DNA of 64,000 bases from Lacunisphaera limnophila. Its GTDB lineage: Bacteria > Verrucomicrobiota > Verrucomicrobiia > Opitutales > Opitutaceae. Shown one piece after another: positions 1 to 64,000 of this stretch. The stretch spans positions 2,743,501 through 2,807,500 of the forward strand of contig NZ_CP016094.1 in NCBI RefSeq assembly GCF_001746835.1. Reading direction: 5' to 3'. The stretch's first letter is position 1, and the number at the start of each line of letters is the position of its first letter. The notes under the pieces were generated by a model. The model made no database searches. It was not told the DNA's origin and saw nothing but the letters and a program-made list of their open reading frames with translations. Both the position numbers and the translations under genes were made by a program.

Positions 1-887
1 AGGTTTGCGGCAACGGCTACAGCGTGGTGCTCGCGATCCTGAACGGGCATCTCATCTGGCAGACGCTGGTGCTGGTCCTCGTCTGCAAGTGGGTCGCGAC
101 CGCCGCGTCGTTCGGGTCGGGCGCGCCGGGTGGCGTGTTCACGCCCACGCTCTTCATGGGTGCGGCCATGGGTTATCTCTTCGGGTTCGGCGTCAACCAG
201 GTGTGGCCACAGGGGGCGGCGGACCCCGGCGCCTTCGCCCTCGTGGGCATGGGCGCGCTGCTGGCGGCGGCCAGCCATGCCCCGGTCATGGCCATCATCA
301 TGTTGTTCGAGATGACGCTGAGCTATGACATTATCATGCCCCTGATGGTCTGCAGCGTGGTGGCGTACTACACCGCGCGGGGCATCGAGAACCAGTCCCT
401 CTACAGCGAGGCGCTGAAGAAAAAGGCGGCGGAGGCGCCGGAGCCGGTCACGTTGCCCGGGTCGGTGGCGGATCTCACCCGCTCGCCAACCTCGTCCGTC
501 ACGCTGACGGCGCGTTTTGAGGACATTGCCCGTCAGTTTCTCTCATCGCGCCACGAGTCGATCTACGTGACCGATGCGGAGGGCAAATACGCGGGCCTGA
601 TCTCCTTGCATGACATCAAGCCACACCTCAACGACGAGGCCGTGGCCACACTCGTGATCGCGGAGGACCTGCGCCGGGATGATGTGCCGAGCGTCGCCCC
701 CGCGGCGACCCTGGCTGACGCCCTCCGGCTCTTTGCGCAACAGGCGGGCCAGACACTGCCGGTGGTCGATCCGGCGACGGGCCGGCTGACGGGTGTGTTG
801 GTCAAGAACGACTTGCTGCTCGCGCTGCTGGAAGGCCGCGGGGCGGAGAAGCGCGGCGCCACCCGGTCGCCCTGGCAGGGTAGTTGA
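1..887 (+). CDS. ClC-family chloride channel/antiporter with CBS pair, 3' part
   Basis: The gene enters from the left edge; the frame is open from base 3 and 294 codons are visible. ClC proteins are dimeric membrane proteins that pass chloride or exchange it for protons. The visible part carries the family selectivity motif GSGAPGGVFTPTLF about 37 residues in, then further hydrophobic helices. A cytoplasmic tail follows with two CBS repeats (roughly residues 150-200 and 215-285, the second ending in VLVKNDLLLALLE). CBS pairs usually bind nucleotides and regulate gating. The half that would distinguish channel from antiporter (gating glutamates) lies outside the window. A separate Pho-type promoter follows, so the gene is probably not part of the pst unit. 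Confidence 0.9.
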   Translation, partial: VCGNGYSVVLAILNGHLIWQTLVLVLVCKWVATAASFGSGAPGGVFTPTLFMGAAMGYLFGFGVNQVWPQGAADPGAFALVGMGALLAAASHAPVMAIIMLFEMTLSYDIIMPLMVCSVVAYYTARGIENQSLYSEALKKKAAEAPEPVTLPGSVADLTRSPTSSVTLTARFEDIARQFLSSRHESIYVTDAEGKYAGLISLHDIKPHLNDEAVATLVIAEDLRRDDVPSVAPAATLADALRLFAQQAGQTLPVVDPATGRLTGVLVKNDLLLALLEGRGAEKRGATRSPWQGS

Positions 888-941
888 AGCAGGCGGGCTG
901 ACCACCGGCGGGTTTGGGGCAAGTGGGTGTTGTTTCCCGCT

Positions 942-986
942 TCGTCACACAGGCGTCACGAAACCGTAACATGGCGCCCCTATGAT
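942..986 (+). promoter_or_regulatory. Pho box with three repeats and -10 element
   Basis: Three 7-bp units lie at an exact 11-bp period: TCGTCAC (942-948), GCGTCAC (953-959) and CCGTAAC (964-970). This is the known architecture of PhoB/PhoP-type binding sites (consensus CTGTCAT repeats every 11 bp). A -10 like hexamer TATGAT (981-986) starts 11 bases after the last unit, the spacing expected for a PhoB-activated promoter without a -35 box. Transcription would start near 993. This rules out an ATG at 982 as the porin start, because that ATG lies inside the -10 hexamer. Confidence 0.75.
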
Positions 987-1038
987 CCGAACGCGTCCCG
1001 GCATTCCGTCGGGCAAATCCAAGCAATACCCAACGAAC

Positions 1039-2382
1039 ATGTTCAACCTGAAATCCAAACTGACCGCCGTGCTGGCCGCCCTGCTGTGCGCCGGCACCGC
1101 CCTCGCGCAAGACAGCGGCCCGCTCATTGACATCCTGGTCAAGAAGGGCCTGCTCAATGACCAGGAGGCCGAGGATCTGCGCGCCGAACTGGTGAAGGAC
1201 TTCGCGGCGAACACCTCCGCCGGCAAACTGAATCTCTCCTCGGCCCTCACGGAACTGAAGATCGCCGGTGACGTGCGCATCCGTTACGAAGGCCGCGGTG
1301 GCGAACTGGTCAACGGCACCGACCTCGCCCGCGATCGCCTGCGCTATCGCCTGCGCACCGCCCTCACCGGCAAGCTCCTGAATAATTGGGGCTTTGGCCT
1401 CCGGCTCGAGACCGGCGGCGGCAACCGCTCCTCGAACGTGACCATGGCGGATGACGGCGGTCCGTATGCCAAGACCAATGACGGCATTTTTGTCGGCCAG
1501 GTCTATGCGACCTGGGCTCCGACCTCCGAGTGGACCTTCACGGCCGGCCGCATGGCCAACCCGCTCGTCACGACCTCGATGGTCTGGGACGGTGACATCA
1601 ATCCCGAGGGTTTCGCGGAGCAGTATCGCACGCGTCGGGGCGACAATGAATTCTTTGTCACCTTGGGTCAGTTCGTCTACGGCACCTCGGGCACCCAGAA
1701 CCCGTTCCCGGTCATCACCAACGCCAACATCGCCGGCACGGAGGATGTGTTCCTCACCGCCTGGCAGGGCGGCTACAAGCGCTACATCAAGGGCGCGACG
1801 ACCTTCTTCCAGATTGCCCCCGTGGTTTACAGCTACATTGGCGCCGATCAGCGCGCGAACGTCGCGGCCTTCAACGGCGCGATGAGCGCCACCAATGCCG
1901 CGCCGATCAATAACCTTTATGTCGTGGAAGTGCCCATGGAGTACAACTGGGTGGCCCAGAACGGCGTGGCGCTGCGCGCGTTCGCCGATGTGGCCATCAA
2001 CTTGGACGCTGATTCCCGCGCCCGGAAGTTCGGTCGCGCCGACCTCGATGGCGAGGACAAGGCGTTCCATGTCGGGCTCCAGTACGGCAAGGCCTCCCTC
2101 CCGGGCGAATGGGATGCCCGTGTGATCTACCAGTCGGTCGGCGCCTTCGCGCTCGACGCCAACCTCGTGGATTCCGACCTCTTTGACAGCCGGACCAACA
2201 TGGAAGGCTTCATCGTGGGCGGCAACTATGCCCTCGGCGCGGCCACCCAGCTCAGCCTCACCTATGCGGCGGGTGACCGCAAGACCGACGCGATCATCGC
2301 CCCCGGCTCCGGTGATGTGGGCGCCAACAACCTGCTCAAGGACTTCTGGCTCCTGCAGGTCGATCTGAACGTCAAATTCTAA
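1039..2382 (+). CDS. Putative outer-membrane porin, phosphate-linked
   Basis: The product is 447 residues. It starts with a signal peptide (MFNLKSKLTAVLAALLC, cleavage after ALA around residue 23), followed by a short helical segment (PLIDILVKKGLLNDQEAEDL) typical of the verrucomicrobial 'putative porin' (Porin_5-like) family. The rest is long and beta-rich with alternating polar and aromatic residues, ending in VDLNVKF with the terminal Phe usual for outer-membrane barrels. The start at 1039 is preferred over an in-frame ATG at 982 because it gives a proper signal peptide and lies downstream of the predicted promoter. Only 19 bases separate it from pstS, so it probably lets phosphate or polyphosphate across the outer membrane (inference from context, like OprP). 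Confidence 0.82.
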   Translation: MFNLKSKLTAVLAALLCAGTALAQDSGPLIDILVKKGLLNDQEAEDLRAELVKDFAANTSAGKLNLSSALTELKIAGDVRIRYEGRGGELVNGTDLARDRLRYRLRTALTGKLLNNWGFGLRLETGGGNRSSNVTMADDGGPYAKTNDGIFVGQVYATWAPTSEWTFTAGRMANPLVTTSMVWDGDINPEGFAEQYRTRRGDNEFFVTLGQFVYGTSGTQNPFPVITNANIAGTEDVFLTAWQGGYKRYIKGATTFFQIAPVVYSYIGADQRANVAAFNGAMSATNAAPINNLYVVEVPMEYNWVAQNGVALRAFADVAINLDADSRARKFGRADLDGEDKAFHVGLQYGKASLPGEWDARVIYQSVGAFALDANLVDSDLFDSRTNMEGFIVGGNYALGAATQLSLTYAAGDRKTDAIIAPGSGDVGANNLLKDFWLLQVDLNVKF

Positions 2383-2401
2383 CCCGTTACACTCTTACTT
2401 C

Positions 2402-3214
2402 ATGAAAAAGACCATCCTACTTCTTACCGCTCTGCTCGCCGCCGGCTCCGTCCAGGCCCAGAAGCTCGTCATCAAGGGCTCCGACACGCTCGGCGCCAAG
2501 CTCGTTCCGATGCTCGCCGAGGACTACAAGGCCCGCAATTCCGGCGTGGCATTCGAAATCGCCGCCGAAGGTTCCACCACCGGCATCTCGGCCATCATCG
2601 ACACCACCGCCCAGATCGGCATGTCCTCCCGCCGCGCCAAGCCGACGGAGTCCTCCGCGGCGCTCGCCAAGGGCGTCACGCTGAAGCCCACGATCGTCGC
2701 TTACGACGGCATCGGCGTGATCGTCAACGCCGGCAGCCCGCTCGCCAACCTGACCAAGCGCCAGGTCGAGCAGATCTTCACCGGTGACATCACCGACTGG
2801 TCGCAGGTCGGCGGCGCCCCGGGCAAGATCTCGATCTACACCCGCAACACCTCGTCCGGCACCTACGCCGACTTCAAGGAACTGGCCATGAAGAAGCGCG
2901 ACTATGCCGGTTCTTCCCAGAAGATGGCGGGCAACGAGCAGATCGCCGCCGAGGTGGCCAAGAACCCGAGTGGCATCGGCTACGTCGGCCTGGCCTACCT
3001 GCACAGCCCCGGTGTTAAGGTTCTCTCCATCGATGGGGCCACCCCCAGCGAAGATTCCGTGCTGGCTAAGGCTTATCCCTACGCCCGCCCGACGTTCTAC
3101 TACACAAACGGCGAGCCGACTGGCGAGGCCGCCAAGTTCGTCGATTTCACCCTGAGCGACGAGGGCCAGCAGGTCGTCCGCAAGGTCGGCTTCGTGCCGG
3201 TCCGCAAGCTCTGA
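2402..3214 (+). CDS. pstS: Phosphate ABC transporter substrate-binding protein PstS
   Basis: A 270-residue periplasmic binding protein. It has a signal peptide (MKKTILLLTALLAAGSVQAQ) and the PstS-type N terminus KLVIKGSDTLGAKLVP. The phosphate-contacting loops AEGSTTG, SSRRAK and YTRNTSSGTYADF are visible. The length matches the short PstS/SphX-like family rather than the 320-350-residue E. coli type. It captures phosphate in the periplasm and delivers it to PstCA. The gene lies 19 bases after the porin and is followed by a terminator hairpin, so porin and pstS may be made in excess over the membrane subunits, which have their own promoter. Confidence 0.93.
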   Translation: MKKTILLLTALLAAGSVQAQKLVIKGSDTLGAKLVPMLAEDYKARNSGVAFEIAAEGSTTGISAIIDTTAQIGMSSRRAKPTESSAALAKGVTLKPTIVAYDGIGVIVNAGSPLANLTKRQVEQIFTGDITDWSQVGGAPGKISIYTRNTSSGTYADFKELAMKKRDYAGSSQKMAGNEQIAAEVAKNPSGIGYVGLAYLHSPGVKVLSIDGATPSEDSVLAKAYPYARPTFYYTNGEPTGEAAKFVDFTLSDEGQQVVRKVGFVPVRKL

Positions 3215-3242
3215 TTCAGGGGTAACTTACGAAGTATCTTGC

Positions 3243-3278
3243 CGCCCGCAGTCGCAGACCGGCTGCGGGCGTTTCTTT
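3243..3278 (+). terminator. Rho-independent terminator after pstS
   Basis: Perfect 9-bp stem CGCCCGCAG (3243-3251) / CTGCGGGCG (3263-3271) with an 11-base loop, followed at once by TTTCTTT. It lies 28 bases after the pstS stop and before the second Pho box, so it separates porin-pstS from pstCAB or sets their expression ratio. Confidence 0.85.
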
Positions 3279-3347
3279 AGCCCGGAAACGGCGCCACGTG
3301 CGCCGGAATCCGCCCGGGCGGCCAGGATCGGCCGCTTACGGGCTGCA

Positions 3348-3365
3348 TTGTCACAGAACTGTAAC
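3348..3365 (+). promoter_or_regulatory. Pho box with two repeats upstream of pstC
   Basis: TTGTCAC (3348-3354) and CTGTAAC (3359-3365) are two 7-bp units 11 bp apart, close to the PhoB consensus and to the units before the porin. No convincing -10 hexamer is seen at the expected place, so the exact promoter is uncertain. The site implies that pstCAB has its own phosphate-controlled start downstream of the pstS terminator. Confidence 0.65.
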
Positions 3366-3421
3366 CTAGGCCGGTTGACCGTCTCCCGGCCCGATCGCGA
3401 CACTCCCGCACGCCCTTTCGC

Positions 3422-5068
3422 ATGCCATCCGAAAACGCCACCGCCACCGCCCCCGGGCGGGTGCCCACCCGCCAGGCCCTGCTCACGAAACGAGGAGGCT
3501 GGTTTTTCGGGCTCACCGGCGAGCAGATCGCAAAGCTCCTGTTCCAGGGCAATGCGGCGATCTCGATCGTGGTGCTGGGGCTCATCACTTTCACGATCTT
3601 CCGTGATGCGGTCACGTTTCTGCCGCAGAATCAGGACAATCTCCGCATCTACCGCCTGGCCGGCTTGGAATTCGTGGACATCCTGCGCGGGCAAGTCACC
3701 GAGCACAGCACACTGTCCCGCTACCTACTGAAGATTCGCTCGGACGAGCAGCAACGCCTGAGCAAGGCGGGACAGGATTTCGCGGCAGTGAACGCCCAGC
3801 TGGCCGGATTTGACGCCCTCGCGAACACTTTTGCCGATGCCGCATTGGAGCACGAGACGATCCTCGGCGAAATGACGGACCACGTCAGCGCCGTCAAAGA
3901 CCGCTACACGGTGGCGTCTGACTTGATGCAGGCGCGGCAAAATCTCCTCGCGGCCGCCGCCCAGGACCCGGCACGCGCCGCCACGTTGCAGAAGCAGGCG
4001 GAGGCCTATGAGATCGAGCAGATTGATTTTACGGCGGAGATCGCCCCGCTGGTGGCCCGGCGTCCTGAGGTGCAGGCCGCCAACCAGAAGCTGGAGCTGG
4101 CCCTGCAGCAGGCGACTGCCTCGATCGCCCAGCTGACCGACGCGAACCAACGCCTTGCCCTGGCCCGCTTTCAGGAGCACCTGGCCACGTATCGGGCGAG
4201 CATCGCCTCGACCGAGGAGCGCATGCTGGCTTGGGACCAGGCCAAGCCGGTTGGCTGGCATGAGTCCCTGAGCGCCTTCCTGTTCGGCCGCCGGTGGCTC
4301 ACGGCCAGCTTCTGGCAGGACTGGTATGGGGTGATCCCGCTCTTCATGGGCTCGATGATCATCGCGGTGCTGGCCCTTAGCATCGCCATCCCGCTCGGGG
4401 TTGCGGCGGCGGTATACGTCAACCAGGTGGCGACCTCGTCTGAGCAAAAATTTATCAAGCCCACGATCGAGTTCATCGCCGCCATCCCCAGTGTGGTGCT
4501 CGGATTCTTCGGCATCGCGGTGTTCGGTGAGACGCTGCGTCGGGTCTCCCAGGTGGAGTGGCTCAGCTGGGTCCCCGGCTTCCCGATGCTGGAGCGCCTG
4601 AACGCCACGACCGCGGCCTGCCTGCTCGCGCTCATGGCCATCCCCACGATCTTCAGCCTGGCCGAGGATGCGATCAACAACGTGCCCCGTTCCTTCAAGG
4701 AGGCGTCGCTCGCCCTCGGTGCCACCCGGCTCCAGACGATCATCCGCATCACGATCCCGGCGGCGCTCTCCGGCATCATGGCCGCCATCCTCCTGGGCTT
4801 CGGCCGCGTGGTGGGCGAGACGATGGTGGTCCTGCTTTGTGCCGGCAACCGCATCGAGATTCCTGATTTCTCGGCCGGGCTGGGGGCGATTTTCCAGCCC
4901 GTCCACACCATGACTGGCATCATCGCCCAGGAGATGGGTGAGGTGGTGCGCAACAGCATCCACTACCGCGCGCTATTCATGGTCGGCGTCGTGCTTTTCC
5001 TGATCTCCCTCCTCATCAACTGGCTGGCGCAGAAGATCGTGCGCCGCTACCGCATCTCCATTGGCTGA
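3422..5068 (+). CDS. pstC: Phosphate ABC transporter permease PstC with long periplasmic coiled-coil insert
   Basis: The product is 548 residues, far longer than the usual 300-340 of PstC. A first membrane helix (about residues 38-60) is followed by a roughly 220-residue stretch rich in A, Q, E, L and K with heptad-like spacing (about 75-285) that should lie in the periplasm as a coiled coil. The normal permease core then follows (about 300-548). It contains the EAA-type loop [17 protein letters not shown] and the conserved [16 protein letters not shown] segment. PstC and PstA form the membrane channel of the Pst pump. The gene overlaps or abuts pstA. The insert may contact PstS or the porin; this is speculation. 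Confidence 0.9.
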
Positions 5069-5072
5069 GCCC

Positions 5073-6122
5073 ATGAACAAGCCCGCCACCGCCGCCCTGA
5101 TCTTCGCCCGCCCGACCCCCGCCAAACGGGCGGAAAAAGGGGTCTTCTGGCTCCTCCGGCTGAGCACCTACTTTGTGCTGGCCTGCGCCGTGTTCATCTT
5201 TCTGGACATCGGCATCAAGGGCGGAGCGGTGGTCTTCCAGACGAAGGCCCCGTTTATCAACGTGCCCTTCCTGACCCAGTCGCCGGAGACGCTCAACGTG
5301 GTCGAACTCGACGGCCAAAAGGTACGCATGGGCGACCACGCCTTCCGTGAGTTCAAGGAGAAGAACCCCGAAAAACTCGCCGGGGTCGCGGTCGAGACCT
5401 ACGTCTACTCCGCGGGCGGCATCTTTCCCAACATCGTCGGCACGGTGTTGCTGGTCGGTGGCTCCATCCTCATCGCCCTGGTGCTCGGCGTGCTGAGCGC
5501 CATCTACCTCAGTGAATACGCGACCGATGGTGCTTTCGTCCGTTTTCTGCGCCTCTCTATCGTGAACCTCGCCGGCGTGCCGTCCATCGTCTACGGCTTG
5601 TTTGGCTTCGGCATGTTTGTGATCGCGCTGGATTTCGGCGTCTCGCTCCTCGCGGGCTGGCTCACACTCGCCTTCATGGTGCTGCCGATCATCATCACCG
5701 CCTCGGAGGAGGCCCTGAAGGCCGTGCCGAAGGGGTATCGCGAGGGGTCGCTCGCCCTCGGCGCCACCAAGCTGCAGACGATCCTCACCAATGTTCTGCC
5801 TTACGCGCTGCCCGGCATCCTGACCTCCTCGGTGCTCTCGATCGCCCGGGTGGCCGGAGAGACGGCGCCCATCATGTTCACGGCGGCGTTTGTCGTGCGC
5901 GATGAACTGCCTTGGCAGGTCAAGAATGCAACGGATTTCCTGTTCCAGGGCGTCATGGCGCTGCCGTACCACATCTACGTGGTGGCTTCCAAGATCCCCC
6001 AGAACGAGTACACGCGCGATGTCCAGTATGGCACGGCGTTCGTCTTCCTTTTCACCGTGGCGGGCATCGCGATGACTTCCATCGTGCTGCGCGCTCGCCT
6101 GCGTAAAAAATACAAATGGTAA
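5073..6122 (+). CDS. pstA: Phosphate ABC transporter permease PstA
   Basis: The product is 349 residues from the ATG at 5073; a TTG at 5061, overlapping the pstC stop, is an alternative. One N-terminal membrane helix (about 25-50) precedes a periplasmic loop of about 80 residues. The permease core contains the EAA loop [17 protein letters not shown] and the PstA-specific [15 protein letters not shown]. It pairs with PstC to form the transmembrane pore. The stop overlaps the first codons of pstB, which indicates translational coupling. Confidence 0.93.
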
Positions 6123-6988
6123 CCACCCTCATGCCCGAACCCACCGACTCCCCCGTCACCGTCCGCCAGGTTGCCGTGCCGACGCAGATCGGGTTTTCCC
6201 CGGCCAAGTCCCCCGCCGCGCCCGGCGTGCCCCGCCCGATGATCGAGATCGACGACGTCGATTTCTTCTACGGGACCAGCCAGGCCTTGCACGACATCAC
6301 CCTCAACATCGCGGAGAAGGAGGTCACGGCCTTCATCGGACCGTCCGGCTGCGGCAAGAGCACGCTCCTGCGCTGCCTCAACCGCATGAACGACCTGATC
6401 GATGGCACGCGCATCGGCACCGGCCAGATCCGCATCGACGGCGTCGATATCTACGACCCGCGCGTGGATGTCATCGAGCTGCGCAAGCGGGTCGGCATGG
6501 TCTTCCAGAAGTCCAACCCGTTCCCCAAGTCCATCTACGAGAACATCACCTACGGCCTCCGGATCCAGGGAGAGAAGCGCAAGACGCGGCTGGACGAGGT
6601 CGTCGAGAAGAGCCTCCGGGGCGCCGCCCTCTGGGAGGAGGTCAAGGACCGCCTGCACCAGAGCGCGCTCGGTCTTTCCGGCGGCCAGCAGCAGCGGTTG
6701 TGCATCGCCCGGGCCATCGCCGTGGAACCCGAGATCATCCTCATGGATGAGCCCTGTTCGGCGCTGGATCCCATCGCGACCGCCAAGGTGGAGGAGCTGA
6801 TCCACGTCCTGAAAAAGGATTTCACCATCGTGATCGTGACGCACAACATGCAGCAGGCGGCCCGGTGCTCCGACCGAACGGCCTTCTTTTACCTGGGCAA
6901 ACTGATTGAATACGCCGAGACCCGCACCATCTTCATGAATCCGGGCAACCCGCAGACCGAGGCGTATGTCTCGGGTCGCTTCGGCTAA
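6116..6988 (+). CDS. pstB: Phosphate ABC transporter ATPase PstB
   Basis: The product is 290 residues with all ABC ATPase motifs: Walker [10 protein letters not shown] (about 75-83), Q-loop [11 protein letters not shown], signature [14 protein letters not shown], Walker B IILMDEP and switch His in [14 protein letters not shown]. The PstB-specific [11 protein letters not shown] follows Walker A. The N terminus is about 40 residues longer than usual and looks unstructured; an ATG at 6131 would shorten it by five residues. It powers phosphate import on the cytoplasmic face of PstCA. The start overlaps the pstA stop (ATGGTAA). Confidence 0.95.
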
Positions 6989-7099
6989 ACCACGATGATC
7001 GGAGCGAGCAGTGAGTGTGACTAGCGAACATTCACTTATACGCTGACAATAAAACCAACCGGTCCACCCTAACTGCATCCCGCACCTTCCTTATTTCCC

Positions 7100-7798
7100 A
7101 TGAAACGTTTCTTCGATTCCGAGTTGGAAAGCTTCCGGTCCAACCTCCTGCAAATGGGGGAGCGCGCCATCGACCAAACGCGCTTGGCCATGCGTGCGCT
7201 GACAGAGTCCGACCTCGCGCTGGCCGACAAAGTCATCGCCGCCGACGACGAGATCGACCGGTTGGAGGTCAAGATCGACGAGGAGGCCATCCGCTACATG
7301 ACCCTGCGCGGCCCGGTCGCGTCGGAGCTCCGGTTGGTGGTGGTGGGCATGAAGGCCTCGCACGATCTCGAGCGCGTGGGTGACGAGGCCACCAGCATCG
7401 CGCGCCGCGCCCGCAAGCTGGCGATCGAGCCCCGCATCGAGCTTTACTCCGATTTTCCGCGCATGACCAACATCGCCCTCGAGATGCTGCGTTCCGCGCT
7501 CGATTGCTTTGTGCAGGAGGACCAGCAGAAGGCGCTGGCCGTGATCCGGCGCGACTCCGAGGTCGATAATCTCAACCGCCTGGTCTATCGCCGGCTGACC
7601 AGCTACATGCTGGAGAAGCCCGATACGATCGCCCGCGCCCTCGAGCTGATGTTCATTTCCAAGTCCATCGAGCGCATCGCCGACCACGCGACCAACATCG
7701 CGGAGGAGATGGTCTTCCTGGCCGGCGGGGAAGACATCCGGCACAGCCACATTGCCAAGGCCTCCGCGCCGTTTCTGGATACGACGCCGCCCATGTGA
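7100..7798 (+). CDS. phoU: Phosphate transport regulator PhoU
   Basis: The product is 232 residues, the normal PhoU length, with two three-helix repeats. Each carries the metal-binding type motif (DEATSIARRA in the first half, DHATNIAEEM in the second). PhoU links the Pst pump to the PhoR sensor kinase, keeps the Pho regulon off when phosphate is plentiful and limits uptake. It lies 111 bases after pstB, the last gene of the block. No phoB/phoR genes are in the window, so the regulators must be elsewhere. Confidence 0.93.
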   Translation: MKRFFDSELESFRSNLLQMGERAIDQTRLAMRALTESDLALADKVIAADDEIDRLEVKIDEEAIRYMTLRGPVASELRLVVVGMKASHDLERVGDEATSIARRARKLAIEPRIELYSDFPRMTNIALEMLRSALDCFVQEDQQKALAVIRRDSEVDNLNRLVYRRLTSYMLEKPDTIARALELMFISKSIERIADHATNIAEEMVFLAGGEDIRHSHIAKASAPFLDTTPPM

Positions 7799-7828
7799 TC
7801 CGCCTTCGCCCTCTGGGCGGCAGCAATT

Positions 7829-7909
7829 TGTAGGGCGGGGTCGCCGAACCCCGCCTCGAACGTGCTATTGCAATCGACGCAAGGCGGGGTTCGGCGACCC
7901 CGCCCTACA
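7829..7909. repeat. GTAG-headed REPIN-like palindrome, copy 1
   Basis: Two perfect 28-base inverted arms (7829-7856 and 7882-7909) flank a 25-base spacer containing TATTGCAA. Each arm starts with TGTAG and is itself a hairpin (GGCGGGGT / ACCCCGCC). A GTAG head plus an imperfect palindrome, occurring as inverted pairs, is the definition of REP/REPIN elements linked to RAYT transposases. Copies 2 and 3 are at 37372 and 45330. It lies between the convergent phoU and ROK genes and may act as a bidirectional terminator. Confidence 0.85.
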
Positions 7910-7920
7910 TCAAGGCAGCC

Positions 7921-8970
7921 TTAGGCTTTCGCCTTGTCCGTGTAGAGCGCGACCAGCGCGGCGCCGATGGCCTGGGACAGCTCGCCGAGGGTGGCGGGCA
8001 GGACCTTGAGCTTCTCGGCCTGTTTCGGCCAAAGGTAGGGCAGGGCGCTTTCGCGGATGATCCGGAGGTAGCGCTCGCGGAACTCCGGGGTCGTGGCCTC
8101 GGGATCGATCAGGCCGCCGCCGATGACGACGTACTCCGCGTCCACGGCGACGAGCAGCGATGCCATGTGCAGACCCAGGGCCTTGGCCTGGAAGTTGAAG
8201 ATGTCGATCGCGAGCGGGTCGCCCTTCTGGGCCAGCGTCCGGAGCGAAAAGGCCTTTTCCTTGATCGGGGCGGGCGAGGTGTGGAAAGGGTGGGTGGGAT
8301 GCTTCGGGAGGAATTCCTGGAGCAGTTGGGGCAGGCCGGAGATCGTGGTGTAGGGCTCGATGCAGCCCCAGTCGCGGCCGCAGCCGCACTTGAGCGGCTT
8401 CATGCCGCCGAGCAGTTGGAGGATCGCGGGCATGTGACCGCCTTCCATGCCGTTGAGCGTGTCGCCCTCGAGCGGGAGCCCGTTGGCATCCACATAGGCG
8501 ACGCCGAGACCGGAGCCGGGGGCGAGCATCAGGACCGTGGCCTTCGAGTCACCGCGGACACGCTGAGCCTCGCCCACGCCGCCGTAGTTGCCGTCATTGC
8601 CGACGACCAGCGGCACCGCCCGGCCGGCGGCGGCGGCGATGGCCGCGCTGTAGTCCGCATGAAAATTCCAGCCCTCAAAGCTCTTGGGGAGGTTGGAGGC
8701 GCGGCCCATGATGCCATAGCCGAGGTAGGGGCCGGGGATGGCCAGACCGACGCCCTTGACCTGATCCCAGCTGAGCTGGTTGTCGGCGAGGAAGCCAACG
8801 ACTCCATCCACCCAGCCCTTGATCACCGCGGCCGTGCCGGCCTGGGAGTTGGTCGAGCTCTGGCGGAGCTTGGTCGAAATGATCGTGCCGTCGGCCCAGA
8901 CGCCGCCGGTCTTGGAGGTGGTGGCGCCGCTGTCGGTGCCGAGAAAGATGCCTTGGGAAGGGGAGCTCAT
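7921..8970 (-). CDS. ROK-family sugar kinase
   Basis: The product is 349 residues. The ATP-binding phosphate-1 motif lies near the N terminus (GIFLGTDSGATTSK). VVGNDGNYGGVGEAQ contains the catalytic Asp, followed by LAPGSGLGVAYV and GMEGGH. The zinc-binding ROK signature appears as CGCGRDWGCIEP. ROK kinases phosphorylate glucose, N-acetylglucosamine, fructose or similar sugars; the substrate cannot be read from sequence. The start at 8970 (MSSPSQG) is chosen because upstream codons add a low-quality Arg-rich stretch. It converges on phoU across a REPIN. Confidence 0.85.
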   Translation of the reverse strand: MSSPSQGIFLGTDSGATTSKTGGVWADGTIISTKLRQSSTNSQAGTAAVIKGWVDGVVGFLADNQLSWDQVKGVGLAIPGPYLGYGIMGRASNLPKSFEGWNFHADYSAAIAAAAGRAVPLVVGNDGNYGGVGEAQRVRGDSKATVLMLAPGSGLGVAYVDANGLPLEGDTLNGMEGGHMPAILQLLGGMKPLKCGCGRDWGCIEPYTTISGLPQLLQEFLPKHPTHPFHTSPAPIKEKAFSLRTLAQKGDPLAIDIFNFQAKALGLHMASLLVAVDAEYVVIGGGLIDPEATTPEFRERYLRIIRESALPYLWPKQAEKLKVLPATLGELSQAIGAALVALYTDKAKA

Positions 8971-9055
8971 GGAGCGCGGAGGTTCGCTTTTCGCGCACCT
9001 CCGCGCAAGTAACAAGTGGCAGGGGGACGAGCTTGGGCCCCGTCGGGGGTCCGCC

Positions 9056-10123
9056 TCACTTCATGCCGAAGTGCTTGCAGACGATTTCGGTCAGGAAGCC
9101 GATGAGGCCGCAGACGGGGAGGGTGAAGATCCAGGCCCAGACGATGCGCTCGACGATGCCCCATTTCACGGCGCCGAAGCGTTTCATCGCGCCCACGCCC
9201 ATGATGGAGGTGGAGATCGCGTGCGTGGTGGAGAGGGGGATGCCCCAGTGCGAGGCGGTTTGGATGACGAGGGCCGCGGTGGTCTCGGCGGCGAAGCCGT
9301 GCACGGGCTGGAGCTTCACCATCTTGTGGCCCATGGTGCGGATGATGCGCCAGCCGCCGGCGGCGGTGCCGGCGGCCATGACAAGGGCGCAGGTGATCAT
9401 GACCCAGCGGTCGACCGCGAACTCGGGCGTGCGGAGGAACGCGGCCCAGACCGGGAGGCTGTCGAAGGCGCCGCTGCTGGTGCCGGTGAACAGGGCCAGC
9501 GCGATGATGCCCATGGTTTTCTGGGCGTCATTGGTGCCATGGCTGAATCCCATCCAGGCGGCGCTCACAAGCTGCAGCTTGCCGAATACCCCGTTGACGA
9601 TGCGGGGGGTGAAACGGTGGACCACCATGAGGAGCAGGAACATCAGGAACGCCCCGCCGACGAAGCCAACCACGGGCGAGACGAGCATGGGCATCACGAC
9701 CTTGGGCCAGAGTCCGGTGGCCGCGCCCTTGGCGTTGGTGCTGGCCCAGACGAGGACGTTCCAGTCGCCATCGGCCGAGGCGAGGGCGGCGCCGCACAGG
9801 CCGCCGATGAGGGCGTGGCTGGAGCTGGAGGGCAGGCCGAGCCACCAGGTGATGAGATTCCAGATGATGGCGCCGACAAGGGCGGAGAAGATGGTGGCCA
9901 TCGTCACCACGCTCGTGTCCACGAGGCCCTTGCCGATGGTGGTGGCCACGGCGGTGCCGGCGAGGGCGCCGATCAGGTTGAAGAAGGCCGCGAGCCAGAT
10001 GGCCTGCCGCGGGGTGAGCACCTTGGTCGAGACAACCGTGGCGATGGCGTTGGCGGCGTCGTGAAAGCCGTTGATGTACTCGAAAATGAGCGCCGTCAGG
10101 AGGACGATCAGGAATATGGTCAT
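9056..10123 (-). CDS. pit: Low-affinity inorganic phosphate transporter, PiT family
   Basis: A 355-residue membrane protein with about ten hydrophobic helices. It carries both PiT signature repeats: GFHDAANAIATVV near the N terminus and SHGTNDAQKTMGIIAL in the second half. It moves metal-phosphate with protons or sodium and is the constitutive partner of the inducible Pst pump encoded nearby. Transcribed after the DUF47 gene with a 31-base gap, so the two form one operon. Confidence 0.93.
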   Translation of the reverse strand: MTIFLIVLLTALIFEYINGFHDAANAIATVVSTKVLTPRQAIWLAAFFNLIGALAGTAVATTIGKGLVDTSVVTMATIFSALVGAIIWNLITWWLGLPSSSSHALIGGLCGAALASADGDWNVLVWASTNAKGAATGLWPKVVMPMLVSPVVGFVGGAFLMFLLLMVVHRFTPRIVNGVFGKLQLVSAAWMGFSHGTNDAQKTMGIIALALFTGTSSGAFDSLPVWAAFLRTPEFAVDRWVMITCALVMAAGTAAGGWRIIRTMGHKMVKLQPVHGFAAETTAALVIQTASHWGIPLSTTHAISTSIMGVGAMKRFGAVKWGIVERIVWAWIFTLPVCGLIGFLTEIVCKHFGMK

Positions 10124-10154
10124 GGGGCGCGGCGGCGGTCGGCGGCAGGCGGGC

Positions 10155-10790
10155 TCAGGAGTACTTCAGCATGATCTGAAGCACGATCTGGCCGGCGTCG
10201 CGGGCGCGGTCGACGGCGGCCTCCACGAGATCGTAGAGCTCCATGAGAATGACGACTTCCTTGGCCTCGTAGGGGCCGTTGTAGAGGTCCTTGACCAAGG
10301 CGAGCATGACCTTGTCGGCCTCGCCCTCGGCAAACTGGAGGCGATTGTTCGCTTCCTGGATCCGCTCGAGGTTCACGCCCTTGCGCAGCTGCTTGACCAT
10401 GAAGTCGACGGCCTCGACGGCCTCGACCAGCAGCACGATCTGGCGCTGCATGCTCTCGCGCGGCACGCGGGCCGGGCAGATGGTGAGGCGTTCGACGAGC
10501 TTCTCGACGGTCTTCGGGATGCGGTAGAGGGCAAGGGAGAGGGCCTCGATGTCCTCGCGTTCAAACGGGGTGACGAAGGTCTTGCAGAGCTCCTCGGTGA
10601 TCTTCTGGGTGATCCGCTTGTCCTTGCGGCGGGCGTTGATGATGTCGTGGATGTTCGACGCGCTCGCCGAACTGTCTTCCCGCAGGATCTTGGCCAACAA
10701 CTGCGTGCTGACGCGGGCCTCCTCGGCGCTGGCTTCAAGCAGATCGTAGAATTTCTCTTCCTTCCCCAGGAGCTTCTTGAACGAGATCAT
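10155..10790 (-). CDS. DUF47 (PhoU-like) accessory protein of Pit
   Basis: The product is 211 residues, almost all helical, with the DUF47 pattern: LLGKEEKFYDLLEASAEEA at the start, a middle segment DIINARRKDKRIT, and ILMELYDLVEAAVDRARDAG near the end. DUF47 proteins are distant PhoU relatives nearly always encoded next to pit and thought to control Pit activity. It is the first gene of the minus-strand pair DUF47-pit. Confidence 0.88.
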   Translation of the reverse strand: MISFKKLLGKEEKFYDLLEASAEEARVSTQLLAKILREDSSASASNIHDIINARRKDKRITQKITEELCKTFVTPFEREDIEALSLALYRIPKTVEKLVERLTICPARVPRESMQRQIVLLVEAVEAVDFMVKQLRKGVNLERIQEANNRLQFAEGEADKVMLALVKDLYNGPYEAKEVVILMELYDLVEAAVDRARDAGQIVLQIMLKYS

Positions 10791-10998
10791 GGCCCAAAAC
10801 CGAAACGGGAACAGCCCGGTGAGGCGAGGTGATATTTAACAAATGTTACAGCGCCTTATTTGTAAAATATTGCGCGTTAGTTGTGACCGTGGGTGGGGGC
10901 GCACCCGTTTGTGGGTATCCTTGCCCGATGTCGGGCCGGCGCATGAGTCGCGCGGCGCCATGCCGGACTAAAGTGGGGAGTCGTTCCCCGGGAAAAAG

Positions 10999-11076
10999 TG
11001 GGGCGGTCAACGGGATTCGAACCCGCGACCCCAAGAATCACAATCTTGTGCTCTAACCAGCTGAGCTATGACCGCC
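10999..11076 (-). tRNA. tRNA-His (GTG anticodon)
   Basis: Read on the minus strand, the gene folds as a full cloverleaf. The acceptor stem GCGGTCA pairs with TGACCGC, with an extra 5' G (G-1) opposite C73, the hallmark of tRNA-His. The D arm is AGCTCAGCTGGTTAGAGC, the anticodon stem is CAAGA/TCTTG around the loop TTGTGAT (anticodon GTG), and the T arm contains GGGTTCGAATCCC. The CCA end is encoded (10999-11001). The stretch 10791-11183 contains this gene and otherwise nothing coding that I can support. Confidence 0.96.
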
Positions 11077-11094
11077 GTAAAATGAGGAGCGGCG

Positions 11095-11123
11095 AACATC
11101 CATATGGCCGCGAGGTATGTCAA
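11095..11123 (-). promoter_or_regulatory. Possible sigma-70 promoter of tRNA-His
   Basis: On the minus strand a perfect -35 hexamer TTGACA (11123-11118) is followed after 17 bases by GATGTT (11100-11095), a poor -10. Transcription would start about 11088, some 12 bases before the tRNA 5' end. The spacing and -35 are good, the -10 weak. Confidence 0.4.
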
Positions 11124-11183
11124 CAATTTCTCCCGCGGGATTCCCATTGCGGACGGGTCCGGGGTGGATTCCCTCCTATCCTT

Positions 11184-11963
11184 ATGGCCCGTCTGCGTTT
11201 GGTGACCTTCAATCTAGCCCACGGTCGCGGTCCCCTGCCGGTCCACCAGAGCCTGCGTACGACGGCCCGGATCCGCGCCAACCTGCTGAAAATCGCCGCG
11301 CTGATCAAGAAGTTGGGCGCGGACATCGTGGCCGTCCAGGAGGTCGACGAGAACTCGCGCTGGAACGGGAGTTTCAATCACCTGACCTTTCTCAGCGAAC
11401 ATTGCGGCCTGCCCTTCACGGCGATCGGGCTCACCAACCAGCGCAGCGGCCGCTATCCCCTGAATTACGGCAACGGCGTCCTGTCGCGCTGGCCGGTCAA
11501 ACATGCCGAGACCCAAACCTTTGGCCGCCGTCAGCTGGGCGACAAAGGGTTCCTCTATGCGGAGATCGAGCTTGGGCCCGACCGGCACCTGCCGGTGATC
11601 AGTCTGCACCTGCATCATACCTCGCGCCGGCAGCGCCTGCTCCAGGCGGGTATCCTGATGAAGTTCATGACCGAGCGCGCCGTCCGGCGCGGCGGCCGCT
11701 GGGTGGCCCCGCCGATCCTGTGCGGGGATTTCAACAACCCGCCGCACCGGCCCGATGCCACGGCCATGCTGCTGGGATTCTGCGAGGCATCGAACAACTA
11801 CACGCTCCTGCCGAAGCGCGGGCGCACCTTTCCGGCGGCGCTGCCGGCCCTCCTCCTGGACTTTATCCTGCTGCCCGAGGAGTGCCGGCCGGTGCACAGC
11901 GAGGTGGTGCGCAGCTACGTGTCGGACCACCGGCCTGTGCTGGTTGATTTCGACCTGGATTAG
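11184..11963 (+). CDS. Endonuclease/exonuclease/phosphatase family protein
   Basis: The product is 259 residues, one EEP-fold domain. It has LVTFNLAHG at the start, the catalytic Glu in IVAVQEVDENS, SLHLHHTSRRQR in the middle, the Asp-Asn pair in CGDFNN, and the final SDHRPVLVDFDL with the catalytic Asp-His. The family includes DNases, sphingomyelinases and inositol phosphatases; the substrate is unknown. No signal peptide is seen. The start ATG at 11184 is chosen because the frame open upstream runs through the tRNA gene. The gene is followed 61 bases later by trpA. Confidence 0.82.
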   Translation: MARLRLVTFNLAHGRGPLPVHQSLRTTARIRANLLKIAALIKKLGADIVAVQEVDENSRWNGSFNHLTFLSEHCGLPFTAIGLTNQRSGRYPLNYGNGVLSRWPVKHAETQTFGRRQLGDKGFLYAEIELGPDRHLPVISLHLHHTSRRQRLLQAGILMKFMTERAVRRGGRWVAPPILCGDFNNPPHRPDATAMLLGFCEASNNYTLLPKRGRTFPAALPALLLDFILLPEECRPVHSEVVRSYVSDHRPVLVDFDLD

Positions 11964-12024
11964 GAGCGGCTCCGCGCAATTTACACTCGACCCCCGGGGG
12001 CGGCCGGCCGACGCTCCGCGTTTC

Positions 12025-12822
12025 ATGGATCGCATCGCCGAGACCTTCGCCCGCCTCCGTCGTGAGCAACGCGCCGCCTTCGTCGCCTACCTCTGTGCGG
12101 GTGACCCCGATTTCGACACCTCGCTGGCCGCCTGCCGCGCCGTGATCGAGGCCGGGGCCGATGTGCTGGAGATCGGCGTGCCGTTTTCCGACCCGCTGGC
12201 GGACGGGCTCACCAACCAGCTGGCCGCCCAGCGCGCCCTCGACGGGGGCATGACGGCCGCGCGGGTTTTCGAGCTGGTGCGCCGCCTGCGGGAGACCAGC
12301 CAGGTGCCCATCGTTTTCTACACCTATTACAACCTGGTGTTCTCGAACGGCGTCGACGCCTATGTGCGCGCCGCGAAGGAGGCCGGCGTGGATGGCATCC
12401 TCACGCTCGACCTGCCGCCCGAGGAGGCCGGCGACGTGCAGGCTGCGTGTGCGGCTCATGGCGTGAAGACCGTGTTCATCGTCGCCCCCACCACGCCCGC
12501 CGCGCGCCTGGCGGTCATCGGCGCGGCCGCGACCGGTTTCATCTATTACGTGTCGCGCGAGGGCGTGACCGGCGTGCGCGACCAGGTGGCCACCAACATT
12601 CCCGAGGCCGTCGCCGCGATCAAGCGGCACACCGCGCTGCCGGTGGTCGTGGGCTTCGGCATTTCGACGCGCGAGCAGGTGCGACAGGTCGCCGGCACGG
12701 CCGACGGCGTCGTCGTCGGCAGCGCACTGGTGAACGTCATCAAGGCCGGCCTGGCCGACCGCGCCGCGGTGCCCGCGCGGCTGCGGGCCGTGGCGCAGGA
12801 CTTGGTTGCCGGAACCCGCTGA
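12025..12822 (+). CDS. trpA: Tryptophan synthase alpha subunit
   Basis: The product is 265 residues, normal for TrpA. The catalytic Glu is in VLEIGVPFSDPLADG, the catalytic Asp in ILTLDLPPEEA, and the phosphate-binding loop GFGIS and GVVVGSALV come near the end. TrpA cleaves indole-3-glycerol phosphate to indole, which passes to TrpB. No trpB or other trp gene is in the window, so the gene is detached from the usual trp operon. The start at 12025 (MDRIAETFARL) matches the family N terminus. Confidence 0.95.
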   Translation: MDRIAETFARLRREQRAAFVAYLCAGDPDFDTSLAACRAVIEAGADVLEIGVPFSDPLADGLTNQLAAQRALDGGMTAARVFELVRRLRETSQVPIVFYTYYNLVFSNGVDAYVRAAKEAGVDGILTLDLPPEEAGDVQAACAAHGVKTVFIVAPTTPAARLAVIGAAATGFIYYVSREGVTGVRDQVATNIPEAVAAIKRHTALPVVVGFGISTREQVRQVAGTADGVVVGSALVNVIKAGLADRAAVPARLRAVAQDLVAGTR

Positions 12823-12843
12823 GTGTGCTCCAGTCGCCCGTGC

Positions 12844-13761
12844 GTGAATAAAGTCCTGCTCATCGACGACAACTCGGCCGCCAACGACATGTTGTCGCGG
12901 ATGGTGCCCCGGTTCGCCGACGGCCCGTGGGTGCTCGAGTGGGCCGACACCTACGCCACCGGCCTCAAGATGCTGCTCTCCGGCCGCTATGTCGTGTGCC
13001 TGCTCGACTACCGCCTGGATGACGGGAAGGACGGGTTGCAGCTGCTGCGCGAGGCGCGGGCCGCCGGCAACACCACGCCGACGATCTTTCTCACGGCCGA
13101 CACCGATCCCACGCTGGATGAGGCGGCGTTGCAGGCCGGGGCGATGGATTTCCTCGTGAAGGCGGAGTTCACCCCGCGCATGCTGGCGCGCTCGGTGCGT
13201 TACGCGCGCAAGCTCGGCGACACCCTCGAGCAGCTCCGGTTGCTCGCGACGCATGATGCGCTCACCGGCCTGAAGAACCGCCGCGAGTTCGAACGGCTCA
13301 TGGCGGAGGAGTGGCAGCGCTGCGCGCGTTTCCAGCGCTCCTTCTCGCTCGTGATCTGCGACATCGATCATTTCAAGCGGATCAACGACACCTACGGCCA
13401 TGCCGCCGGTGACGCCGTGTTGCAACATGTAGCCGGCCTGCTCCGCGGCCAGCTGCGCACGGTGGATCAGCTCGCCCGCATCGGCGGTGAGGAATTTGCC
13501 ATCATCATGCTCGAGACCGGGCGCGATGACGCCGTGCAGACGATCCAGCGCCTGCTGGTCCTGTTGGGTGAATCACCCTGCACCCTCGCGGACCATCCGG
13601 AGCCGGTGACGGTCACCCTGAGCGCCGGCCTGGCCACGATGCCGGAGGATGCCGACACGCAGCAAGGGTTGTTCGAGGCCGCCGACAAGGCGCTCTACAC
13701 GGCCAAGCGCACCGGTCGCAACCGGCTCGTCACGGCTGGCGGCAAACTGGCCGTCAAGTGA
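12844..13761 (+). CDS. Response regulator with GGDEF (diguanylate cyclase) output
   Basis: The product is 305 residues. The N-terminal receiver domain (1-120) has the acidic pair in LLIDDN, phospho-acceptor Asp55 in CLLDYRLDDG, and the conserved Thr and Lys (FLTADT, FLVKAEF). The GGDEF domain (about 140-300) has DIDHFKRINDTYGH, the active motif GGEEF and an intact inhibitory I-site RTVD five residues before it. It should make cyclic di-GMP when phosphorylated, with product inhibition. No cognate histidine kinase is nearby. The start is a GTG at 12844 (an upstream GTG at 12823 is possible). Its 3' end overlaps the convergent lipid kinase gene by 8 bases. Confidence 0.88.
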   Translation: MNKVLLIDDNSAANDMLSRMVPRFADGPWVLEWADTYATGLKMLLSGRYVVCLLDYRLDDGKDGLQLLREARAAGNTTPTIFLTADTDPTLDEAALQAGAMDFLVKAEFTPRMLARSVRYARKLGDTLEQLRLLATHDALTGLKNRREFERLMAEEWQRCARFQRSFSLVICDIDHFKRINDTYGHAAGDAVLQHVAGLLRGQLRTVDQLARIGGEEFAIIMLETGRDDAVQTIQRLLVLLGESPCTLADHPEPVTVTLSAGLATMPEDADTQQGLFEAADKALYTAKRTGRNRLVTAGGKLAVK

Positions 13762-14644
13762 CCGCCTGACCGGCGGGCACCACGATGCGCAGACTGCGCG
13801 GGCGGACGGAGATTTCCAGGCGCGAGATCTCGGCGCGGGGTTCGCCATCGGTGTGGATCCAGCCCGGGCGGGCGCGCTCAATCACGAAACGTTCGCCTTC
13901 CCAGCGGCGGACCGATGCCGTGCGGTAGAGCGAGCCGTTGAACAGCCGCCACAGCAGCGGCACGGCATTGTGCAGGCCGACCGAGGGCACGGCGGTGACA
14001 TTGAGCCGGCCGTCGTGCACCGAGGCACCGGGGGCGATGTAGGCGTTGTTGCCGTATTGGGAGGAATTGGAAATCGCCAGGGTGAAGGCCTCGACCTCGT
14101 CGCGGCCGCCGGCGTGGTGGATGGTGTAATGCTCGGGGCGGTGGGAGCGCCACGCGGCCACGCCGGTGCGCAGGTAGCCGGAGAACCCGCGGGAGGTCAG
14201 GGTGGCGAAGCGGCTGGCGATCACGGCTTCAAAGCCGAGGCCGGCCACGCAGAAGAACGGGTCGGCATTGACCATGCCGGTGTCGATGGCCACCGGCCGG
14301 CCGGTCAGCAGGGTGCGGAACGCGCCGCGCCCGGGATCCCGGATGCCGAGGTGACGGCCAAGCCCGTTGCCGGAACCGCAGGGGATGAGGCCGAAGCTAA
14401 CGGGGGTGTCGATCAGGGCGCAGGCGACCTCGTTCATCGTGCCATCGCCGCCGATGGCCACCACCAGGGTGCAGCCCTCGTCGACCGCCCGCCGGGCCAG
14501 CTCCGTGGCATGCCGCGGCCGCTCGGTGTCGACGACGCGGGCATCCCAGCCATGTTCGGCGATAAAGGCCGCGGCGCGGTCGCGGAGATGCGGGTTGCGC
14601 CGGTTGCTGCCGGAGTGGGGGTTGAAGATGAACCGGGCTTTCAA
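13754..14644 (-). CDS. Diacylglycerol/lipid kinase family protein (YegS/DagK type)
   Basis: The product is 296 residues. The N terminus ARFIFNPHSGSN and the nucleotide-binding VVAIGGDGTMNEVA and LIPCGSGNGLGRHLGI are the family signatures. A C-terminal beta-rich domain ends in the segment GEPRAEISRLEISVRP. These soluble kinases phosphorylate diacylglycerol, ceramide-like or other lipids with ATP; the exact lipid is not predictable. It is monocistronic and convergent with the GGDEF regulator. Confidence 0.85.
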   Translation of the reverse strand: MKARFIFNPHSGSNRRNPHLRDRAAAFIAEHGWDARVVDTERPRHATELARRAVDEGCTLVVAIGGDGTMNEVACALIDTPVSFGLIPCGSGNGLGRHLGIRDPGRGAFRTLLTGRPVAIDTGMVNADPFFCVAGLGFEAVIASRFATLTSRGFSGYLRTGVAAWRSHRPEHYTIHHAGGRDEVEAFTLAISNSSQYGNNAYIAPGASVHDGRLNVTAVPSVGLHNAVPLLWRLFNGSLYRTASVRRWEGERFVIERARPGWIHTDGEPRAEISRLEISVRPRSLRIVVPAGQAVT

Positions 14645-14735
14645 TCAGGGCGGATGAACCCCGCAGGCTGACAATTCGGGGCGGGATGGCAAAAGGAGTT
14701 TTGCAACAATTCGGGGACGCCGTTTCCATGGGCCG

Positions 14736-15659
14736 ATGCCCCGTCCGATCCACGTCCTCACCGGTTGCACCGCCGTCGGCAAGACCGAGCTGGCCCTGCG
14801 GTGGGCCGAGGCCCACGGCGCCGAGATCGTGTCCTGTGACTCGCTGTTGTTCTACCGGGGGGCCGACATCGGCACGGCCAAGCCGTCACCGGCCGAGCTC
14901 GCGCGGGTGCCGCATCACCTCGTGGACTGCTGCGATCTGGCCGACCGGATGGATGTCACCCAATACGTGATCAGAGCACGGAAGGCGGTGATGGAAATCC
15001 TGGCCCGCGGCCGGCAGGTGTTGGTGACCGGGGGGAGTGGATTTTACCTCAAGGCTTTCTTTGCCCCGGTCGCCGATGAGGTGGCGGTGGCTCCGGATAT
15101 AAGGGAGGGCGTGAGGCAGCGGCTGGCCAGTGCCGGGCTGGCGTCCCTGGTGGAGGAATTGCAGCGGTTGAATCCCGCCGGGCTGGGCGGCTTAGATATC
15201 CAGAATCCCCGCCGGGTGACCAGGGCCTTGGAGCGGTGCCTCGCGTCGGGGCGGACGCTGGGTGAACTGCAGGCCGCCTTTGACGCGCTGCCTTCGGCCT
15301 TTGCGGATTTGGAGGTCAGGTTGTGCCAACTGGTGCGGGAGCCCGCCGAACTGGACGCACGCATCACGACGCGGGTCGAGCAAATGGTGCGGGCCGGACT
15401 GGTGGCGGAAGTCCGCGGACTCCTGGAACGCGGCGGGTTGAAGGAAAATCCGAGCGTAGCGGGGGCGATCGGTTATCGGGAAACCATCGATTTTCTCGAG
15501 GGCCGGTTGGCGGAAAGCGACCTGACCGCGGTCATCGCGCGCAATACGCGGGCGCTGGTGAAAAAACAACGCACCTGGTTCAAAACGCAGCTGCCGGTCC
15601 ACCCACTCGTGCCGGCGGACTCAGCCGACCCGGGGCGGCTCTTTGCGGCGCCAGTTTAA
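14736..15659 (+). CDS. miaA: tRNA dimethylallyltransferase
   Basis: The product is 307 residues. The P-loop is GCTAVGKTEL at the N terminus, followed by the substrate segment SCDSLLFYRGADIGTAKPS and VPHHLVDCCD, all MiaA hallmarks. VTGGSGFYLKAF and the C-terminal GYRETIDFLEGR complete the pattern. It adds an isopentenyl group to A37 of tRNAs reading codons that start with U. Its last 39 bases overlap the convergent DUF4199 gene. Confidence 0.94.
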   Translation: MPRPIHVLTGCTAVGKTELALRWAEAHGAEIVSCDSLLFYRGADIGTAKPSPAELARVPHHLVDCCDLADRMDVTQYVIRARKAVMEILARGRQVLVTGGSGFYLKAFFAPVADEVAVAPDIREGVRQRLASAGLASLVEELQRLNPAGLGGLDIQNPRRVTRALERCLASGRTLGELQAAFDALPSAFADLEVRLCQLVREPAELDARITTRVEQMVRAGLVAEVRGLLERGGLKENPSVAGAIGYRETIDFLEGRLAESDLTAVIARNTRALVKKQRTWFKTQLPVHPLVPADSADPGRLFAAPV

Positions 15660-16142
15660 CCAGAGGGTGAGCAGGGGGGCGGCGATGAAAGCGAAGAGGA
15701 GGTAGACCCCGCCGATGGTCACGGGGAGGCCGACCGGACCGGTGCTCCAGCGGTACGCCCGGGCGACGGCGCGCACCTGTTCCTCGGATTCACCCGCCGC
15801 CCGCATCCGCGCGACCTGCCAGTCAAGGTGGAGGTCGGGGTAGTCGCGGTTGATAAATTGCAGGTAGAGGGACAGGAAAATATAAACGCCCATCGCGGCG
15901 ACGAGCGCGGTGAGCAGGCCGCGGAGCAGGCCCTGCCAGACGGGAAGCCAATAGCGGTTGGCCTCGTGCAGTTGCTGATGCAGGGCGCGCCACAGCGCGA
16001 CGATCAGGATGACCTCGGCCCCGTAGTTGGCGAGGTGGCCCAGGCCGATGTGCTCGGTGTGGAGACCCAGCGCCCAGGCCAGGAGCAGCCAGAGGCTCGT
16101 CGCGACCGCCGCCAGGAGGCCGTATTTCAGCGGAGGCGACAC
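15621..16142 (-). CDS. DUF4199-like membrane protein
   Basis: The product is 173 residues with four predicted membrane helices (about 5-27, 38-55, 72-96 and 140-165). An amphipathic loop lies between the third and fourth and contains AAGESEEQVRAVARAY. This arrangement is typical of DUF4199, an uncharacterised inner-membrane family. It starts just before the 3' end of the TPR gene (1 base gap), so the two are one operon. The 3' end overlaps miaA on the other strand. Confidence 0.7.
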   Translation of the reverse strand: MSPPLKYGLLAAVATSLWLLLAWALGLHTEHIGLGHLANYGAEVILIVALWRALHQQLHEANRYWLPVWQGLLRGLLTALVAAMGVYIFLSLYLQFINRDYPDLHLDWQVARMRAAGESEEQVRAVARAYRWSTGPVGLPVTIGGVYLLFAFIAAPLLTLWLNWRRKEPPRVG

Positions 16143-16143
16143 G

Positions 16144-16848
16144 TCAGGGGTTGGCGGGTTTGGACTGGCCGGCTTGGATCTGGCGCAGGATCAGGTCCTC
16201 GGCGGCGGAGGTCTGGGGCGGGGGTGGCGCAGCCGGGAGACCGGCCGGGGCCGACGGGGGCATGACTCCGCCCCCTTGGGTTTGGGCAATGAGCTGGCGG
16301 GCGGCGTTGACGTTCTGGCCGGTGGGGAAGCGGGTGATGTATTCCTGCCAGATCTCGACGGCCCGCCCGGGCTGCTTGAAATCGTCGAGAAAGAGACCGC
16401 CCTGGTTGAAGAGGCTGAACTCGTGTGTGGGGCTCATCTTCTGGGCCAGGTTATATTGGACGAGGGCGTCATCCGGCTTGCCGGCGAAGCGGTAGGCGTT
16501 GCCCAGGTCGGTGCGGATGTCCGCGTCGTCGCTGCCCTGGCGGATGGCGGATTGGTAATGCTCGATGGCCTGGGCCCAGTTCTGGTGGTCGTAATAGAAA
16601 TTGCCGAGGGTGCGGGCGGCCTGGGGCGGAGTCTGGCCGGCGGTGAGATCCACGGCCGGCCGGTGGGTGGTCGGATCCGGGTTGGCCGGAGCGCTGGTCA
16701 GGGACGCCATGGTGCCGGCGGGCGCGGGACGGCGGACAATAAAATAGGTGAGGGTGCCCCCGAAGAGCGCCCCGAACAGGGCGATGATCACAATCGTGGA
16801 CCACGAAGAGGCCGCGGGGGGAGGAGGGGTCTTTTTGCTCATGCGCAC
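16144..16848 (-). CDS. Membrane-anchored TPR protein
   Basis: The product is 234 residues. A single N-terminal membrane helix (about 17-38) is followed by a Pro/Ala/Thr-rich linker and three to four tetratricopeptide repeats (about 75-190, with YDHQNWAQAIEHYQSAI and AGKPDDALVQYNLAQ). A Pro/Ala-rich tail follows. The bulk should face the periplasm and serve protein-protein contacts. A second in-frame ATG at 16842 (MSKK) is equally possible. It is transcribed before the DUF4199 gene. Confidence 0.75.
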   Translation of the reverse strand: MRMSKKTPPPPAASSWSTIVIIALFGALFGGTLTYFIVRRPAPAGTMASLTSAPANPDPTTHRPAVDLTAGQTPPQAARTLGNFYYDHQNWAQAIEHYQSAIRQGSDDADIRTDLGNAYRFAGKPDDALVQYNLAQKMSPTHEFSLFNQGGLFLDDFKQPGRAVEIWQEYITRFPTGQNVNAARQLIAQTQGGGVMPPSAPAGLPAAPPPPQTSAAEDLILRQIQAGQSKPANP

Positions 16849-16919
16849 CCGCGAGCTGAAGGTACGGACAAGGTGATGGCAACGCGTGAATCCGGGGGCG
16901 GGTGCCCGGATGGGAGGTG

Positions 16920-16983
16920 GCGGCGGTCCATGACCGCCGCTACAGGCGCCGAAGTTGTTCCGGGGTCAGCGACCCCGGCTACA
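16920..16983 (-). repeat. Two GTAG-headed REP-like hairpins in tandem
   Basis: On the minus strand each unit starts with TGTAG and continues into a perfect hairpin: CGGCGGTC/GACCGCCG (16920-16944) and CCGGGGTC/GACCCCGG (16960-16983). Both point the same way and differ in stem sequence. They occupy the gap between the TolC-like gene and the TPR gene. The second unit is closely related to a hairpin inside the SUI1 gene at 55491. Confidence 0.7.
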
Positions 16984-16988
16984 AGGTA

Positions 16989-18473
16989 TCAGGGAAGCTC
17001 AACCGCGTAACGTTGCAGGGAGCTGCCCTCGATGCGGTGGAGGGCGGCGATGGCGGTGTGCAGCGTGGCCTTGGCCTGCAGCTCGTTCACGCGGGCGGAT
17101 TCCAGATCGTCCTGCGCCTCGAGGACGCGGCGGCTGGTGGAGAGGCCGGCGTCGAACTTGGCCTTCTCGAGCTCGTATTGCTTCTGGCTGAGGGCGGAGG
17201 CGAGGGAGGCGATCTTCACGCTCTCCAGGTTGGTCTCGACGGAGCGCACCGCGCTGCGGACCTGGAGCTCGATGGTTTGCTCCGTCTGCCGCAGGCGCGA
17301 CTGTTCGCGGCTCAGGGCGGCGAGGCTCTGGCGCTCGCGGGCCCGGTCGGATTTCTGGCCCCAGGGATAATTGAAGGCGAAGTCCACCTGCCAGGCCTTG
17401 TTCTGCCGGTCAAAGGCGTCGCCGAAGGCGTCGGAGGTGCTGCCGTTGGTGCCGCTGAGACCGAGCGCGGCGCCGACAGTGAGGTCGGGCCGGGCGGCAT
17501 CCTTGGCGAGTTTCAGGTCGATGCGGAACTGCTCGATGGCGGCCTGGGAGGAGAGATAGTCGGGCTGGTTCTGCTTGGCCATCGCGTAGGAGGAGGCGAA
17601 GACGGGGGCGGCGGCGGTGACTTCCTTGAAGCGAACGGTGCCGAGCGCGGCGTCGAGCTCGAACTGGCCGATGAGGGCGAGCAGGCCATCCTGGCGATCC
17701 TTGACGGACTGCTCCGCGAGAATGACGCTGCGGTGGGCGTTGGCCACGCCGACCTCCGCCTGGAGGACATCGAGGTCGGTGGCGACGCCGGTGTCGCGGC
17801 GGGTCTTGGCCTCATCGAGCAACTTGTTGGCGAGGGTGAGGGAGAAGTTGCGGACGGCGAGCTGCTCGCGGGCGTAGGCCAGGTTGTAGTAGGCGTTCTC
17901 GGTGTCCTGGATGATGTCGAGGACACGGGCCTTGTACTCGAGGTTGGCCCGGGCGAAGCCGATCTCGGCGCGCTCGATGCCGGCGCGGTTGATGGCGAGG
18001 CCGGCGCCGTTGAGGAGGGACTGGCGGACGGAGAGGGTGAGGTCGGCGGCGTAGGCGGGATTGAGAAGGGGGGCCGGGTCGGAGGAGCTGCGGTTAAGGC
18101 GGCTGCTGGCGCTCACGGTGGTGCCGGTCTGGAGGCGCTGGGTGACGCCGACGCGCAGGTCGGTATCCTTGCTCTCGAAGCCCGGGGCGGTGTTTTCCCC
18201 GGTGGAGCCGGTGACCGAGAGTTGCGGTTCGAAACCGCCGCGGGCGACGACGATGCTGTCCTGCGCGATCTGCGGGGCGAAGCGGCTGATCTCGAGGTCG
18301 AAATTCTTCTGGAGGGCGCGGGCGATGCATTGCTCCAGGGTCAGCTCGGGACCGGCGGCCTCGGTGGTGGCGCCGGGGACCGAGGTGGGCACGCTGTCCT
18401 GGGCGCGGGCGGCCGAGCACAGGAGCAGGGCGGCCAATGATGAGGCGGTGAGACGGCGAAGGAGCTGGGTCAT
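16989..18473 (-). CDS. TolC-family outer-membrane efflux protein
   Basis: The product is 494 residues. A signal peptide (MTQLLRRLTASSLAALLLCSAARAQ) is followed by the TolC-family start LTLEQCIARALQKNFDLEISR. Two similar halves of long amphipathic helices follow, with beta segments of the barrel (GVTQRLQTGTTVSAS and FAFNYPWGQKS). TolC-type trimers form the outer-membrane exit duct of efflux pumps or type I secretion. No inner-membrane pump or adaptor gene is adjacent, so the partner is unknown. The start at 18473 is chosen for the signal peptide. Confidence 0.88.
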   Translation of the reverse strand: MTQLLRRLTASSLAALLLCSAARAQDSVPTSVPGATTEAAGPELTLEQCIARALQKNFDLEISRFAPQIAQDSIVVARGGFEPQLSVTGSTGENTAPGFESKDTDLRVGVTQRLQTGTTVSASSRLNRSSSDPAPLLNPAYAADLTLSVRQSLLNGAGLAINRAGIERAEIGFARANLEYKARVLDIIQDTENAYYNLAYAREQLAVRNFSLTLANKLLDEAKTRRDTGVATDLDVLQAEVGVANAHRSVILAEQSVKDRQDGLLALIGQFELDAALGTVRFKEVTAAAPVFASSYAMAKQNQPDYLSSQAAIEQFRIDLKLAKDAARPDLTVGAALGLSGTNGSTSDAFGDAFDRQNKAWQVDFAFNYPWGQKSDRARERQSLAALSREQSRLRQTEQTIELQVRSAVRSVETNLESVKIASLASALSQKQYELEKAKFDAGLSTSRRVLEAQDDLESARVNELQAKATLHTAIAALHRIEGSSLQRYAVELP

Positions 18474-18569
18474 GAGAGGGAAAGGCTGGTCAGCGGTACA
18501 ACACGCGAACGGCGACCAAAGTTTAAGCTTTTTGTGACGGTGGCAAACCACGAAGGTTTCCCGGACAAC

Positions 18570-18596
18570 AAAAAGCCACCGCAGGGAGGCGGTGGC
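18570..18596 (-). terminator. Rho-independent terminator after the SurA/PpiD-like gene
   Basis: On the minus strand a perfect 8-bp stem GCCACCGC/GCGGTGGC (18596-18575) with a 6-base loop is followed by TTTTT (18574-18570). It lies 62 bases after the stop of the chaperone gene and upstream of the TolC-like gene, so the two are separate transcripts. Confidence 0.88.
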
Positions 18597-18657
18597 AGTG
18601 AGCTCTTATCCGGGCGGTGTTTAGGCGGGATGAGCGGCTTGGGGCGGGCAGGGGGAC

Positions 18658-20316
18658 TTAGGGGGTCGCCGCTTCAGGGCTGTTCTTGGCGAGTTCCGCT
18701 TCCACGAGACCGCCGAGGATGGCGTTTTCGTTGCTGCTGGAGGCAAAGCTCATGAGCTGGGTCTGGACCTCCGCGTAACGCGGGTTGGCGGGGGTGAGGT
18801 CAGGCAATTTCTTCTCCTGGACATAGACCAGCAGACCCTTGTCCCCCGAACCAATGAGGTCGGAAACCTGGCCGGTTTCCAGGGAACCCAAGGCCCCCAT
18901 GGCGGGCTGGGGAAAGTCCTGCGGCGGCTGGCGGAGGGTGAAGGAGGCGTAGGTCTTGACCTCAAGTTTTTCGTCCGCGGCCGCGGCGGCGAAGGCCGCC
19001 GGGCTCCCGGCCGCCTGCAGGCGGGCCTTGAGGGCGTTGCCGCGCTCGATGAAGAGACGGCGCTTTTCGGTGGTGCGATAATCGGCCAGGGCGCGCTCGC
19101 GGACTTCCGCGAAGATGGGCTGGTAGGCGGGCAGGCTTTCCTGCCACAGCATCACCACAAAGCCATCGGGAGTGGGGAGGGCGTCGGAGAAGGGGCGGTC
19201 CTTGGTCAGGCGGGCAATGGCCTCGGCGTAGCTGCCGAGCCAGGTGCGGTCGGCCGGGGGGGCATCGGGCGCGAAGGGCGGGATGGCCACGGGGGTCAGG
19301 CGCACGCCGGAGAGGAAGGCGGCCAGCTCCGGGGCGTTGGGGGCGAATTTCTTCTCGAAGAGGGCGACCGTCAGGTTGTTGGCGGCCTGGGAGGCGAGCT
19401 TGCGGCTGGCGAGGTCGCGGAGGGTGGACTCGACCTCGGCGCGGACCTTGGGGAAGTTGTCGGCCCCGGCGGCGTCGAGGGCGGCGTCGGGTTTGCCGGC
19501 CTCGGTCGGCACCGGGAAGCGGCTGGGATTGGCGGTATAGAAGGCGCGGAGCTCCTCCTCGGTCGGGCCGACGGGCGGGGCGAAGGCGGCGGCCTTGAAC
19601 TCGACGAGGCTCATCCGGGGACGGGCGGGTACGTCATAGCGGAAGGCGTTTTCCTCATGAAATTTTTTCAGGACCTCTTCCGACGGGTTGATGGCCGGGG
19701 CGAAGCTGGCGTAGTCGAGGGAAGCCACCTGGACGGTCCAGGTGGAGTCGATGCGGGAAAGCTGCTGTTTCACATCCGACGGGAGCACGTAGCCGGGGCC
19801 ACCGACGATCTTGACGAGCGCCTCGAGGCGGGTGTCGTCGCGCAGGACGCGGGTGACGCCGGCGGCGGTAAAGGGGCTGCCGCTGGACTTGAGGGAATCG
19901 CCGAAGCGGGTGTAGACGGACTGGTCAAACTCGCCCTTCTCGTTCTGGAAGGCGCGGAGGGTGGTGACATATTTCGCCACCTGCTCGGAGGTGGGGACGG
20001 GCAGGTGGAGCTCGTCGGCGAGGGCGAGGCCGGCGACACGCTGGAGGGCGTACTGCTGGAGTTGGGCGCCTTGGAGGGCGGGGTAGCCGGCCCGGAGGTA
20101 GCCGCTGAGCTCACCATCGGTGAAGACGCGGCTCGCCTGTTCCTGGTTGGCGAGGTTGACGTTGAAGAATTGCTGCTGCCGGACCTTGACGTCGGCCATG
20201 CCGATGCCGGAGGACTGGCTGTAGATGAACACCATCGGCAGACCGATGATGATCAACATCACGAACATCACGAGGGGGATGTGCTTCTGAAAGTACTTTT
20301 GAATCCAGGAAATCAT
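18658..20316 (-). CDS. Membrane-anchored SurA/PpiD-like peptidyl-prolyl isomerase family protein
   Basis: The product is 552 residues. One N-terminal membrane anchor (MISWIQKYFQKHIPLVMFVML, helix about 13-34) is followed by a SurA_N-like helical domain (about 40-220) with FTDGELSGYLRAG. A long region follows, and the C terminus resembles a parvulin domain but is degenerate (GSLETGQVSDLIGSGDKGLLVYVQEK). By analogy with PpiD it would act as a periplasmic folding chaperone for exported proteins. The start at 20316 is set by the anchor. The gene is closed by a strong terminator. Confidence 0.75.
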   Translation of the reverse strand: MISWIQKYFQKHIPLVMFVMLIIIGLPMVFIYSQSSGIGMADVKVRQQQFFNVNLANQEQASRVFTDGELSGYLRAGYPALQGAQLQQYALQRVAGLALADELHLPVPTSEQVAKYVTTLRAFQNEKGEFDQSVYTRFGDSLKSSGSPFTAAGVTRVLRDDTRLEALVKIVGGPGYVLPSDVKQQLSRIDSTWTVQVASLDYASFAPAINPSEEVLKKFHEENAFRYDVPARPRMSLVEFKAAAFAPPVGPTEEELRAFYTANPSRFPVPTEAGKPDAALDAAGADNFPKVRAEVESTLRDLASRKLASQAANNLTVALFEKKFAPNAPELAAFLSGVRLTPVAIPPFAPDAPPADRTWLGSYAEAIARLTKDRPFSDALPTPDGFVVMLWQESLPAYQPIFAEVRERALADYRTTEKRRLFIERGNALKARLQAAGSPAAFAAAAADEKLEVKTYASFTLRQPPQDFPQPAMGALGSLETGQVSDLIGSGDKGLLVYVQEKKLPDLTPANPRYAEVQTQLMSFASSSNENAILGGLVEAELAKNSPEAATP

Positions 20317-20411
20317 GGGGGAAAGGGTAAGAGCCAATAGAAGGCCTCCCTCCTCTGTCAACAGGCGAAGCGGCGGGGAGGGGGAGGAGGGTGCGGGTCC
20401 CCGCGGCCGGC

Positions 20412-20840
20412 TCAGTCCAGGGCGGCGCGGATGACCGCGGCCAGGGCGGCATAGTCCCCGTCAGACAGCAAAACCTTCGGGTCTGGCATCATGGTGAAGG
20501 TCGTGCCCCACGAGGGACCGTCGACGTACTTTGGCACCAGGTGGACATGCAGGTGGGGGAGCTTGTCGGAGTAGGCCCCGTAATTGATCTTCGCGGCGCC
20601 GAGCGACGTGCGCATCGCCTTGGCCGCGCGGGCGACATCGGCGGTGAACCGGGCCAGCTCCGGGGCGGGCAGTTCGTAGAGCTCGTTGACGTGGCCGTGA
20701 TAGGCCACGACGCAACGGCCGCGGTAAGTCTGCTCCTTGAAGAGGTAGAGGGTTGAGACCGAAAGCGGGGCCAACTCGATCATCAGGTCGTGCAGGCGCT
20801 GGTCCTTGCGGCAATAGAAGCAGTCGGGGAGGGTGCTCAT
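20412..20840 (-). CDS. HIT-family nucleotide-binding protein
   Basis: The product is 142 residues. The histidine triad is seen as HLHVHLVPK (about residues 95-103). The N-terminal CFYCRKDQ resembles the zinc-binding CxxC of HIT hydrolases. HIT proteins hydrolyse or transfer nucleoside monophosphates (for example AMP-lysine or Ap4A). The cellular substrate is not known. It stands alone between the chaperone and the HugZ-like gene, all on the minus strand. Confidence 0.87.
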   Translation of the reverse strand: MSTLPDCFYCRKDQRLHDLMIELAPLSVSTLYLFKEQTYRGRCVVAYHGHVNELYELPAPELARFTADVARAAKAMRTSLGAAKINYGAYSDKLPHLHVHLVPKYVDGPSWGTTFTMMPDPKVLLSDGDYAALAAVIRAALD

Positions 20841-20915
20841 GGGGCCAGCGTGGGCCGGGCGTTGCCACCTGTCGAGGCCGGGGCGCGGGGCGCGGAGCGG
20901 ACCGGCCGTTCGGCC

Positions 20916-21389
20916 TCAGGCGCGGCTGAGGCCGGCAAACTGCTCGGCCGAGATCGTCAGGGCCCGGCCGAAGCCGGCGACAAAGCGGAAGGTCTGCGGT
21001 TCAATGACGACGAGAGAAAAATCCTGAAACGAGAACAGCCCTTCGCTTTGGGGCAATTTGGCCAGATAACAGGACCGGGCCTCCGCATACGCGGGGTCTT
21101 CGGGCGGGCACAAGCGGGCGCGGCCTTGCACACTGACGCGAGGGAGGGCGAGGGGAGAGGTGGTGGCGTCGGGCGTGGCTATCACGAGCAGGCCGACGGC
21201 CGGGTTGGCGATAAGGTCCCCTGTGTGGGCGGCCAGACGGCTGACATGAATGACAAAGCCGCGGCCCCCGGGCAGGAGGGCGAAAGGCACCATGGAGCCG
21301 GCGGGCTCGCCCTGATGGAGCGTGGAGAGCGCCGCGACCGGTTGCTTTTCCAGCAGGGTGAGGAGGAGGTGGGTGTCGGAGGCGTCCAT
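20916..21389 (-). CDS. HugZ-like pyridoxamine 5'-phosphate oxidase family protein
   Basis: A 157-residue split-barrel flavin or heme binding protein. It has the typical start LLEKQPVAALSTLHQGEPAGSMVPF, then GFVIHVSRLAAHTGDLIANP and VSVQGRARL. A C-terminal part with FRFVAGFGRA resembles HugZ/HutZ-type heme utilisation proteins, but without a tail I can identify as heme-specific. The ligand (FMN, heme or F420) is not certain. It sits just downstream of the sucCD terminator. Confidence 0.75.
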   Translation of the reverse strand: MDASDTHLLLTLLEKQPVAALSTLHQGEPAGSMVPFALLPGGRGFVIHVSRLAAHTGDLIANPAVGLLVIATPDATTSPLALPRVSVQGRARLCPPEDPAYAEARSCYLAKLPQSEGLFSFQDFSLVVIEPQTFRFVAGFGRALTISAEQFAGLSRA

Positions 21390-21415
21390 CGGGAAGGGAA
21401 ACGGGGGCCGGGCGC

Positions 21416-21446
21416 AAAAAAGCCGGATCTGTGGCAGACCCGGCTT
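21416..21446 (-). terminator. Rho-independent terminator after sucD
   Basis: On the minus strand AAGCCGG (from 21446) pairs with CCGGCTT (to 21420) and continues into an inner TCTG/CAGA pairing with one mismatch. The stem is followed by a run of T residues (complement of 21416-21421). It lies 22 bases after the sucD stop and closes the sucC-sucD operon. Confidence 0.82.
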
Positions 21447-21467
21447 GGTGGGTGGGTATACCGTGGC

Positions 21468-22391
21468 TCAGGCCAGCTTGGCGCCGCGGGCTTGAGCGGC
21501 GCGGATAAGGGCGTCGGCCATATCGCTCGGGGTGATGGCGCACTCGATGCCGCATTCCTTGAAGATCGCGATCTTCGCGGCGGCGGTGTCTTCGGCGCCG
21601 CCGACGACGGCGCCGGCGTGGCCCATGCGGCGGCCGGCCGGGGCGGTGGCTCCGGCGATGAAACCTGCGACGGGTTTCTTGCAGTTCGCCTTGATCCAGC
21701 GGGCGGCCTCGGCTTCGGCGCTGCCGCCGATCTCACCGATCATGATGATGCCCCAGGTGTCGGGGTCGTCGTTGAAGAGCTTGATGACGTCCAGGTGCGA
21801 CGTGCCGTTGACCGGATCGCCGCCGATACCGACGGAGGTGGTCTGGCCGAGGCCCTTGGAGGTGAGCTGGAAGACGGCCTCGTAGGTGAGGGTGCCGGAA
21901 CGGGAAACGACGCCGACGTGGCCCTGCTTGTGGATGTAGCCGGGAGCGATGCCGATGCGGCAGCCGCCGGTGGAGTCCTTGCCTGCGCCGGGGGTGACGA
22001 TACCGGGGCAATTGGGCCCGATGAGGCGGGTCTTGCGGCCGGCCAGGGCGCGCTTGGCGGAGATCATGTCCTTGATCGGAATGCCCTCGGTGATGGCGAC
22101 GCAGAGATCGAGCTCGGCGTCGGCGCACTCAAGGATGGCGTCGGCCGCGAACGGCGGCGGCACGAAGACGGTGGAGACGGTGGCACCGGTGGCGGCGACG
22201 GCGTCGCGGACGGTGTTGAAGATCGGCACCTTGTGGCCGTTGTGCTCGAAGAACTGGCCGCCCTTGCCGGGGGTGACGCCGGCGGCGATCTGGGTGCCGT
22301 AGTCGAGCGAGAGCTTGGTGTGGCGCGCGCCGAATTCGCCGGTGATGCCCTGAACGAGGACCTTGGTTGCGGGAGTGATGAGAATGGACAT
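21468..22391 (-). CDS. sucD: Succinate-CoA ligase, alpha subunit
   Basis: The product is 307 residues. It has the CoA-binding Rossmann N terminus ([22 protein letters not shown]), [22 protein letters not shown] and the phosphohistidine loop [13 protein letters not shown]. With SucC it converts succinyl-CoA to succinate while making ATP or GTP in the TCA cycle. It lies 20 bases after sucC in the same operon and is followed by a terminator. Confidence 0.96.
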
Positions 22392-22411
22392 GGGAGAGGG
22401 GCGGTGGACGG

Positions 22412-23593
22412 TTAGGCGACGAGCTTGACGATCTTCTGGGCGGCGTCGGCCATGGTGTCGGCGGACTCGATCTTGAGGCCGGACTCGGCGAGGGTCTTCT
22501 TGCCGGCGGCGACGTTGTTGCCCTCGAGGCGGACGACGAGGGGGATGGTGAGGGCGAGCTCGCGGCTGGCGGCGACGACGCCGGTGGCGATCGTATTGCA
22601 GTCCATGATGCCGCCGAAGATGTTGACGAGGATGCCCTTCACGTTCGGGTCGGTGAGGATGATCTTGAAGGCGGCCGTGACCTGGTCCTTGGAGGCGCCG
22701 CCGCCGACGTCGAGGAAGTTGGCCGGGCTGCCGCCGAAATGCTTGATGATGTCCATCGTGCTCATGGCGAGGCCGGCGCCGTTGACGAGGCAGGCGATGT
22801 TGCCGTCGAGGGCGATGTAGGAGAGCGAGTATTTCGAGGCCTCGATTTCCTTGGGGTCCTCCTCGTTGAGGTCGCGGAGGGCGACGAGCTCGGGGTGGCG
22901 GAAGAGGGCGTTGTCGTCGAAGGAGACCTTGGCGTCGAGGGCGAGCACCTGGCCGGTCGGCGTGGTGATGAGCGGGTTGACCTCGACCATGGCGGCGTCG
23001 GTTTCCCAGAACATGCGGTACAGCGAGGTGATGAGCTTCACCGCGTTCTTGAAATAATCGCCGGAGAGGCCGAGGCGGAAGGCGAGTTCGCGGGCCTGGT
23101 AGCCCTGGAGGCCGACGGCCGGGTCGACGATGATCTTGAAAATCTTGTCGGGGGTCTCGTGCGCGACCTTCTCGATCTCGACGCCACCCTCGGTGGAGGC
23201 GACGATGACGGGGCGGGAGGAAACGCGGTCAAGCAGGATGGCGAGGTAGTATTCCTTGGTGATGTCGCTGGCCTGGGTGAAGTAGATGGTCTGGACCTTG
23301 CGGCCGGCCGGACCGGTCTGGGCGGTCACGAGGGTGTTGTTGAACATGGCCTTCGCGAAGCCGAGGGCGTCGGCCTTGGTCTTGGCGAACTTAACACCGC
23401 CCTTGAAGCCGTCGGTGAACGTACCCTTGCCGCGGCCACCGGCGTGGATCTGGGATTTCACGACGACCGGGGCGTCGGGGAGTTGGGCCAGCGCAGGTTC
23501 AAATTCGGCGGCGGTGCGGACGGCGACGCCCTTGGGGACGGCGACACCATATTTCTCGAACAATGCCTTGGCCTGATACTCGTGAATATTCAT
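22412..23593 (-). CDS. sucC: Succinate-CoA ligase, beta subunit
   Basis: The product is 393 residues, close to the 388 of E. coli. It starts [17 protein letters not shown], the invariant SucC N terminus, with an ATP-grasp domain ([17 protein letters not shown]). The ligase domain contains [18 protein letters not shown] and NIFGGIMDC. It binds the nucleotide and succinate and forms the heterodimer or heterotetramer with SucD. The start at 23593 is fixed by the conserved N terminus. Confidence 0.96.
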
Positions 23594-23719
23594 GGAAAGA
23601 AAGGCCCGATTTAGCCACAAAGCCGGGGCAATTGACACAAAAAAGATTCCGCAAGTCTTGGCGGATACATGCCGCAGGGCGGGATTGCCTTCCGGACGGG
23701 ACCGGGCAGGCTGGCGCCC

Positions 23720-24214
23720 ATGCAATCGCATGAGCTGCTCAAGGAAGTGCTGAAAAAGACCAGCGCGAAACAGGTCGCGGCCGACATGGGCCTGTCCCTC
23801 TCGCTCATCTACAAGTGGGCCGAGCCCCCGCAGGACGAGACCGGGAGCGGGGCCAACAATCCGCTCGATCGCATCGAGCAACTCCTGCGCATCACCAACG
23901 ATGCCCGGATTGCGCAGTGGGTCTGTGAGCGCGCCGGCGGCTTTTTCATCACCAATCCCAAGGCCAAGCCACACCCCTACCAGTTGATTCCTTTCACGAA
24001 CAATATCGTGCAGGAATTCGCCGACATGCTCGGCGTGATTGCCGTGGCGGCGGCGGACAACACCGTGACGAAGGATGAGGCCAAGGCCATCCGGCGCCGC
24101 TGGGAGGACCTGAAATCGGTGACGGAGGGATTTGTACACAGTTGTGAGGAAGGAAATTTCCGCGCGCTGCAATCGGGCATTACGAAGTCTGATGCAGCCC
24201 GGACCGCGGATTAG
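23720..24214 (+). CDS. Small HTH-type DNA-binding protein (phage CII-like layout)
   Basis: The product is 164 residues. The N terminus resembles a helix-turn-helix ([23 protein letters not shown], about 13-36). An Asp/Asn-rich stretch and a helical C-terminal half follow, with [19 protein letters not shown] and [14 protein letters not shown]. The layout recalls the phage regulatory protein CII (CP76) family, yet no other phage gene is near, so it is probably a host regulator of unknown targets. It diverges from sucC (126 bases apart) and stands 270 bases before the urea porin. Control of either neighbour is only a guess. Confidence 0.6.
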
Positions 24215-24283
24215 CAGATTATCGATCTGATCCGGCTGGTGAGCGGCAGACCGCGCGCATGAGTCGGATTCATCCGCCGGTTT

Positions 24284-24343
24284 TCTCCTCTGAAAAAATG
24301 AGGAGATGAAAACGATTCATGGATCGGCGATGCGGCCATGAAT
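24284..24343. promoter_or_regulatory. Two inverted repeats upstream of the urea porin promoter
   Basis: TCTCCTC/GAGGAGA (24284-24306, 9-base spacer) and ATTCATGG/CCATGAAT (24315-24343, 13-base spacer) are perfect dyads. They lie about 65-125 bases upstream of the predicted sigma-54 start, where enhancer-binding proteins such as NtrC bind. Neither matches the NtrC consensus well, so their role is an inference from position. Nothing coding is seen in 24215-24484. Confidence 0.4.
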
Positions 24344-24380
24344 GGAACAAACCCTTTATGACAATGGCGTGACGGAGGGG

Positions 24381-24396
24381 TGGCAGGGGAGTTGCT
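24381..24396 (+). promoter_or_regulatory. Sigma-54 (-24/-12) promoter of the urea cluster
   Basis: TGGCAGGGGAGTTGCT matches the sigma-54 consensus TGGCACGrnnnTTGCW at every fixed position but one (C to G at position 6), with the exact 12-base GG-to-GC spacing. Transcription would start near 24407, leaving a leader of about 78 bases before the porin ATG at 24485. Sigma-54 control through NtrC is the classic mode for urea and other nitrogen-scavenging genes. Confidence 0.7.
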
Positions 24397-24484
24397 AAAT
24401 TGGGTGTCTGAACCGCTTCACGGCCTCCGGGCCGGCGGAGCGGGGCAAGACAACACAAACCCAGCAATCAAACCTACAGCACTC

Positions 24485-25474
24485 ATGACCAAGCAATCCC
24501 TCAGACTCGCGGGTTGGGCCACCGCCCTCCTGTCCCTGGCCGGCACGGCCGCCGCCGACATCAAGTTGAACGAGAACTTCAGTGTCTCGGGCTACGTCAG
24601 CGGCACCGCCTTCTACCAGGATGACGATCTCGCCGCCGGCGGCAGCGCCGACGACTCCTTCATGGACGTCGACGCCGTCAAGCTCAGCAGCATCGCCTCC
24701 TTCGAGAAGCTCACCGGCACCGTGAGCCTGCATACCTTCAACACATCGGACCTGGTGGTCCTCGATGCCTTCGCGACTTACTCGCTCGACGGCGGCAGCT
24801 CCGTCACGGTCGGCAAATTCCTGAGCTACCTCGGTTACGAAGCCTTCGACTACCCGAACATGCTGCAGATCTCGTACGCCAACAACAGCGGCTTCTCGGG
24901 TTACATCCCTGCCTACCACTCCGGCGTGCGCTACGACTTCTCGGGCGAGGGCGTCAGCGGCGGTGTTGCCGTGCTGGACTCCGTGAATCCCGGCGCCGGT
25001 TACTGGAAGGGTGACGGCGACCTCGACAATGGCGCCGGCTTCGAGGCCTACCTGAAGTTCTCCAAGGGTGACGCCAGCCTCTTCACCGCCATCGCCTACG
25101 ATGACGGCGCGAACCTGACGAATGACGACCTGTTCACCTTCGATGTGTGGGCCCAGACCAAGGTCAGCGGCGTCACGCTCGCCGCCGAGTACTGCTACTC
25201 GCAGCTCAGCGCCCCGGCCGGCGACACCGACGGCTACTTCTGGCTCCTGCTCGCCATGGGCTCGCTCAATGACAAGTGGACCCTCACGGGCCGTCTCAGC
25301 GGCGGCGAGGAAGAAGGCGCCGGCGATGCCGAGTACGTCAAGGCCACCATCTCCCCGGCGGTGACGATCACCCCGAACCTCGGCGTGCTCTTCGAATACA
25401 GCTATTTCGACTACAAGAACTACTGGAAGGATTCCTCCAGCTTCTTCGCGACCCAGGTCATCTTCAAGTTCTGA
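24485..25474 (+). CDS. Outer-membrane porin of the urea cluster
   Basis: The product is 329 residues. A signal peptide (MTKQSLRLAGWATALLSLAG, cleavage near AAA-D) precedes a beta-rich protein with alternating aromatic residues. Repeated G-x-Y strands are visible and the C terminus is FFATQVIFKF, ending in Phe as outer-membrane barrels do. It is unlike the phosphate porin in size and sequence. Its position directly upstream of urtA and under the sigma-54 promoter suggests it admits urea or short amides (inference). Confidence 0.78.
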   Translation: MTKQSLRLAGWATALLSLAGTAAADIKLNENFSVSGYVSGTAFYQDDDLAAGGSADDSFMDVDAVKLSSIASFEKLTGTVSLHTFNTSDLVVLDAFATYSLDGGSSVTVGKFLSYLGYEAFDYPNMLQISYANNSGFSGYIPAYHSGVRYDFSGEGVSGGVAVLDSVNPGAGYWKGDGDLDNGAGFEAYLKFSKGDASLFTAIAYDDGANLTNDDLFTFDVWAQTKVSGVTLAAEYCYSQLSAPAGDTDGYFWLLLAMGSLNDKWTLTGRLSGGEEEGAGDAEYVKATISPAVTITPNLGVLFEYSYFDYKNYWKDSSSFFATQVIFKF

Positions 25475-25606
25475 GTCGGGCCTGACCGCCCCTGCGCGGA
25501 GCCGCGTCCTCGCGCCGCCCGCTGTTTATTCCTCCCCCCGCCGGTGCTCCGTCCCAACCGGAGCCGGCCGGGTCCTTCCACACCCACATTCGATTCCTGT
25601 TTCACC

Positions 25607-26854
25607 ATGCTTAAATCATCCCGTTACCTCCTTGCCGCGGGCGCGCTTCTCGCGACCGCCGTTACCCAGGCTGCCGATACCGTCAAGGTCGGCGTCCTCC
25701 ACTCCCTTTCCGGCACGATGGCGATCAGCGAGACCTCGCTGCGTGACGTCCTGCTCTTCACCTTCGACGAGATCAACGCCAAGGGCGGCGTGCTCGGCAA
25801 GAAGATCGAGCCCGTCGTCGTCGACGGTGCCTCGAACTGGCCGCTCTTCGCCGAGAAGGCCACCCAGCTCCTCGAGCAGGACAAGGTCGCTGTGACCTTC
25901 GGTTGCTGGACCTCGGTGTCCCGCAAGTCCGTGCTGCCCGTGTTCGAGAAGAACAACGGCCTGCTCTTCTACCCCGTGCAGTACGAGGGCGAAGAGGAGT
26001 CGCAGAACGTAGCCTACACCGCCGAGGCCGTCAACCAGCAGGCCACGCCCGCGGTCGACTACTACCTCGCCGAGGGCAAGAAGAAGTTCTACCTGCTCGG
26101 TTCCGACTACGTCTATCCGCAGACCACCAACCTCGTGCTCCTCGAGTACCTCCTCTCCAAGGGCGTGCCGATCGAGAACATCGGCGGCGGTTTCCGCAAG
26201 GACGAGTCCGGCAAAATCATCTCCGCCGGCAAGTACACGCCCTTCGGCCACACCGACTACCAGCAGATCGTCGCCGAGATCAAGCAGTTCGCCGCCTCCG
26301 GGGACGCCTGCGTGATCTCGACCCTGAACGGCGACACCAACGTCCCGTTCTTCAAGGAATACGCCGCCTCCGGCCTCACCGCCGAGACCTGCCCGGTCGT
26401 CTCCTTCTCGATCTCCGAGGATGAGTTCCGCGGCCTGCCCGCCGACCAGCTCGTCGGCCAGCTCGGCTGCTGGACCTACTTCCAGTCGATCGATTCCGCC
26501 GCCAACAAGAAGTTCGTCGCGGACTTCCAGGCCTGGCTCGCGAAGACCGACGTCCCCGGCATCGTCAAGGAAGGCCGCGTGACCTGCTCCCCGATGGTGC
26601 TCAGCTACGTCGGCGTCTACCTGTGGAAGGCCGCGGTCGAGAAGGCCGGCACGTTCGACGTGGACGCCGTGCGCGCCGCGTTCAAGAGCGGACTCTCCTT
26701 CGACGGCCCCGGTGGCACCGTCACCTCCCAGCCCAACATGCACGTCACGAAGAACGTCTTCATCGGCGAGACCAAGGCCGACGGCCAGTTCAAGATCGTG
26801 AAGTCCTTCGCCAACGTCTACGGCGAGCCCTGGCTGAAGGGTAAGTTCAAGTAA
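25607..26854 (+). CDS. urtA: Urea ABC transporter substrate-binding protein UrtA
   Basis: The product is 415 residues. A signal peptide ([22 protein letters not shown]) is followed by the type I periplasmic fold, starting [34 protein letters not shown] and [12 protein letters not shown] are the UrtA hallmarks that distinguish it from branched-chain amino acid binding proteins. It captures urea in the periplasm. The start at 25607 gives the signal peptide. A strong hairpin follows before urtB. Confidence 0.94.
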
Positions 26855-26885
26855 GCACCAAGCACTTTGTTTGTAGGTATTGGAC

Positions 26886-26913
26886 GCGGGGCGGGTATTC
26901 ATGCCCGCCCCGC
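26886..26913 (+). other. Stable hairpin between urtA and urtB
   Basis: GCGGGGCGGG (26886-26895) pairs perfectly with CCCGCCCCGC (26904-26913) around an 8-base loop. No T-run follows, so it is not a standard terminator. Hairpins after the binding-protein gene of ABC operons commonly protect the upstream mRNA and raise binding-protein levels. It may also be a single REP-like unit. Confidence 0.6.
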
Positions 26914-26952
26914 TTGCTTGGCATGAATCTAGCAACGCGAATTGCCCCACGC

Positions 26953-28728
26953 ATGAAATTTTTTCACCGCCTGCTGCTGCTCTCCCTCTGCGTTCTCGGG
27001 ACGAGCCCGCTGGCGGCCGAATCGGCCCGCGCCATCATCGTCAAGGCCGTGCAGGCCAAGGATGCCGCGGAGCAACGCACCCTGATTTCCTCGCTCCTGG
27101 GCGAGCCCGACGAGGCCATTCCCGACCTGCTCGTCGCCTGGCGCAGCGACCAGCTTTTCCTCTACCAGGCGCCCGATGGCACCACCGTCCCGGTCCAGCT
27201 CACGGGCGACAAGGACGCCGCCGGCGCCCGGGCCGCACTCAAGATCATCGACGGGCAGCCGCTCACCGATGCCGCGGGCCAGCCACTGCGGCTGACTCCT
27301 GCCGGCCTGACCGCCGTCGACCACACCAGCGGCCTGCGCCGCGTGATGAAGACCGTGCTCGATCTGCTCGACGTGGTTTCGCCCGATCCCCGCAAGCGCC
27401 TGAAGGCTGTGCAGACCATCGCCCTCGCGCAGGATGCCAGCAAGCTGGAGGTCCTCTCCGCCCGCCAGCCGCTCGAAACGGACGCCCAGGTGCTCCGGGC
27501 CTTGCGCGAGGCCGTGGCGCTGATCCGGCTGAAGGATCCGAGCGATGAGGTTAAAATCACCGCCCTCGCGGACCTGAAGCTGTTGTCGACTCTATCCAGC
27601 ACCGACTTCATCCAGCGCGCCTTGAAGGAGGCGGAGGAGAAGAAAAACGCCCCCGTGGCCGCCGCCGCGCGCTCGGCGCTTACTTCCGTCGAGGCGCACC
27701 GTTCCACGGTGGATTTTCTGGGCACCCTGTTTCGCGGCGTCAGCCTTGGCAGCATCCTGCTTGTCGGCGCGCTCGGCCTGGCCATCACCTTCGGCCTGAT
27801 GCGCGTCATCAACATGGCGCACGGCGAGATGATTGCCGTCGGAGCCTACACGACCTACCTCGTGCAAAACATCTTCGGCACGGGCATCACGATCCCGTTT
27901 TTCGGTTTCAGCCTGCCGATCCCCGGCCTGGGGCTGACGGGCGCGGCCTACCAATGGTATTTCCTCGCGGCCATCCCGCTCAGTTTCATCGCCGCGGCGC
28001 TGGTGGGCATCGGGCTCGAGCGCAGTGTCATTCGTTTTCTCTACCGGCGCCCGCTCGAGAGCCTGCTGGCCACGTGGGGGGTGTCACTCGTGCTGCAACA
28101 GGTTTTCCGACTGATGTTCGGCGCCAACAACGTCCAGGTCTCGAGCCCGGTCTACCTCAGCGGCAACTGGACGGTGAACGACGTCTTGCTCGGCTGGAAC
28201 CGTGTCTTCGTGATCGGCTTCGCGATCCTGATCGTGTTCGGCATGTGGCTGGTGTTGTCGAAGACCTCCCTAGGCCTGCTGATCCGCGCCTCCATGCAGA
28301 ACCGCACGATGGCCTCCTGCATGGGCGTGCGGACGGAGCGGGTGAATATGCTCACCTTCGGCCTGGGCAGCGGCTTGGCCGGCCTGGCCGGTGCCTTCCT
28401 CAGTCAGATCGGCAACGTCGGCCCCTCTCTGGGGCAGAATTACATCATCGACTCCTTCATGGTCGTGGTGGTCGGCGGGGTGGGGAGCATCGCCGGCACG
28501 ATCATCAGCGCCTTCACCATCGGCGGCCTCGACCAGGTGCTGCAGCAATACCTCCCGCACTGGGCCCCCGGCCTGGCCTGGGTGCCGGGCATCGGCAGCT
28601 TCCTCCAGAACCTCGCGCAGGACGCCGCCGTCTTCGGCAAGATCCTCGTGCTGGGCGGCATCATCCTCTTCCTGCAGTGGAAGCCCGCCGGGCTCTTCGT
28701 CACCCGCAGCCGCAACCTCGATGAGTAA
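26953..28728 (+). CDS. urtB: Urea ABC transporter permease UrtB
   Basis: The product is 591 residues. A signal-like N terminus ([22 protein letters not shown]) and an extracytoplasmic helical domain of about 235 residues precede the LivH-type permease. The permease begins at [20 protein letters not shown] and contains [22 protein letters not shown]. The extra N-terminal domain is a known feature of UrtB proteins. UrtB forms the pore with UrtC. Its last codons overlap the urtC start (ATGAGTAA). Confidence 0.92.
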
Positions 28729-29869
28729 TCCCGTACCCGCTCCCGCCTCCTGGTTCGCGCGCCACCGGCTCGAGTTGAGCGTGGTCACCGGCGTGGCCGT
28801 GGTGATGATCGTGCTCTTCCCGCTGCTCCATGCCTACGGGGTCGTGAGCGATTTCACCATCCGGCTCTGGGGCAAATATCTCTGTTATGCGCTGCTCGCG
28901 ATCTCGGTGAACCTGCTCTGGGGCTCCACCGGCCTGCTCAGCCTCGGCCAGGCCCTCTTCTTCACCCTCGGTGGCTACATGCACGGGATGTACCTCATGC
29001 GCATGATCGGCGATCTCGGCCAGTACAAGAAGCCGATTCCGGACTTCCTCGTCTTCCTCGGCTGGGAGCGGCTGCCGGCCTTCTGGGAGCCGTTTGCCAG
29101 CTTCCCCTTCGCCCTGACCATGGTCTTTGTCCTGCCGGGCGTCATCGCGTACATCTTCGGCTACCTGGCCTTCCGCTCCCGCATCAAGGGCGTGTATTTT
29201 TCGATCCTCACGCAGGCGCTGACCTATGCGGCCTCGATCATGTTTTTCCGCAACAACCTGCTCCTCGGCGGCAACAACGGTTTCACGGATTTCAAGTTCA
29301 TCCTCGGCTACGACCTGCTGGCCTCGCCCACGCAACGCGGGCTGTACATCGCCACCGCGGTCACCCTGCTGGTGGTTTACCTCTTCTGCCGCTGGCTCAG
29401 CCAGACGAAGTTCGGCCTCGTGCAGCAGGCCATCCGCGACGGCGAGAACCGCGTGCTCTTCAGCGGCTACGCGACGGCCCACTACAAGCTCTTCATCTTT
29501 GTCCTCGCCGCGCTCATCGCCGCCGTCGGCGGCGCGCTCTACGTGCCCCAGGTCGGCATTATCAACCCGGGCGAGATGCAGGCGGACAAGTCGCTCGAGG
29601 CCGTCGTGTGGGTGGCGGTGGGCGGGCGCGGCACGCTGCTCGGTCCGATCGTCGGCGCGGTCAGCATCAACGCCCTGAAGAGCTGGGCCACGCGCGCCTA
29701 TCCGGACCTCTGGCTGATCATCCTAGGCGGCCTGTTTATCCTCGTCGTGCTTTTTCTGCCCGGTGGGTTGGTCAGCCTGCCCGCCCGCCTGAAGGCGTTC
29801 TGGGCGAAATTCCAGACGCCCAAGGGTGACGCTGGGGCGCCGACGCCGGTGCCGAACTCCAAGACCTGA
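28721..29869 (+). CDS. urtC: Urea ABC transporter permease UrtC
   Basis: The product is 382 residues with about ten membrane helices of LivM type. [21 protein letters not shown] and [12 protein letters not shown] are near the N terminus, and the UrtC-typical [15 protein letters not shown] and [20 protein letters not shown] lie further on. The short tail is rich in Pro and Ala. It partners with UrtB. The start overlaps the urtB stop, so the two are translationally coupled. Confidence 0.94.
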
Positions 29870-29875
29870 CCTGCC

Positions 29876-30652
29876 ATGCCGCACCCGATTCTCACCGTCG
29901 AGGATGTCTCCAAGACCTATGATGGCTTCAAGGCCATCTCGAATCTCAATTTCTACCTCTATGACGGGGAGCTGCGGACGGTCATCGGACCCAACGGCGC
30001 GGGGAAATCCACCTTCTTCGACCTGATCACCGGCCGGGCCCAGCCCGACAAGGGCAAGATCGAGTTCGGGGCCGATCCCGCGAGCCATCATGACCTCACC
30101 CGGCTGAACGAATATGAGATCAACCGGCTCGGCATCAGCCGCAAGTTTCAGACCCCGAGCGTCTACACCGAACACACGGTGTGGGACAACCTCGTGCTCT
30201 CCATGAAGGGACCGCGCGGCGTCTTCGCCTCGCTCTTCAAGCGCATGACCTCCACGGAGCACGACCGGCTCGACGAATTGCTCAAGCTGGTCCGGCTCGA
30301 TGCCAAGCGCGATTGGAAGGCCGGCCTGCTCGCCCACGGCGAGAAACAGTGGCTGGAAATCGGCATGCTCCTCGCGCAAGAACCCAAGCTGCTCCTCGTG
30401 GACGAGCCGGCCGCCGGGATGACCGATGAGGAGACGCACCGCACGGGCGAGTTGCTGATCAGCCTCTCCGGCAAGCACAGCATCATCGTGGTCGAACACG
30501 ACATGGCCTTCGTCAAGCAGATCGCCCGCGACGGCAACGTCACCGTGCTCCACCAGGGCACCGTCCTCTGCGAGGGCAAGTTCGACGAGGTCCAGTCCAA
30601 CCAGAAGGTCCGCGAGGTCTACCTCGGCCGCGGCAAACACGGAACGAGATGA
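29876..30652 (+). CDS. urtD: Urea ABC transporter ATPase UrtD
   Basis: The product is 258 residues, LivG-like. Walker A is GPNGAGKST, the signature is LAHGEKQWLEIGMLL (the HGxKQWLEI form is normal for UrtD), Walker B is LLLVDEPAAGMTDEE and the switch His is in SIIVVEHDMAFVKQ. It works with UrtE to power urea uptake. The gap to urtC is 6 bases. Confidence 0.95.
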   Translation: MPHPILTVEDVSKTYDGFKAISNLNFYLYDGELRTVIGPNGAGKSTFFDLITGRAQPDKGKIEFGADPASHHDLTRLNEYEINRLGISRKFQTPSVYTEHTVWDNLVLSMKGPRGVFASLFKRMTSTEHDRLDELLKLVRLDAKRDWKAGLLAHGEKQWLEIGMLLAQEPKLLLVDEPAAGMTDEETHRTGELLISLSGKHSIIVVEHDMAFVKQIARDGNVTVLHQGTVLCEGKFDEVQSNQKVREVYLGRGKHGTR

Positions 30653-30746
30653 AAACAGTCCAGTATATCTTCAGAGACACAGGGGCAGGGAGAAATTCAT
30701 CCGAGCCATTTGCTTCTCTGTATCTCGGTGCCCCGGTGCTGCAATC

Positions 30747-31541
30747 ATGAGTGCCTTGCTTCAACTCTCATCGGTCGAAACCTACATCGGGGGTTCGCGC
30801 ATTCTCCGCGGGGTCGATTTGGAGATGAATCCCGGCGAGGTCGTCGCCCTGATGGGGCGCAACGGGGTGGGGAAGACCACCACGCTGCGCTCGATCACCG
30901 GGGTGTTGTCGGTGCGCTCGGGCTCGATCCTGTTCGACGGCAAACCGATCGAGAAACTCTCCATCGACGTCCGCGCCCGGGCCGGCATCGGCTACGTGCC
31001 GCAGGGGCGCGACATTTTTCCGCACATGACCGTGGAGGAGAATCTACACATCGGCCTCGTGGTGCATGGGCGCAAGGGCGCCGACGCCAAGGCGGCGCTC
31101 GAGCGGGTGTATGATCTGTTCCCGGTCCTCAAGGACATGCTCAAGCGCAAGGGCGGCGTCCTATCCGGAGGCCAGCAGCAGCAGCTGGCCATCGGCCGCG
31201 CCCTCCTCACGAACCCCAAGCTGCTGATCCTCGATGAGCCGACCGAGGGCATCCAGCCCTCCATCATCGACCAGATCGGCGACACGCTGAAGAAGCTCAA
31301 GGCGCCCGCCGCGCCCGCTGCCGTCATCGACCAGGCGTCCAAGGACGTGGCCGAGATCACCTCGGCGGTCAAAAAGCTCAAGGAGACCCACGCCCTGGCC
31401 ATCCTGCTCGTGGAGCAATACGTGGATTTCTGCCGGGAGGTGGCCGACCGCTTTTATGCCATGGACCGCGGCGTGGTCGTGGTCTCAGGTCCCATCGCCA
31501 GCTTGACCGACGAGGTCGTTAAAGAGCATCTTCAGGTCTGA
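30747..31541 (+). CDS. urtE: Urea ABC transporter ATPase UrtE with internal insertion
   Basis: The product is 264 residues, about 30 more than usual. Walker [10 protein letters not shown], signature [16 protein letters not shown], Walker [15 protein letters not shown] and switch region [11 protein letters not shown] are intact. Between the D-loop and the switch strand lies an extra segment (around [18 protein letters not shown]). It repeats the local pattern IDQ...VKKLK/IDQ...LKKLK and looks like an old tandem duplication. The 94-base gap after urtD is larger than elsewhere in the operon and contains no clear terminator. Confidence 0.92.
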
Positions 31542-31551
31542 CCCGCCGCCC

Positions 31552-31854
31552 ATGCACCTCACCCCCCGCGAACGCGAAAAGCTCCTGATTGTCACCGCGG
31601 CCGACTTGGCCCGCCGCCGCCAGGCCCGCGGCCTCAAGCTCAATTATCCCGAGTCCATCGCGATCATCACCTACGAGATCATCGAGGGCGCGCGTGACGG
31701 CAAGTCGGTGGCCGAGCTCATGAGCTACGGGACCACCATCCTCAAGGCCAGTGATGTCATGGAAGGCGTGGGTTCCATGATCCACGACGTGCAGGTCGAG
31801 GCCACTTTCCCTGACGGCACGAAGCTGGTCACGGTCCACAATCCCATCCGTTGA
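31552..31854 (+). CDS. ureA: Urease gamma subunit
   Basis: The product is 100 residues, the standard UreA length. It starts [20 protein letters not shown] and ends with the conserved [11 protein letters not shown]. It is the small structural subunit of the nickel urease that splits urea into ammonia and carbamate. The gene follows urtE by 10 bases and precedes ureB by 4, so transporter and enzyme are in one operon. Confidence 0.97.
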
Positions 31855-31858
31855 AGCC

Positions 31859-32221
31859 ATGATTCCCGGCGAGATCATCACCGCGCCCGACGCGCCCGCT
31901 TTCGACGCCAATACCGGACTGAAGACCCTGGTGCTCGACATCACCAACACCGGGGACCGGCCGATTCAGGTCGGCTCCCACTACCATTTCTTCGAGACCA
32001 ACGAGGCGCTGACCTTTGACCGGCCCGCGGCCCGGGGTTTTCGCCTTAACATCCCGGCCGGGACCGCCGTGCGCTTCGAGGCCGGCGACACCAAGCGCGT
32101 CGAGCTCGTCGCCCTGGCCGGTCTGCGCGAGGTCTATGGCCTGCAGGCCAAGATCAACGGCAAGCTGGACGCCAAGCCCAAGGCCAAGGCGAAGGCCAAA
32201 CCCGCCAAGAAACGGAAGTAA
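31859..32221 (+). CDS. ureB: Urease beta subunit with Lys-rich tail
   Basis: The product is 120 residues. The core (1-103) is typical Ure[14 protein letters not shown], then [17 protein letters not shown] and [16 protein letters not shown]. The last 17 or so residues form a Lys/Ala tail ([15 protein letters not shown]) absent from most UreB proteins. It is the second structural subunit, bridging the UreC active-site domains. It is followed by ureC after 5 bases. Confidence 0.96.
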
Positions 32222-32226
32222 CTGCC

Positions 32227-33996
<1,770 letters not shown>

Positions 33997-34007
33997 GGTA
34001 ACAGCGG

Positions 34008-34337
34008 CTAGCCAGTCGGGGCCGTCGTGAGTTTCAGCCCGATGATCGAGATGATCAGCAGGCCGAGGAAGAACGTGCGCGCCGGCGTCATGGTTTCACC
34101 CAGGAATAAGACGGCGACCAAGGCGGTGCCGGCTGCACCGATGCCGACCCAGACGGCGTAGGCGGTCCCGACGGGCAGCTGTTTCACCGCCAGACTGAGG
34201 AGGAACATGCTGCCGGCCAGCGTCGTGATGAAGAACAGCGTGGGCCAGGCGCGGGTGAAACCGGCCGTCGCCTTGAGGCTGCTCGCCCAGCAGACTTCGA
34301 GCAGGCCGGCGACGATGAGGATGAGCCACGAATTCAT
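34008..34337 (-). CDS. gdx: Guanidinium exporter Gdx (SugE-type SMR transporter)
   Basis: A 109-residue small multidrug resistance protein with four membrane helices. The N terminus NSWLILIVAGLLEVCWASSL carries the essential Glu and the WA-S/T-LK pattern of the SugE/Gdx subgroup. GFTRAWPT, PVGTAYAVWVGIGAAGTA and the last helix also fit. Gdx proteins work as antiparallel dimers that exchange guanidinium for protons. The gene lies on the opposite strand between ureC and ureE, breaking the urease cluster, which links it to urea/guanidine nitrogen metabolism. Confidence 0.88.
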   Translation of the reverse strand: MNSWLILIVAGLLEVCWASSLKATAGFTRAWPTLFFITTLAGSMFLLSLAVKQLPVGTAYAVWVGIGAAGTALVAVLFLGETMTPARTFFLGLLIISIIGLKLTTAPTG

Positions 34338-34468
34338 GGGGGTGGAAGGGTTGAGGGTGAATGCCTGAACCCATACGAAGGACCAAGCCCGGCCGGGTGT
34401 CGAGCTGCCGGAGCGGCGCAGGTCGGGCTTGCGTGTCTGGCACGGGGGAAGCTTTGATCCGTCCCTCC

Positions 34469-34933
34469 ATGCTGCAGCTGATCCACGCGCCGATAATCGA
34501 ACCTGACGCCAGCCTGGGTGAGTTCCTGCTCGCCGTGGAGCGCATCACCCTGGCCAAGCGGATCTGGCGGGGCACGGCGGCGGATGGACAGGAATTTGGT
34601 TTTGAACTCGAGCGGGCGCTGCAACCCGGCGACACCTTCTGGCAGACGGCCGCGGCGCGGTATGTGGTGCAGCAGATTCCGGAGCCCGTGCTGGAAGTAT
34701 CGCTGGACGTGGCGCCCTCGGCGGCGGCCGGAATCGGCTGGGCGGTGGGCAACCTGCATCTGGAGCTGCAGGCGGAGCCCGCACGGCTGCTGGCGCCGGA
34801 TGAACCGGCGGTGCGGCAGTTGTTTGAGCGTCTGAAGGTGCCATTCAAACCGACGACCGCGATTTTCCGCCCGGGGCGATTTGCCCGGGGCGCGGCTTCC
34901 ACCCATGAACTCGGACCGAGCCACAAGCATTGA
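34469..34933 (+). CDS. ureE: Urease accessory nickel chaperone UreE
   Basis: The product is 154 residues. The peptide-binding N-terminal domain starts MLQLIHAPIIEP. The metal-binding domain shows AVGNLHLELQAEP (the GN-H loop holds the dimer-interface His) and ends in the His-containing ASTHELGPSHKH. UreE delivers nickel to the UreFGD complex. The start at 34469 is chosen by family N terminus. It follows the oppositely oriented gdx, so its promoter may lie in 34338-34468, where I see only an imperfect hairpin. Confidence 0.88.
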   Translation: MLQLIHAPIIEPDASLGEFLLAVERITLAKRIWRGTAADGQEFGFELERALQPGDTFWQTAAARYVVQQIPEPVLEVSLDVAPSAAAGIGWAVGNLHLELQAEPARLLAPDEPAVRQLFERLKVPFKPTTAIFRPGRFARGAASTHELGPSHKH

Positions 34934-35744
34934 AAAAAACGCGCCCGGAGGTCGCGTTCCACCTACGGGGAAACGCGTTCGTGGCACGGCGGTGGAGCGC
35001 GTTGCCCCCAACGCGCTGGGCACGCCCGAAGCGCCTTGGGGGCAAGGCGCTCCACCTGATGGGGCCTGGATCGTGGGCCTGTTGCAGGCCGGGGATTCGT
35101 TTTATCCGACGGGGAGCTATGCGCACTCGTTCGGGCTGGAGGGGCTGGTGCAGGAAGGTGTGGTCCATGATCGCGCGACGTTGAAGGCATTTTTCGAACT
35201 CTCGACACTGCCGGCGTTGCGGCAGGCGGAGTTGCCGCTGGCGGCGCAGGCGTGGCGGGCTCTGGGTGAAGGGGATTGGGCCACGCTGGGGGAGCTTTGT
35301 GTGCTTTCGTCGGCGTTGAAGACGGCCAAGGAGGCGCGGCTGGCCTCCGACAACATCGGGCGGCAACGCACCGAGTTGATGGCGACATTGAGGCAGCACC
35401 CGCTGGCCGTGGAATTCATGCGGCGCGCGGCCGCAGAGGGGTGGCCCTATTCGGCGGCCGTGGCGTCGGCCTTGGAAGGACGAGTGCTCGGGGCGCCGCT
35501 GCCGGCGGTGCTGGGCGGAATTTATTATGCGACAGTGGCCTCGCTGCTCTCGGCGGCGATGAAGCTCCTGCGTCTCGGCCAGAATGCGAGCCAGTCGCTG
35601 CTGACCGAGACCCTGGCCGCGGCGCCGGGGATCATCGCGGCGGCGCAGCAGGTGCCGCGCGCAGAGATCGGCTGGTTCAACCCCTGGCTCGACATCGCCG
35701 CGGCGCGGCATGAGCGGGCGGACTCGCGGATGTTTATCTCCTGA
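34905..35744 (+). CDS. ureF: Urease accessory protein UreF with REP-derived N-terminal stretch
   Basis: The frame from the ATG at 34905 encodes 279 residues. The UreF core starts about residue 55 (VGLLQAGDSFYPTGSYAHSFGLEGL) and has the normal 225-residue length, including KEARLASDNIGRQR and the C-terminal RADSRMFIS. The first 54 residues are translated from a REP-like palindrome. An alternative start is the GTG at 35073, which would leave the repeat untranslated. UreF joins UreD and UreG in the nickel-insertion complex on apo-urease. The ATG overlaps the ureE end by 29 bases. Confidence 0.87.
   Translation: MNSDRATSIEKNAPGGRVPPTGKRVRGTAVERVAPNALGTPEAPWGQGAPPDGAWIVGLLQAGDSFYPTGSYAHSFGLEGLVQEGVVHDRATLKAFFELSTLPALRQAELPLAAQAWRALGEGDWATLGELCVLSSALKTAKEARLASDNIGRQRTELMATLRQHPLAVEFMRRAAAEGWPYSAAVASALEGRVLGAPLPAVLGGIYYATVASLLSAAMKLLRLGQNASQSLLTETLAAAPGIIAAAQQVPRAEIGWFNPWLDIAAARHERADSRMFIS
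34991..35056. repeat. GGAG-headed REPIN-like palindrome in the 5' part of ureF
   Basis: Two inverted arms (34991-35016 and 35031-35056) agree at 24 of 26 positions. Each arm reads GGTGGAG followed by its own perfect 8-bp hairpin with a 4-base loop: GCGCGTTG/CAACGCGC on the left and, read from the other strand, GCGCCTTG/CAAGGCGC. The two mismatches between arms are compensatory within each hairpin. That pattern indicates selection for structure and supports a REP element with a GGAG head. Confidence 0.75.
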
Positions 35745-35746
35745 AT

Positions 35747-35775
35747 ATAGGCCCTATAGGTCCCATAGGGCCTAT
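35747..35775. repeat. Hairpin with ATAGG-type units before ureG
   Basis: ATAGGCCCTAT (35747-35757) pairs perfectly with ATAGGGCCTAT (35765-35775) around a 7-base loop; the units ATAGGCC/ATAGGTCC recur. It starts 2 bases after the ureF stop and lies 41 bases before the ureG ATG. No T-run follows, so it is a repeat or mRNA-stability element rather than a terminator. Confidence 0.55.
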
Positions 35776-35816
35776 GAGGCACAATATCCAAACCCTCACT
35801 TAATTCACGCACTTCC

Positions 35817-36443
35817 ATGAAACGCCCTCCAAGAATCGGCATCGGTGGTCCGGTGGGTTCCGGCAAGACGATGCTTTGTCTCAAACTCTGCCAGCAGATG
35901 CGCCAGCGCTGGTCCATGGCGGTTGTCACCAATGACATCTACTGCTCCGAGGACGCGAAGTTCCTCATCCAGCACAGCGCGCTGCCGGCGGAGCGCATCG
36001 CCGGCGTCGAGACCGGCGGTTGTCCACACACGGCGATCCGCGACGACACCACCATGAATGAACAGGCCTGCCGGACGCTGGAGGCGACGTTTCCTGATTT
36101 GCAGCTTCTGCTGGTAGAGAGCGGCGGGGACAACCTCACGGCGACCTTTTCGCCGGAATTGGTGGATGCCTTCATCTATGTCATCGATGTCGCCGAGGGG
36201 GACAAGATCCCGCGCAAGGGCGGACCGGCGATCCGGTTCAGTGATTTGCTCATCATCAACAAAATTGACCTGGCCCCGCTGGTCGGCGCCGACCTCGGCG
36301 TGATGGACCGGGATGCGAAGATCCAGCGCGGGGCACGGCCATTCCTGTTTTGCGATTTGAAGCGGGAGCACAACCTGGCTGCGGTGATCGAGTGGATCGA
36401 GCGGTCGGTGCTGTTCGGCCAGAAAGCCAAGGCCAAGGCGTGA
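35817..36443 (+). CDS. ureG: Urease accessory GTPase UreG
   Basis: The product is 208 residues. The P-loop is [12 protein letters not shown], with the switch region [15 protein letters not shown], the nickel-binding motif [11 protein letters not shown] and the guanine motif [11 protein letters not shown]. UreG binds GTP and nickel and drives metal insertion into urease. A short Lys/Ala tail (KAKAKA) ends the protein. The gene lies 72 bases after ureF, separated by a small hairpin. Confidence 0.96.
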
Positions 36444-36446
36444 TTG

Positions 36447-36541
36447 GCCACAAAAAGCACAATAAGCGCAAAAAATGAAACAGCCTGAATCATGAACCGG
36501 CCGTTTCATTCAGCTTTCGTGATTTTTGCGCTTTTTGTGGC
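36447..36541. repeat. Imperfect long inverted repeat between ureG and ureD
   Basis: The outer arms GCCACAAAAAGC (36447-36458) and GCTTTTTGTGGC (36530-36541) match perfectly. The interior is A/T-rich with further partial pairing (GCGCAAAAA / TTTTTGCGC and GAAAC / GTTTC). Its A/T-rich CACAAAAAGC units differ from the G/C-rich REP families. It fills nearly the whole gap between ureG and ureD. Confidence 0.5.
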
Positions 36542-36557
36542 GACCCGCTGATTGCTC

Positions 36558-37376
36558 ATGGCGATATTTTCCGGACATCTTCGAATCGAGGCGGCGGCCC
36601 GCGCGGGCGGAAAGACCGCGCTGGCGGCGCAGTCGTTCCGGGCGCCGTATCATCTGAGCAAACCCTATTGGGATGCGGAGGCGGAGACCTTGCTGGTGCA
36701 GGTGGTGAATCCCACGGCGGGCATCCTCGAGGGCGATTCGCTGGAGTCGGCCATCACGGTGGGGCCGGGCGCGGCGGTGCTGGTGACCACGCCGAGTGCG
36801 AGCCGGGTGTTCAAGATGCGGGACGGGTCGGCGGTGTGCCGGCAGGCCGTCACCGTGGCCCAGGGCGGCTGGCTGGAGGTGCTGCCCGAGCCATTGGTGC
36901 CGCACCGGGGCTGTCGCTACCGCCAGACCACGCAGGCCGCGGTGGAGCCGGGCGGCGGGCTTTTCCTGGTCGACCTCTTGATGCCGGGGCGGATCGCGCA
37001 CCGCGATGAGGCGTGGGTGTGGGAACGCTTGAATTTGGAAACCGAGGTGCGGCTGGGTGGGGAGCTGATCCTGCGGGAGCGCCTGGACATGGGCGGCGCG
37101 GAATTGAAGGCCCTGGCGGCCCTGAGCGGTTCCGGACCGAAGGCCTGTTTTGGCAACGCGGTGTTGATCGCGGAGGGTGCGGCCACCTGGCTCCCGGAGG
37201 TGGCGGGCCTGCATGGGGACGGGGTCTGGCTGGGCGTGAGCGCCCTGCGGCGCGGCGGCTGGAGCATCAAGTTCGTGGCCCGCGACAGCATCCGGCTGCG
37301 GGCGACGCTGAAGCGACTGCGGGAGGTCCTGGCGGGGTTTTATCCGCGGATGGCGTGTGATCCGCGGAAATTGTAG
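36558..37376 (+). CDS. ureD: Urease accessory protein UreD (UreH)
   Basis: The product is 272 residues. Family features are KTALAAQSFRAPYHLSKPYW near the start, VVNPTAGILEGDSLE, VLVTTPSASRVFKM and WLEVLPEPLVPHRGCRY. UreD is the scaffold that binds apo-urease and recruits UreF and UreG. Its stop codon TAG is the GTAG head of the REPIN copy that follows directly, so the repeat sits exactly at the end of the urease cluster. Confidence 0.93.
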   Translation: MAIFSGHLRIEAAARAGGKTALAAQSFRAPYHLSKPYWDAEAETLLVQVVNPTAGILEGDSLESAITVGPGAAVLVTTPSASRVFKMRDGSAVCRQAVTVAQGGWLEVLPEPLVPHRGCRYRQTTQAAVEPGGGLFLVDLLMPGRIAHRDEAWVWERLNLETEVRLGGELILRERLDMGGAELKALAALSGSGPKACFGNAVLIAEGAATWLPEVAGLHGDGVWLGVSALRRGGWSIKFVARDSIRLRATLKRLREVLAGFYPRMACDPRKL

Positions 37377-37452
37377 GGCGGGATTTCCAAATCCCGCCTT
37401 GGGTCTAATATGATGCCGCGCCCGAGGCGGGGTTCGGCGACCCCGCCCTACA
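37372..37452. repeat. GTAG-headed REPIN-like palindrome, copy 2
   Basis: The right arm (37425-37452) is identical to the arms at 7829 and 45330. The left arm (37372-37399) starts with the same TGTAGGGCGGG but carries ATTTCCAAAT in its centre; it still folds on itself (GCGGGATTT/AAATCCCGC). The element overlaps the ureD stop codon and lies between convergent ureD and the small His-rich protein gene. Confidence 0.82.
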
Positions 37453-37460
37453 AAGTGCGG

Positions 37461-37700
37461 TCAGTCGCGTTTGACGCGCACGGAGCGGGCAGCGGGACGG
37501 CCCTTGACGAGGCGGCGGACGCCCCAGGCGGCGGCGACCAGGAGGGAGATGCAGGCGATCGTGGCGAGAGGGTTGGCCGTGAGGTGGCCGAAATCCCAGA
37601 CGAAATCATGGTCCCCATCATGGCCCGGATGCGCCTGGGCGACGGCCGGGAGCAGAAGGGCGGCGGCGAGCAGGACGGAGGGGAGGCGGAGGGTTTTCAT
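37461..37700 (-). CDS. Small His/Asp-rich membrane protein
   Basis: The product is 79 residues. A signal peptide (MKTLRLPSVLLAAALLLPAVAQA) is followed by the metal-ligand-rich HPGHDGDHDFVWDFGH, one membrane helix (about 45-62) and a basic tail. The HPGH start after cleavage recalls HupE/UreJ nickel permeases, but it is far too short to be one. It could bind nickel or another metal at the cell surface. It ends 85 bases from ureD in convergent orientation. It also lies 31 bases after rph, so it may simply be the last gene of that operon. Confidence 0.65.
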   Translation of the reverse strand: MKTLRLPSVLLAAALLLPAVAQAHPGHDGDHDFVWDFGHLTANPLATIACISLLVAAAWGVRRLVKGRPAARSVRVKRD

Positions 37701-37731
37701 GGGTGGGAAAAAGCAGATTGCGGGCCAAATT

Positions 37732-38484
37732 TCAAATCGCGGGGGCGGGGAGATGCTTCTGGAGGAAGGCGGCCTGGAGGGCGGTCAGTTCCTGCAGGCC
37801 GGACTTGGCGAGGGCGAGGAGGGTTTCGAGCTGCTCGTGGGAGAAGGTGGATTCCTCGCCGCTGCTTTGGACCTCAACGAACTGGCCGCGGCCGGTCATG
37901 ACGACGTTGGCGTCAACCTCGGCGTCCTTGTCCTCAAGGTAGTTGAGATCGAGCAGGGCCTCGCCCTTGAAGAGGCCGACGCTGACGGCGGCGACGGAAT
38001 CGACGAGCGGGTTCTCGGCGATTTTGCGGGCGTCGAGGAGCTTCTGGATGGCGAGGCGGGCGGCGAGGTAGGCGCCGGTGATGGAGGCGGTGCGGGTGCC
38101 GCCGTCGGCCTGGAGGACATCGCAGTCGATCCAGAGGGTGTGTTCGCCGAGCTTCTGGAGGTCGAGCACGGCGCGGAGGGAGCGGCCGATGAGGCGCTGG
38201 ATCTCGACGGTGCGGCCGTCGATGCGGCCCTTGGCAATGTCGCGGGGCTTCCGGTCGAGGGTGCTGTAGGGCAGCATCGAGTATTCGGCGGTGAGCCAGC
38301 CGCCCTTGACGCCCTGCTGTTTCATCCAGGACGGGACCTTGGACTCGATGGTGGCGGCGCAGATGACGCGGGTCGAACCGAAGCCGATCAAGACGGAGCC
38401 GGAGGCGTAGGGGGCGATGCCGGGCTCAAGCGTGAGCGGGCGGAGTTGGGCGGCGAGGCGTTGGTCAGAGCGGAGGGCGGACAT
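37732..38484 (-). CDS. rph: Ribonuclease PH
   Basis: The product is 250 residues. It starts MSALRSDQRLAAQLRPLTLEPG and contains the RNase PH core: GSTRVICAATIES, WLTAEYSMLPYST, RIDGRTVEIQRLIGRSLRAV and DCDVLQADGGTRTASI. It trims tRNA 3' ends with phosphate. The gene starts 5 bases after the hprK stop, so the two are co-transcribed. Confidence 0.95.
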   Translation of the reverse strand: MSALRSDQRLAAQLRPLTLEPGIAPYASGSVLIGFGSTRVICAATIESKVPSWMKQQGVKGGWLTAEYSMLPYSTLDRKPRDIAKGRIDGRTVEIQRLIGRSLRAVLDLQKLGEHTLWIDCDVLQADGGTRTASITGAYLAARLAIQKLLDARKIAENPLVDSVAAVSVGLFKGEALLDLNYLEDKDAEVDANVVMTGRGQFVEVQSSGEESTFSHEQLETLLALAKSGLQELTALQAAFLQKHLPAPAI

Positions 38485-38489
38485 GAAAA

Positions 38490-39527
38490 TCAGGGACGCT
38501 CGCCGTCGGTCTCGTCGGACTCGACCTCATCGGGGAAGGGGGAGGCGGAGGCGACCTTATGGCTGGTGGTGCCGGCGGCGGCCTGCTCGGCCATGTGGGC
38601 GATGAGACGCTCGTTGAAGGTGCGGGCGGGGTCGTGGCCCATGATCTTGAGGGCCTGCACAAGGGCGGCGACCTCGACGAGCCGGGCGATGTCGCGGCCG
38701 GGCCGGACGTAGAACTCGATGTGCGGGACCTTTACGCCGAGGATGTTGTAGTAGTTCTCCTCGAGGCCGGTGCGTTCCTCGATGACATCGGCCGACCACT
38801 CGCGCAGGGAGACCACAAGGTCGATGCGCTTGTCGAGGCGGATGCTCTTCACGCCGAACATTTCGGCGATGTTGATGATGCCGATGCCGCGGCACTCCAT
38901 GTAGCCGCGGTTGAGGGGGCGGGAACTGGCGAGGAGCTCGCGCTCGTCCATCAGGCGGATGCAAGTGAGGTCGTCGGCCACGAGGGAGTGGCCGCGCTCG
39001 ATGAGGGCCAGGGCGCACTCGGACTTGCCGATGCCGGAGTCGCCGCGGATCATCACGCCGATGCCCTTCACGTCGAGCATGGTGGCGTGCTCGGTGGTGG
39101 TGGGCGCGAACTCGTTGTCGATGCACAGCGTCGCGGCGTTCACGAAGTTCATCGTGATGAGCGGCGTGCGGAAGATCGGGAGGTTCATCTCCTCCGACAC
39201 GGCGAGCATGGGGTGGGTGGCCGTGTAGTTGCGGGTGAGGATGATGGCGGGGATGCCGCGCTTGGTCATCTCGCCGAAGATCTCGATTTGTTGGCGCTGG
39301 TTGATCGTCTTGAGGTAGGTCATCTCGGCGGCGCCGAAGACCTGGATGCGCTTGTTCGCGAAATATTTGAAGAACCCCGTGAGGGCGAGGGCGGGGCGGT
39401 TGATCGAGCCCTCGCGGATGAGGCGGTGGAGGCCGCTGGCGCCGTTGAGCAACTCGAGTTGCAGCTTGTCCCGGTAGGTCTCGAAGAAATGCGCTACGGT
39501 GATGCCGTTGATGGCTTTGGCGGGCAT
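38490..39527 (-). CDS. hprK: HPr kinase/phosphorylase
   Basis: The product is 345 residues. The N-terminal domain (about 1-130) precedes the kinase domain. That domain has the P-loop GDSGIGKSE, the catalytic region SLVADDLTCIRL and the family signature MECRGIGIINIAEMFG. HprK phosphorylates or dephosphorylates HPr on serine in response to ATP, phosphate and sugar phosphates. No HPr or other PTS gene is in the window. It follows lptB (94-base gap), as it does near the lptB-rpoN-ptsN region of proteobacteria, but without rpoN and ptsN. Confidence 0.94.
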   Translation of the reverse strand: MPAKAINGITVAHFFETYRDKLQLELLNGASGLHRLIREGSINRPALALTGFFKYFANKRIQVFGAAEMTYLKTINQRQQIEIFGEMTKRGIPAIILTRNYTATHPMLAVSEEMNLPIFRTPLITMNFVNAATLCIDNEFAPTTTEHATMLDVKGIGVMIRGDSGIGKSECALALIERGHSLVADDLTCIRLMDERELLASSRPLNRGYMECRGIGIINIAEMFGVKSIRLDKRIDLVVSLREWSADVIEERTGLEENYYNILGVKVPHIEFYVRPGRDIARLVEVAALVQALKIMGHDPARTFNERLIAHMAEQAAAGTTSHKVASASPFPDEVESDETDGERP

Positions 39528-39621
39528 GGGGGCGGGGAAGCGATCGGCTTCAGGCGTTAAGCTATAGGCAAGAGTCTGTGGGGCGGAAGCTTAAAGCTTG
39601 CGGGTGGGGTCAGGGCCGGGG

Positions 39622-40355
<734 letters not shown>

Positions 40356-40359
<4 letters not shown>

Positions 40360-40919
40360 GGTTGCGCGGGGGGCGGGGTGGCCGGGGCGGGCTCGTTGGC
40401 GGGGGCCAGTTTCTTGTCCAGGTCCACGCCGAGATCCTTGATGGGCGGGCCGGTGAACCGGGCGTTCTTGCCCCGGATCTGGCGTTCGCCGCGGAGCATC
40501 TCGAGTTCGTCGCCGGTCCAGGTCCAGTTGACGGAGCGGTCGACGACGACGGGCTGGCCGGTGAGGATGATCTTGTTGTCGCCGGGCAGCACCTCGGCGC
40601 GGCCGCAGGCGGCCTCGCGGTCGCCCTGGATGATGCGGACGTTGCCGGTGGCGACCATGGACTTGAAGCCCTCGATCTTGCCGATGGTGGCGGTGGGATC
40701 GGCCTTGCGCAGGGCGATGATCTCAAGCCGGTCGCAGGAGAGGCGGAGATTGGTGGCGGTCACGACCACGCGGCCGGTGAAGACGGAGGTGGTCTCGGTG
40801 TCGGCGCTGCGCCAGTCGAACTGCTCGCTCTCGATGACAGTGTTGGCGGGCTCGACCGACTGGGCGGGGAGCCGCGCGGCGAGCAGGCCGAGGCAGAGGA
40901 GGGCGGGAAGCGTTTTCAT
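40356..40919 (-). CDS. lptA: LptA/OstA-like periplasmic LPS transport protein
   Basis: The product is 187 residues. A signal peptide (MKTLPALLCLGLLAARLPAQ) precedes an OstA-like beta-jellyroll region with VFTGRVVVTATNLRLSCDRLEI and AVEVLP-like AEVLPGDNKIILTG. A Pro/Ala-rich tail ends the protein. It should form part of the periplasmic bridge for lipopolysaccharide. Divergence from E. coli LptA is high, so the name rests on fold pattern and on its place between lptC and lptB. It overlaps both neighbours by 4 bases. Confidence 0.82.
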
Positions 40920-41356
40920 TGGAGGATATCCTTCAGCTGGGTGTGGAGGACTACGCGCACGTTCCGGGTGATGGAAACTCTTTTCGCGGCGTGATCGTAG
41001 GTCCACTGGCTGCCGGAGGCCTCGAAACGGTCGTTGATGATCCGGATCGAATCCTCGCCGCTGACCAGGCGATCGCCGAGCCGGATCCGCGCGGACGGGC
41101 TGAGGATGAGGGTCTCGACCTTGTCGTCGGCGTCACCGGTGAAGATCGTGAGGTTGAGCTCACTCAAGTCCACGAGGCCCTCGGCGGCGTAGCGGGCCTC
41201 GGAGCCGCGCACCAGCCAGGAGCGGTGGCCCTCGGGGGTGAAGTCGGGGAGGCGGAAATTGATGATCGGTTTGTCCGTGGCGAGCCGCGTGGTGGAGGCG
41301 GAGAGCGCGCCGGCGGCGAGCAGGGCCAGGAGAAGGAGGCGGGAAAACGGGGGCAT
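40916..41356 (-). CDS. lptC: LptC-like LPS export protein
   Basis: The product is 146 residues from the ATG at 41356; an upstream in-frame ATG at 41395 would add 13 residues. An N-terminal hydrophobic segment (about 4-22) acts as anchor or signal. A beta-rich domain follows with INFRLPDFTPEGHRSWLVRGSEARY, the LptC pattern of a strand pair with a 'W-L-G' like turn. It passes LPS from LptFG to LptA. It lies between kdsC (7-base gap) and lptA (4-base overlap). Confidence 0.75.
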   Translation of the reverse strand: MPPFSRLLLLALLAAGALSASTTRLATDKPIINFRLPDFTPEGHRSWLVRGSEARYAAEGLVDLSELNLTIFTGDADDKVETLILSPSARIRLGDRLVSGEDSIRIINDRFEASGSQWTYDHAAKRVSITRNVRVVLHTQLKDILQ

Positions 41357-41363
41357 GACGGCC

Positions 41364-41882
41364 TTAGGGACCCCGGGAAGCGAGGATATGTTCACACACT
41401 TCGCGGACGGCGCCGAGGCCGGCGGCGCGGCGCGGGACGAGGTCGGCGACCTTCAGCGCGGCCGGCATGGAGCCCGAGGGGGCGACCCCGATGCCGGCCC
41501 AGTTGATGGCGGGGGCGTCGATGTCGTCGTCGCCCATGTAACAGACCTGGCTCGCGGCGAGGCCGAGCTGGCTGGCGAGTTCCTGCAGGGCCATGAGTTT
41601 GTCGGTGCGGCCTTGGATGACATGGGGCACTTTGAGCTCGGCCGCGCGGGCGGAGGTTGCCTCAGAGGGACGGCCGGAAATCCACGCGACGGCGAGGCCG
41701 GCCTTGTGGAGGCGGACGAGGCCCATGCCATCGAGGATGGAAAACTGTTTGGACTCGGTGCCGTCGGAGTGGATCTCAACCGTGCCGTCGGTCAGCACGC
41801 CATCCACATCCATCGCGAAGAGGCGGATGGCGGCCCAGCGGGCGGGGGAGACGCGGGATTTCGTGCGGGGGGATTTGGCCAC
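41364..41882 (-). CDS. kdsC: KDO 8-phosphate phosphatase KdsC
   Basis: A 172-residue HAD phosphatase of class C0 type. The nucleophile motif is FAMDVDGVLTDG, followed by FSILDGMGL, the Ser/Thr motif WISGRPSEAT, the Lys in GRTDKL, and CYMGDDDIDAPA. KdsC removes phosphate from KDO 8-phosphate in the KDO pathway for lipopolysaccharide. It is the first gene of the run kdsC-lptC-lptA-lptB-hprK-rph. Confidence 0.92.
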   Translation of the reverse strand: MAKSPRTKSRVSPARWAAIRLFAMDVDGVLTDGTVEIHSDGTESKQFSILDGMGLVRLHKAGLAVAWISGRPSEATSARAAELKVPHVIQGRTDKLMALQELASQLGLAASQVCYMGDDDIDAPAINWAGIGVAPSGSMPAALKVADLVPRRAAGLGAVREVCEHILASRGP

Positions 41883-41965
41883 GGGTGGAGGTGTGCGGGA
41901 GGTTGCCGGGTATTTCCGCCTGCGGGAATCCTAAAGCGCGGAAATCGGGGGGGCGATGGTTGAGG

Positions 41966-42029
41966 TGTGGGAGGGGCTTTATGCCCCGACTTGGCCCGCG
42001 AGCTGTCGGGGCATAAAGACCCTCCCACA
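41966..42029. repeat. GGGAG-headed REPIN-like palindrome
   Basis: TGTGGGAGGGGC... (41966-41990) and its inverted partner (42005-42029) agree at 24 of 25 positions with a 14-base spacer. Each arm contains its own small hairpin GGGGC/GCCCC. The head TGTGGGAG recurs in a palindrome inside sucB (51523-51542). Another small dyad CGAGCC/GGCTCG follows at 42032-42049. The element lies between kdsC and the esterase gene. Confidence 0.75.
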
Positions 42030-42071
42030 GTCGAGCCGAGACTGGCTCGGGTTTGCGGGTTAGGCGTGACT

Positions 42072-42692
42072 TCAGGATTCGGCAGCCAGGAACCCGGCGG
42101 CGAGCTGCAGATCCCCCTCCGTCAACTGGTGGCCCGTGTCGAGCCAGTGGAGATCGACCGACGCACCGGCGCGGCGGAACATCTCAGCGAGGCGCGGGGG
42201 ATGGTCCACGGGCACGATGGGGTCGTGACGGCCGGAGAGCAGGCTGATCCGCTTGCCGGTGAGATCGGGCAGCTGCTTTGGCTCGAGCACGACCATCGGG
42301 CGCAGGAGGACGGCGGCGGTGAGCGATTCCGGGCGGAGCAACAGGAGCGAGGCGGCGATGTTGGCGCCGTTCGAGTAGCCGAGCGCGGCCAAGCGGTTGG
42401 GATCGAAGCCGTATTCGCGAGCGGCGGCGGCGACGAAGTCGGCGAGGGCCTGGGTCCGTTGGGCGACATCCTTCAGGTCGAACACGCCCTCGGCGAAGCG
42501 GCGGAAGAAACGCGGCATGCCGTGTTCGCTGACGTCGCCGCGCGGGCTGAGCAGGGGCGAGCCGGGGGCCAGCTGACGGCCGAGCGGGAGGAGGTCGTTT
42601 TCATTGCCGCCGGTGCCGTGGAGGAGGAGCAAGGGCGGGGCCTTGGCGCCGTCGCCCGGCTCAAAGCGGTGGAGGTAGGAGAGGGAGGACAT
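42072..42692 (-). CDS. Carboxylesterase/phospholipase-type hydrolase (MhqD-like)
   Basis: The product is 206 residues, an alpha/beta hydrolase. The oxyanion region is LLLLHGTGGNENDLLPL, the nucleophile elbow is GYSNGANIA, and the Asp and His are in GRHDPIVPV and DTGHQLT. This matches the MhqD/YodD-type esterases found beside VOC ring-cleaving dioxygenases. It is the last gene of the set regulator-dioxygenase-hydrolase and probably helps remove quinone-like or glutathione-like electrophile products (inference from gene order). Confidence 0.8.
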   Translation of the reverse strand: MSSLSYLHRFEPGDGAKAPPLLLLHGTGGNENDLLPLGRQLAPGSPLLSPRGDVSEHGMPRFFRRFAEGVFDLKDVAQRTQALADFVAAAAREYGFDPNRLAALGYSNGANIAASLLLLRPESLTAAVLLRPMVVLEPKQLPDLTGKRISLLSGRHDPIVPVDHPPRLAEMFRRAGASVDLHWLDTGHQLTEGDLQLAAGFLAAES

Positions 42693-42708
42693 GGTGGTTG
42701 GGTGTTCA

Positions 42709-42763
42709 CGTGGGCCAGTCTGCGGGCGGGCGCTGATGGCGCGAGCAAGCTGGCTGGCCCACG
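42709..42763. repeat. Inverted repeat between the dioxygenase and esterase genes
   Basis: CGTGGGCCAG (42709-42718) and CTGGCCCACG (42754-42763) form a perfect 10-bp dyad with a 35-base G/C-rich spacer. It may be another REP-type element or an mRNA structure setting the ratio of the two genes. Confidence 0.45.
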
Positions 42764-42771
42764 GGAAGGGC

Positions 42772-43707
42772 TCAGGAGAGTTTCGGCAGGGAGGCTTCGA
42801 TCTCGGCGCGGTGGGGCTCGAGGTGCGGCGGCAGGGATAGTTTCGTGCCGAGGGTCTCGACGGGTTCGTCGATGGCGAAGCCGGGTTGGTCGGTCGCGAT
42901 CTCGAAGAGCACTCCGCCTGGTTCGCGGTAGTAGATGGATTTGAAGTAGGCGCGGTCGATCACCGGGCTGACCGACAGGGCGCCCTCGAGCAGCGTCTGG
43001 CGGGCGGCGACTTGGGAGGCGTCGTCGGGGGTGCGGAAGGCGACGTGGTGGATCGTGCCGGCGCCGTTCAGGCCGCGGGGGATGGCGGGGTCGGTGAGCA
43101 GGTCCACGTAGGTACCCGGACCGCCTTCGGCGATGGTGTAGCGGGCGCGGTGGCCGGCTTGCGTCTGCAGACGGTAGCCCATCTGCGCCTCGAGGACGTG
43201 CACGGTCGCGCTGGTCTCGGCGAGGGCGAGGGTGGAACTGTGGAACCCACGGATCGCGTGTTCGGCCGGAATTTCGGTCGAGGGGGTGGGCGGACGCGGA
43301 TCGGCCTCGGTGCTGGCGACGAGTTCGAGGCGCAGGCCGTCGTGATCCTGAAACGGCAGGACCTGATCATTGAAGCGGGTCTCAACCGGGTAGGTCGTGA
43401 CCTTCAGCCGCGCGAGACGCTCCTGCCAAAACGGCAGGGAGGTGGCGGGCACGGAGAAGGCGGTCGCGTAGGCCTGGCCGCGACCGGGGCGTCCGCGAGG
43501 CAGGCCGGCCCAGGGGAAGAAGGTGAGGGCGGTCCCGGGGGCGCCGCTGTAATTGCCGTAGTAGAGATGATAGGTGCCGGTGTCGTCCTGGTTGACGGAC
43601 TTTTTGACGAACCGCAGACCGAGGACCTGGGTGTAGAAGTGCACGTTGCGCTTCACGTCAGAGGAGATGGCGGTGATATGATGGAGACCAGTGAGGTTGG
43701 ATTTCAT
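42772..43707 (-). CDS. VOC-family ring-cleaving dioxygenase (MhqO/MhqA-like)
   Basis: The product is 311 residues with two glyoxalase-fold halves. It starts LTGLHHITAISSDVKRNVHFYT, contains GLRFVKKSVNQDDTGTYHLYYGN, and the metal ligands His/Glu are seen in LHHITA, IHHVAFRT and GGVLFEIATDQPGF. The family cleaves or detoxifies hydroquinones and catechols. Upstream MarR gene and downstream esterase give the same trio as the MhqR regulon of Bacillus. Confidence 0.85.
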   Translation of the reverse strand: MKSNLTGLHHITAISSDVKRNVHFYTQVLGLRFVKKSVNQDDTGTYHLYYGNYSGAPGTALTFFPWAGLPRGRPGRGQAYATAFSVPATSLPFWQERLARLKVTTYPVETRFNDQVLPFQDHDGLRLELVASTEADPRPPTPSTEIPAEHAIRGFHSSTLALAETSATVHVLEAQMGYRLQTQAGHRARYTIAEGGPGTYVDLLTDPAIPRGLNGAGTIHHVAFRTPDDASQVAARQTLLEGALSVSPVIDRAYFKSIYYREPGGVLFEIATDQPGFAIDEPVETLGTKLSLPPHLEPHRAEIEASLPKLS

Positions 43708-43748
43708 GGCGATTATGGTTTGATGTTAAAGTATAGGCTAAAACGAAA

Positions 43749-44192
43749 TCAGGCTTGGCGGCCGATCTTCTTGCAGAGGCGGCCAAGGTCGGAGAGTTCG
43801 GTGGAGGAGAGGGTGGCCATCTCACGGGTGACGTTGGCGACGACCTTGGGGAAGAGGGCGGTGATGAAGGTCTGGCCCTTGGGGGTGAGCTTCACGACCA
43901 CGAAGCGGCGGTCGGCGGGATCGCGCTCGCGCAGGACGTAGCCAGCCTTCTCCAGGTTGTCCACGACGAGGGTGAGGTTGCCCCCGCTCTTGAGCAGTTT
44001 CTCGGCTAGTTCGCTCTGGCAGAGGGGGCCGATGTGGTGGAGGGATTCGAGGACGCCGAACTGGGTGATGGTAAGCTCGGGGGGCAGGACGGCGTGGACC
44101 CGGGCAGAGACGGACTCGGCCGCGCGCTGAAGCTTGATGAAAGCGTTCAGGGCGTTGATCTCATCGATCGGGCCGCGGTGTCTTGTTCCCAT
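43749..44192 (-). CDS. MarR-family transcriptional regulator (MhqR-like)
   Basis: A 147-residue winged-helix repressor. LTITQFGVLESLHHIGPLCQSELAEKLLKS holds the recognition helix region, and the wing is RERDPADRRFVVVKLT. MhqR-type MarR proteins repress dioxygenase and esterase genes until quinones or other electrophiles appear. No Cys is present, so sensing would have to be by ligand binding. It is the first gene of the three, 41 bases before the dioxygenase, so autoregulation is likely. Confidence 0.87.
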   Translation of the reverse strand: MGTRHRGPIDEINALNAFIKLQRAAESVSARVHAVLPPELTITQFGVLESLHHIGPLCQSELAEKLLKSGGNLTLVVDNLEKAGYVLRERDPADRRFVVVKLTPKGQTFITALFPKVVANVTREMATLSSTELSDLGRLCKKIGRQA

Positions 44193-44309
44193 AGGACAGA
44201 CAGTCCACTATATTGCTACAATGTCAAATCATTCCTTTAAGCGACTGACTAAATGAAGCTTAAGTCGTTGCCATTGTGAGGTCACTGCCCGCGGCGACCA
44301 CTCGGCTTA

Positions 44310-44329
44310 GGTCGGCGCAAGCACCGACC
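44310..44329. repeat. Small hairpin downstream of rpiB
   Basis: GGTCGG/CCGACC with an inner GC/GC pairing and one mismatch forms a compact hairpin. It sits 41 bases after the rpiB stop (minus strand) but has no T-run, so termination is uncertain. The rest of 44193-44369 shows nothing I can name. Confidence 0.35.
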
Positions 44330-44369
44330 GCTCAGCAGCGAATACCGTGAAAACCTGCGATGCTGGGTC

Positions 44370-44807
44370 TCAGGCGTCGATCTTGTTGATCCGGGCGAGG
44401 TGGCGGCCGCCTTCGAACTCGGTGGCGAGCCAGACTTTGACGATCTTGAAGGCTTCCTCCTCGGTGATGGTGCGCTGGCCGAGGGAGAGGCAGTTGCCGT
44501 CGTTGTGGGAGCGGTTCCAGATCGCGACCTGTTCGTTCCAGCAGAGACCGCAGCGCACGCCTTTCACGCGGTTGGCCACGATGGCCTCGCCGTTGCCGGA
44601 GCCGCCGAGCACGATACCGCGCTCCACCTCACCGCGGGAGACGGCCAGGGCGACGGGGCGGATGTAATCCGGATAGTCGCAGGGGGCGTCGGAATTCGTG
44701 CCGCAATCCCGGACGGTGTGGCCCTCGGCCAGGAGCAGGGCCTTGATCTTCTCCTTGTAGGCGTAACCGGCGTGGTCGGATCCGATGGCGATGGTGAACT
44801 TTTTCAT
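44370..44807 (-). CDS. rpiB: Ribose-5-phosphate isomerase B
   Basis: The product is 145 residues, the usual RpiB length. It starts MKKFTIAIGSDHAGY with the Asp-His pair, then DCGTNSDAPCDYPDYI, GIVLGGSGNGEAIVANRVKG, and RSHNDGNCLSLGQRTI. One oddity is Ser where many RpiB proteins have the catalytic Cys or Thr in the GGSGNG loop (GTGIGxS or GSGNG types both exist). It interconverts ribose 5-phosphate and ribulose 5-phosphate. Confidence 0.92.
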   Translation of the reverse strand: MKKFTIAIGSDHAGYAYKEKIKALLLAEGHTVRDCGTNSDAPCDYPDYIRPVALAVSRGEVERGIVLGGSGNGEAIVANRVKGVRCGLCWNEQVAIWNRSHNDGNCLSLGQRTITEEEAFKIVKVWLATEFEGGRHLARINKIDA

Positions 44808-44884
44808 GGGGATGGTGCGTCGCGAATGAACCCGGGCGGCTTGCGGCTGTCGAGACTTGGATCACTGTTCTGAGTCACAAAACC

Positions 44885-45322
44885 ATGCCTGCCCTGCGTA
44901 TCATTTCTGTCTCCGGTTTCATGATTGCCGCGGTCGTTTTCGCGGCGGGCTGCGCGTCCTCGACGCCGCAATCCCGCATCGATGCCAACCGGGGGGCCTA
45001 TGCCGAATATCCCCCGGAGGTGCGCCGCTTCATCCGCGAGGGTCGGGTGGATGTCGGGTTCACCGCCGAGATGGCGGAGATGGCGCTGGGTCGGCCGGGC
45101 CGGAAGCTCAGCCGGCAGGAAGCGGACAACGAGACCTCGGAAATCTGGATCTATTATCGCAACCGCCCGCGCGTTAGCGTGGGCATGGCGGTGGGCAGCG
45201 GCGGATACACGGGCTCCAGCACCGGCATCAGCATGAGCACGACCCCGGATCCCGACATGGAGTCCATGCGGCTGATTCTGCAGGATGGGCACGTTACGGC
45301 GATCGAGACGGTGACGCGGTGA
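44885..45322 (+). CDS. Putative lipoprotein, BamE/SmpA-like core
   Basis: The product is 145 residues. A signal with lipobox FAAGC (Cys about residue 22) marks a lipoprotein. The mature part has IREGRVDVGFTAEMAEMALGRP, the helix-turn pattern seen in SmpA/OmlA (BamE) domains. Strands SEIWIYYRN and MRLILQDGHVTAIETV follow. BamE belongs to the outer-membrane protein assembly machine, but this domain also occurs in unrelated lipoproteins. It diverges from rpiB by 77 bases. Confidence 0.65.
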   Translation: MPALRIISVSGFMIAAVVFAAGCASSTPQSRIDANRGAYAEYPPEVRRFIREGRVDVGFTAEMAEMALGRPGRKLSRQEADNETSEIWIYYRNRPRVSVGMAVGSGGYTGSSTGISMSTTPDPDMESMRLILQDGHVTAIETVTR

Positions 45323-45329
45323 GGGGGCT

Positions 45330-45411
45330 TGTAGGGCGGGGTCGCCGAACCCCGCCTTCGATCACTATATTGCAACCGAACCATGGCGGGGTTCGGCGAC
45401 CCCGCCCTACA
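45330..45411. repeat. GTAG-headed REPIN-like palindrome, copy 3
   Basis: Arms 45330-45356 and 45385-45411 form a perfect 27-bp inverted repeat identical in sequence to the arms of copy 1; the spacer again contains TATTGCAA. It fills the gap between the convergent lipoprotein and HAD genes (8 bases after one stop, 2 bases before the other). Confidence 0.85.
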
Positions 45412-45413
45412 GC

Positions 45414-46100
45414 TTATTCCGCCTCAATCACGCGGAGGAACGCGGCGGTGTCCGAGAAATCGGGGAAGAGCGCGGTGGGGGCGTGGGCGGCGAGTTGCTC
45501 GAGGGAGAACGTGCCGGTGGCCACAGCGATGGTGCGGGCGCCGATGACCTTGCCGCAGGCGATGTCATGCGGGGTGTCGCCGATGATGAAGGTGTTCTCC
45601 GGCGTGAAATCCACGGCGTGGTGTTCCCGGGCGCGGCGCAGGGCGTGCGGGCCGAGGTCGTTGCGGCGCGGGCTGTCGTCGGCGAAGGCGCCGAATTCGA
45701 AATAATGCCAGACCTGATGGTGAGTGAGCTTGAGCTCGGCGCCGCGGCGCAGGTTGCCGGTGAGCAGGCCCTGGGCGATGTCATTGCGGTGATGGATGGT
45801 TTCCAGGAGATCCAGCACGCCGGGGAGCACGACCCCAGGTTGGCCGTGGGCCAGTTCCAGGGGCAACTGCGCGAGGTAGGCCTCGAGATAATCGTGGGCG
45901 TTCTGCGGCGTGTCCGGCAGCCCGACGTGGCGGAAGACCTCGCCGGTGATCCAGCTGTCGGTGCGGCCGGCCCAGTCGATCGAGCCGAGGTCGACGGTCA
46001 CGCCGAAGCGTTTGGTCAGCGCCTTCTCCATGGCGCGGACGCCGGCGCCGTGTGATTTGATGAGCGTGCCGTCGATGTCCCAGAGCAGGAGTTTTTTCAC
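45414..46100 (-). CDS. HAD-family phosphatase (phosphoglycolate phosphatase-like)
   Basis: The product is 228 residues from the GTG at 46100. Motif I is LLLWDIDGTLIKSHG, motif II is GLLTGNLRRGAELK and the last motif is FIIGDTPHDIACGKVIGA. A helical cap of about 60 residues with AGRTDSWITGEVFRHVGL follows motif I. The substrate is unknown; such enzymes often dephosphorylate phosphoglycolate or nucleotides. An ATG at 46124 would add 8 residues but falls in an A/T-rich repeat-like stretch. Confidence 0.82.
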   Translation of the reverse strand: MKKLLLWDIDGTLIKSHGAGVRAMEKALTKRFGVTVDLGSIDWAGRTDSWITGEVFRHVGLPDTPQNAHDYLEAYLAQLPLELAHGQPGVVLPGVLDLLETIHHRNDIAQGLLTGNLRRGAELKLTHHQVWHYFEFGAFADDSPRRNDLGPHALRRAREHHAVDFTPENTFIIGDTPHDIACGKVIGARTIAVATGTFSLEQLAAHAPTALFPDFSDTAAFLRVIEAE

Positions 46101-46222
46101 GGAGAGCAGGAGACCACGAAACACCCGAAAGACACGAAAAAAGGTGGGGAAACGAGGCGCCGATGGTTGCAGGGGGAAAGTTTGGCTCGAATCAGTCAGC
46201 TAAAGTGTTTTCTTCGCGGTTC

Positions 46223-48355
46223 ATGACGATTGCCGAAGCCGCCCGGATTCTGGAAGTGTCCATCGATTCCACCCCGGTGCAGATTGAGGTGCGGTTCCAG
46301 CAGCTGCGGACCGCGCTCGAGGACCGGATCGCCAAGGCGCCAACGCCTGGCCTGAAGGCGAAATACCGGGAATCGCTCGACGAGATCACGGCCGCCTTCG
46401 AGATACTCACGCTCGCTGCAGATACTTCAGCGCTGCCCGTGCTGAAGAAGGAGTCCGGCGGGAAGCTGGAGGCGGGAGGGCCCGCAGCAAAGGGAGCCGC
46501 CTGGGCTGGAGCCGCGGCGATACCGACGGGCGGTTCCGGTAGCCAGTCCCATGCCCCCAGTCACTCGTCCGCGCGGAAGTCGAGCGGACGCGAGTTCCTG
46601 ATTGTGGTCGTGATCGCCGTGATCGTGCTCGGGGCGGGCGGTTGGTGGGTCATGAAGACCCGCGCCGAGAATGTGGAAATGACGCGGATGGCGGCGGAGG
46701 CGAGGGACGCGGCAGAAGCTAGAGTGGCCGCGGAGAAGCGGCAGGCCGAAGAAGTCCGGCTGGTGGCCGAGGCGCAACGGAAGACTGAGGCAGAGGAGAA
46801 GGCGCGGGCGACCGCCGCGGCCCAGACCGAGCAGGAGAGGGTCGGCAAGCTGCAGGTTTCCCTGCAGGCGGAATTGGCTGAAATACGCACTCTCTGGGAG
46901 ATCTTCGAGCGGACAGAGCGTGACGCGGAGAAGGCGGCGAGTGAGGCGAAGAGTGACCTCCGGAGCCTGCGCGACGCCCCGGTGGGCCGTCTGCGTCAGG
47001 CGGAACTTCGGGCGGAGTCGACCGCAGACTACGCCCGCTGGCTGGCTGACCGGTTAATGCGGCATCCAGCCCGTACGATCCGGGCACGGGCCGAGCAGTT
47101 GGTCTCAGCCAAGGCGGTGGACGAAGCCCTGCCGCTGGTGGAAGCAATCAAGCGCGAACTGGCCAAGCTCGACGATGAGCTCCGGAGTGAGCAAGAACGG
47201 CAGCTGACGCTCACAGGGTCGTTACAGCTGGCGTCCAATCCGACCGGCCTGGCTTGGAGCCTAGTCGATGCTTTTGGGCGAAGTCACACTGGGATCACCC
47301 CCGCTCGGGTAACCGATCTCGGACTGGGCTTGGCGCGCGTCACCTTCCGCCGGTCCGGCTGGCCGGAGCAAACGCTCACGGCGGAAATAACACGCGGACG
47401 AGAGGCCGGCCTCACGGTTGCATTTGAGTCGGGATCACTCCGGCTAGAAAGTGAGCCTGCGAGTGCAGAAGTGCTGAGCGACGGCCTGCTGCTAGGCAAA
47501 ACCCCTTTAGTCTTAAATGAGGTGCGAACGGGGATTCTCGAACTAAACCTCCGTCTAAAGGGGTATGTGACTAAAACCATTCGGGGTGAGGTACACTCCG
47601 GAGAGCGGCTGCTTTTAAAAGAAGTTTTGGCCAGAGTCCCGCGGCCGGTGGAAGGTCAAGCCTTCGTGATTCCTGGTTTGGAACTTACGATTCTCCCGGT
47701 GGCTGCAGGCACCTATTTGATGGGTGCAGCCAAGGGTGGAAGTGAGGATGAGAGGCCGGTCACGCGCGTCACCATCAGTCGCCCCTTTTGGCTGGGACGC
47801 ACGGAGGTGACGCAGGCCCAATGGCGCGCAATTATGGGCAGCAATCCGAGTTTCTTCAAAGGCGACGATCTTCCGGTGGAACAAATAAGCTGGGACGAGG
47901 CGATGGAGTTTTGCCGCAAGCTGACAGATCGGGAACAAGCGGCGGACCGACTGCCCGATGGCTTTGCCTACACGCTGCCGATGGAGGCGCAATGGGAGTA
48001 TGCGGGGCGCGCGGGCATGACGGGGGGTGACATGGGCAATCTCAATGAGATTGCATGGTATTCAGCCAACACTACTCAGACGCAATCTGCCGGTCAGAAG
48101 CGAGCCAACGCCTGGGGCTTTTGCGACATGCTTGGCAATGTGATGGAATGGACATGGGGTGAACCCTACGCTTACCCGGGCGGCAGTGTGACCGACCCCA
48201 TGGGGAATCCTTCGGGCACGATTCGCGTCACCCGTGGCGCAACATGGAGGGCCGATCCCGTCAACTGCCGCTACAGCTTGCGATTTCCCTTACCGCGTGA
48301 TTACCGCGGCAGTGGAATCGGCTTCCGCATCGCCCTCAGTTCCATTCAGAGATAG
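46223..48355 (+). CDS. Chimeric membrane protein: J-like domain, coiled coil, PEGA and SUMF1/FGE domains
   Basis: The product is 710 residues. The N terminus (1-65) resembles a DnaJ-like helical domain without the HPD motif (TIAEAARILEV...YRESLDEITAAFEIL). An Ala/Gly/Ser linker, one membrane helix (about 115-138) and a long Ala/Glu/Arg-rich coiled coil (about 140-330) follow. A PEGA domain comes next (LRLESEPASAEVLSDGLLLG). A formylglycine-generating-enzyme-type domain forms the last 230 residues (FWLGRTEVTQAQWRAIMG, LPMEAQWEYAGRAG and GFRIAL). FGE-type domains in such proteins usually bind rather than modify ligands. The PEGA/SUMF1 half is visibly more A/T-rich than neighbours. Confidence 0.8.
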   Translation: MTIAEAARILEVSIDSTPVQIEVRFQQLRTALEDRIAKAPTPGLKAKYRESLDEITAAFEILTLAADTSALPVLKKESGGKLEAGGPAAKGAAWAGAAAIPTGGSGSQSHAPSHSSARKSSGREFLIVVVIAVIVLGAGGWWVMKTRAENVEMTRMAAEARDAAEARVAAEKRQAEEVRLVAEAQRKTEAEEKARATAAAQTEQERVGKLQVSLQAELAEIRTLWEIFERTERDAEKAASEAKSDLRSLRDAPVGRLRQAELRAESTADYARWLADRLMRHPARTIRARAEQLVSAKAVDEALPLVEAIKRELAKLDDELRSEQERQLTLTGSLQLASNPTGLAWSLVDAFGRSHTGITPARVTDLGLGLARVTFRRSGWPEQTLTAEITRGREAGLTVAFESGSLRLESEPASAEVLSDGLLLGKTPLVLNEVRTGILELNLRLKGYVTKTIRGEVHSGERLLLKEVLARVPRPVEGQAFVIPGLELTILPVAAGTYLMGAAKGGSEDERPVTRVTISRPFWLGRTEVTQAQWRAIMGSNPSFFKGDDLPVEQISWDEAMEFCRKLTDREQAADRLPDGFAYTLPMEAQWEYAGRAGMTGGDMGNLNEIAWYSANTTQTQSAGQKRANAWGFCDMLGNVMEWTWGEPYAYPGGSVTDPMGNPSGTIRVTRGATWRADPVNCRYSLRFPLPRDYRGSGIGFRIALSSIQR

Positions 48356-48396
48356 ACGTGGCCTTTGGCGACGTATTCGACGGCACAGGCAGTAAA

Positions 48397-49281
48397 CTAT
48401 GAAGCAGCTTTGATGTCGGCTCGGGCGGGCTGGCGGAGGGCGGTGAAGGCGGTGCCGCCGAGGATGAGGGCGGCGCCGACGAGCTCGTGGACGAGGAAGC
48501 GCTCATCGAAAAAAGCCACGCCGCCAGCGGCGATGCCCAGGGGGACGGTCATCTGCAGCAGGGAGCCCTCGGCCACGCTCAGGTCGCGGAAGGCGCGGGT
48601 CATGGCGAGCTGGCCCACGGCGGCACAGACGCTCGCCACGGCCGTGACCGCGAGGCCCAGGCCGGTGATGGGTTGCAACTGCAGGAACGCAGGGATGCCG
48701 CAGAGTACGAGGCCGTAGACACACTGGGCGGCGAAGATCGTGGAGGAGTGTTCCGTGGCATGGAGCTGGCGGATGGTGACGACCACCCATGCGGAAATGA
48801 GGGCGGCGACCACGGCGAGTCCATCGTAGAGACCCGGGGGTGTGCCGGTGCTGAGGACGTTGGTGAGCAGGCCCAGGCCGACGAGCGCCAGTACGCCGCC
48901 GGTAATGAGGGAGGGCTGGAGCTTTTCCTTCAGGACCCACGCCGCGAGCAGGGCGCCCCAGATGACGTAGGTGTTGTTGATGAAGGTGGCGCGGCCGGCG
49001 CCGAGTTTAACGACGCAGAGGTAGGTGAGGTACACGCCGATGCCGCCCATGAGGCCACGCTCGATGAGCTTGCGATTGCGGAACAGGTTAGCGGGCTGCC
49101 AGTCGTGCCGGTAGACCACGGCGACGACGCCCAGCCCCACGATGAAGCGGGCGCAGGAGACGAGCCAGATGTTCGCAAAGTGCAGGTCGTTGAGGGCTCG
49201 CACGAGCAGGACGTTCGCGGTGAAGGCCGCGGCGGACAGGAGCATCAGGGCCAGGGCACGACGGTGGACGGAGGCGGACAT
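48397..49281 (-). CDS. DMT-superfamily permease (EamA)
   Basis: The product is 294 residues with ten membrane helices in two EamA repeats. The first repeat begins ALALMLLSAAAFTANVLLVRAL; the second begins around GLYDGLAVVAALISAWVVVTI. The repeat ends are FINNTYVIWGALLAAWVLKEKL and LLQMTVPLGIAAGGVAFFDERF. EamA proteins export or import metabolites, and the substrate here is unknown. It follows lpdA by 49 bases and may be read from the same operon. Confidence 0.85.
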   Translation of the reverse strand: MSASVHRRALALMLLSAAAFTANVLLVRALNDLHFANIWLVSCARFIVGLGVVAVVYRHDWQPANLFRNRKLIERGLMGGIGVYLTYLCVVKLGAGRATFINNTYVIWGALLAAWVLKEKLQPSLITGGVLALVGLGLLTNVLSTGTPPGLYDGLAVVAALISAWVVVTIRQLHATEHSSTIFAAQCVYGLVLCGIPAFLQLQPITGLGLAVTAVASVCAAVGQLAMTRAFRDLSVAEGSLLQMTVPLGIAAGGVAFFDERFLVHELVGAALILGGTAFTALRQPARADIKAAS

Positions 49282-49330
49282 CGGGAGGGCAGGCGGCCGG
49301 TCGTGGATGGCCGCCGGACAGCGTCTGGGA

Positions 49331-50704
<1,374 letters not shown>

Positions 50705-50712
50705 AATGGGAA

Positions 50713-50811
50713 GTAGCGAGTAGTGAGTAGCGGGTAACGGGTAGCGGGTAGCGAGTAGAAGAGTGGAGTGGCCCGGTATGCTCGCACCTCACTCCCCACT
50801 ACTCGCTACTG
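50713..50811. repeat. GTAGYGR heptamer array with inverted partner (sucB-lpdA spacer)
   Basis: From 50713, six consecutive 7-base units of the form GTAGCGA, GTAGTGA, GTAGCGG and GTAACGG are followed by a non-repeated middle. The reverse complement of about three units follows (50787-50811), so the whole can fold back. It occupies almost the full gap between sucB and lpdA. A sister array lies between sucA and sucB. Confidence 0.75.
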
Positions 50812-50814
50812 ATT

Positions 50815-52056
<1,242 letters not shown>

Positions 52057-52063
52057 AGGGAAA

Positions 52064-52158
52064 GGAGTGAGTAGTGGGTAGCGAGTAGTGAGTAGGGCGG
52101 GTAGCGGGAGGCGGAGAGTGGTTTGCGATGCTCGCTACTCACTACCCGCTACTCGCTA
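52064..52158. repeat. GTAGYGR heptamer array with inverted partner (sucA-sucB spacer)
   Basis: Units GGAGTGA, GTAGTGG, GTAGCGA, GTAGTGA and GTAGCGG run on the plus strand from about 52064. From 52129 the reverse complement GCTCGCTACTCACTACCCGC and following bases mirrors them. It fills the gap between sucA and sucB. The 7-base period resembles the short tandem heptamer repeats (STRR) of cyanobacteria in type, not in sequence. Confidence 0.75.
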
Positions 52159-52166
52159 GTTGGGCT

Positions 52167-54938
52167 TCAGGCGGTGAAGGCGCGGTTCAGGAAGTTGGCG
52201 AGCTGGGCGCGGTGGAGGGCGAGCAGGCCGACGGCGGGCGAGGAGGCGGCGTCGCGGCCGGCGTAGACCGGCTTGCGGCCGAAGATCTCCTCGAGCTGGG
52301 GGGCGAGGAAGGACCAGGCGCCCATGTTCTGCGGTTCCTCCTGGCACCAGATGAGGCGGGCATCGCGGCCGTACTCGTCGGCCAGCTGGCCGAGGCGGTC
52401 GCGGTGCAGCGGGTAGAGCTGCTCGATGCGGATGATCGCGGTGTGCGGAATCTTGTTTTTCTCCCGGTAGTCGACGAGGTCGTAGTAGACCTTGCCGGAG
52501 CAGAGGATCAGACGGTCGCACTTTCCAGAGTCGATCGGGTCGTCGATGATTTCCTGGAAGTTGGCCTGGGTGAAGTCCTCGAGCCCGGAGACGGCGGCGG
52601 GATGCCGGAGGAGGGACTTGGGCGACATGATGACGAGCGGCTTCTTGAAGTCGCGCATCGTCTGGCGGCGGAGGGCGTGGAAGAGCTGGGCCGGCGTGGT
52701 GAGGTTGGCCACCTGGATGTTGTTCTCGGCGCAGGCCTGGAGGAAGCGCTCGAGGCGGGCGGAGGAGTGCTCGGGGCCCTGGCCCTCGTAGCCGTGGGGC
52801 AGGAGCAGGGTGATGCCGCTGCAGCGCTGCCACTTGGATTCGCCGCTGGTGATGAACTGGTCGATGACGACCTGGGCGCCGTTGACGAAGTCGCCGAACT
52901 GGGCCTCCCAGATGCAGAGCATGTCGGGGTAGTCGAGCGAGTAGCCGTAGTCGAAGCCGAGCACGGCGGCCTCGGAGAGGAGGGAGTTGTAGACGCAGAA
53001 CTTGCCCTGCTGTTCGGCGATGTGGTTCAGCGGGGTGTATTTCTCGCCGGACTCGGTGTCGTTGAAGACGGCGTGGCGGTGGGTGAAGGTGCCGCGCTCG
53101 CAGTCCTGGCCGCTGAGGCGCACGGGGGTGCCGTCGAGCAGGAGGGTGCCGAAGGCGAGAGCCTCGCCCATGCCCCAGTCGTAGGGACCGCCGTTCTGGT
53201 GGGCCTCGGCGCGGCCCTCGATGAAGCGCTTGATCTTGGAATGGATCTTGAAGCCGGCGGGCACGGTGGTGAGCGCCTGCACCACGCGGTCGAGCGTGGC
53301 CGCGGGGACCGCAGTGGCGACCGGGGTGTGCTTGAAGACGGGTTGGAAGATGGCGTTGGAGCCCTTGAAGGCGTCGGTCGGCGCGCCGCTGGCGGTGGTG
53401 GTGCGGCGCTTCTCGGATTTGGCGGACTCGCGGGCGCGGGCCTTGGCGAGGTTCTCCTCGAGGGCGGCGGAGTACTCGGCCTTGATGGCCTCGCCCTCGG
53501 CCTCCGAGAGGGCGTCGGCGGCGACGAGGGAGCGGGTATAGAGCGCGGAGACCTGCTTGTGGGCCGCGATCTTGCGGTAGAGCATCGGCTGGGTGAAGGA
53601 CGGCTCGTCGGTCTCGTTGTGGCCGTGCTTGCGGTAGCAGTACATGTCGACGAAGACGTCGCGCTTGAATTGCACGCGGAAGTCGACGGCGAGCTGGGCG
53701 ACCAGGCAGACGGCCTCGGGGTCGTCGCCGTTCACGTGGAAGATGGGCGCCTCGACGAGCTTGGCGATGTCGGTGCAGTAGTGGGTGGAGCGGGAGTCGC
53801 GAGGGTCGGTGGTGAAGCCGATCTGGTTGTTGATGATGAAGTGGACGGTGCCGCCGGTGCGGTAGCCCGGGAGCTGGGAGAAATTCAGGGTCTCGGCCAC
53901 GATGCCCTGGCCGGCGACGGCGGCATCGCCGTGGATGAGCAGGGGCATGACCTTGCGGCGTTCCTTGGCGTCGCCGCGGATGCGCTGGCGGGCGCGGGCC
54001 TTGCCCTCGACCACGGGGTTGACGATTTCGAGGTGGGAAGGATTGGCGGCGAGGCGGACCTCGACCTTCTTGCCCGAGGTGGTGGTGAGGATGGACTCGT
54101 AGCCGAGGTGGTATTTCACGTCGCCGTCGCCGGCGACGGTGTCGGGGATGTAATTCTCGGAGAACTGCTCGAAGAGGAGGTCGAACGACTTGCGCATGAC
54201 GCTGCACAGGACGTTGAGGCGGCCGCGGTGGGCCATGCCCATGACGATTTCCTCGACGCCGGCGCCGGGGCAGTGGTCGATGACGGCATCGAGCGCGGCG
54301 ATGATCGTTTCGCCGCCCTCGAGGGAGAAGCGTTTCTGGCCGACGTATTTCGTGTGGAGGAATTTCTCGAAGAGCTCGGCCTTGTGGACGCGGCGAAGGA
54401 TGCGGACCTTCTGGGGCTTGGTGAACTTGGGCTGCAGGCGGGTGGACTCGATGCGCTCCTGGAGCCAGCGACGCGCGTCGGTGTCCTGGATATGGGCGTA
54501 CTCGACCCCGATGTGGCCGCAGTAAGTCTGCTGCAGGGTGGCGATGATGTCGCTGAGCTTCATCTGGGCGCCGCCAAGGTAGGTGCCGGTGTCGAAGACC
54601 GTGTCGAGGTCGGCCTCAGTGAGGTTGAACTGCGCCAGCTGCAGGCGGGGCTGCGGGGCGGGCGGGCCGCTGAGGGGATCGAGGTGCGCCTGGGTGTGGC
54701 CGAGGGCGCGGTAGGCGTTGATGAGGTAGTGGACGTGGGCCTGCTTGAGGCTGTCCACGATGTTGACCTCGCCGACCTTGGCGGCGGCGGTGGGGGTCAG
54801 GTGGCCGCCGGCGAGCGTGAAGCCCTGGAAGAAGGCGCGCCAGGTCGGATCGACGGAGTTGGCGTCGTCGAGCCAGCGTTGGTGATATTCCTCGATGAGC
54901 GCGGCATTGGCACTTTCGGAAACGGAAAGGTGATTCAT
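52167..54938 (-). CDS. sucA: 2-oxoglutarate dehydrogenase E1
   Basis: The product is 923 residues, as expected for OGDH E1. The N-terminal helix for E2 binding is followed by the thiamine-diphosphate site: VVMGMAHRGRLNVL-like IVMGMAHRGRLNVLC, HLGYES, and GDAAVAGQGIVAETL. The C-terminal part has HAVFNDTESGEKYTPLNH, YSLDYPDMLCIWEAQFGDF and ILLPHGYEGQGPEHSSAR. It decarboxylates 2-oxoglutarate and loads E2. The start at 54938 (MNHLSVSESANAAL) is chosen because upstream codons give an Arg/Ser stretch without homology. Confidence 0.96.
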   Translation of the reverse strand: MNHLSVSESANAALIEEYHQRWLDDANSVDPTWRAFFQGFTLAGGHLTPTAAAKVGEVNIVDSLKQAHVHYLINAYRALGHTQAHLDPLSGPPAPQPRLQLAQFNLTEADLDTVFDTGTYLGGAQMKLSDIIATLQQTYCGHIGVEYAHIQDTDARRWLQERIESTRLQPKFTKPQKVRILRRVHKAELFEKFLHTKYVGQKRFSLEGGETIIAALDAVIDHCPGAGVEEIVMGMAHRGRLNVLCSVMRKSFDLLFEQFSENYIPDTVAGDGDVKYHLGYESILTTTSGKKVEVRLAANPSHLEIVNPVVEGKARARQRIRGDAKERRKVMPLLIHGDAAVAGQGIVAETLNFSQLPGYRTGGTVHFIINNQIGFTTDPRDSRSTHYCTDIAKLVEAPIFHVNGDDPEAVCLVAQLAVDFRVQFKRDVFVDMYCYRKHGHNETDEPSFTQPMLYRKIAAHKQVSALYTRSLVAADALSEAEGEAIKAEYSAALEENLAKARARESAKSEKRRTTTASGAPTDAFKGSNAIFQPVFKHTPVATAVPAATLDRVVQALTTVPAGFKIHSKIKRFIEGRAEAHQNGGPYDWGMGEALAFGTLLLDGTPVRLSGQDCERGTFTHRHAVFNDTESGEKYTPLNHIAEQQGKFCVYNSLLSEAAVLGFDYGYSLDYPDMLCIWEAQFGDFVNGAQVVIDQFITSGESKWQRCSGITLLLPHGYEGQGPEHSSARLERFLQACAENNIQVANLTTPAQLFHALRRQTMRDFKKPLVIMSPKSLLRHPAAVSGLEDFTQANFQEIIDDPIDSGKCDRLILCSGKVYYDLVDYREKNKIPHTAIIRIEQLYPLHRDRLGQLADEYGRDARLIWCQEEPQNMGAWSFLAPQLEEIFGRKPVYAGRDAASSPAVGLLALHRAQLANFLNRAFTA

Positions 54939-55116
54939 GGAAGGTGAAAGGGATCGCCGCTTGCCTATCACGAAATCGGATAGTAGCTGCGGAAGGTGCA
55001 AGGAAGCATCCCGCCGAAATCGAGACAAGTGGATTCCCGGTTCCGCGGGGAGGTGATTCCCGCATTGGTATGGATTTAAACGCTTGGTTAAGATAACTTA
55101 ATAAAGACCTAAGGTC

Positions 55117-55374
55117 ATGGCTGACACTCAGATCAAAGACGCGCTAATCCGGTTCAACGATGCGATAAAGTCCGCTGATGGGGCTGCCCTCTCGGCGGCC
55201 CTGAATGACGTGGAGGCACTGCTGGCGGCGCACCGCGAGGGGATGCACCCGCAACTGCGGCATTTTTTGGAAGGACGCAGCTACGCCAAGGCGCTGGCCT
55301 GGCTGGGGGCGGGGGATCAGTTGGCGGCCCGGCCGGCGTCGCCTCCGGGAGGCTGCGGGGGAGGGCACGCATGA
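55117..55374 (+). CDS. Small helical protein of unknown function
   Basis: The product is 85 residues, not recognised. It is helical and acidic at first (TQIKDALIRFNDAIKSADGAAL), has HPQLRHFLEGRSYAKALAWLG in the middle, and ends in a Pro/Gly-rich tail. No signal or membrane segment. The stop overlaps the SUI1 start by 4 bases (ATGA), so translation of the two is coupled and the function may be linked to translation. It diverges from sucA across 178 bases. Confidence 0.68.
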   Translation: MADTQIKDALIRFNDAIKSADGAALSAALNDVEALLAAHREGMHPQLRHFLEGRSYAKALAWLGAGDQLAARPASPPGGCGGGHA

Positions 55375-55772
55375 GCGCGGAAAAGAAGATTTCCACCGAT
55401 GGAGGTCAGGGTCTCGGGACCAATCCGTTCGCGGCGCTGAGCGGTTCCGGTTTGCCCCAGGCGGTTCCGGGGCGGGTTGAATCCGGCAAACCGGGGTCAG
55501 TGACCCCGGCGACGGCGCCGGCCAAGAATCGCGGGCGCGTGGACATCAAGCGCACGACCGCGGGGCGCGGCGGCAAGACCGTGACGCTCGTCACCGGGTT
55601 TGTCGGCATCGGCCTGCCGGAGAAGGAGTCCTTGGCGAAGAAGATGCGTAACGCCTGCGGGTGCGGGGGGACAGTCAAGGACGGCGAGATCGAGATCCAA
55701 GGGGACCAGCGCGAGAAGATCGCGCAGATCCTGACCGAGGCCGGATTCCGGCCGGTGTTTGCGGGCGGCTAA
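55371..55772 (+). CDS. SUI1/eIF1-like translation factor (YciH type)
   Basis: The product is 133 residues. The C-terminal two thirds are a SUI1 domain: VTLVTGFVGIGLPEKESLAKKM, NACGCGGTVKDGEIEIQGDQ and ILTEAGFRPVF. In bacteria YciH-type proteins bind the small ribosomal subunit and affect start-site fidelity. The N-terminal 55 residues are a low-complexity Gly/Pro/Ser arm, part of which (about 41-47) is encoded by a REP-like hairpin. It is translationally coupled to the preceding small gene. Confidence 0.88.
   Translation: MSAEKKISTDGGQGLGTNPFAALSGSGLPQAVPGRVESGKPGSVTPATAPAKNRGRVDIKRTTAGRGGKTVTLVTGFVGIGLPEKESLAKKMRNACGCGGTVKDGEIEIQGDQREKIAQILTEAGFRPVFAGG
55491..55509. repeat. REP-like hairpin inside the SUI1 gene
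   Basis: CCGGGGTCA-g-TGACCCCGG is a perfect 9-bp palindrome. With its flank, read on the minus strand, it is GTCG plus CCGGGGTCACTGACCCCGG. This differs from the second hairpin at 16960-16983 (GTAG head) by one base in the head and one in the loop. It is translated as residues about 41-47 of the SUI1 protein. Confidence 0.6.
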
Positions 55773-55800
55773 GGGCTGGTCGGGCGGGGCCGGATTCGTC

Positions 55801-57282
55801 TCAGACCACGTCAGGAATGACCCAAGGCGCCCGCTGGGTTTCCTTAAGGTGAAAGCGGGCTCGTTCCAGCACCGTTTCCTGGTCGGCGCCCTCGACCGCA
55901 GCGATACCTTCTTGCGCGGCATCGATCTGCAGCCAGGGGCCCAGGGTCAGCGCGTGCTGCTCGAGATCGAGGCCATGCACGCTGAGATGACGTTGCAGGT
56001 CGGTGAGCGCATCAAGGGCGGACGGGAATTCCGCCAGCGCCGCGCGGGCGGCGGCGGCGGTGGCGGGCCGACCGACGCGGTGTGAGATGTTGCCGAGATG
56101 ACACAGCCGGGTGGATTCGTGCCCCGTCAGGATCGGCGCGGCGAGGTCCGCCGTGCGCTGGGAGCGGACAGCGGCCAGGAAATTGGCCAGGTGGGCTTCG
56201 CCGCCATCACCGGTGAAGCGCCGGATCTGTTTGCCGTTGGTATCGTAGGCGGCGCTGCCGGTATACCCGCTGAGGAAGCCGCCCTCGCAGATCACGGCGA
56301 TGCCGTTGGGTCCGCTCATTTTGCGGAACGGGTCCATGTAGTTCACCCCAGGGCGGGCAGGCAGCCCGCGGCCCTCGAAGAGGATGGGCACGCCGGCGCC
56401 AAAATCATAGACGGCGAGATGGGTGTTGGGGGTGGTGGCGACATCGTCCACCAGGACATGGCCGCCGAAGCTCATCACGCGCTCCGGGAGTCCGCCCTGG
56501 CCGGTGAGGCGGCGGGCGAGGTCGATGACGTGCGGGCCGTTGTTGCCGAGCTCCCCGTTGCCCGTGCGCCAGTCCCAATGCCAGTCGTAGTCGAGGCGGC
56601 GGCGCTCGAGCGGCACCATCGGGGTCGGCCCGCAGAACATGTCGTAGTCGAGCCAGTCCGGATACCAGGGCAGGCGCCGGCCGATCGACTCGCGGCGCTT
56701 GTAGCAGATTGTGTGGACGTATTTCAGCGCGCCGAGGTGGCCGGCCTGCAGCCAGGCGATGGCCTCGGGCCAGCCGGTGTCGGAGCGGTACTGGGTGCCG
56801 GCTTGGACGATGCGGTTGTAGCGGGCCGCGGCCTCGACCATCTTGCGGCCCTCCCAGACCGTGCGGGACACGGGTTTCTCCACGTAAACGTGCTTGCCGG
56901 CCTGGCAGGCCCAGATGGTGAGCAGGGCATGCCAGTGGTTGCTGGTCGCGATGACGACGGCGTCGACATCGGAGCGCTCCAGCAGGCGTCGGGCATCGGT
57001 GGTGGCGAAGACCGTGATTTCCCGGGCCTTCAGTTTCTCGACCTCGCGGGCCAAGGTGCGGGGATCGACATCGCACAAGGCCACCACGCGCACCCCGGGG
57101 AGCGTGAGCAACTGTTTGATGTGCTCGGCGCCCTTGTCGTTGATGCCGATGACGCCGACGCGAATGGCCTCGTTGGCGCCGGCTGGCTGTGACCAAGTCG
57201 AGGCGAGCAGGCGGTGGCCCAGCCCGGCCCCAAGGGCCAGCGCGCTGGATTTCAGGAAGTGGCGGCGATCCAGGGTGGGCAT
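55801..57282 (-). CDS. Gfo/Idh/MocA-family oxidoreductase with Tat signal
   Basis: The product is 493 residues. The N terminus has a twin-arginine signal (RRHFLKSSALALGAG). The Rossmann domain starts AIRVGVIGINDKGAEH, and the catalytic-type motif is HVYVEKPVSRTVWEGRKMVEAA. The second half is the beta-sheet domain. Such secreted members are abundant in Verrucomicrobiota and Planctomycetota and are thought to act on sugars or inositols with bound NAD(P). Substrate unknown. The start at 57282 is set by the Tat motif. Confidence 0.85.
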   Translation of the reverse strand: MPTLDRRHFLKSSALALGAGLGHRLLASTWSQPAGANEAIRVGVIGINDKGAEHIKQLLTLPGVRVVALCDVDPRTLAREVEKLKAREITVFATTDARRLLERSDVDAVVIATSNHWHALLTIWACQAGKHVYVEKPVSRTVWEGRKMVEAAARYNRIVQAGTQYRSDTGWPEAIAWLQAGHLGALKYVHTICYKRRESIGRRLPWYPDWLDYDMFCGPTPMVPLERRRLDYDWHWDWRTGNGELGNNGPHVIDLARRLTGQGGLPERVMSFGGHVLVDDVATTPNTHLAVYDFGAGVPILFEGRGLPARPGVNYMDPFRKMSGPNGIAVICEGGFLSGYTGSAAYDTNGKQIRRFTGDGGEAHLANFLAAVRSQRTADLAAPILTGHESTRLCHLGNISHRVGRPATAAAARAALAEFPSALDALTDLQRHLSVHGLDLEQHALTLGPWLQIDAAQEGIAAVEGADQETVLERARFHLKETQRAPWVIPDVV

Positions 57283-57366
57283 GCCGTCATAATTATAATC
57301 CAAGTGACCCAAGCAAGAGCGGAGAACCGGCCCGGCGGAATGACGAGGGCGGGCGGCGCCGCAGGC

Positions 57367-58245
57367 TCAGGCGGCCAGGCCGGCGGCGAGGGCCAGGGCG
57401 CTCTTCGCCCGATTCATGATGTAGAGGTGGTAACCCGGAGCGCCGTGGGCGAGGAGATCGCGGATCTGGGACACGGCCCATTCGTTGCCGACTGATTCGA
57501 GGATCTCGGGGACCTCATGGGCGGCCTCGAGGCGCTTGATGAGGGTCGCGGGCAGGGTGGCGCCGCACATCTCGGTGAAGCGCTTGATCTGCTTGAGGGA
57601 CAGCACGGGCATGATGCCGGGCACGATCGGGATGGTGATGCCGCGGGCGCGGCACCGGTCGACAAAGCGGTAATAGACGGCGTTGTCGAAGAAGAGCTGC
57701 GTCGTGATGAAAGCCGCGCCGGCATCGACCTTGTGTTTCAGGTTGTCGAGATCGACTTCGAGGGACGGGGCCTCCGGATGTTTTTCCGGGTAGCCGCCGA
57801 CGCCGAGGCAGAAGTCAGGATGGCGGGCCATGAGCAGGGCAACGAGGTCGCTGCCGTAGCGCAGGCCATCCTGATAGGGTACGAACTCCGTCTGGCCCTT
57901 CGGCGGGTCGCCGCGCAGGGTCATGATGTTGCGGTAGCCGCCGGCGTGGAGTTGGTCGGCGACGGCGTGCAACTCGTCGCGCGTGTGCCCGACGCAGGTC
58001 AGGTGGGGCATGACGGTGAAGCCGATTTCCTCGCGCAGCAGGCGGCTGACTTGGGCGGTGCGTTCGCGGGTGCTGCCGCCGGCACCATAGGTTACGGAGA
58101 CAAAGTCGGGCGCGATGCGTTTCAGGGTCAGGGCCGTCTCACGCAGGGCGATGACGCCGGCCTCATCCTTGGGCGGGAAAAACTCCAGGGACCGCAACGG
58201 GCGTTGCAGGGAGAACAGGGTGGAGATGGAGGTATCCGGCAGCAT
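57367..58245 (-). CDS. metF: Methylenetetrahydrofolate reductase
   Basis: The product is 292 residues. SLEFFPPKDEAG near the start, the FAD-binding VTYGAGGSTRERT, MPHLTCVGHTRDEL, NIMTLRGDPP and FITTQLFFDN are the MetF hallmarks. It makes 5-methyl-THF for methionine synthesis. The 71-base upstream gap holds a small dyad TACAT/ATGTA, too weak to call an operator. It lies between the oxidoreductase and rlmN, all on the minus strand. Confidence 0.95.
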   Translation of the reverse strand: MLPDTSISTLFSLQRPLRSLEFFPPKDEAGVIALRETALTLKRIAPDFVSVTYGAGGSTRERTAQVSRLLREEIGFTVMPHLTCVGHTRDELHAVADQLHAGGYRNIMTLRGDPPKGQTEFVPYQDGLRYGSDLVALLMARHPDFCLGVGGYPEKHPEAPSLEVDLDNLKHKVDAGAAFITTQLFFDNAVYYRFVDRCRARGITIPIVPGIMPVLSLKQIKRFTEMCGATLPATLIKRLEAAHEVPEILESVGNEWAVSQIRDLLAHGAPGYHLYIMNRAKSALALAAGLAA

Positions 58246-58316
58246 GAGAAATCAATACATGCGTATTCGATGATATGTAAAGCCTCGTTTCGAGAGGGGG
58301 ACTCGGGCGGTCGGGA

Positions 58317-59450
<1,134 letters not shown>

Positions 59451-59507
59451 GGGTGGCAAATTGGACTTGGACAGGATTGGGAGCTTTGCGCAGAGTTCAA
59501 GATAAGC

Positions 59508-60647
59508 ATGAATCTCCTGCACCGGCACATCCTCGCGAACGTCTTCCTGACGTGTGCCGCGTCGGTCGGACTGTTCGCGTTCGTGCTGATGCTGGGCAAC
59601 GCGATGAAGGACCTGCTGGGGCCGATGCTGGCGGGCCAGCTGGCTCTGGAGACAGTCGTCCGGCTCGTGGCGCTGCTGGTGCCCTTCGTGGTGTATTACG
59701 CGCTGCCGATGGGCATGCTGACGGGCATCCTGCTCGTGCTCGGGCGGATGTCCTCGGACCGCGAGATCACGGCAATGCGGGCGTCGGGGCTGAGTGTCGC
59801 GTGGCTGTCGGCGCCGATCATTTTCCTGGCGCTGCTGGGGGTGGTGTTGTCGCTGCTGATCAACTTCCAATTCATGCCGGTGGCGCGGCTGGCGTATCAG
59901 CGCGAGTTTGCGGAGGCGGTGCGGCAGAATCCGCTGAGCTTCATCGTTCCGCGGACCTTCATCCGCGATTTTCCCGGGGTGGTCCTGTACGTGGGCGAGA
60001 AGGACGGGGAGAGGCTGAAGGATTTCTGGATCTGGGAACTTGATGGCCAGAACCGCGTGCGGCGCTTCGCGCGGGCGGAATCAGGGCTGCTGGATTACAG
60101 TGACGACAACAGCACGCTGGTGCTCACGCTGGAGCGGGCGCAGGTCGAGGTCCGGGACCCGAAGGATCCGGAGAATTTTTCCAAGCACATGATCAGTCCC
60201 GGGTCGGACGTGCTGCCGATCGACCTGCCGGTCAGCCGGCTGGCGGGCGACCGTTCGGTGAAGCGGAAGCTGAAGTGGCTGACTTTCCCGCAGCTGCTAG
60301 CGGAGTGGGCGCGGCTGAAGCAGCCCGACGCCACGGTGCCGGCGGCGGAGCGGGCCCAGCAGCTCATGCGCGTGCAAATCACGATCCAGGAGAAGGCGGC
60401 GATGGCGTTCGCCGTGCTGTCGTTTGCGCTGATTGCGATTCCCCTCGGCATCAAGATTTCCCGGAAGGAAACCTCGGCCAACCTGGGACTCGGGCTGCTA
60501 TTGGCAATGGGCTACTATTTTGCGACCATCATGGCCGGCTGGCTCGACAACCGGCCGGAGCTGCGGCCTGACTTGATCGTGTGGTTGCCCAATATCGTGT
60601 TCCAGGGGATCGGTTTGTGGCTTTTTTATCGGGTGGATCGTTCCTGA
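59508..60647 (+). CDS. LptF/LptG-family LPS export permease
   Basis: The product is 379 residues. Three N-terminal helices (LLHRHILANVFLTCAASVGLF, VRLVALLVPFVVYYALPMGML and WLSAPIIFLALLGVVLSLLI) are followed by a periplasmic beta-jellyroll (about 130-260). Three C-terminal helices end in IVFQGIGLWLFYRVDR. The LptF/G motif SSDREITAMRASGLS lies between helices 2 and 3. It pairs with LptB to lift lipopolysaccharide from the inner membrane. Whether it is F or G is not clear from sequence, and its partner is not in the window. Confidence 0.88.
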   Translation: MNLLHRHILANVFLTCAASVGLFAFVLMLGNAMKDLLGPMLAGQLALETVVRLVALLVPFVVYYALPMGMLTGILLVLGRMSSDREITAMRASGLSVAWLSAPIIFLALLGVVLSLLINFQFMPVARLAYQREFAEAVRQNPLSFIVPRTFIRDFPGVVLYVGEKDGERLKDFWIWELDGQNRVRRFARAESGLLDYSDDNSTLVLTLERAQVEVRDPKDPENFSKHMISPGSDVLPIDLPVSRLAGDRSVKRKLKWLTFPQLLAEWARLKQPDATVPAAERAQQLMRVQITIQEKAAMAFAVLSFALIAIPLGIKISRKETSANLGLGLLLAMGYYFATIMAGWLDNRPELRPDLIVWLPNIVFQGIGLWLFYRVDRS

Positions 60648-60725
60648 TCACCTCCGACCTTCAGCTGGTAACTCCCGTCCGTCCTGCGCCGTCTTCCCCC
60701 GTGTGTTCCAAGTCAGTCACCTCAC

Positions 60726-61313
60726 ATGGTTGAAGAATCGTTCGATTTCGCCGGTTGCCTCGAACGGGTGCGCAGGCGCGACCAGGCGGCCTGCCGGCAG
60801 CTTGTGGAGCAGCTTTACCCGCAAGTCACCCGCATCATCCGTTGTCATCTGCCCCGGCGGGTCGCCGAGGAAGATCTTGCCCAGGAAGTATTCATGAAGA
60901 TGTTCACGCGGCTCGACCAGTACCAGGGGGCGGTGCCATTTCCGCACTGGGTCTCGCGCATCGTGGTCACGACCTGCATCGACCAGTTGCGCGCGCAGAA
61001 ACGCCGCCCGGAGTACCGGTGGGCTGATCTCCCGGAGAGCCAGGCCGAGGTGTTGGACCACGTGTTGACGGACGAGCGCGACGCCCGGCCGGGTGACGCG
61101 CTGGCGGCGCGGGAGCTCGTCGACCGCTTGCTCGGGCAGCTCAAACCCGACGATCAGGTGGTCATCCGGCTGCTGGATCTGGAGCAGAAGACGCTGGCGG
61201 AGATCAGCGCGCTCACGGGCTGGAACCAGACCCTGATCAAGGTGCGCGCGTTTCGGGCCCGTCGGAAATTGCAAAAACTTTTTCAGGAACTACAACAGGA
61301 GGAGAAGAAATGA
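60726..61313 (+). CDS. RNA polymerase ECF-type sigma factor
   Basis: The product is 195 residues. Region 2 shows YPQVTRIIRCHLPRRVAEEDLAQEVFMKMF and HWVSRIVVTTCIDQLRAQKR. Region 4 is an HTH with DQVVIRLLDLEQKTLAEISALTGW. It should direct polymerase to a small stress regulon. Its stop overlaps the next start by 4 bases (ATGA), and the next gene encodes a membrane protein in the anti-sigma position. Confidence 0.9.
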   Translation: MVEESFDFAGCLERVRRRDQAACRQLVEQLYPQVTRIIRCHLPRRVAEEDLAQEVFMKMFTRLDQYQGAVPFPHWVSRIVVTTCIDQLRAQKRRPEYRWADLPESQAEVLDHVLTDERDARPGDALAARELVDRLLGQLKPDDQVVIRLLDLEQKTLAEISALTGWNQTLIKVRAFRARRKLQKLFQELQQEEKK

Positions 61314-61609
61314 ACGAATTCGACCAGCAATGGCACAAACTCACCGCGCTCGCGCGCCAGGCCCCGGGCGACCCGGGCGCCGGGCTGCCTCCCGGCTTTG
61401 CCACACGGGTAGCGGCGCGGGCGGCCGGGTCGCCGGTCGCCGGGCCCTGGTTTGCGCTTGAGCGTTTCGCCCTGCGGGGGTTCATCGCGGCCGCCGTGTG
61501 CGGCGTGGCGGCCGCCGCCTACGGCCTGCCGAGCCTCTCGACCGAACCGATCGACCTTTATGCCACCGGCACGGCCGACACCGTGGCTGATCTGCTGGAT
61601 CTTTCCTAA
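61310..61609 (+). CDS. Small membrane protein, probable anti-sigma factor
   Basis: The product is 99 residues. A cytoplasmic N-terminal part of about 50 residues (MNEFDQQWHKLTALARQAPG), one membrane helix (about 53-72, FALRGFIAAAVCGVAAAAYG) and a short periplasmic tail. No zinc-binding HxxxCxxC motif is present. Translational coupling to the ECF sigma gene suggests a simple membrane anti-sigma, but sequence alone does not prove it. Confidence 0.65.
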   Translation: MNEFDQQWHKLTALARQAPGDPGAGLPPGFATRVAARAAGSPVAGPWFALERFALRGFIAAAVCGVAAAAYGLPSLSTEPIDLYATGTADTVADLLDLS

Positions 61610-62071
61610 ATGAACAAACCTTGGAAAATCATCCTCGTGCTGCTTGGCATCTTTGCCGCCGGCGGCGTGACGGGCGGGTTCGTGACCCTGAAGGTTTGTC
61701 GCGACAAGATCGCCAACCGGCCGGTGCCCGAGGAATGGGAGCCCAGGCACCTCAAGAAGCTTTCCGACCGGCTTGCCCTTACGCCGGAGCAGCGGGAGCA
61801 GCTGCGTCCGATTATCCGCAGCCGCATGGAGGATCTGAACCGGCTGCGCAACCAGTCCATGGGCGAGACCCGCGTAGTGGTCGAGGCCATGCAGCGGGAG
61901 ATCAACGAAAAGCTGACGCCGGAGCAGCGGATCAAGTTCGCCGACATGAACCGCGAAATGCGCGAGATGCGCGATGCACGTGAGCGCCACGAGCGGGAAA
62001 AGAAGGCGAAAGCCGGGCACGCCAAGCCGGGGCCCGAGGGAGCGCCGCCGGCCAAGCCCCCCGCGCCCTGA
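61610..62071 (+). CDS. Membrane-anchored CpxP/Spy-like periplasmic protein
   Basis: The product is 153 residues. An N-terminal anchor (about 6-27, IILVLLGIFAAGGVTGGFVTL) is followed by a helical periplasmic domain. That domain has two LTPEQR motifs (LALTPEQREQLRPII and KLTPEQRIKFADM), as in Spy/CpxP and the ZraP-like heavy-metal sensors. A Lys/Pro-rich tail follows. It starts directly after the previous stop, so sigma factor, anti-sigma and this protein form one unit, as in envelope-stress or CnrYXH-type systems. Confidence 0.75.
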   Translation: MNKPWKIILVLLGIFAAGGVTGGFVTLKVCRDKIANRPVPEEWEPRHLKKLSDRLALTPEQREQLRPIIRSRMEDLNRLRNQSMGETRVVVEAMQREINEKLTPEQRIKFADMNREMREMRDARERHEREKKAKAGHAKPGPEGAPPAKPPAP

Positions 62072-62102
62072 ACGCATGGGCCAACCCGGGGCAGGGCCCC
62101 TC

Positions 62103-62127
62103 GCCGCGGAATTTCCGCGGCTTTTTT
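62103..62127 (+). terminator. Rho-independent terminator of the sigma-factor operon
   Basis: Stem GCCGCGGAA (62103-62111) pairs with TTCCGCGGC (62113-62121) around a one-base centre and is followed by TTTTTT (62122-62127). It lies 31 bases after the CpxP-like gene. Confidence 0.9.
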
Positions 62128-62134
62128 ATTTTGG

Positions 62135-62162
62135 TTGAAAGGGCAGGGGTGGGGCGTACGGT
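62135..62162 (+). promoter_or_regulatory. Promoter of the SRP RNA gene
   Basis: TTGAAA (62135-62140) and TACGGT (62157-62162) with a 16-base G-rich spacer form a plausible sigma-70 promoter. The RNA 5' end inferred from its terminal stem (62170) is 8 bases after the -10, the usual distance. Confidence 0.6.
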
Positions 62163-62169
62163 CCGCCTT

Positions 62170-62265
62170 GGCCAGGCGCCATGCATGGGCAGGCGCGTGA
62201 ACCCCGCCAGGGCCGGAAGGCAGCAACGGTGACGACGTCCTCCCAGTGCCGTGGATTGCCTGGCC
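62170..62265 (+). ncRNA. ffs: Signal recognition particle RNA, small bacterial type (4.5S)
   Basis: About 96 bases. The ends GGCCAGGC and GCCTGGCC pair. The apical domain carries the invariant Ffh-binding loops and GGAA tetraloop (CCAGGGCCGGAAGGCAGCA). The RNA binds Ffh and FtsY for membrane protein targeting. It lies just upstream of dnaX, a gene neighbourhood also seen in other bacteria. The 310-base stretch 62072-62381 is fully explained by the terminator, promoter, this RNA and a leader of dnaX. Confidence 0.93.
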
Positions 62266-62381
62266 ACTTTATTTTCGATCCTGGATTCCTGATTTCCAGC
62301 GGCACGGCCCGAGCGGCGAGGTCAAACTGAACATCAGGCTCGCCTTTCTGTTTTTCTGACCTCTGATTTCCGGCTTCGCGC

Positions 62382-63527
62382 ATGTCCGGCTCCTACCAAG
62401 TCATCGCCCGCAAGTGGCGTCCGCAGACCTTCGACGACGTCGTCGGGCAGGACCATGTGGTGCGGACGCTCAAGAACGCCATCGCCCGCAACCGGATCGC
62501 GCACGCCTACCTGCTGGTCGGCCCGCGCGGCACGGGCAAGACGAGCACCGCGCGCATTTTCGCCAAGGCACTCAACGCCGCGGGCGGACCCAACGCCGAT
62601 TTTGACCCCGCCGATCCGATCGCCACCTCCATTGCGGAGGGCCGGTGCCTCGATGTGATCGAGTTCGACGCCGCGTCGAACACCCAGGTAGACAAAGTGC
62701 GCGAGTTCATCATCGACACCGTCGCCTACGCGCCCGCCGAGGGGCGGTTCAAGGTCTACATCATCGACGAGGTACACATGCTCTCGGCCGGCTCGTTCAA
62801 CGCGCTGCTCAAGACGCTGGAGGAGCCCCCGGCGCACGTGAAGTTCATCTTCGCCACGACCGATCCCCAGAAGATGCCGGCCACGGTCATCTCCCGGTGC
62901 CAGCGGTTCGACCTCAAGCCGATCCCGACCGAGCTGATCGTGCAGCGGCTGAAGAAGATCGCCGGCAGCGAGAAGATCAAGGTGAGCGACGCCGCCCTGG
63001 CCAGCATCGCGCGCATGGCCGATGGCGGCATGCGCGACGCCCAGTCCATTTTTGACCAGATGATCTCCTTCTGCGGCGCCGAGATCGGCGAGGCGGACGT
63101 GCTGGATGTCTACGGCCTGGTCTCGGCGGCCAAGATCGCCGAGCTCGGCGCGGCGCTCGCGGCGGGCCAGCACAAGAAGATCGTGGCGATCGTGGACGAT
63201 TGCGACGAGAACGGCCGTGATCTTTACCGGTTGCTCGTGGACCTGCAAACCCACCTGCAGGGCGCGTTGCTAGATTCGATCGCCAAGGGCGGCCAGAGCG
63301 AGGTCCTCGGCACCCCGATGACCACCGAACAGCTCACGCGCCTGCTGGACGGGCTGCGCGAAGGGGAGAACGCCGTGAAGCACGGCCTGTCCGAGAAGGT
63401 GAATTTCGAGGTGGCGCTGCTCAAGGCCGTCGAGGCCAGCCGCGCCCGGGCGATCGACAGCCTGATCCGGGAGATCGCCACGCTGGCCGACGGCCTGCCC
63501 GCCGACGGCTCAAAAAAAAACGACTGA
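62382..63527 (+). CDS. dnaX: DNA polymerase III tau/gamma subunit, zero-frame (short) form
   Basis: The short form has 381 residues. AAA+ motifs are [18 protein letters not shown] (Walker A about 47-54), [11 protein letters not shown] (Walker B), [12 protein letters not shown] (sensor 1) and the SRC motif [11 protein letters not shown]. Domain III follows (about 240-370). The usual four-cysteine zinc module after Walker A is missing: only one Cys lies between Walker A and DAASN. The frame ends in SKKND after a run of nine A residues. A slip to the -1 frame continues to 63844 (see separate entry). DnaX loads the sliding clamp and couples polymerases. Confidence 0.94.
63512..63520 (+). promoter_or_regulatory. 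A9 slippery run at the end of dnaX
   Basis: Nine consecutive A residues read in the dnaX frame as TCA AAA AAA AAC. Both ribosomal -1 frameshifting (A AAA AAA or A AAA AAC heptamers) and transcriptional slippage are known at such runs; the Thermus dnaX gene uses a nine-A run. The zero frame stops 6 codons or fewer later, while the -1 frame stays open for 108 codons. Confidence 0.75.
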
Positions 63528-63844
63528 CGCGGCCGGCTGAGACGCCGACGGCCGAGGATGCCGGAGCGCGGCCGGGGGACGGGGACGCGGCGGCGCCGGT
63601 TGCCGATGCCCCGCTCGGGCCCACCTCCGAGGAAGAAGCGGCGTTCCTGGCTCAGGAGCGGGAAATGGGCATCGTGACCCCCGCTCTGACGCACACGGAA
63701 AACGTGCCGGAGGAAAAGGGCGACCTGCCGCCGATGGACGACCTGGTGAAGCGGATCCCGATGCCGGCCCGCGACCTGATGGAGGAGCTGTTCCGGGCGA
63801 AATTTGTGACCGTGAAACGGATCCCGCAATCTGCGCTCAAGTGA
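63518..63844 (+). CDS. dnaX: C-terminal tail of the long DnaX form, read in the -1 frame
   Basis: The -1 frame from the slippery run encodes 108 residues and stops at TGA 63842-63844, giving a predicted 487-residue long form. The first part is an acidic Ala/Pro/Gly/Asp linker ([19 protein letters not shown]). A compact end follows with [17 protein letters not shown] and [17 protein letters not shown], which looks like a folded, conserved-type terminus. No good independent start codon or ribosome site precedes it, which favours frameshift or slippage. A sequencing indel in the A run is the main alternative. Confidence 0.7.
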
Positions 63845-63848
63845 GCTC

Positions 63849-64000
63849 CTAACCAACGGGCCAGGTGTCGCCGATCGGGGCGAGGCCGTGATGCGGGTGG
63901 AGATACAGGTAGGTCTGGGCTGAGCTGGCGGGCGAGGGTGGGGCGAGCAGGACGTCGACGCGTTCGTAGAGACCTTCGTCGAGGCCTTCGAGCCGGTCGA
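63849..64000 (-). CDS. Gamma-glutamylcyclotransferase (AIG2)-like protein, C-terminal part
   Basis: The gene runs in from the right edge on the minus strand; about 50 codons before the TAG at 63849-63851 are visible. They read LEGLDEGLYERVDVLL followed by QTYLYLHPHHG and end WPVG. The pattern L-EG--YERV-V and the following strand with Y-Y is that of the AIG2/GGCT fold (gamma-glutamylcyclotransferase-like). The N-terminal YGTL motif is outside the window. The gene converges on dnaX with a 4-base gap. Confidence 0.6.
   Translation of the reverse strand, partial: DRLEGLDEGLYERVDVLLAPPSPASSAQTYLYLHPHHGLAPIGDTWPVG

Follow-up and report, generated by a model that had tools for sequence, protein, structure and literature searches.

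In Escherichia coli, the dnaX slip site A_AAA_AAG is assisted by Shine-Dalgarno-like (SD-like) and stem-loop stimulators, and tau is read in the 0 frame (PMC3711429). The dnaX gene of Thermus thermophilus is described as using slippage on a run of nine A residues (A9), with tau made from the faithful transcript and stop codons nearby in both other frames (PMC5009743 and PMC1088944). A two-ORF dnaX was described by Antonov et al. (2013, PMC3711429; GeneTack) for 17 fs-genes from 12 genera, nine with A10, in which tau is reached by a -1 shift and for which transcriptional realignment was proposed. This reversed organisation is repeated by Atkins et al. (2016, PMC5009743) and in PMC4066793. The main text of Antonov et al. 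(2013, PMC3711429) makes no mention of Opitutus dnaX among the 17 genes.

Here, a stretch of 64,000 nucleotides from Lacunisphaera limnophila (NZ_CP016094.1, positions 2,743,501 to 2,807,500; hereafter the window) was analyzed together with dnaX loci of its genus, its family (Opitutaceae) and its order (Opitutales). By its layout, the window dnaX belongs to the two-ORF kind already described, and we consider it likely that the gene yields two DnaX proteins through transcriptional slippage on an A9 run.

The dnaX junction and its tail

The features of the locus, in window coordinates, are as follows.

62170..62268, + strand: small bacterial SRP RNA gene, a neighbour (Rfam RF00169, 65 bits, E 4.6e-13)
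62382..63527, + strand: dnaX 0-frame ORF, 381 amino acids (aa), gamma-like, with clamp-loader domains I-III (sequence reading and Pfam)
63512..63520, + strand: A9 slippery run (direct sequence reading)
63518..63844, + strand: -1 frame tail, 108 codons plus stop, the tau-specific part (ORF reading, purifying selection in the genus)
63525..63527, + strand: 0-frame stop TGA, end of gamma (direct sequence reading)
63538..63540, + strand: +1-frame stop TGA, third frame shut 6 codons past the run (direct sequence reading)
63725..63841, + strand: conserved C-terminal segment of the tail, 39 aa (genus tail profile, predicted helices)

The 0-frame protein matched PF13177 (E 4.5e-34, residues 23-181), the lid family PF22608 (E 1.3e-13, residues 186-232) and the domain III family PF12169 (E 6.2e-6, residues 236-357) in Pfam. 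Its gene ends in TCA AAA AAA AAC GAC TGA, the stop finishing 7 nt past the A9 run, in agreement with the original prediction of nine A followed by a stop within 8 bases. The -1 frame opens at the AAA at 63518 and was read directly through 108 codons to its stop at 63842-63844, just as had been predicted, and one base re-read or one A added would give a tau-like fusion of 487 aa. Absent from that prediction were the +1-frame stop, which closes the third frame, and the earlier account of this dnaX type by Antonov et al. Three dnaX ends are possible, namely gamma (381 aa), a gamma extended by a few codons, and tau (487 aa). Both forms had also been called unusually short. This stands in comparison with E. 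coli but not within the lineage, where tails range from 103 to 127 codons among genus loci and from 96 to 231 among the remaining family loci. The SRP RNA gene lies just upstream of dnaX and is no part of the slippage signal.

According to the proposed mechanism, RNA polymerase would stutter on the A9 run (T9 on the template) and release mRNAs with varying numbers of A. The faithful A9 transcript would give gamma with domains I-III, one extra A (or 1+3n) would bring the ribosome into the -1 frame to give tau, and A8 or A11 transcripts would end 6 codons on as another gamma. The long form is probably obtainable only by RNA polymerase slippage on the run. The window gene would then encode neither product by itself: tau would need a transcription error, and gamma would be guarded by two stops in the remaining frames.

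A chance origin of the run was dismissed. Only two A8/T8 matches occur in the 64-kb window, both inside the dnaX run, and shuffled windows contained a mean of 0.24 such matches, with two reached in 4 of 100 shuffles. Genome-wide (4,199,284 bases in one contig), the dnaX run is one of just three A9+/T9+ runs. The other two are intergenic, as judged from ORF lists read by eye. Of these two runs (L259:1501-1509 and L260:1501-1510), one stands in front of a NusA-like gene and the remaining one between converging response regulator and histidine kinase genes (all names assigned by eye), where it is perhaps part of a terminator.

As judged by codon comparisons, the tail is genuine coding sequence. 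Across 21 genus loci it is under purifying selection, with a median dN/dS of 0.32 over 191 pairs. Single-base codon differences over the genus tail were synonymous in 5656 cases and nonsynonymous in 3062, and the last 45 codons alone accounted for 3167 synonymous versus 827 nonsynonymous differences. Run for four rounds, a profile built from 19 genus tails matched the C-terminal segment in 230 of the 256 order loci and had no match in 26. The structure predicted for the tail alone consists mostly of linker plus two confident C-terminal helices (tail residues 73-78 and 82-92; pLDDT blocks 87-91), and with a mean pLDDT of 71.9 and a pTM of 0.25 for the whole tail, only these helices are trusted in the model. 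A Pfam search of the tail returned no known domain, and a PDB search returned no relative, the best match (superoxide dismutase, E 0.22) being taken as chance. Using hhalign, the tail end (12 residues) was set on the C-terminal motif E-FKG-IVEVR of ordinary single-frame DnaX with scores of 19.5 and 21.6, compared to 7.9-13.0 for ten column shuffles, at probabilities of just 3 and 8% over 14-17 columns. The tail end is likely homologous to this motif of other DnaX proteins. The C-terminus of E. coli tau contacts the polymerase (PMC3290774), and by analogy the conserved tail segment may bind the polymerase as the tau C-terminus does elsewhere.

The run, the closed frames and the tau register among relatives

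Of 326 genomes, 304 yielded a dnaX gene at E ≤ 1e-60. The main set comprised 256 order loci from 255 genomes (one genome being represented twice), 254 of which reach the site; L037 and L130, both from the own family, end before it and were dropped. Twenty check loci chosen from under-sampled families were added, and 29 genomes with dnaX, mostly small and divergent (none of family f28), were left out.

The run is present in all 21 genus loci (20 with A9 and one with A10). At least nine A were found at the site in 151 of the 151 own-family loci reaching it, in 243/254 order loci of the main set and in 13/20 added loci (256/274 together). Run lengths in the order are mostly A10 (177) and A9 (60), and no family locus has the run shortened to A7-A8. 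Families f6, f7, f25 and f27 are without the run (0/13 loci), and elsewhere at least nine A occur in 256/261; all seven added loci without the run come from f7 and f25. Some of the members of these four run-less families have small genomes, and wherever a tau was detected in these families it occupied the 0 frame. Alignment of relatives, put forward with the original prediction as its first check, therefore bore out the conservation of the A run and of both frames at the genus, family and order levels.

The run is kept against codon preference. Relatives' dnaX genes favour G at third positions, NAA being used in 33% of cases and AAA making up 32% of Lys codons (110 A10 loci counted), values that were drawn from loci already chosen for A10 or A9. 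Lys is encoded in the window dnaX by 20 AAG and one AAA. Keeping nine A despite a preference for AAG and NNG, when a ribosomal shift site needs seven, points to transcriptional slippage.

The register of tau was labelled in 243 order loci, 230 by the tail profile and 13 by the open frame alone. Of these, 185 have tau at -1, 38 in the 0 frame and 20 at +1. In the own family it is at -1 in 146 of 149 labelled loci, the others (L006, L161 and L170) having an in-frame tau and a run of A10, A11 or A12; L006, from the same genus, has A10 and a single continuous dnaX frame. The +1 loci belong to families f8 (5), f16 (7), f19 (3), f20 (3) and f22 (2). For f19 and f22, the tail profile also placed added loci in the +1 register; in two added f16 loci the +1 frame is open in both, with a weak tail match (E 0.02) in one and none in the other. 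One A more is enough to move the register, from +1 at A10 to -1 at A11 in f8 and from -1 at A10 to the 0 frame at A11 in f1. Among the f8 loci L180, L181, L185, L191, L194 and L207 and the f16 loci, tau is at +1 with A10, one A11 member of f8 being at -1.

Mapped on a FastTree tree, the register changes at least 17 times, or at least 14 if a state must occur twice in a family, and shuffled labels required 50 or more changes in 100 shuffles. These change counts are approximate, because the tree has weak support at 83 of its 253 inner branches and contains flagged long branches, and some of the changes may reflect miscounted run lengths in draft genomes.

Both non-tau frames are shut within 10 codons in 207 of the 223 loci scored (21/21 genus, 123/128 family and 63/74 other loci), scoring having covered 223 of 243 loci with at least nine A and left out the 20 without a tail match. 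At other positions in the same genes such closure occurs in 5, 6 and 12% (genus, family and other, respectively). Synonymous shuffling of the tail gave 13, 33 and 28%, and that much of the closure (13-33%) is explained by the tau-frame sequence itself. The open stretch of a non-tau frame exceeds 10 codons in 16/223 scored loci and 20 codons in six; among added loci with both run and tail match, it exceeds 10 codons in 3/11. In the 20 genus A9 loci the +1 stop lies exactly 6 codons past the run, spelled TGA except in L004, which has TAG along with different tau residues.

Runs shorter than nine A were found in 18 loci, with tau in the 0 frame in 11, at -1 in one and no tail found in six. The main set contributed 11 of these loci (six, one and four, respectively) and families f7 and f25 the seven added ones (five in the 0 frame and two without tail match). 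This coupling of a short run with a tau mostly in the 0 frame points to slippage. Relatives with a continuous single-frame dnaX, which had been named as speaking against the original prediction, do exist (three in the own family and many in the order), but most of them keep the run and two closed frames, and for that reason such relatives support slippage rather than refute it.

Probable transcriptional slippage and its alternatives

The window run has nine A, the length from which a homopolymer of A or T is counted as a candidate for programmed slippage, and the non-tau frames are shut 2 and 6 codons past it, as expected of nearby stops. Genes for tRNA-Lys with UUU and CUU anticodons are both present (30 of 42 tRNA loci scanned), a situation that Atkins et al. 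(2016, PMC5009743) tie to slippage in Thermus. Antonov et al. (2013, PMC3711429) regard differing shift directions among orthologues as a mark of transcriptional realignment. Their own dnaX genes, all of the -1 type, offered no occasion to use this rule, but in the order studied here the predicted shifts in dnaX do differ in direction.

A programmed -1 ribosomal frameshift on A_AAA_AAA or A_AAA_AAC, perhaps with a downstream structure, was weighed against this reading. It could serve the prevailing -1 register of the own family, slippery heptamers are present, and the common family junction, GAA AAA AAA AAG, includes the E. coli heptamer A_AAA_AAG. Atkins et al. (2016, PMC5009743) describe one two-ORF dnaX (Chlorobium) with E. 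coli-like stimulators. L176 (family f21) has a two-frame dnaX that retains its -1 tail although the junction run is only A6, and it possibly uses ribosomal frameshifting itself.

Downstream structure was assessed by folding, consensus folding and pair counting. The 60 and 80 nt downstream of the window run fold no better than shuffles (z of +0.69 and +0.45). Mean z values for downstream stability were -0.21 (21 genus loci), -0.41 (60 of 130 family loci) and -0.43 (60 of 92 other loci), with z below -2 in 8/60 family and 8/60 other loci; the 60-nt family stretches are somewhat stabler than gene controls (-21.3 versus -17.7 kcal/mol, 60 of 130 loci). In 7/21 genus, 18/130 family and 9/90 other loci, the run is followed on its 3' side by a hairpin that outranks 95% of gene windows. 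A 7-bp hairpin can be drawn about 10 nt past the run in several genus loci, and 58.5% of the cells of this helix pair, a value equalled by 7 of 500 shuffles. However, the helix was picked by eye, each of its pairs fails in 5 to 11 of 21 loci, 48 of 500 shuffles equalled its covariation score and a slid control surpassed it, and RNAalifold over the 21 genus loci returned zero pairs. Upstream SD-like pairing, best at 14 nt upstream, is equalled by 33% of gene windows in the genus. In L008, L014, L018, L021, L022 and other genus loci, the short hairpin about 10 nt past the run carries the +1 stop in its loop (TGAG or TGAC); other members of the genus lack this hairpin, and in the window it does not reach significance. 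A stimulatory stem-loop was dismissed on these grounds, being found in some genus relatives, about a third of them, but neither conserved nor present in the window, which upholds the original statement that no obvious stem-loop follows the run.

A -1 ribosomal shift, moreover, explains neither the nine A nor the closed +1 frame, and tau at +1 cannot come from it, so that the +1-register relatives would be unable to use it. We therefore regard ribosomal frameshifting as rather unlikely for the window gene. Slippage had been preferred from the outset over a stimulated frameshift, and it is now favoured because the register switches between -1, 0 and +1, both other frames are shut and no conserved stem-loop stands out. 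From this we infer that the slip occurs during transcription, at a rate that would set the ratio of the two products.

The tail could instead be a cistron of its own, translated without any fusion by ribosomes that terminate and reinitiate at the dnaX stop, and the two ORFs do overlap. The window tau frame, however, has no ATG, GTG or TTG near that stop, and up to 8 codons from the stop this frame offers ATG in only 9/146 and any of the three in 49/146 own-family loci, a scatter that leaves no start conserved. The existence of relatives whose tau is in frame at this site also argues against reinitiation, which is very improbable.

Phase variation, in which the length of the DNA run would change and cells would switch between gamma only and tau, is in accord with the variation of run length and register between species (29 run-length changes on the tree). 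The closure of the third frame, together with a run length that holds steady at A9-A10, instead suggests a use for every transcript class, and an essential part of the replicase is an unlikely contingency gene. This explanation is less probable still. A sequencing or assembly error, or a decaying gene, could be suspected, as homopolymers are error-prone and L006 has A10 with one continuous frame. The identical split in 20/21 genus loci led us to dismiss sequencing error, and the purifying selection on the tail also speaks against decay; an artefact or a dying gene is barely conceivable here.

Meaning and comparison with described systems

Transcriptional slippage would make the dnaX of this order 'register-free'. 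If every round of transcription supplies all three frames, single-A insertions and deletions in the run would be near-neutral and the frame of tau would drift, with selection acting on the run and the closed frames and so keeping both gamma and tau. We lean towards this reading, and if it is true, the +1 register of f8, f16, f19, f20 and f22 adds a third organisation to those known for dnaX. It is a matter of debate why gamma is produced by bacteria at all. Repeated register switching with both products kept provides strong comparative evidence that the gamma and tau pair, not tau alone, would be what is selected. The relatives form a natural set of run lengths and registers with which the slippage rate and the tau:gamma ratio could be measured. 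For annotation, the dnaX genes of the own family are routinely at risk of being called truncated or pseudogenes. The order-wide drift of the register is the part most worth following; a literature search, with most subscription papers outside its reach, turned up neither a published +1 dnaX nor any account of a register that switches inside one order.

Outside the order, dnaX takes other forms. All 13 class loci have one long frame, with no A8+ in the scanned stretch. Of 95 loci scanned as outside the order (L263-L266 among the scanned loci belong to it), nine are Thermus-like: their A9-A10 run falls between residues 360 and 430, tau is read in the 0 frame and the other frames are shut within 12 codons. 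These candidates (L271, L276, L278, L282, L283, L285, L297, L333 and L364, with A9-A10 near residues 378-427) span several phyla, from records titled Pyrinomonadaceae, Ignavibacteria, Bacteroidetes, Desulfobacteraceae and Verrucomicrobia, among others.

The window gene shares with E. coli dnaX an A-rich slip site and the derivation of gamma and tau from one gene, but it has no in-phase A_AAA_AAG (TCA AAA AAA AAC) and no stem-loop signal, and its tau lies at -1. As in Shigella flexneri mxiE (Baranov 2005, PMC1088944), the longer product would need slippage, although mxiE is an unrelated gene with a T/U run. Closer is Thermus thermophilus dnaX, likewise with A9 at the end of domain III, close stops in the non-tau frames and both tau and gamma from one gene; there the faithful transcript gives tau and the slipped one gamma, whereas in the window the 0 frame ends at 63527 and the faithful transcript would give gamma. 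The two-ORF dnaX of Antonov et al. has the same overlapping ORFs, poly-A junction, gamma in the 0 frame and tau via a -1 shift. Unlike that set, for which -1 only is reported in the published account, the order examined here also holds tau at +1.
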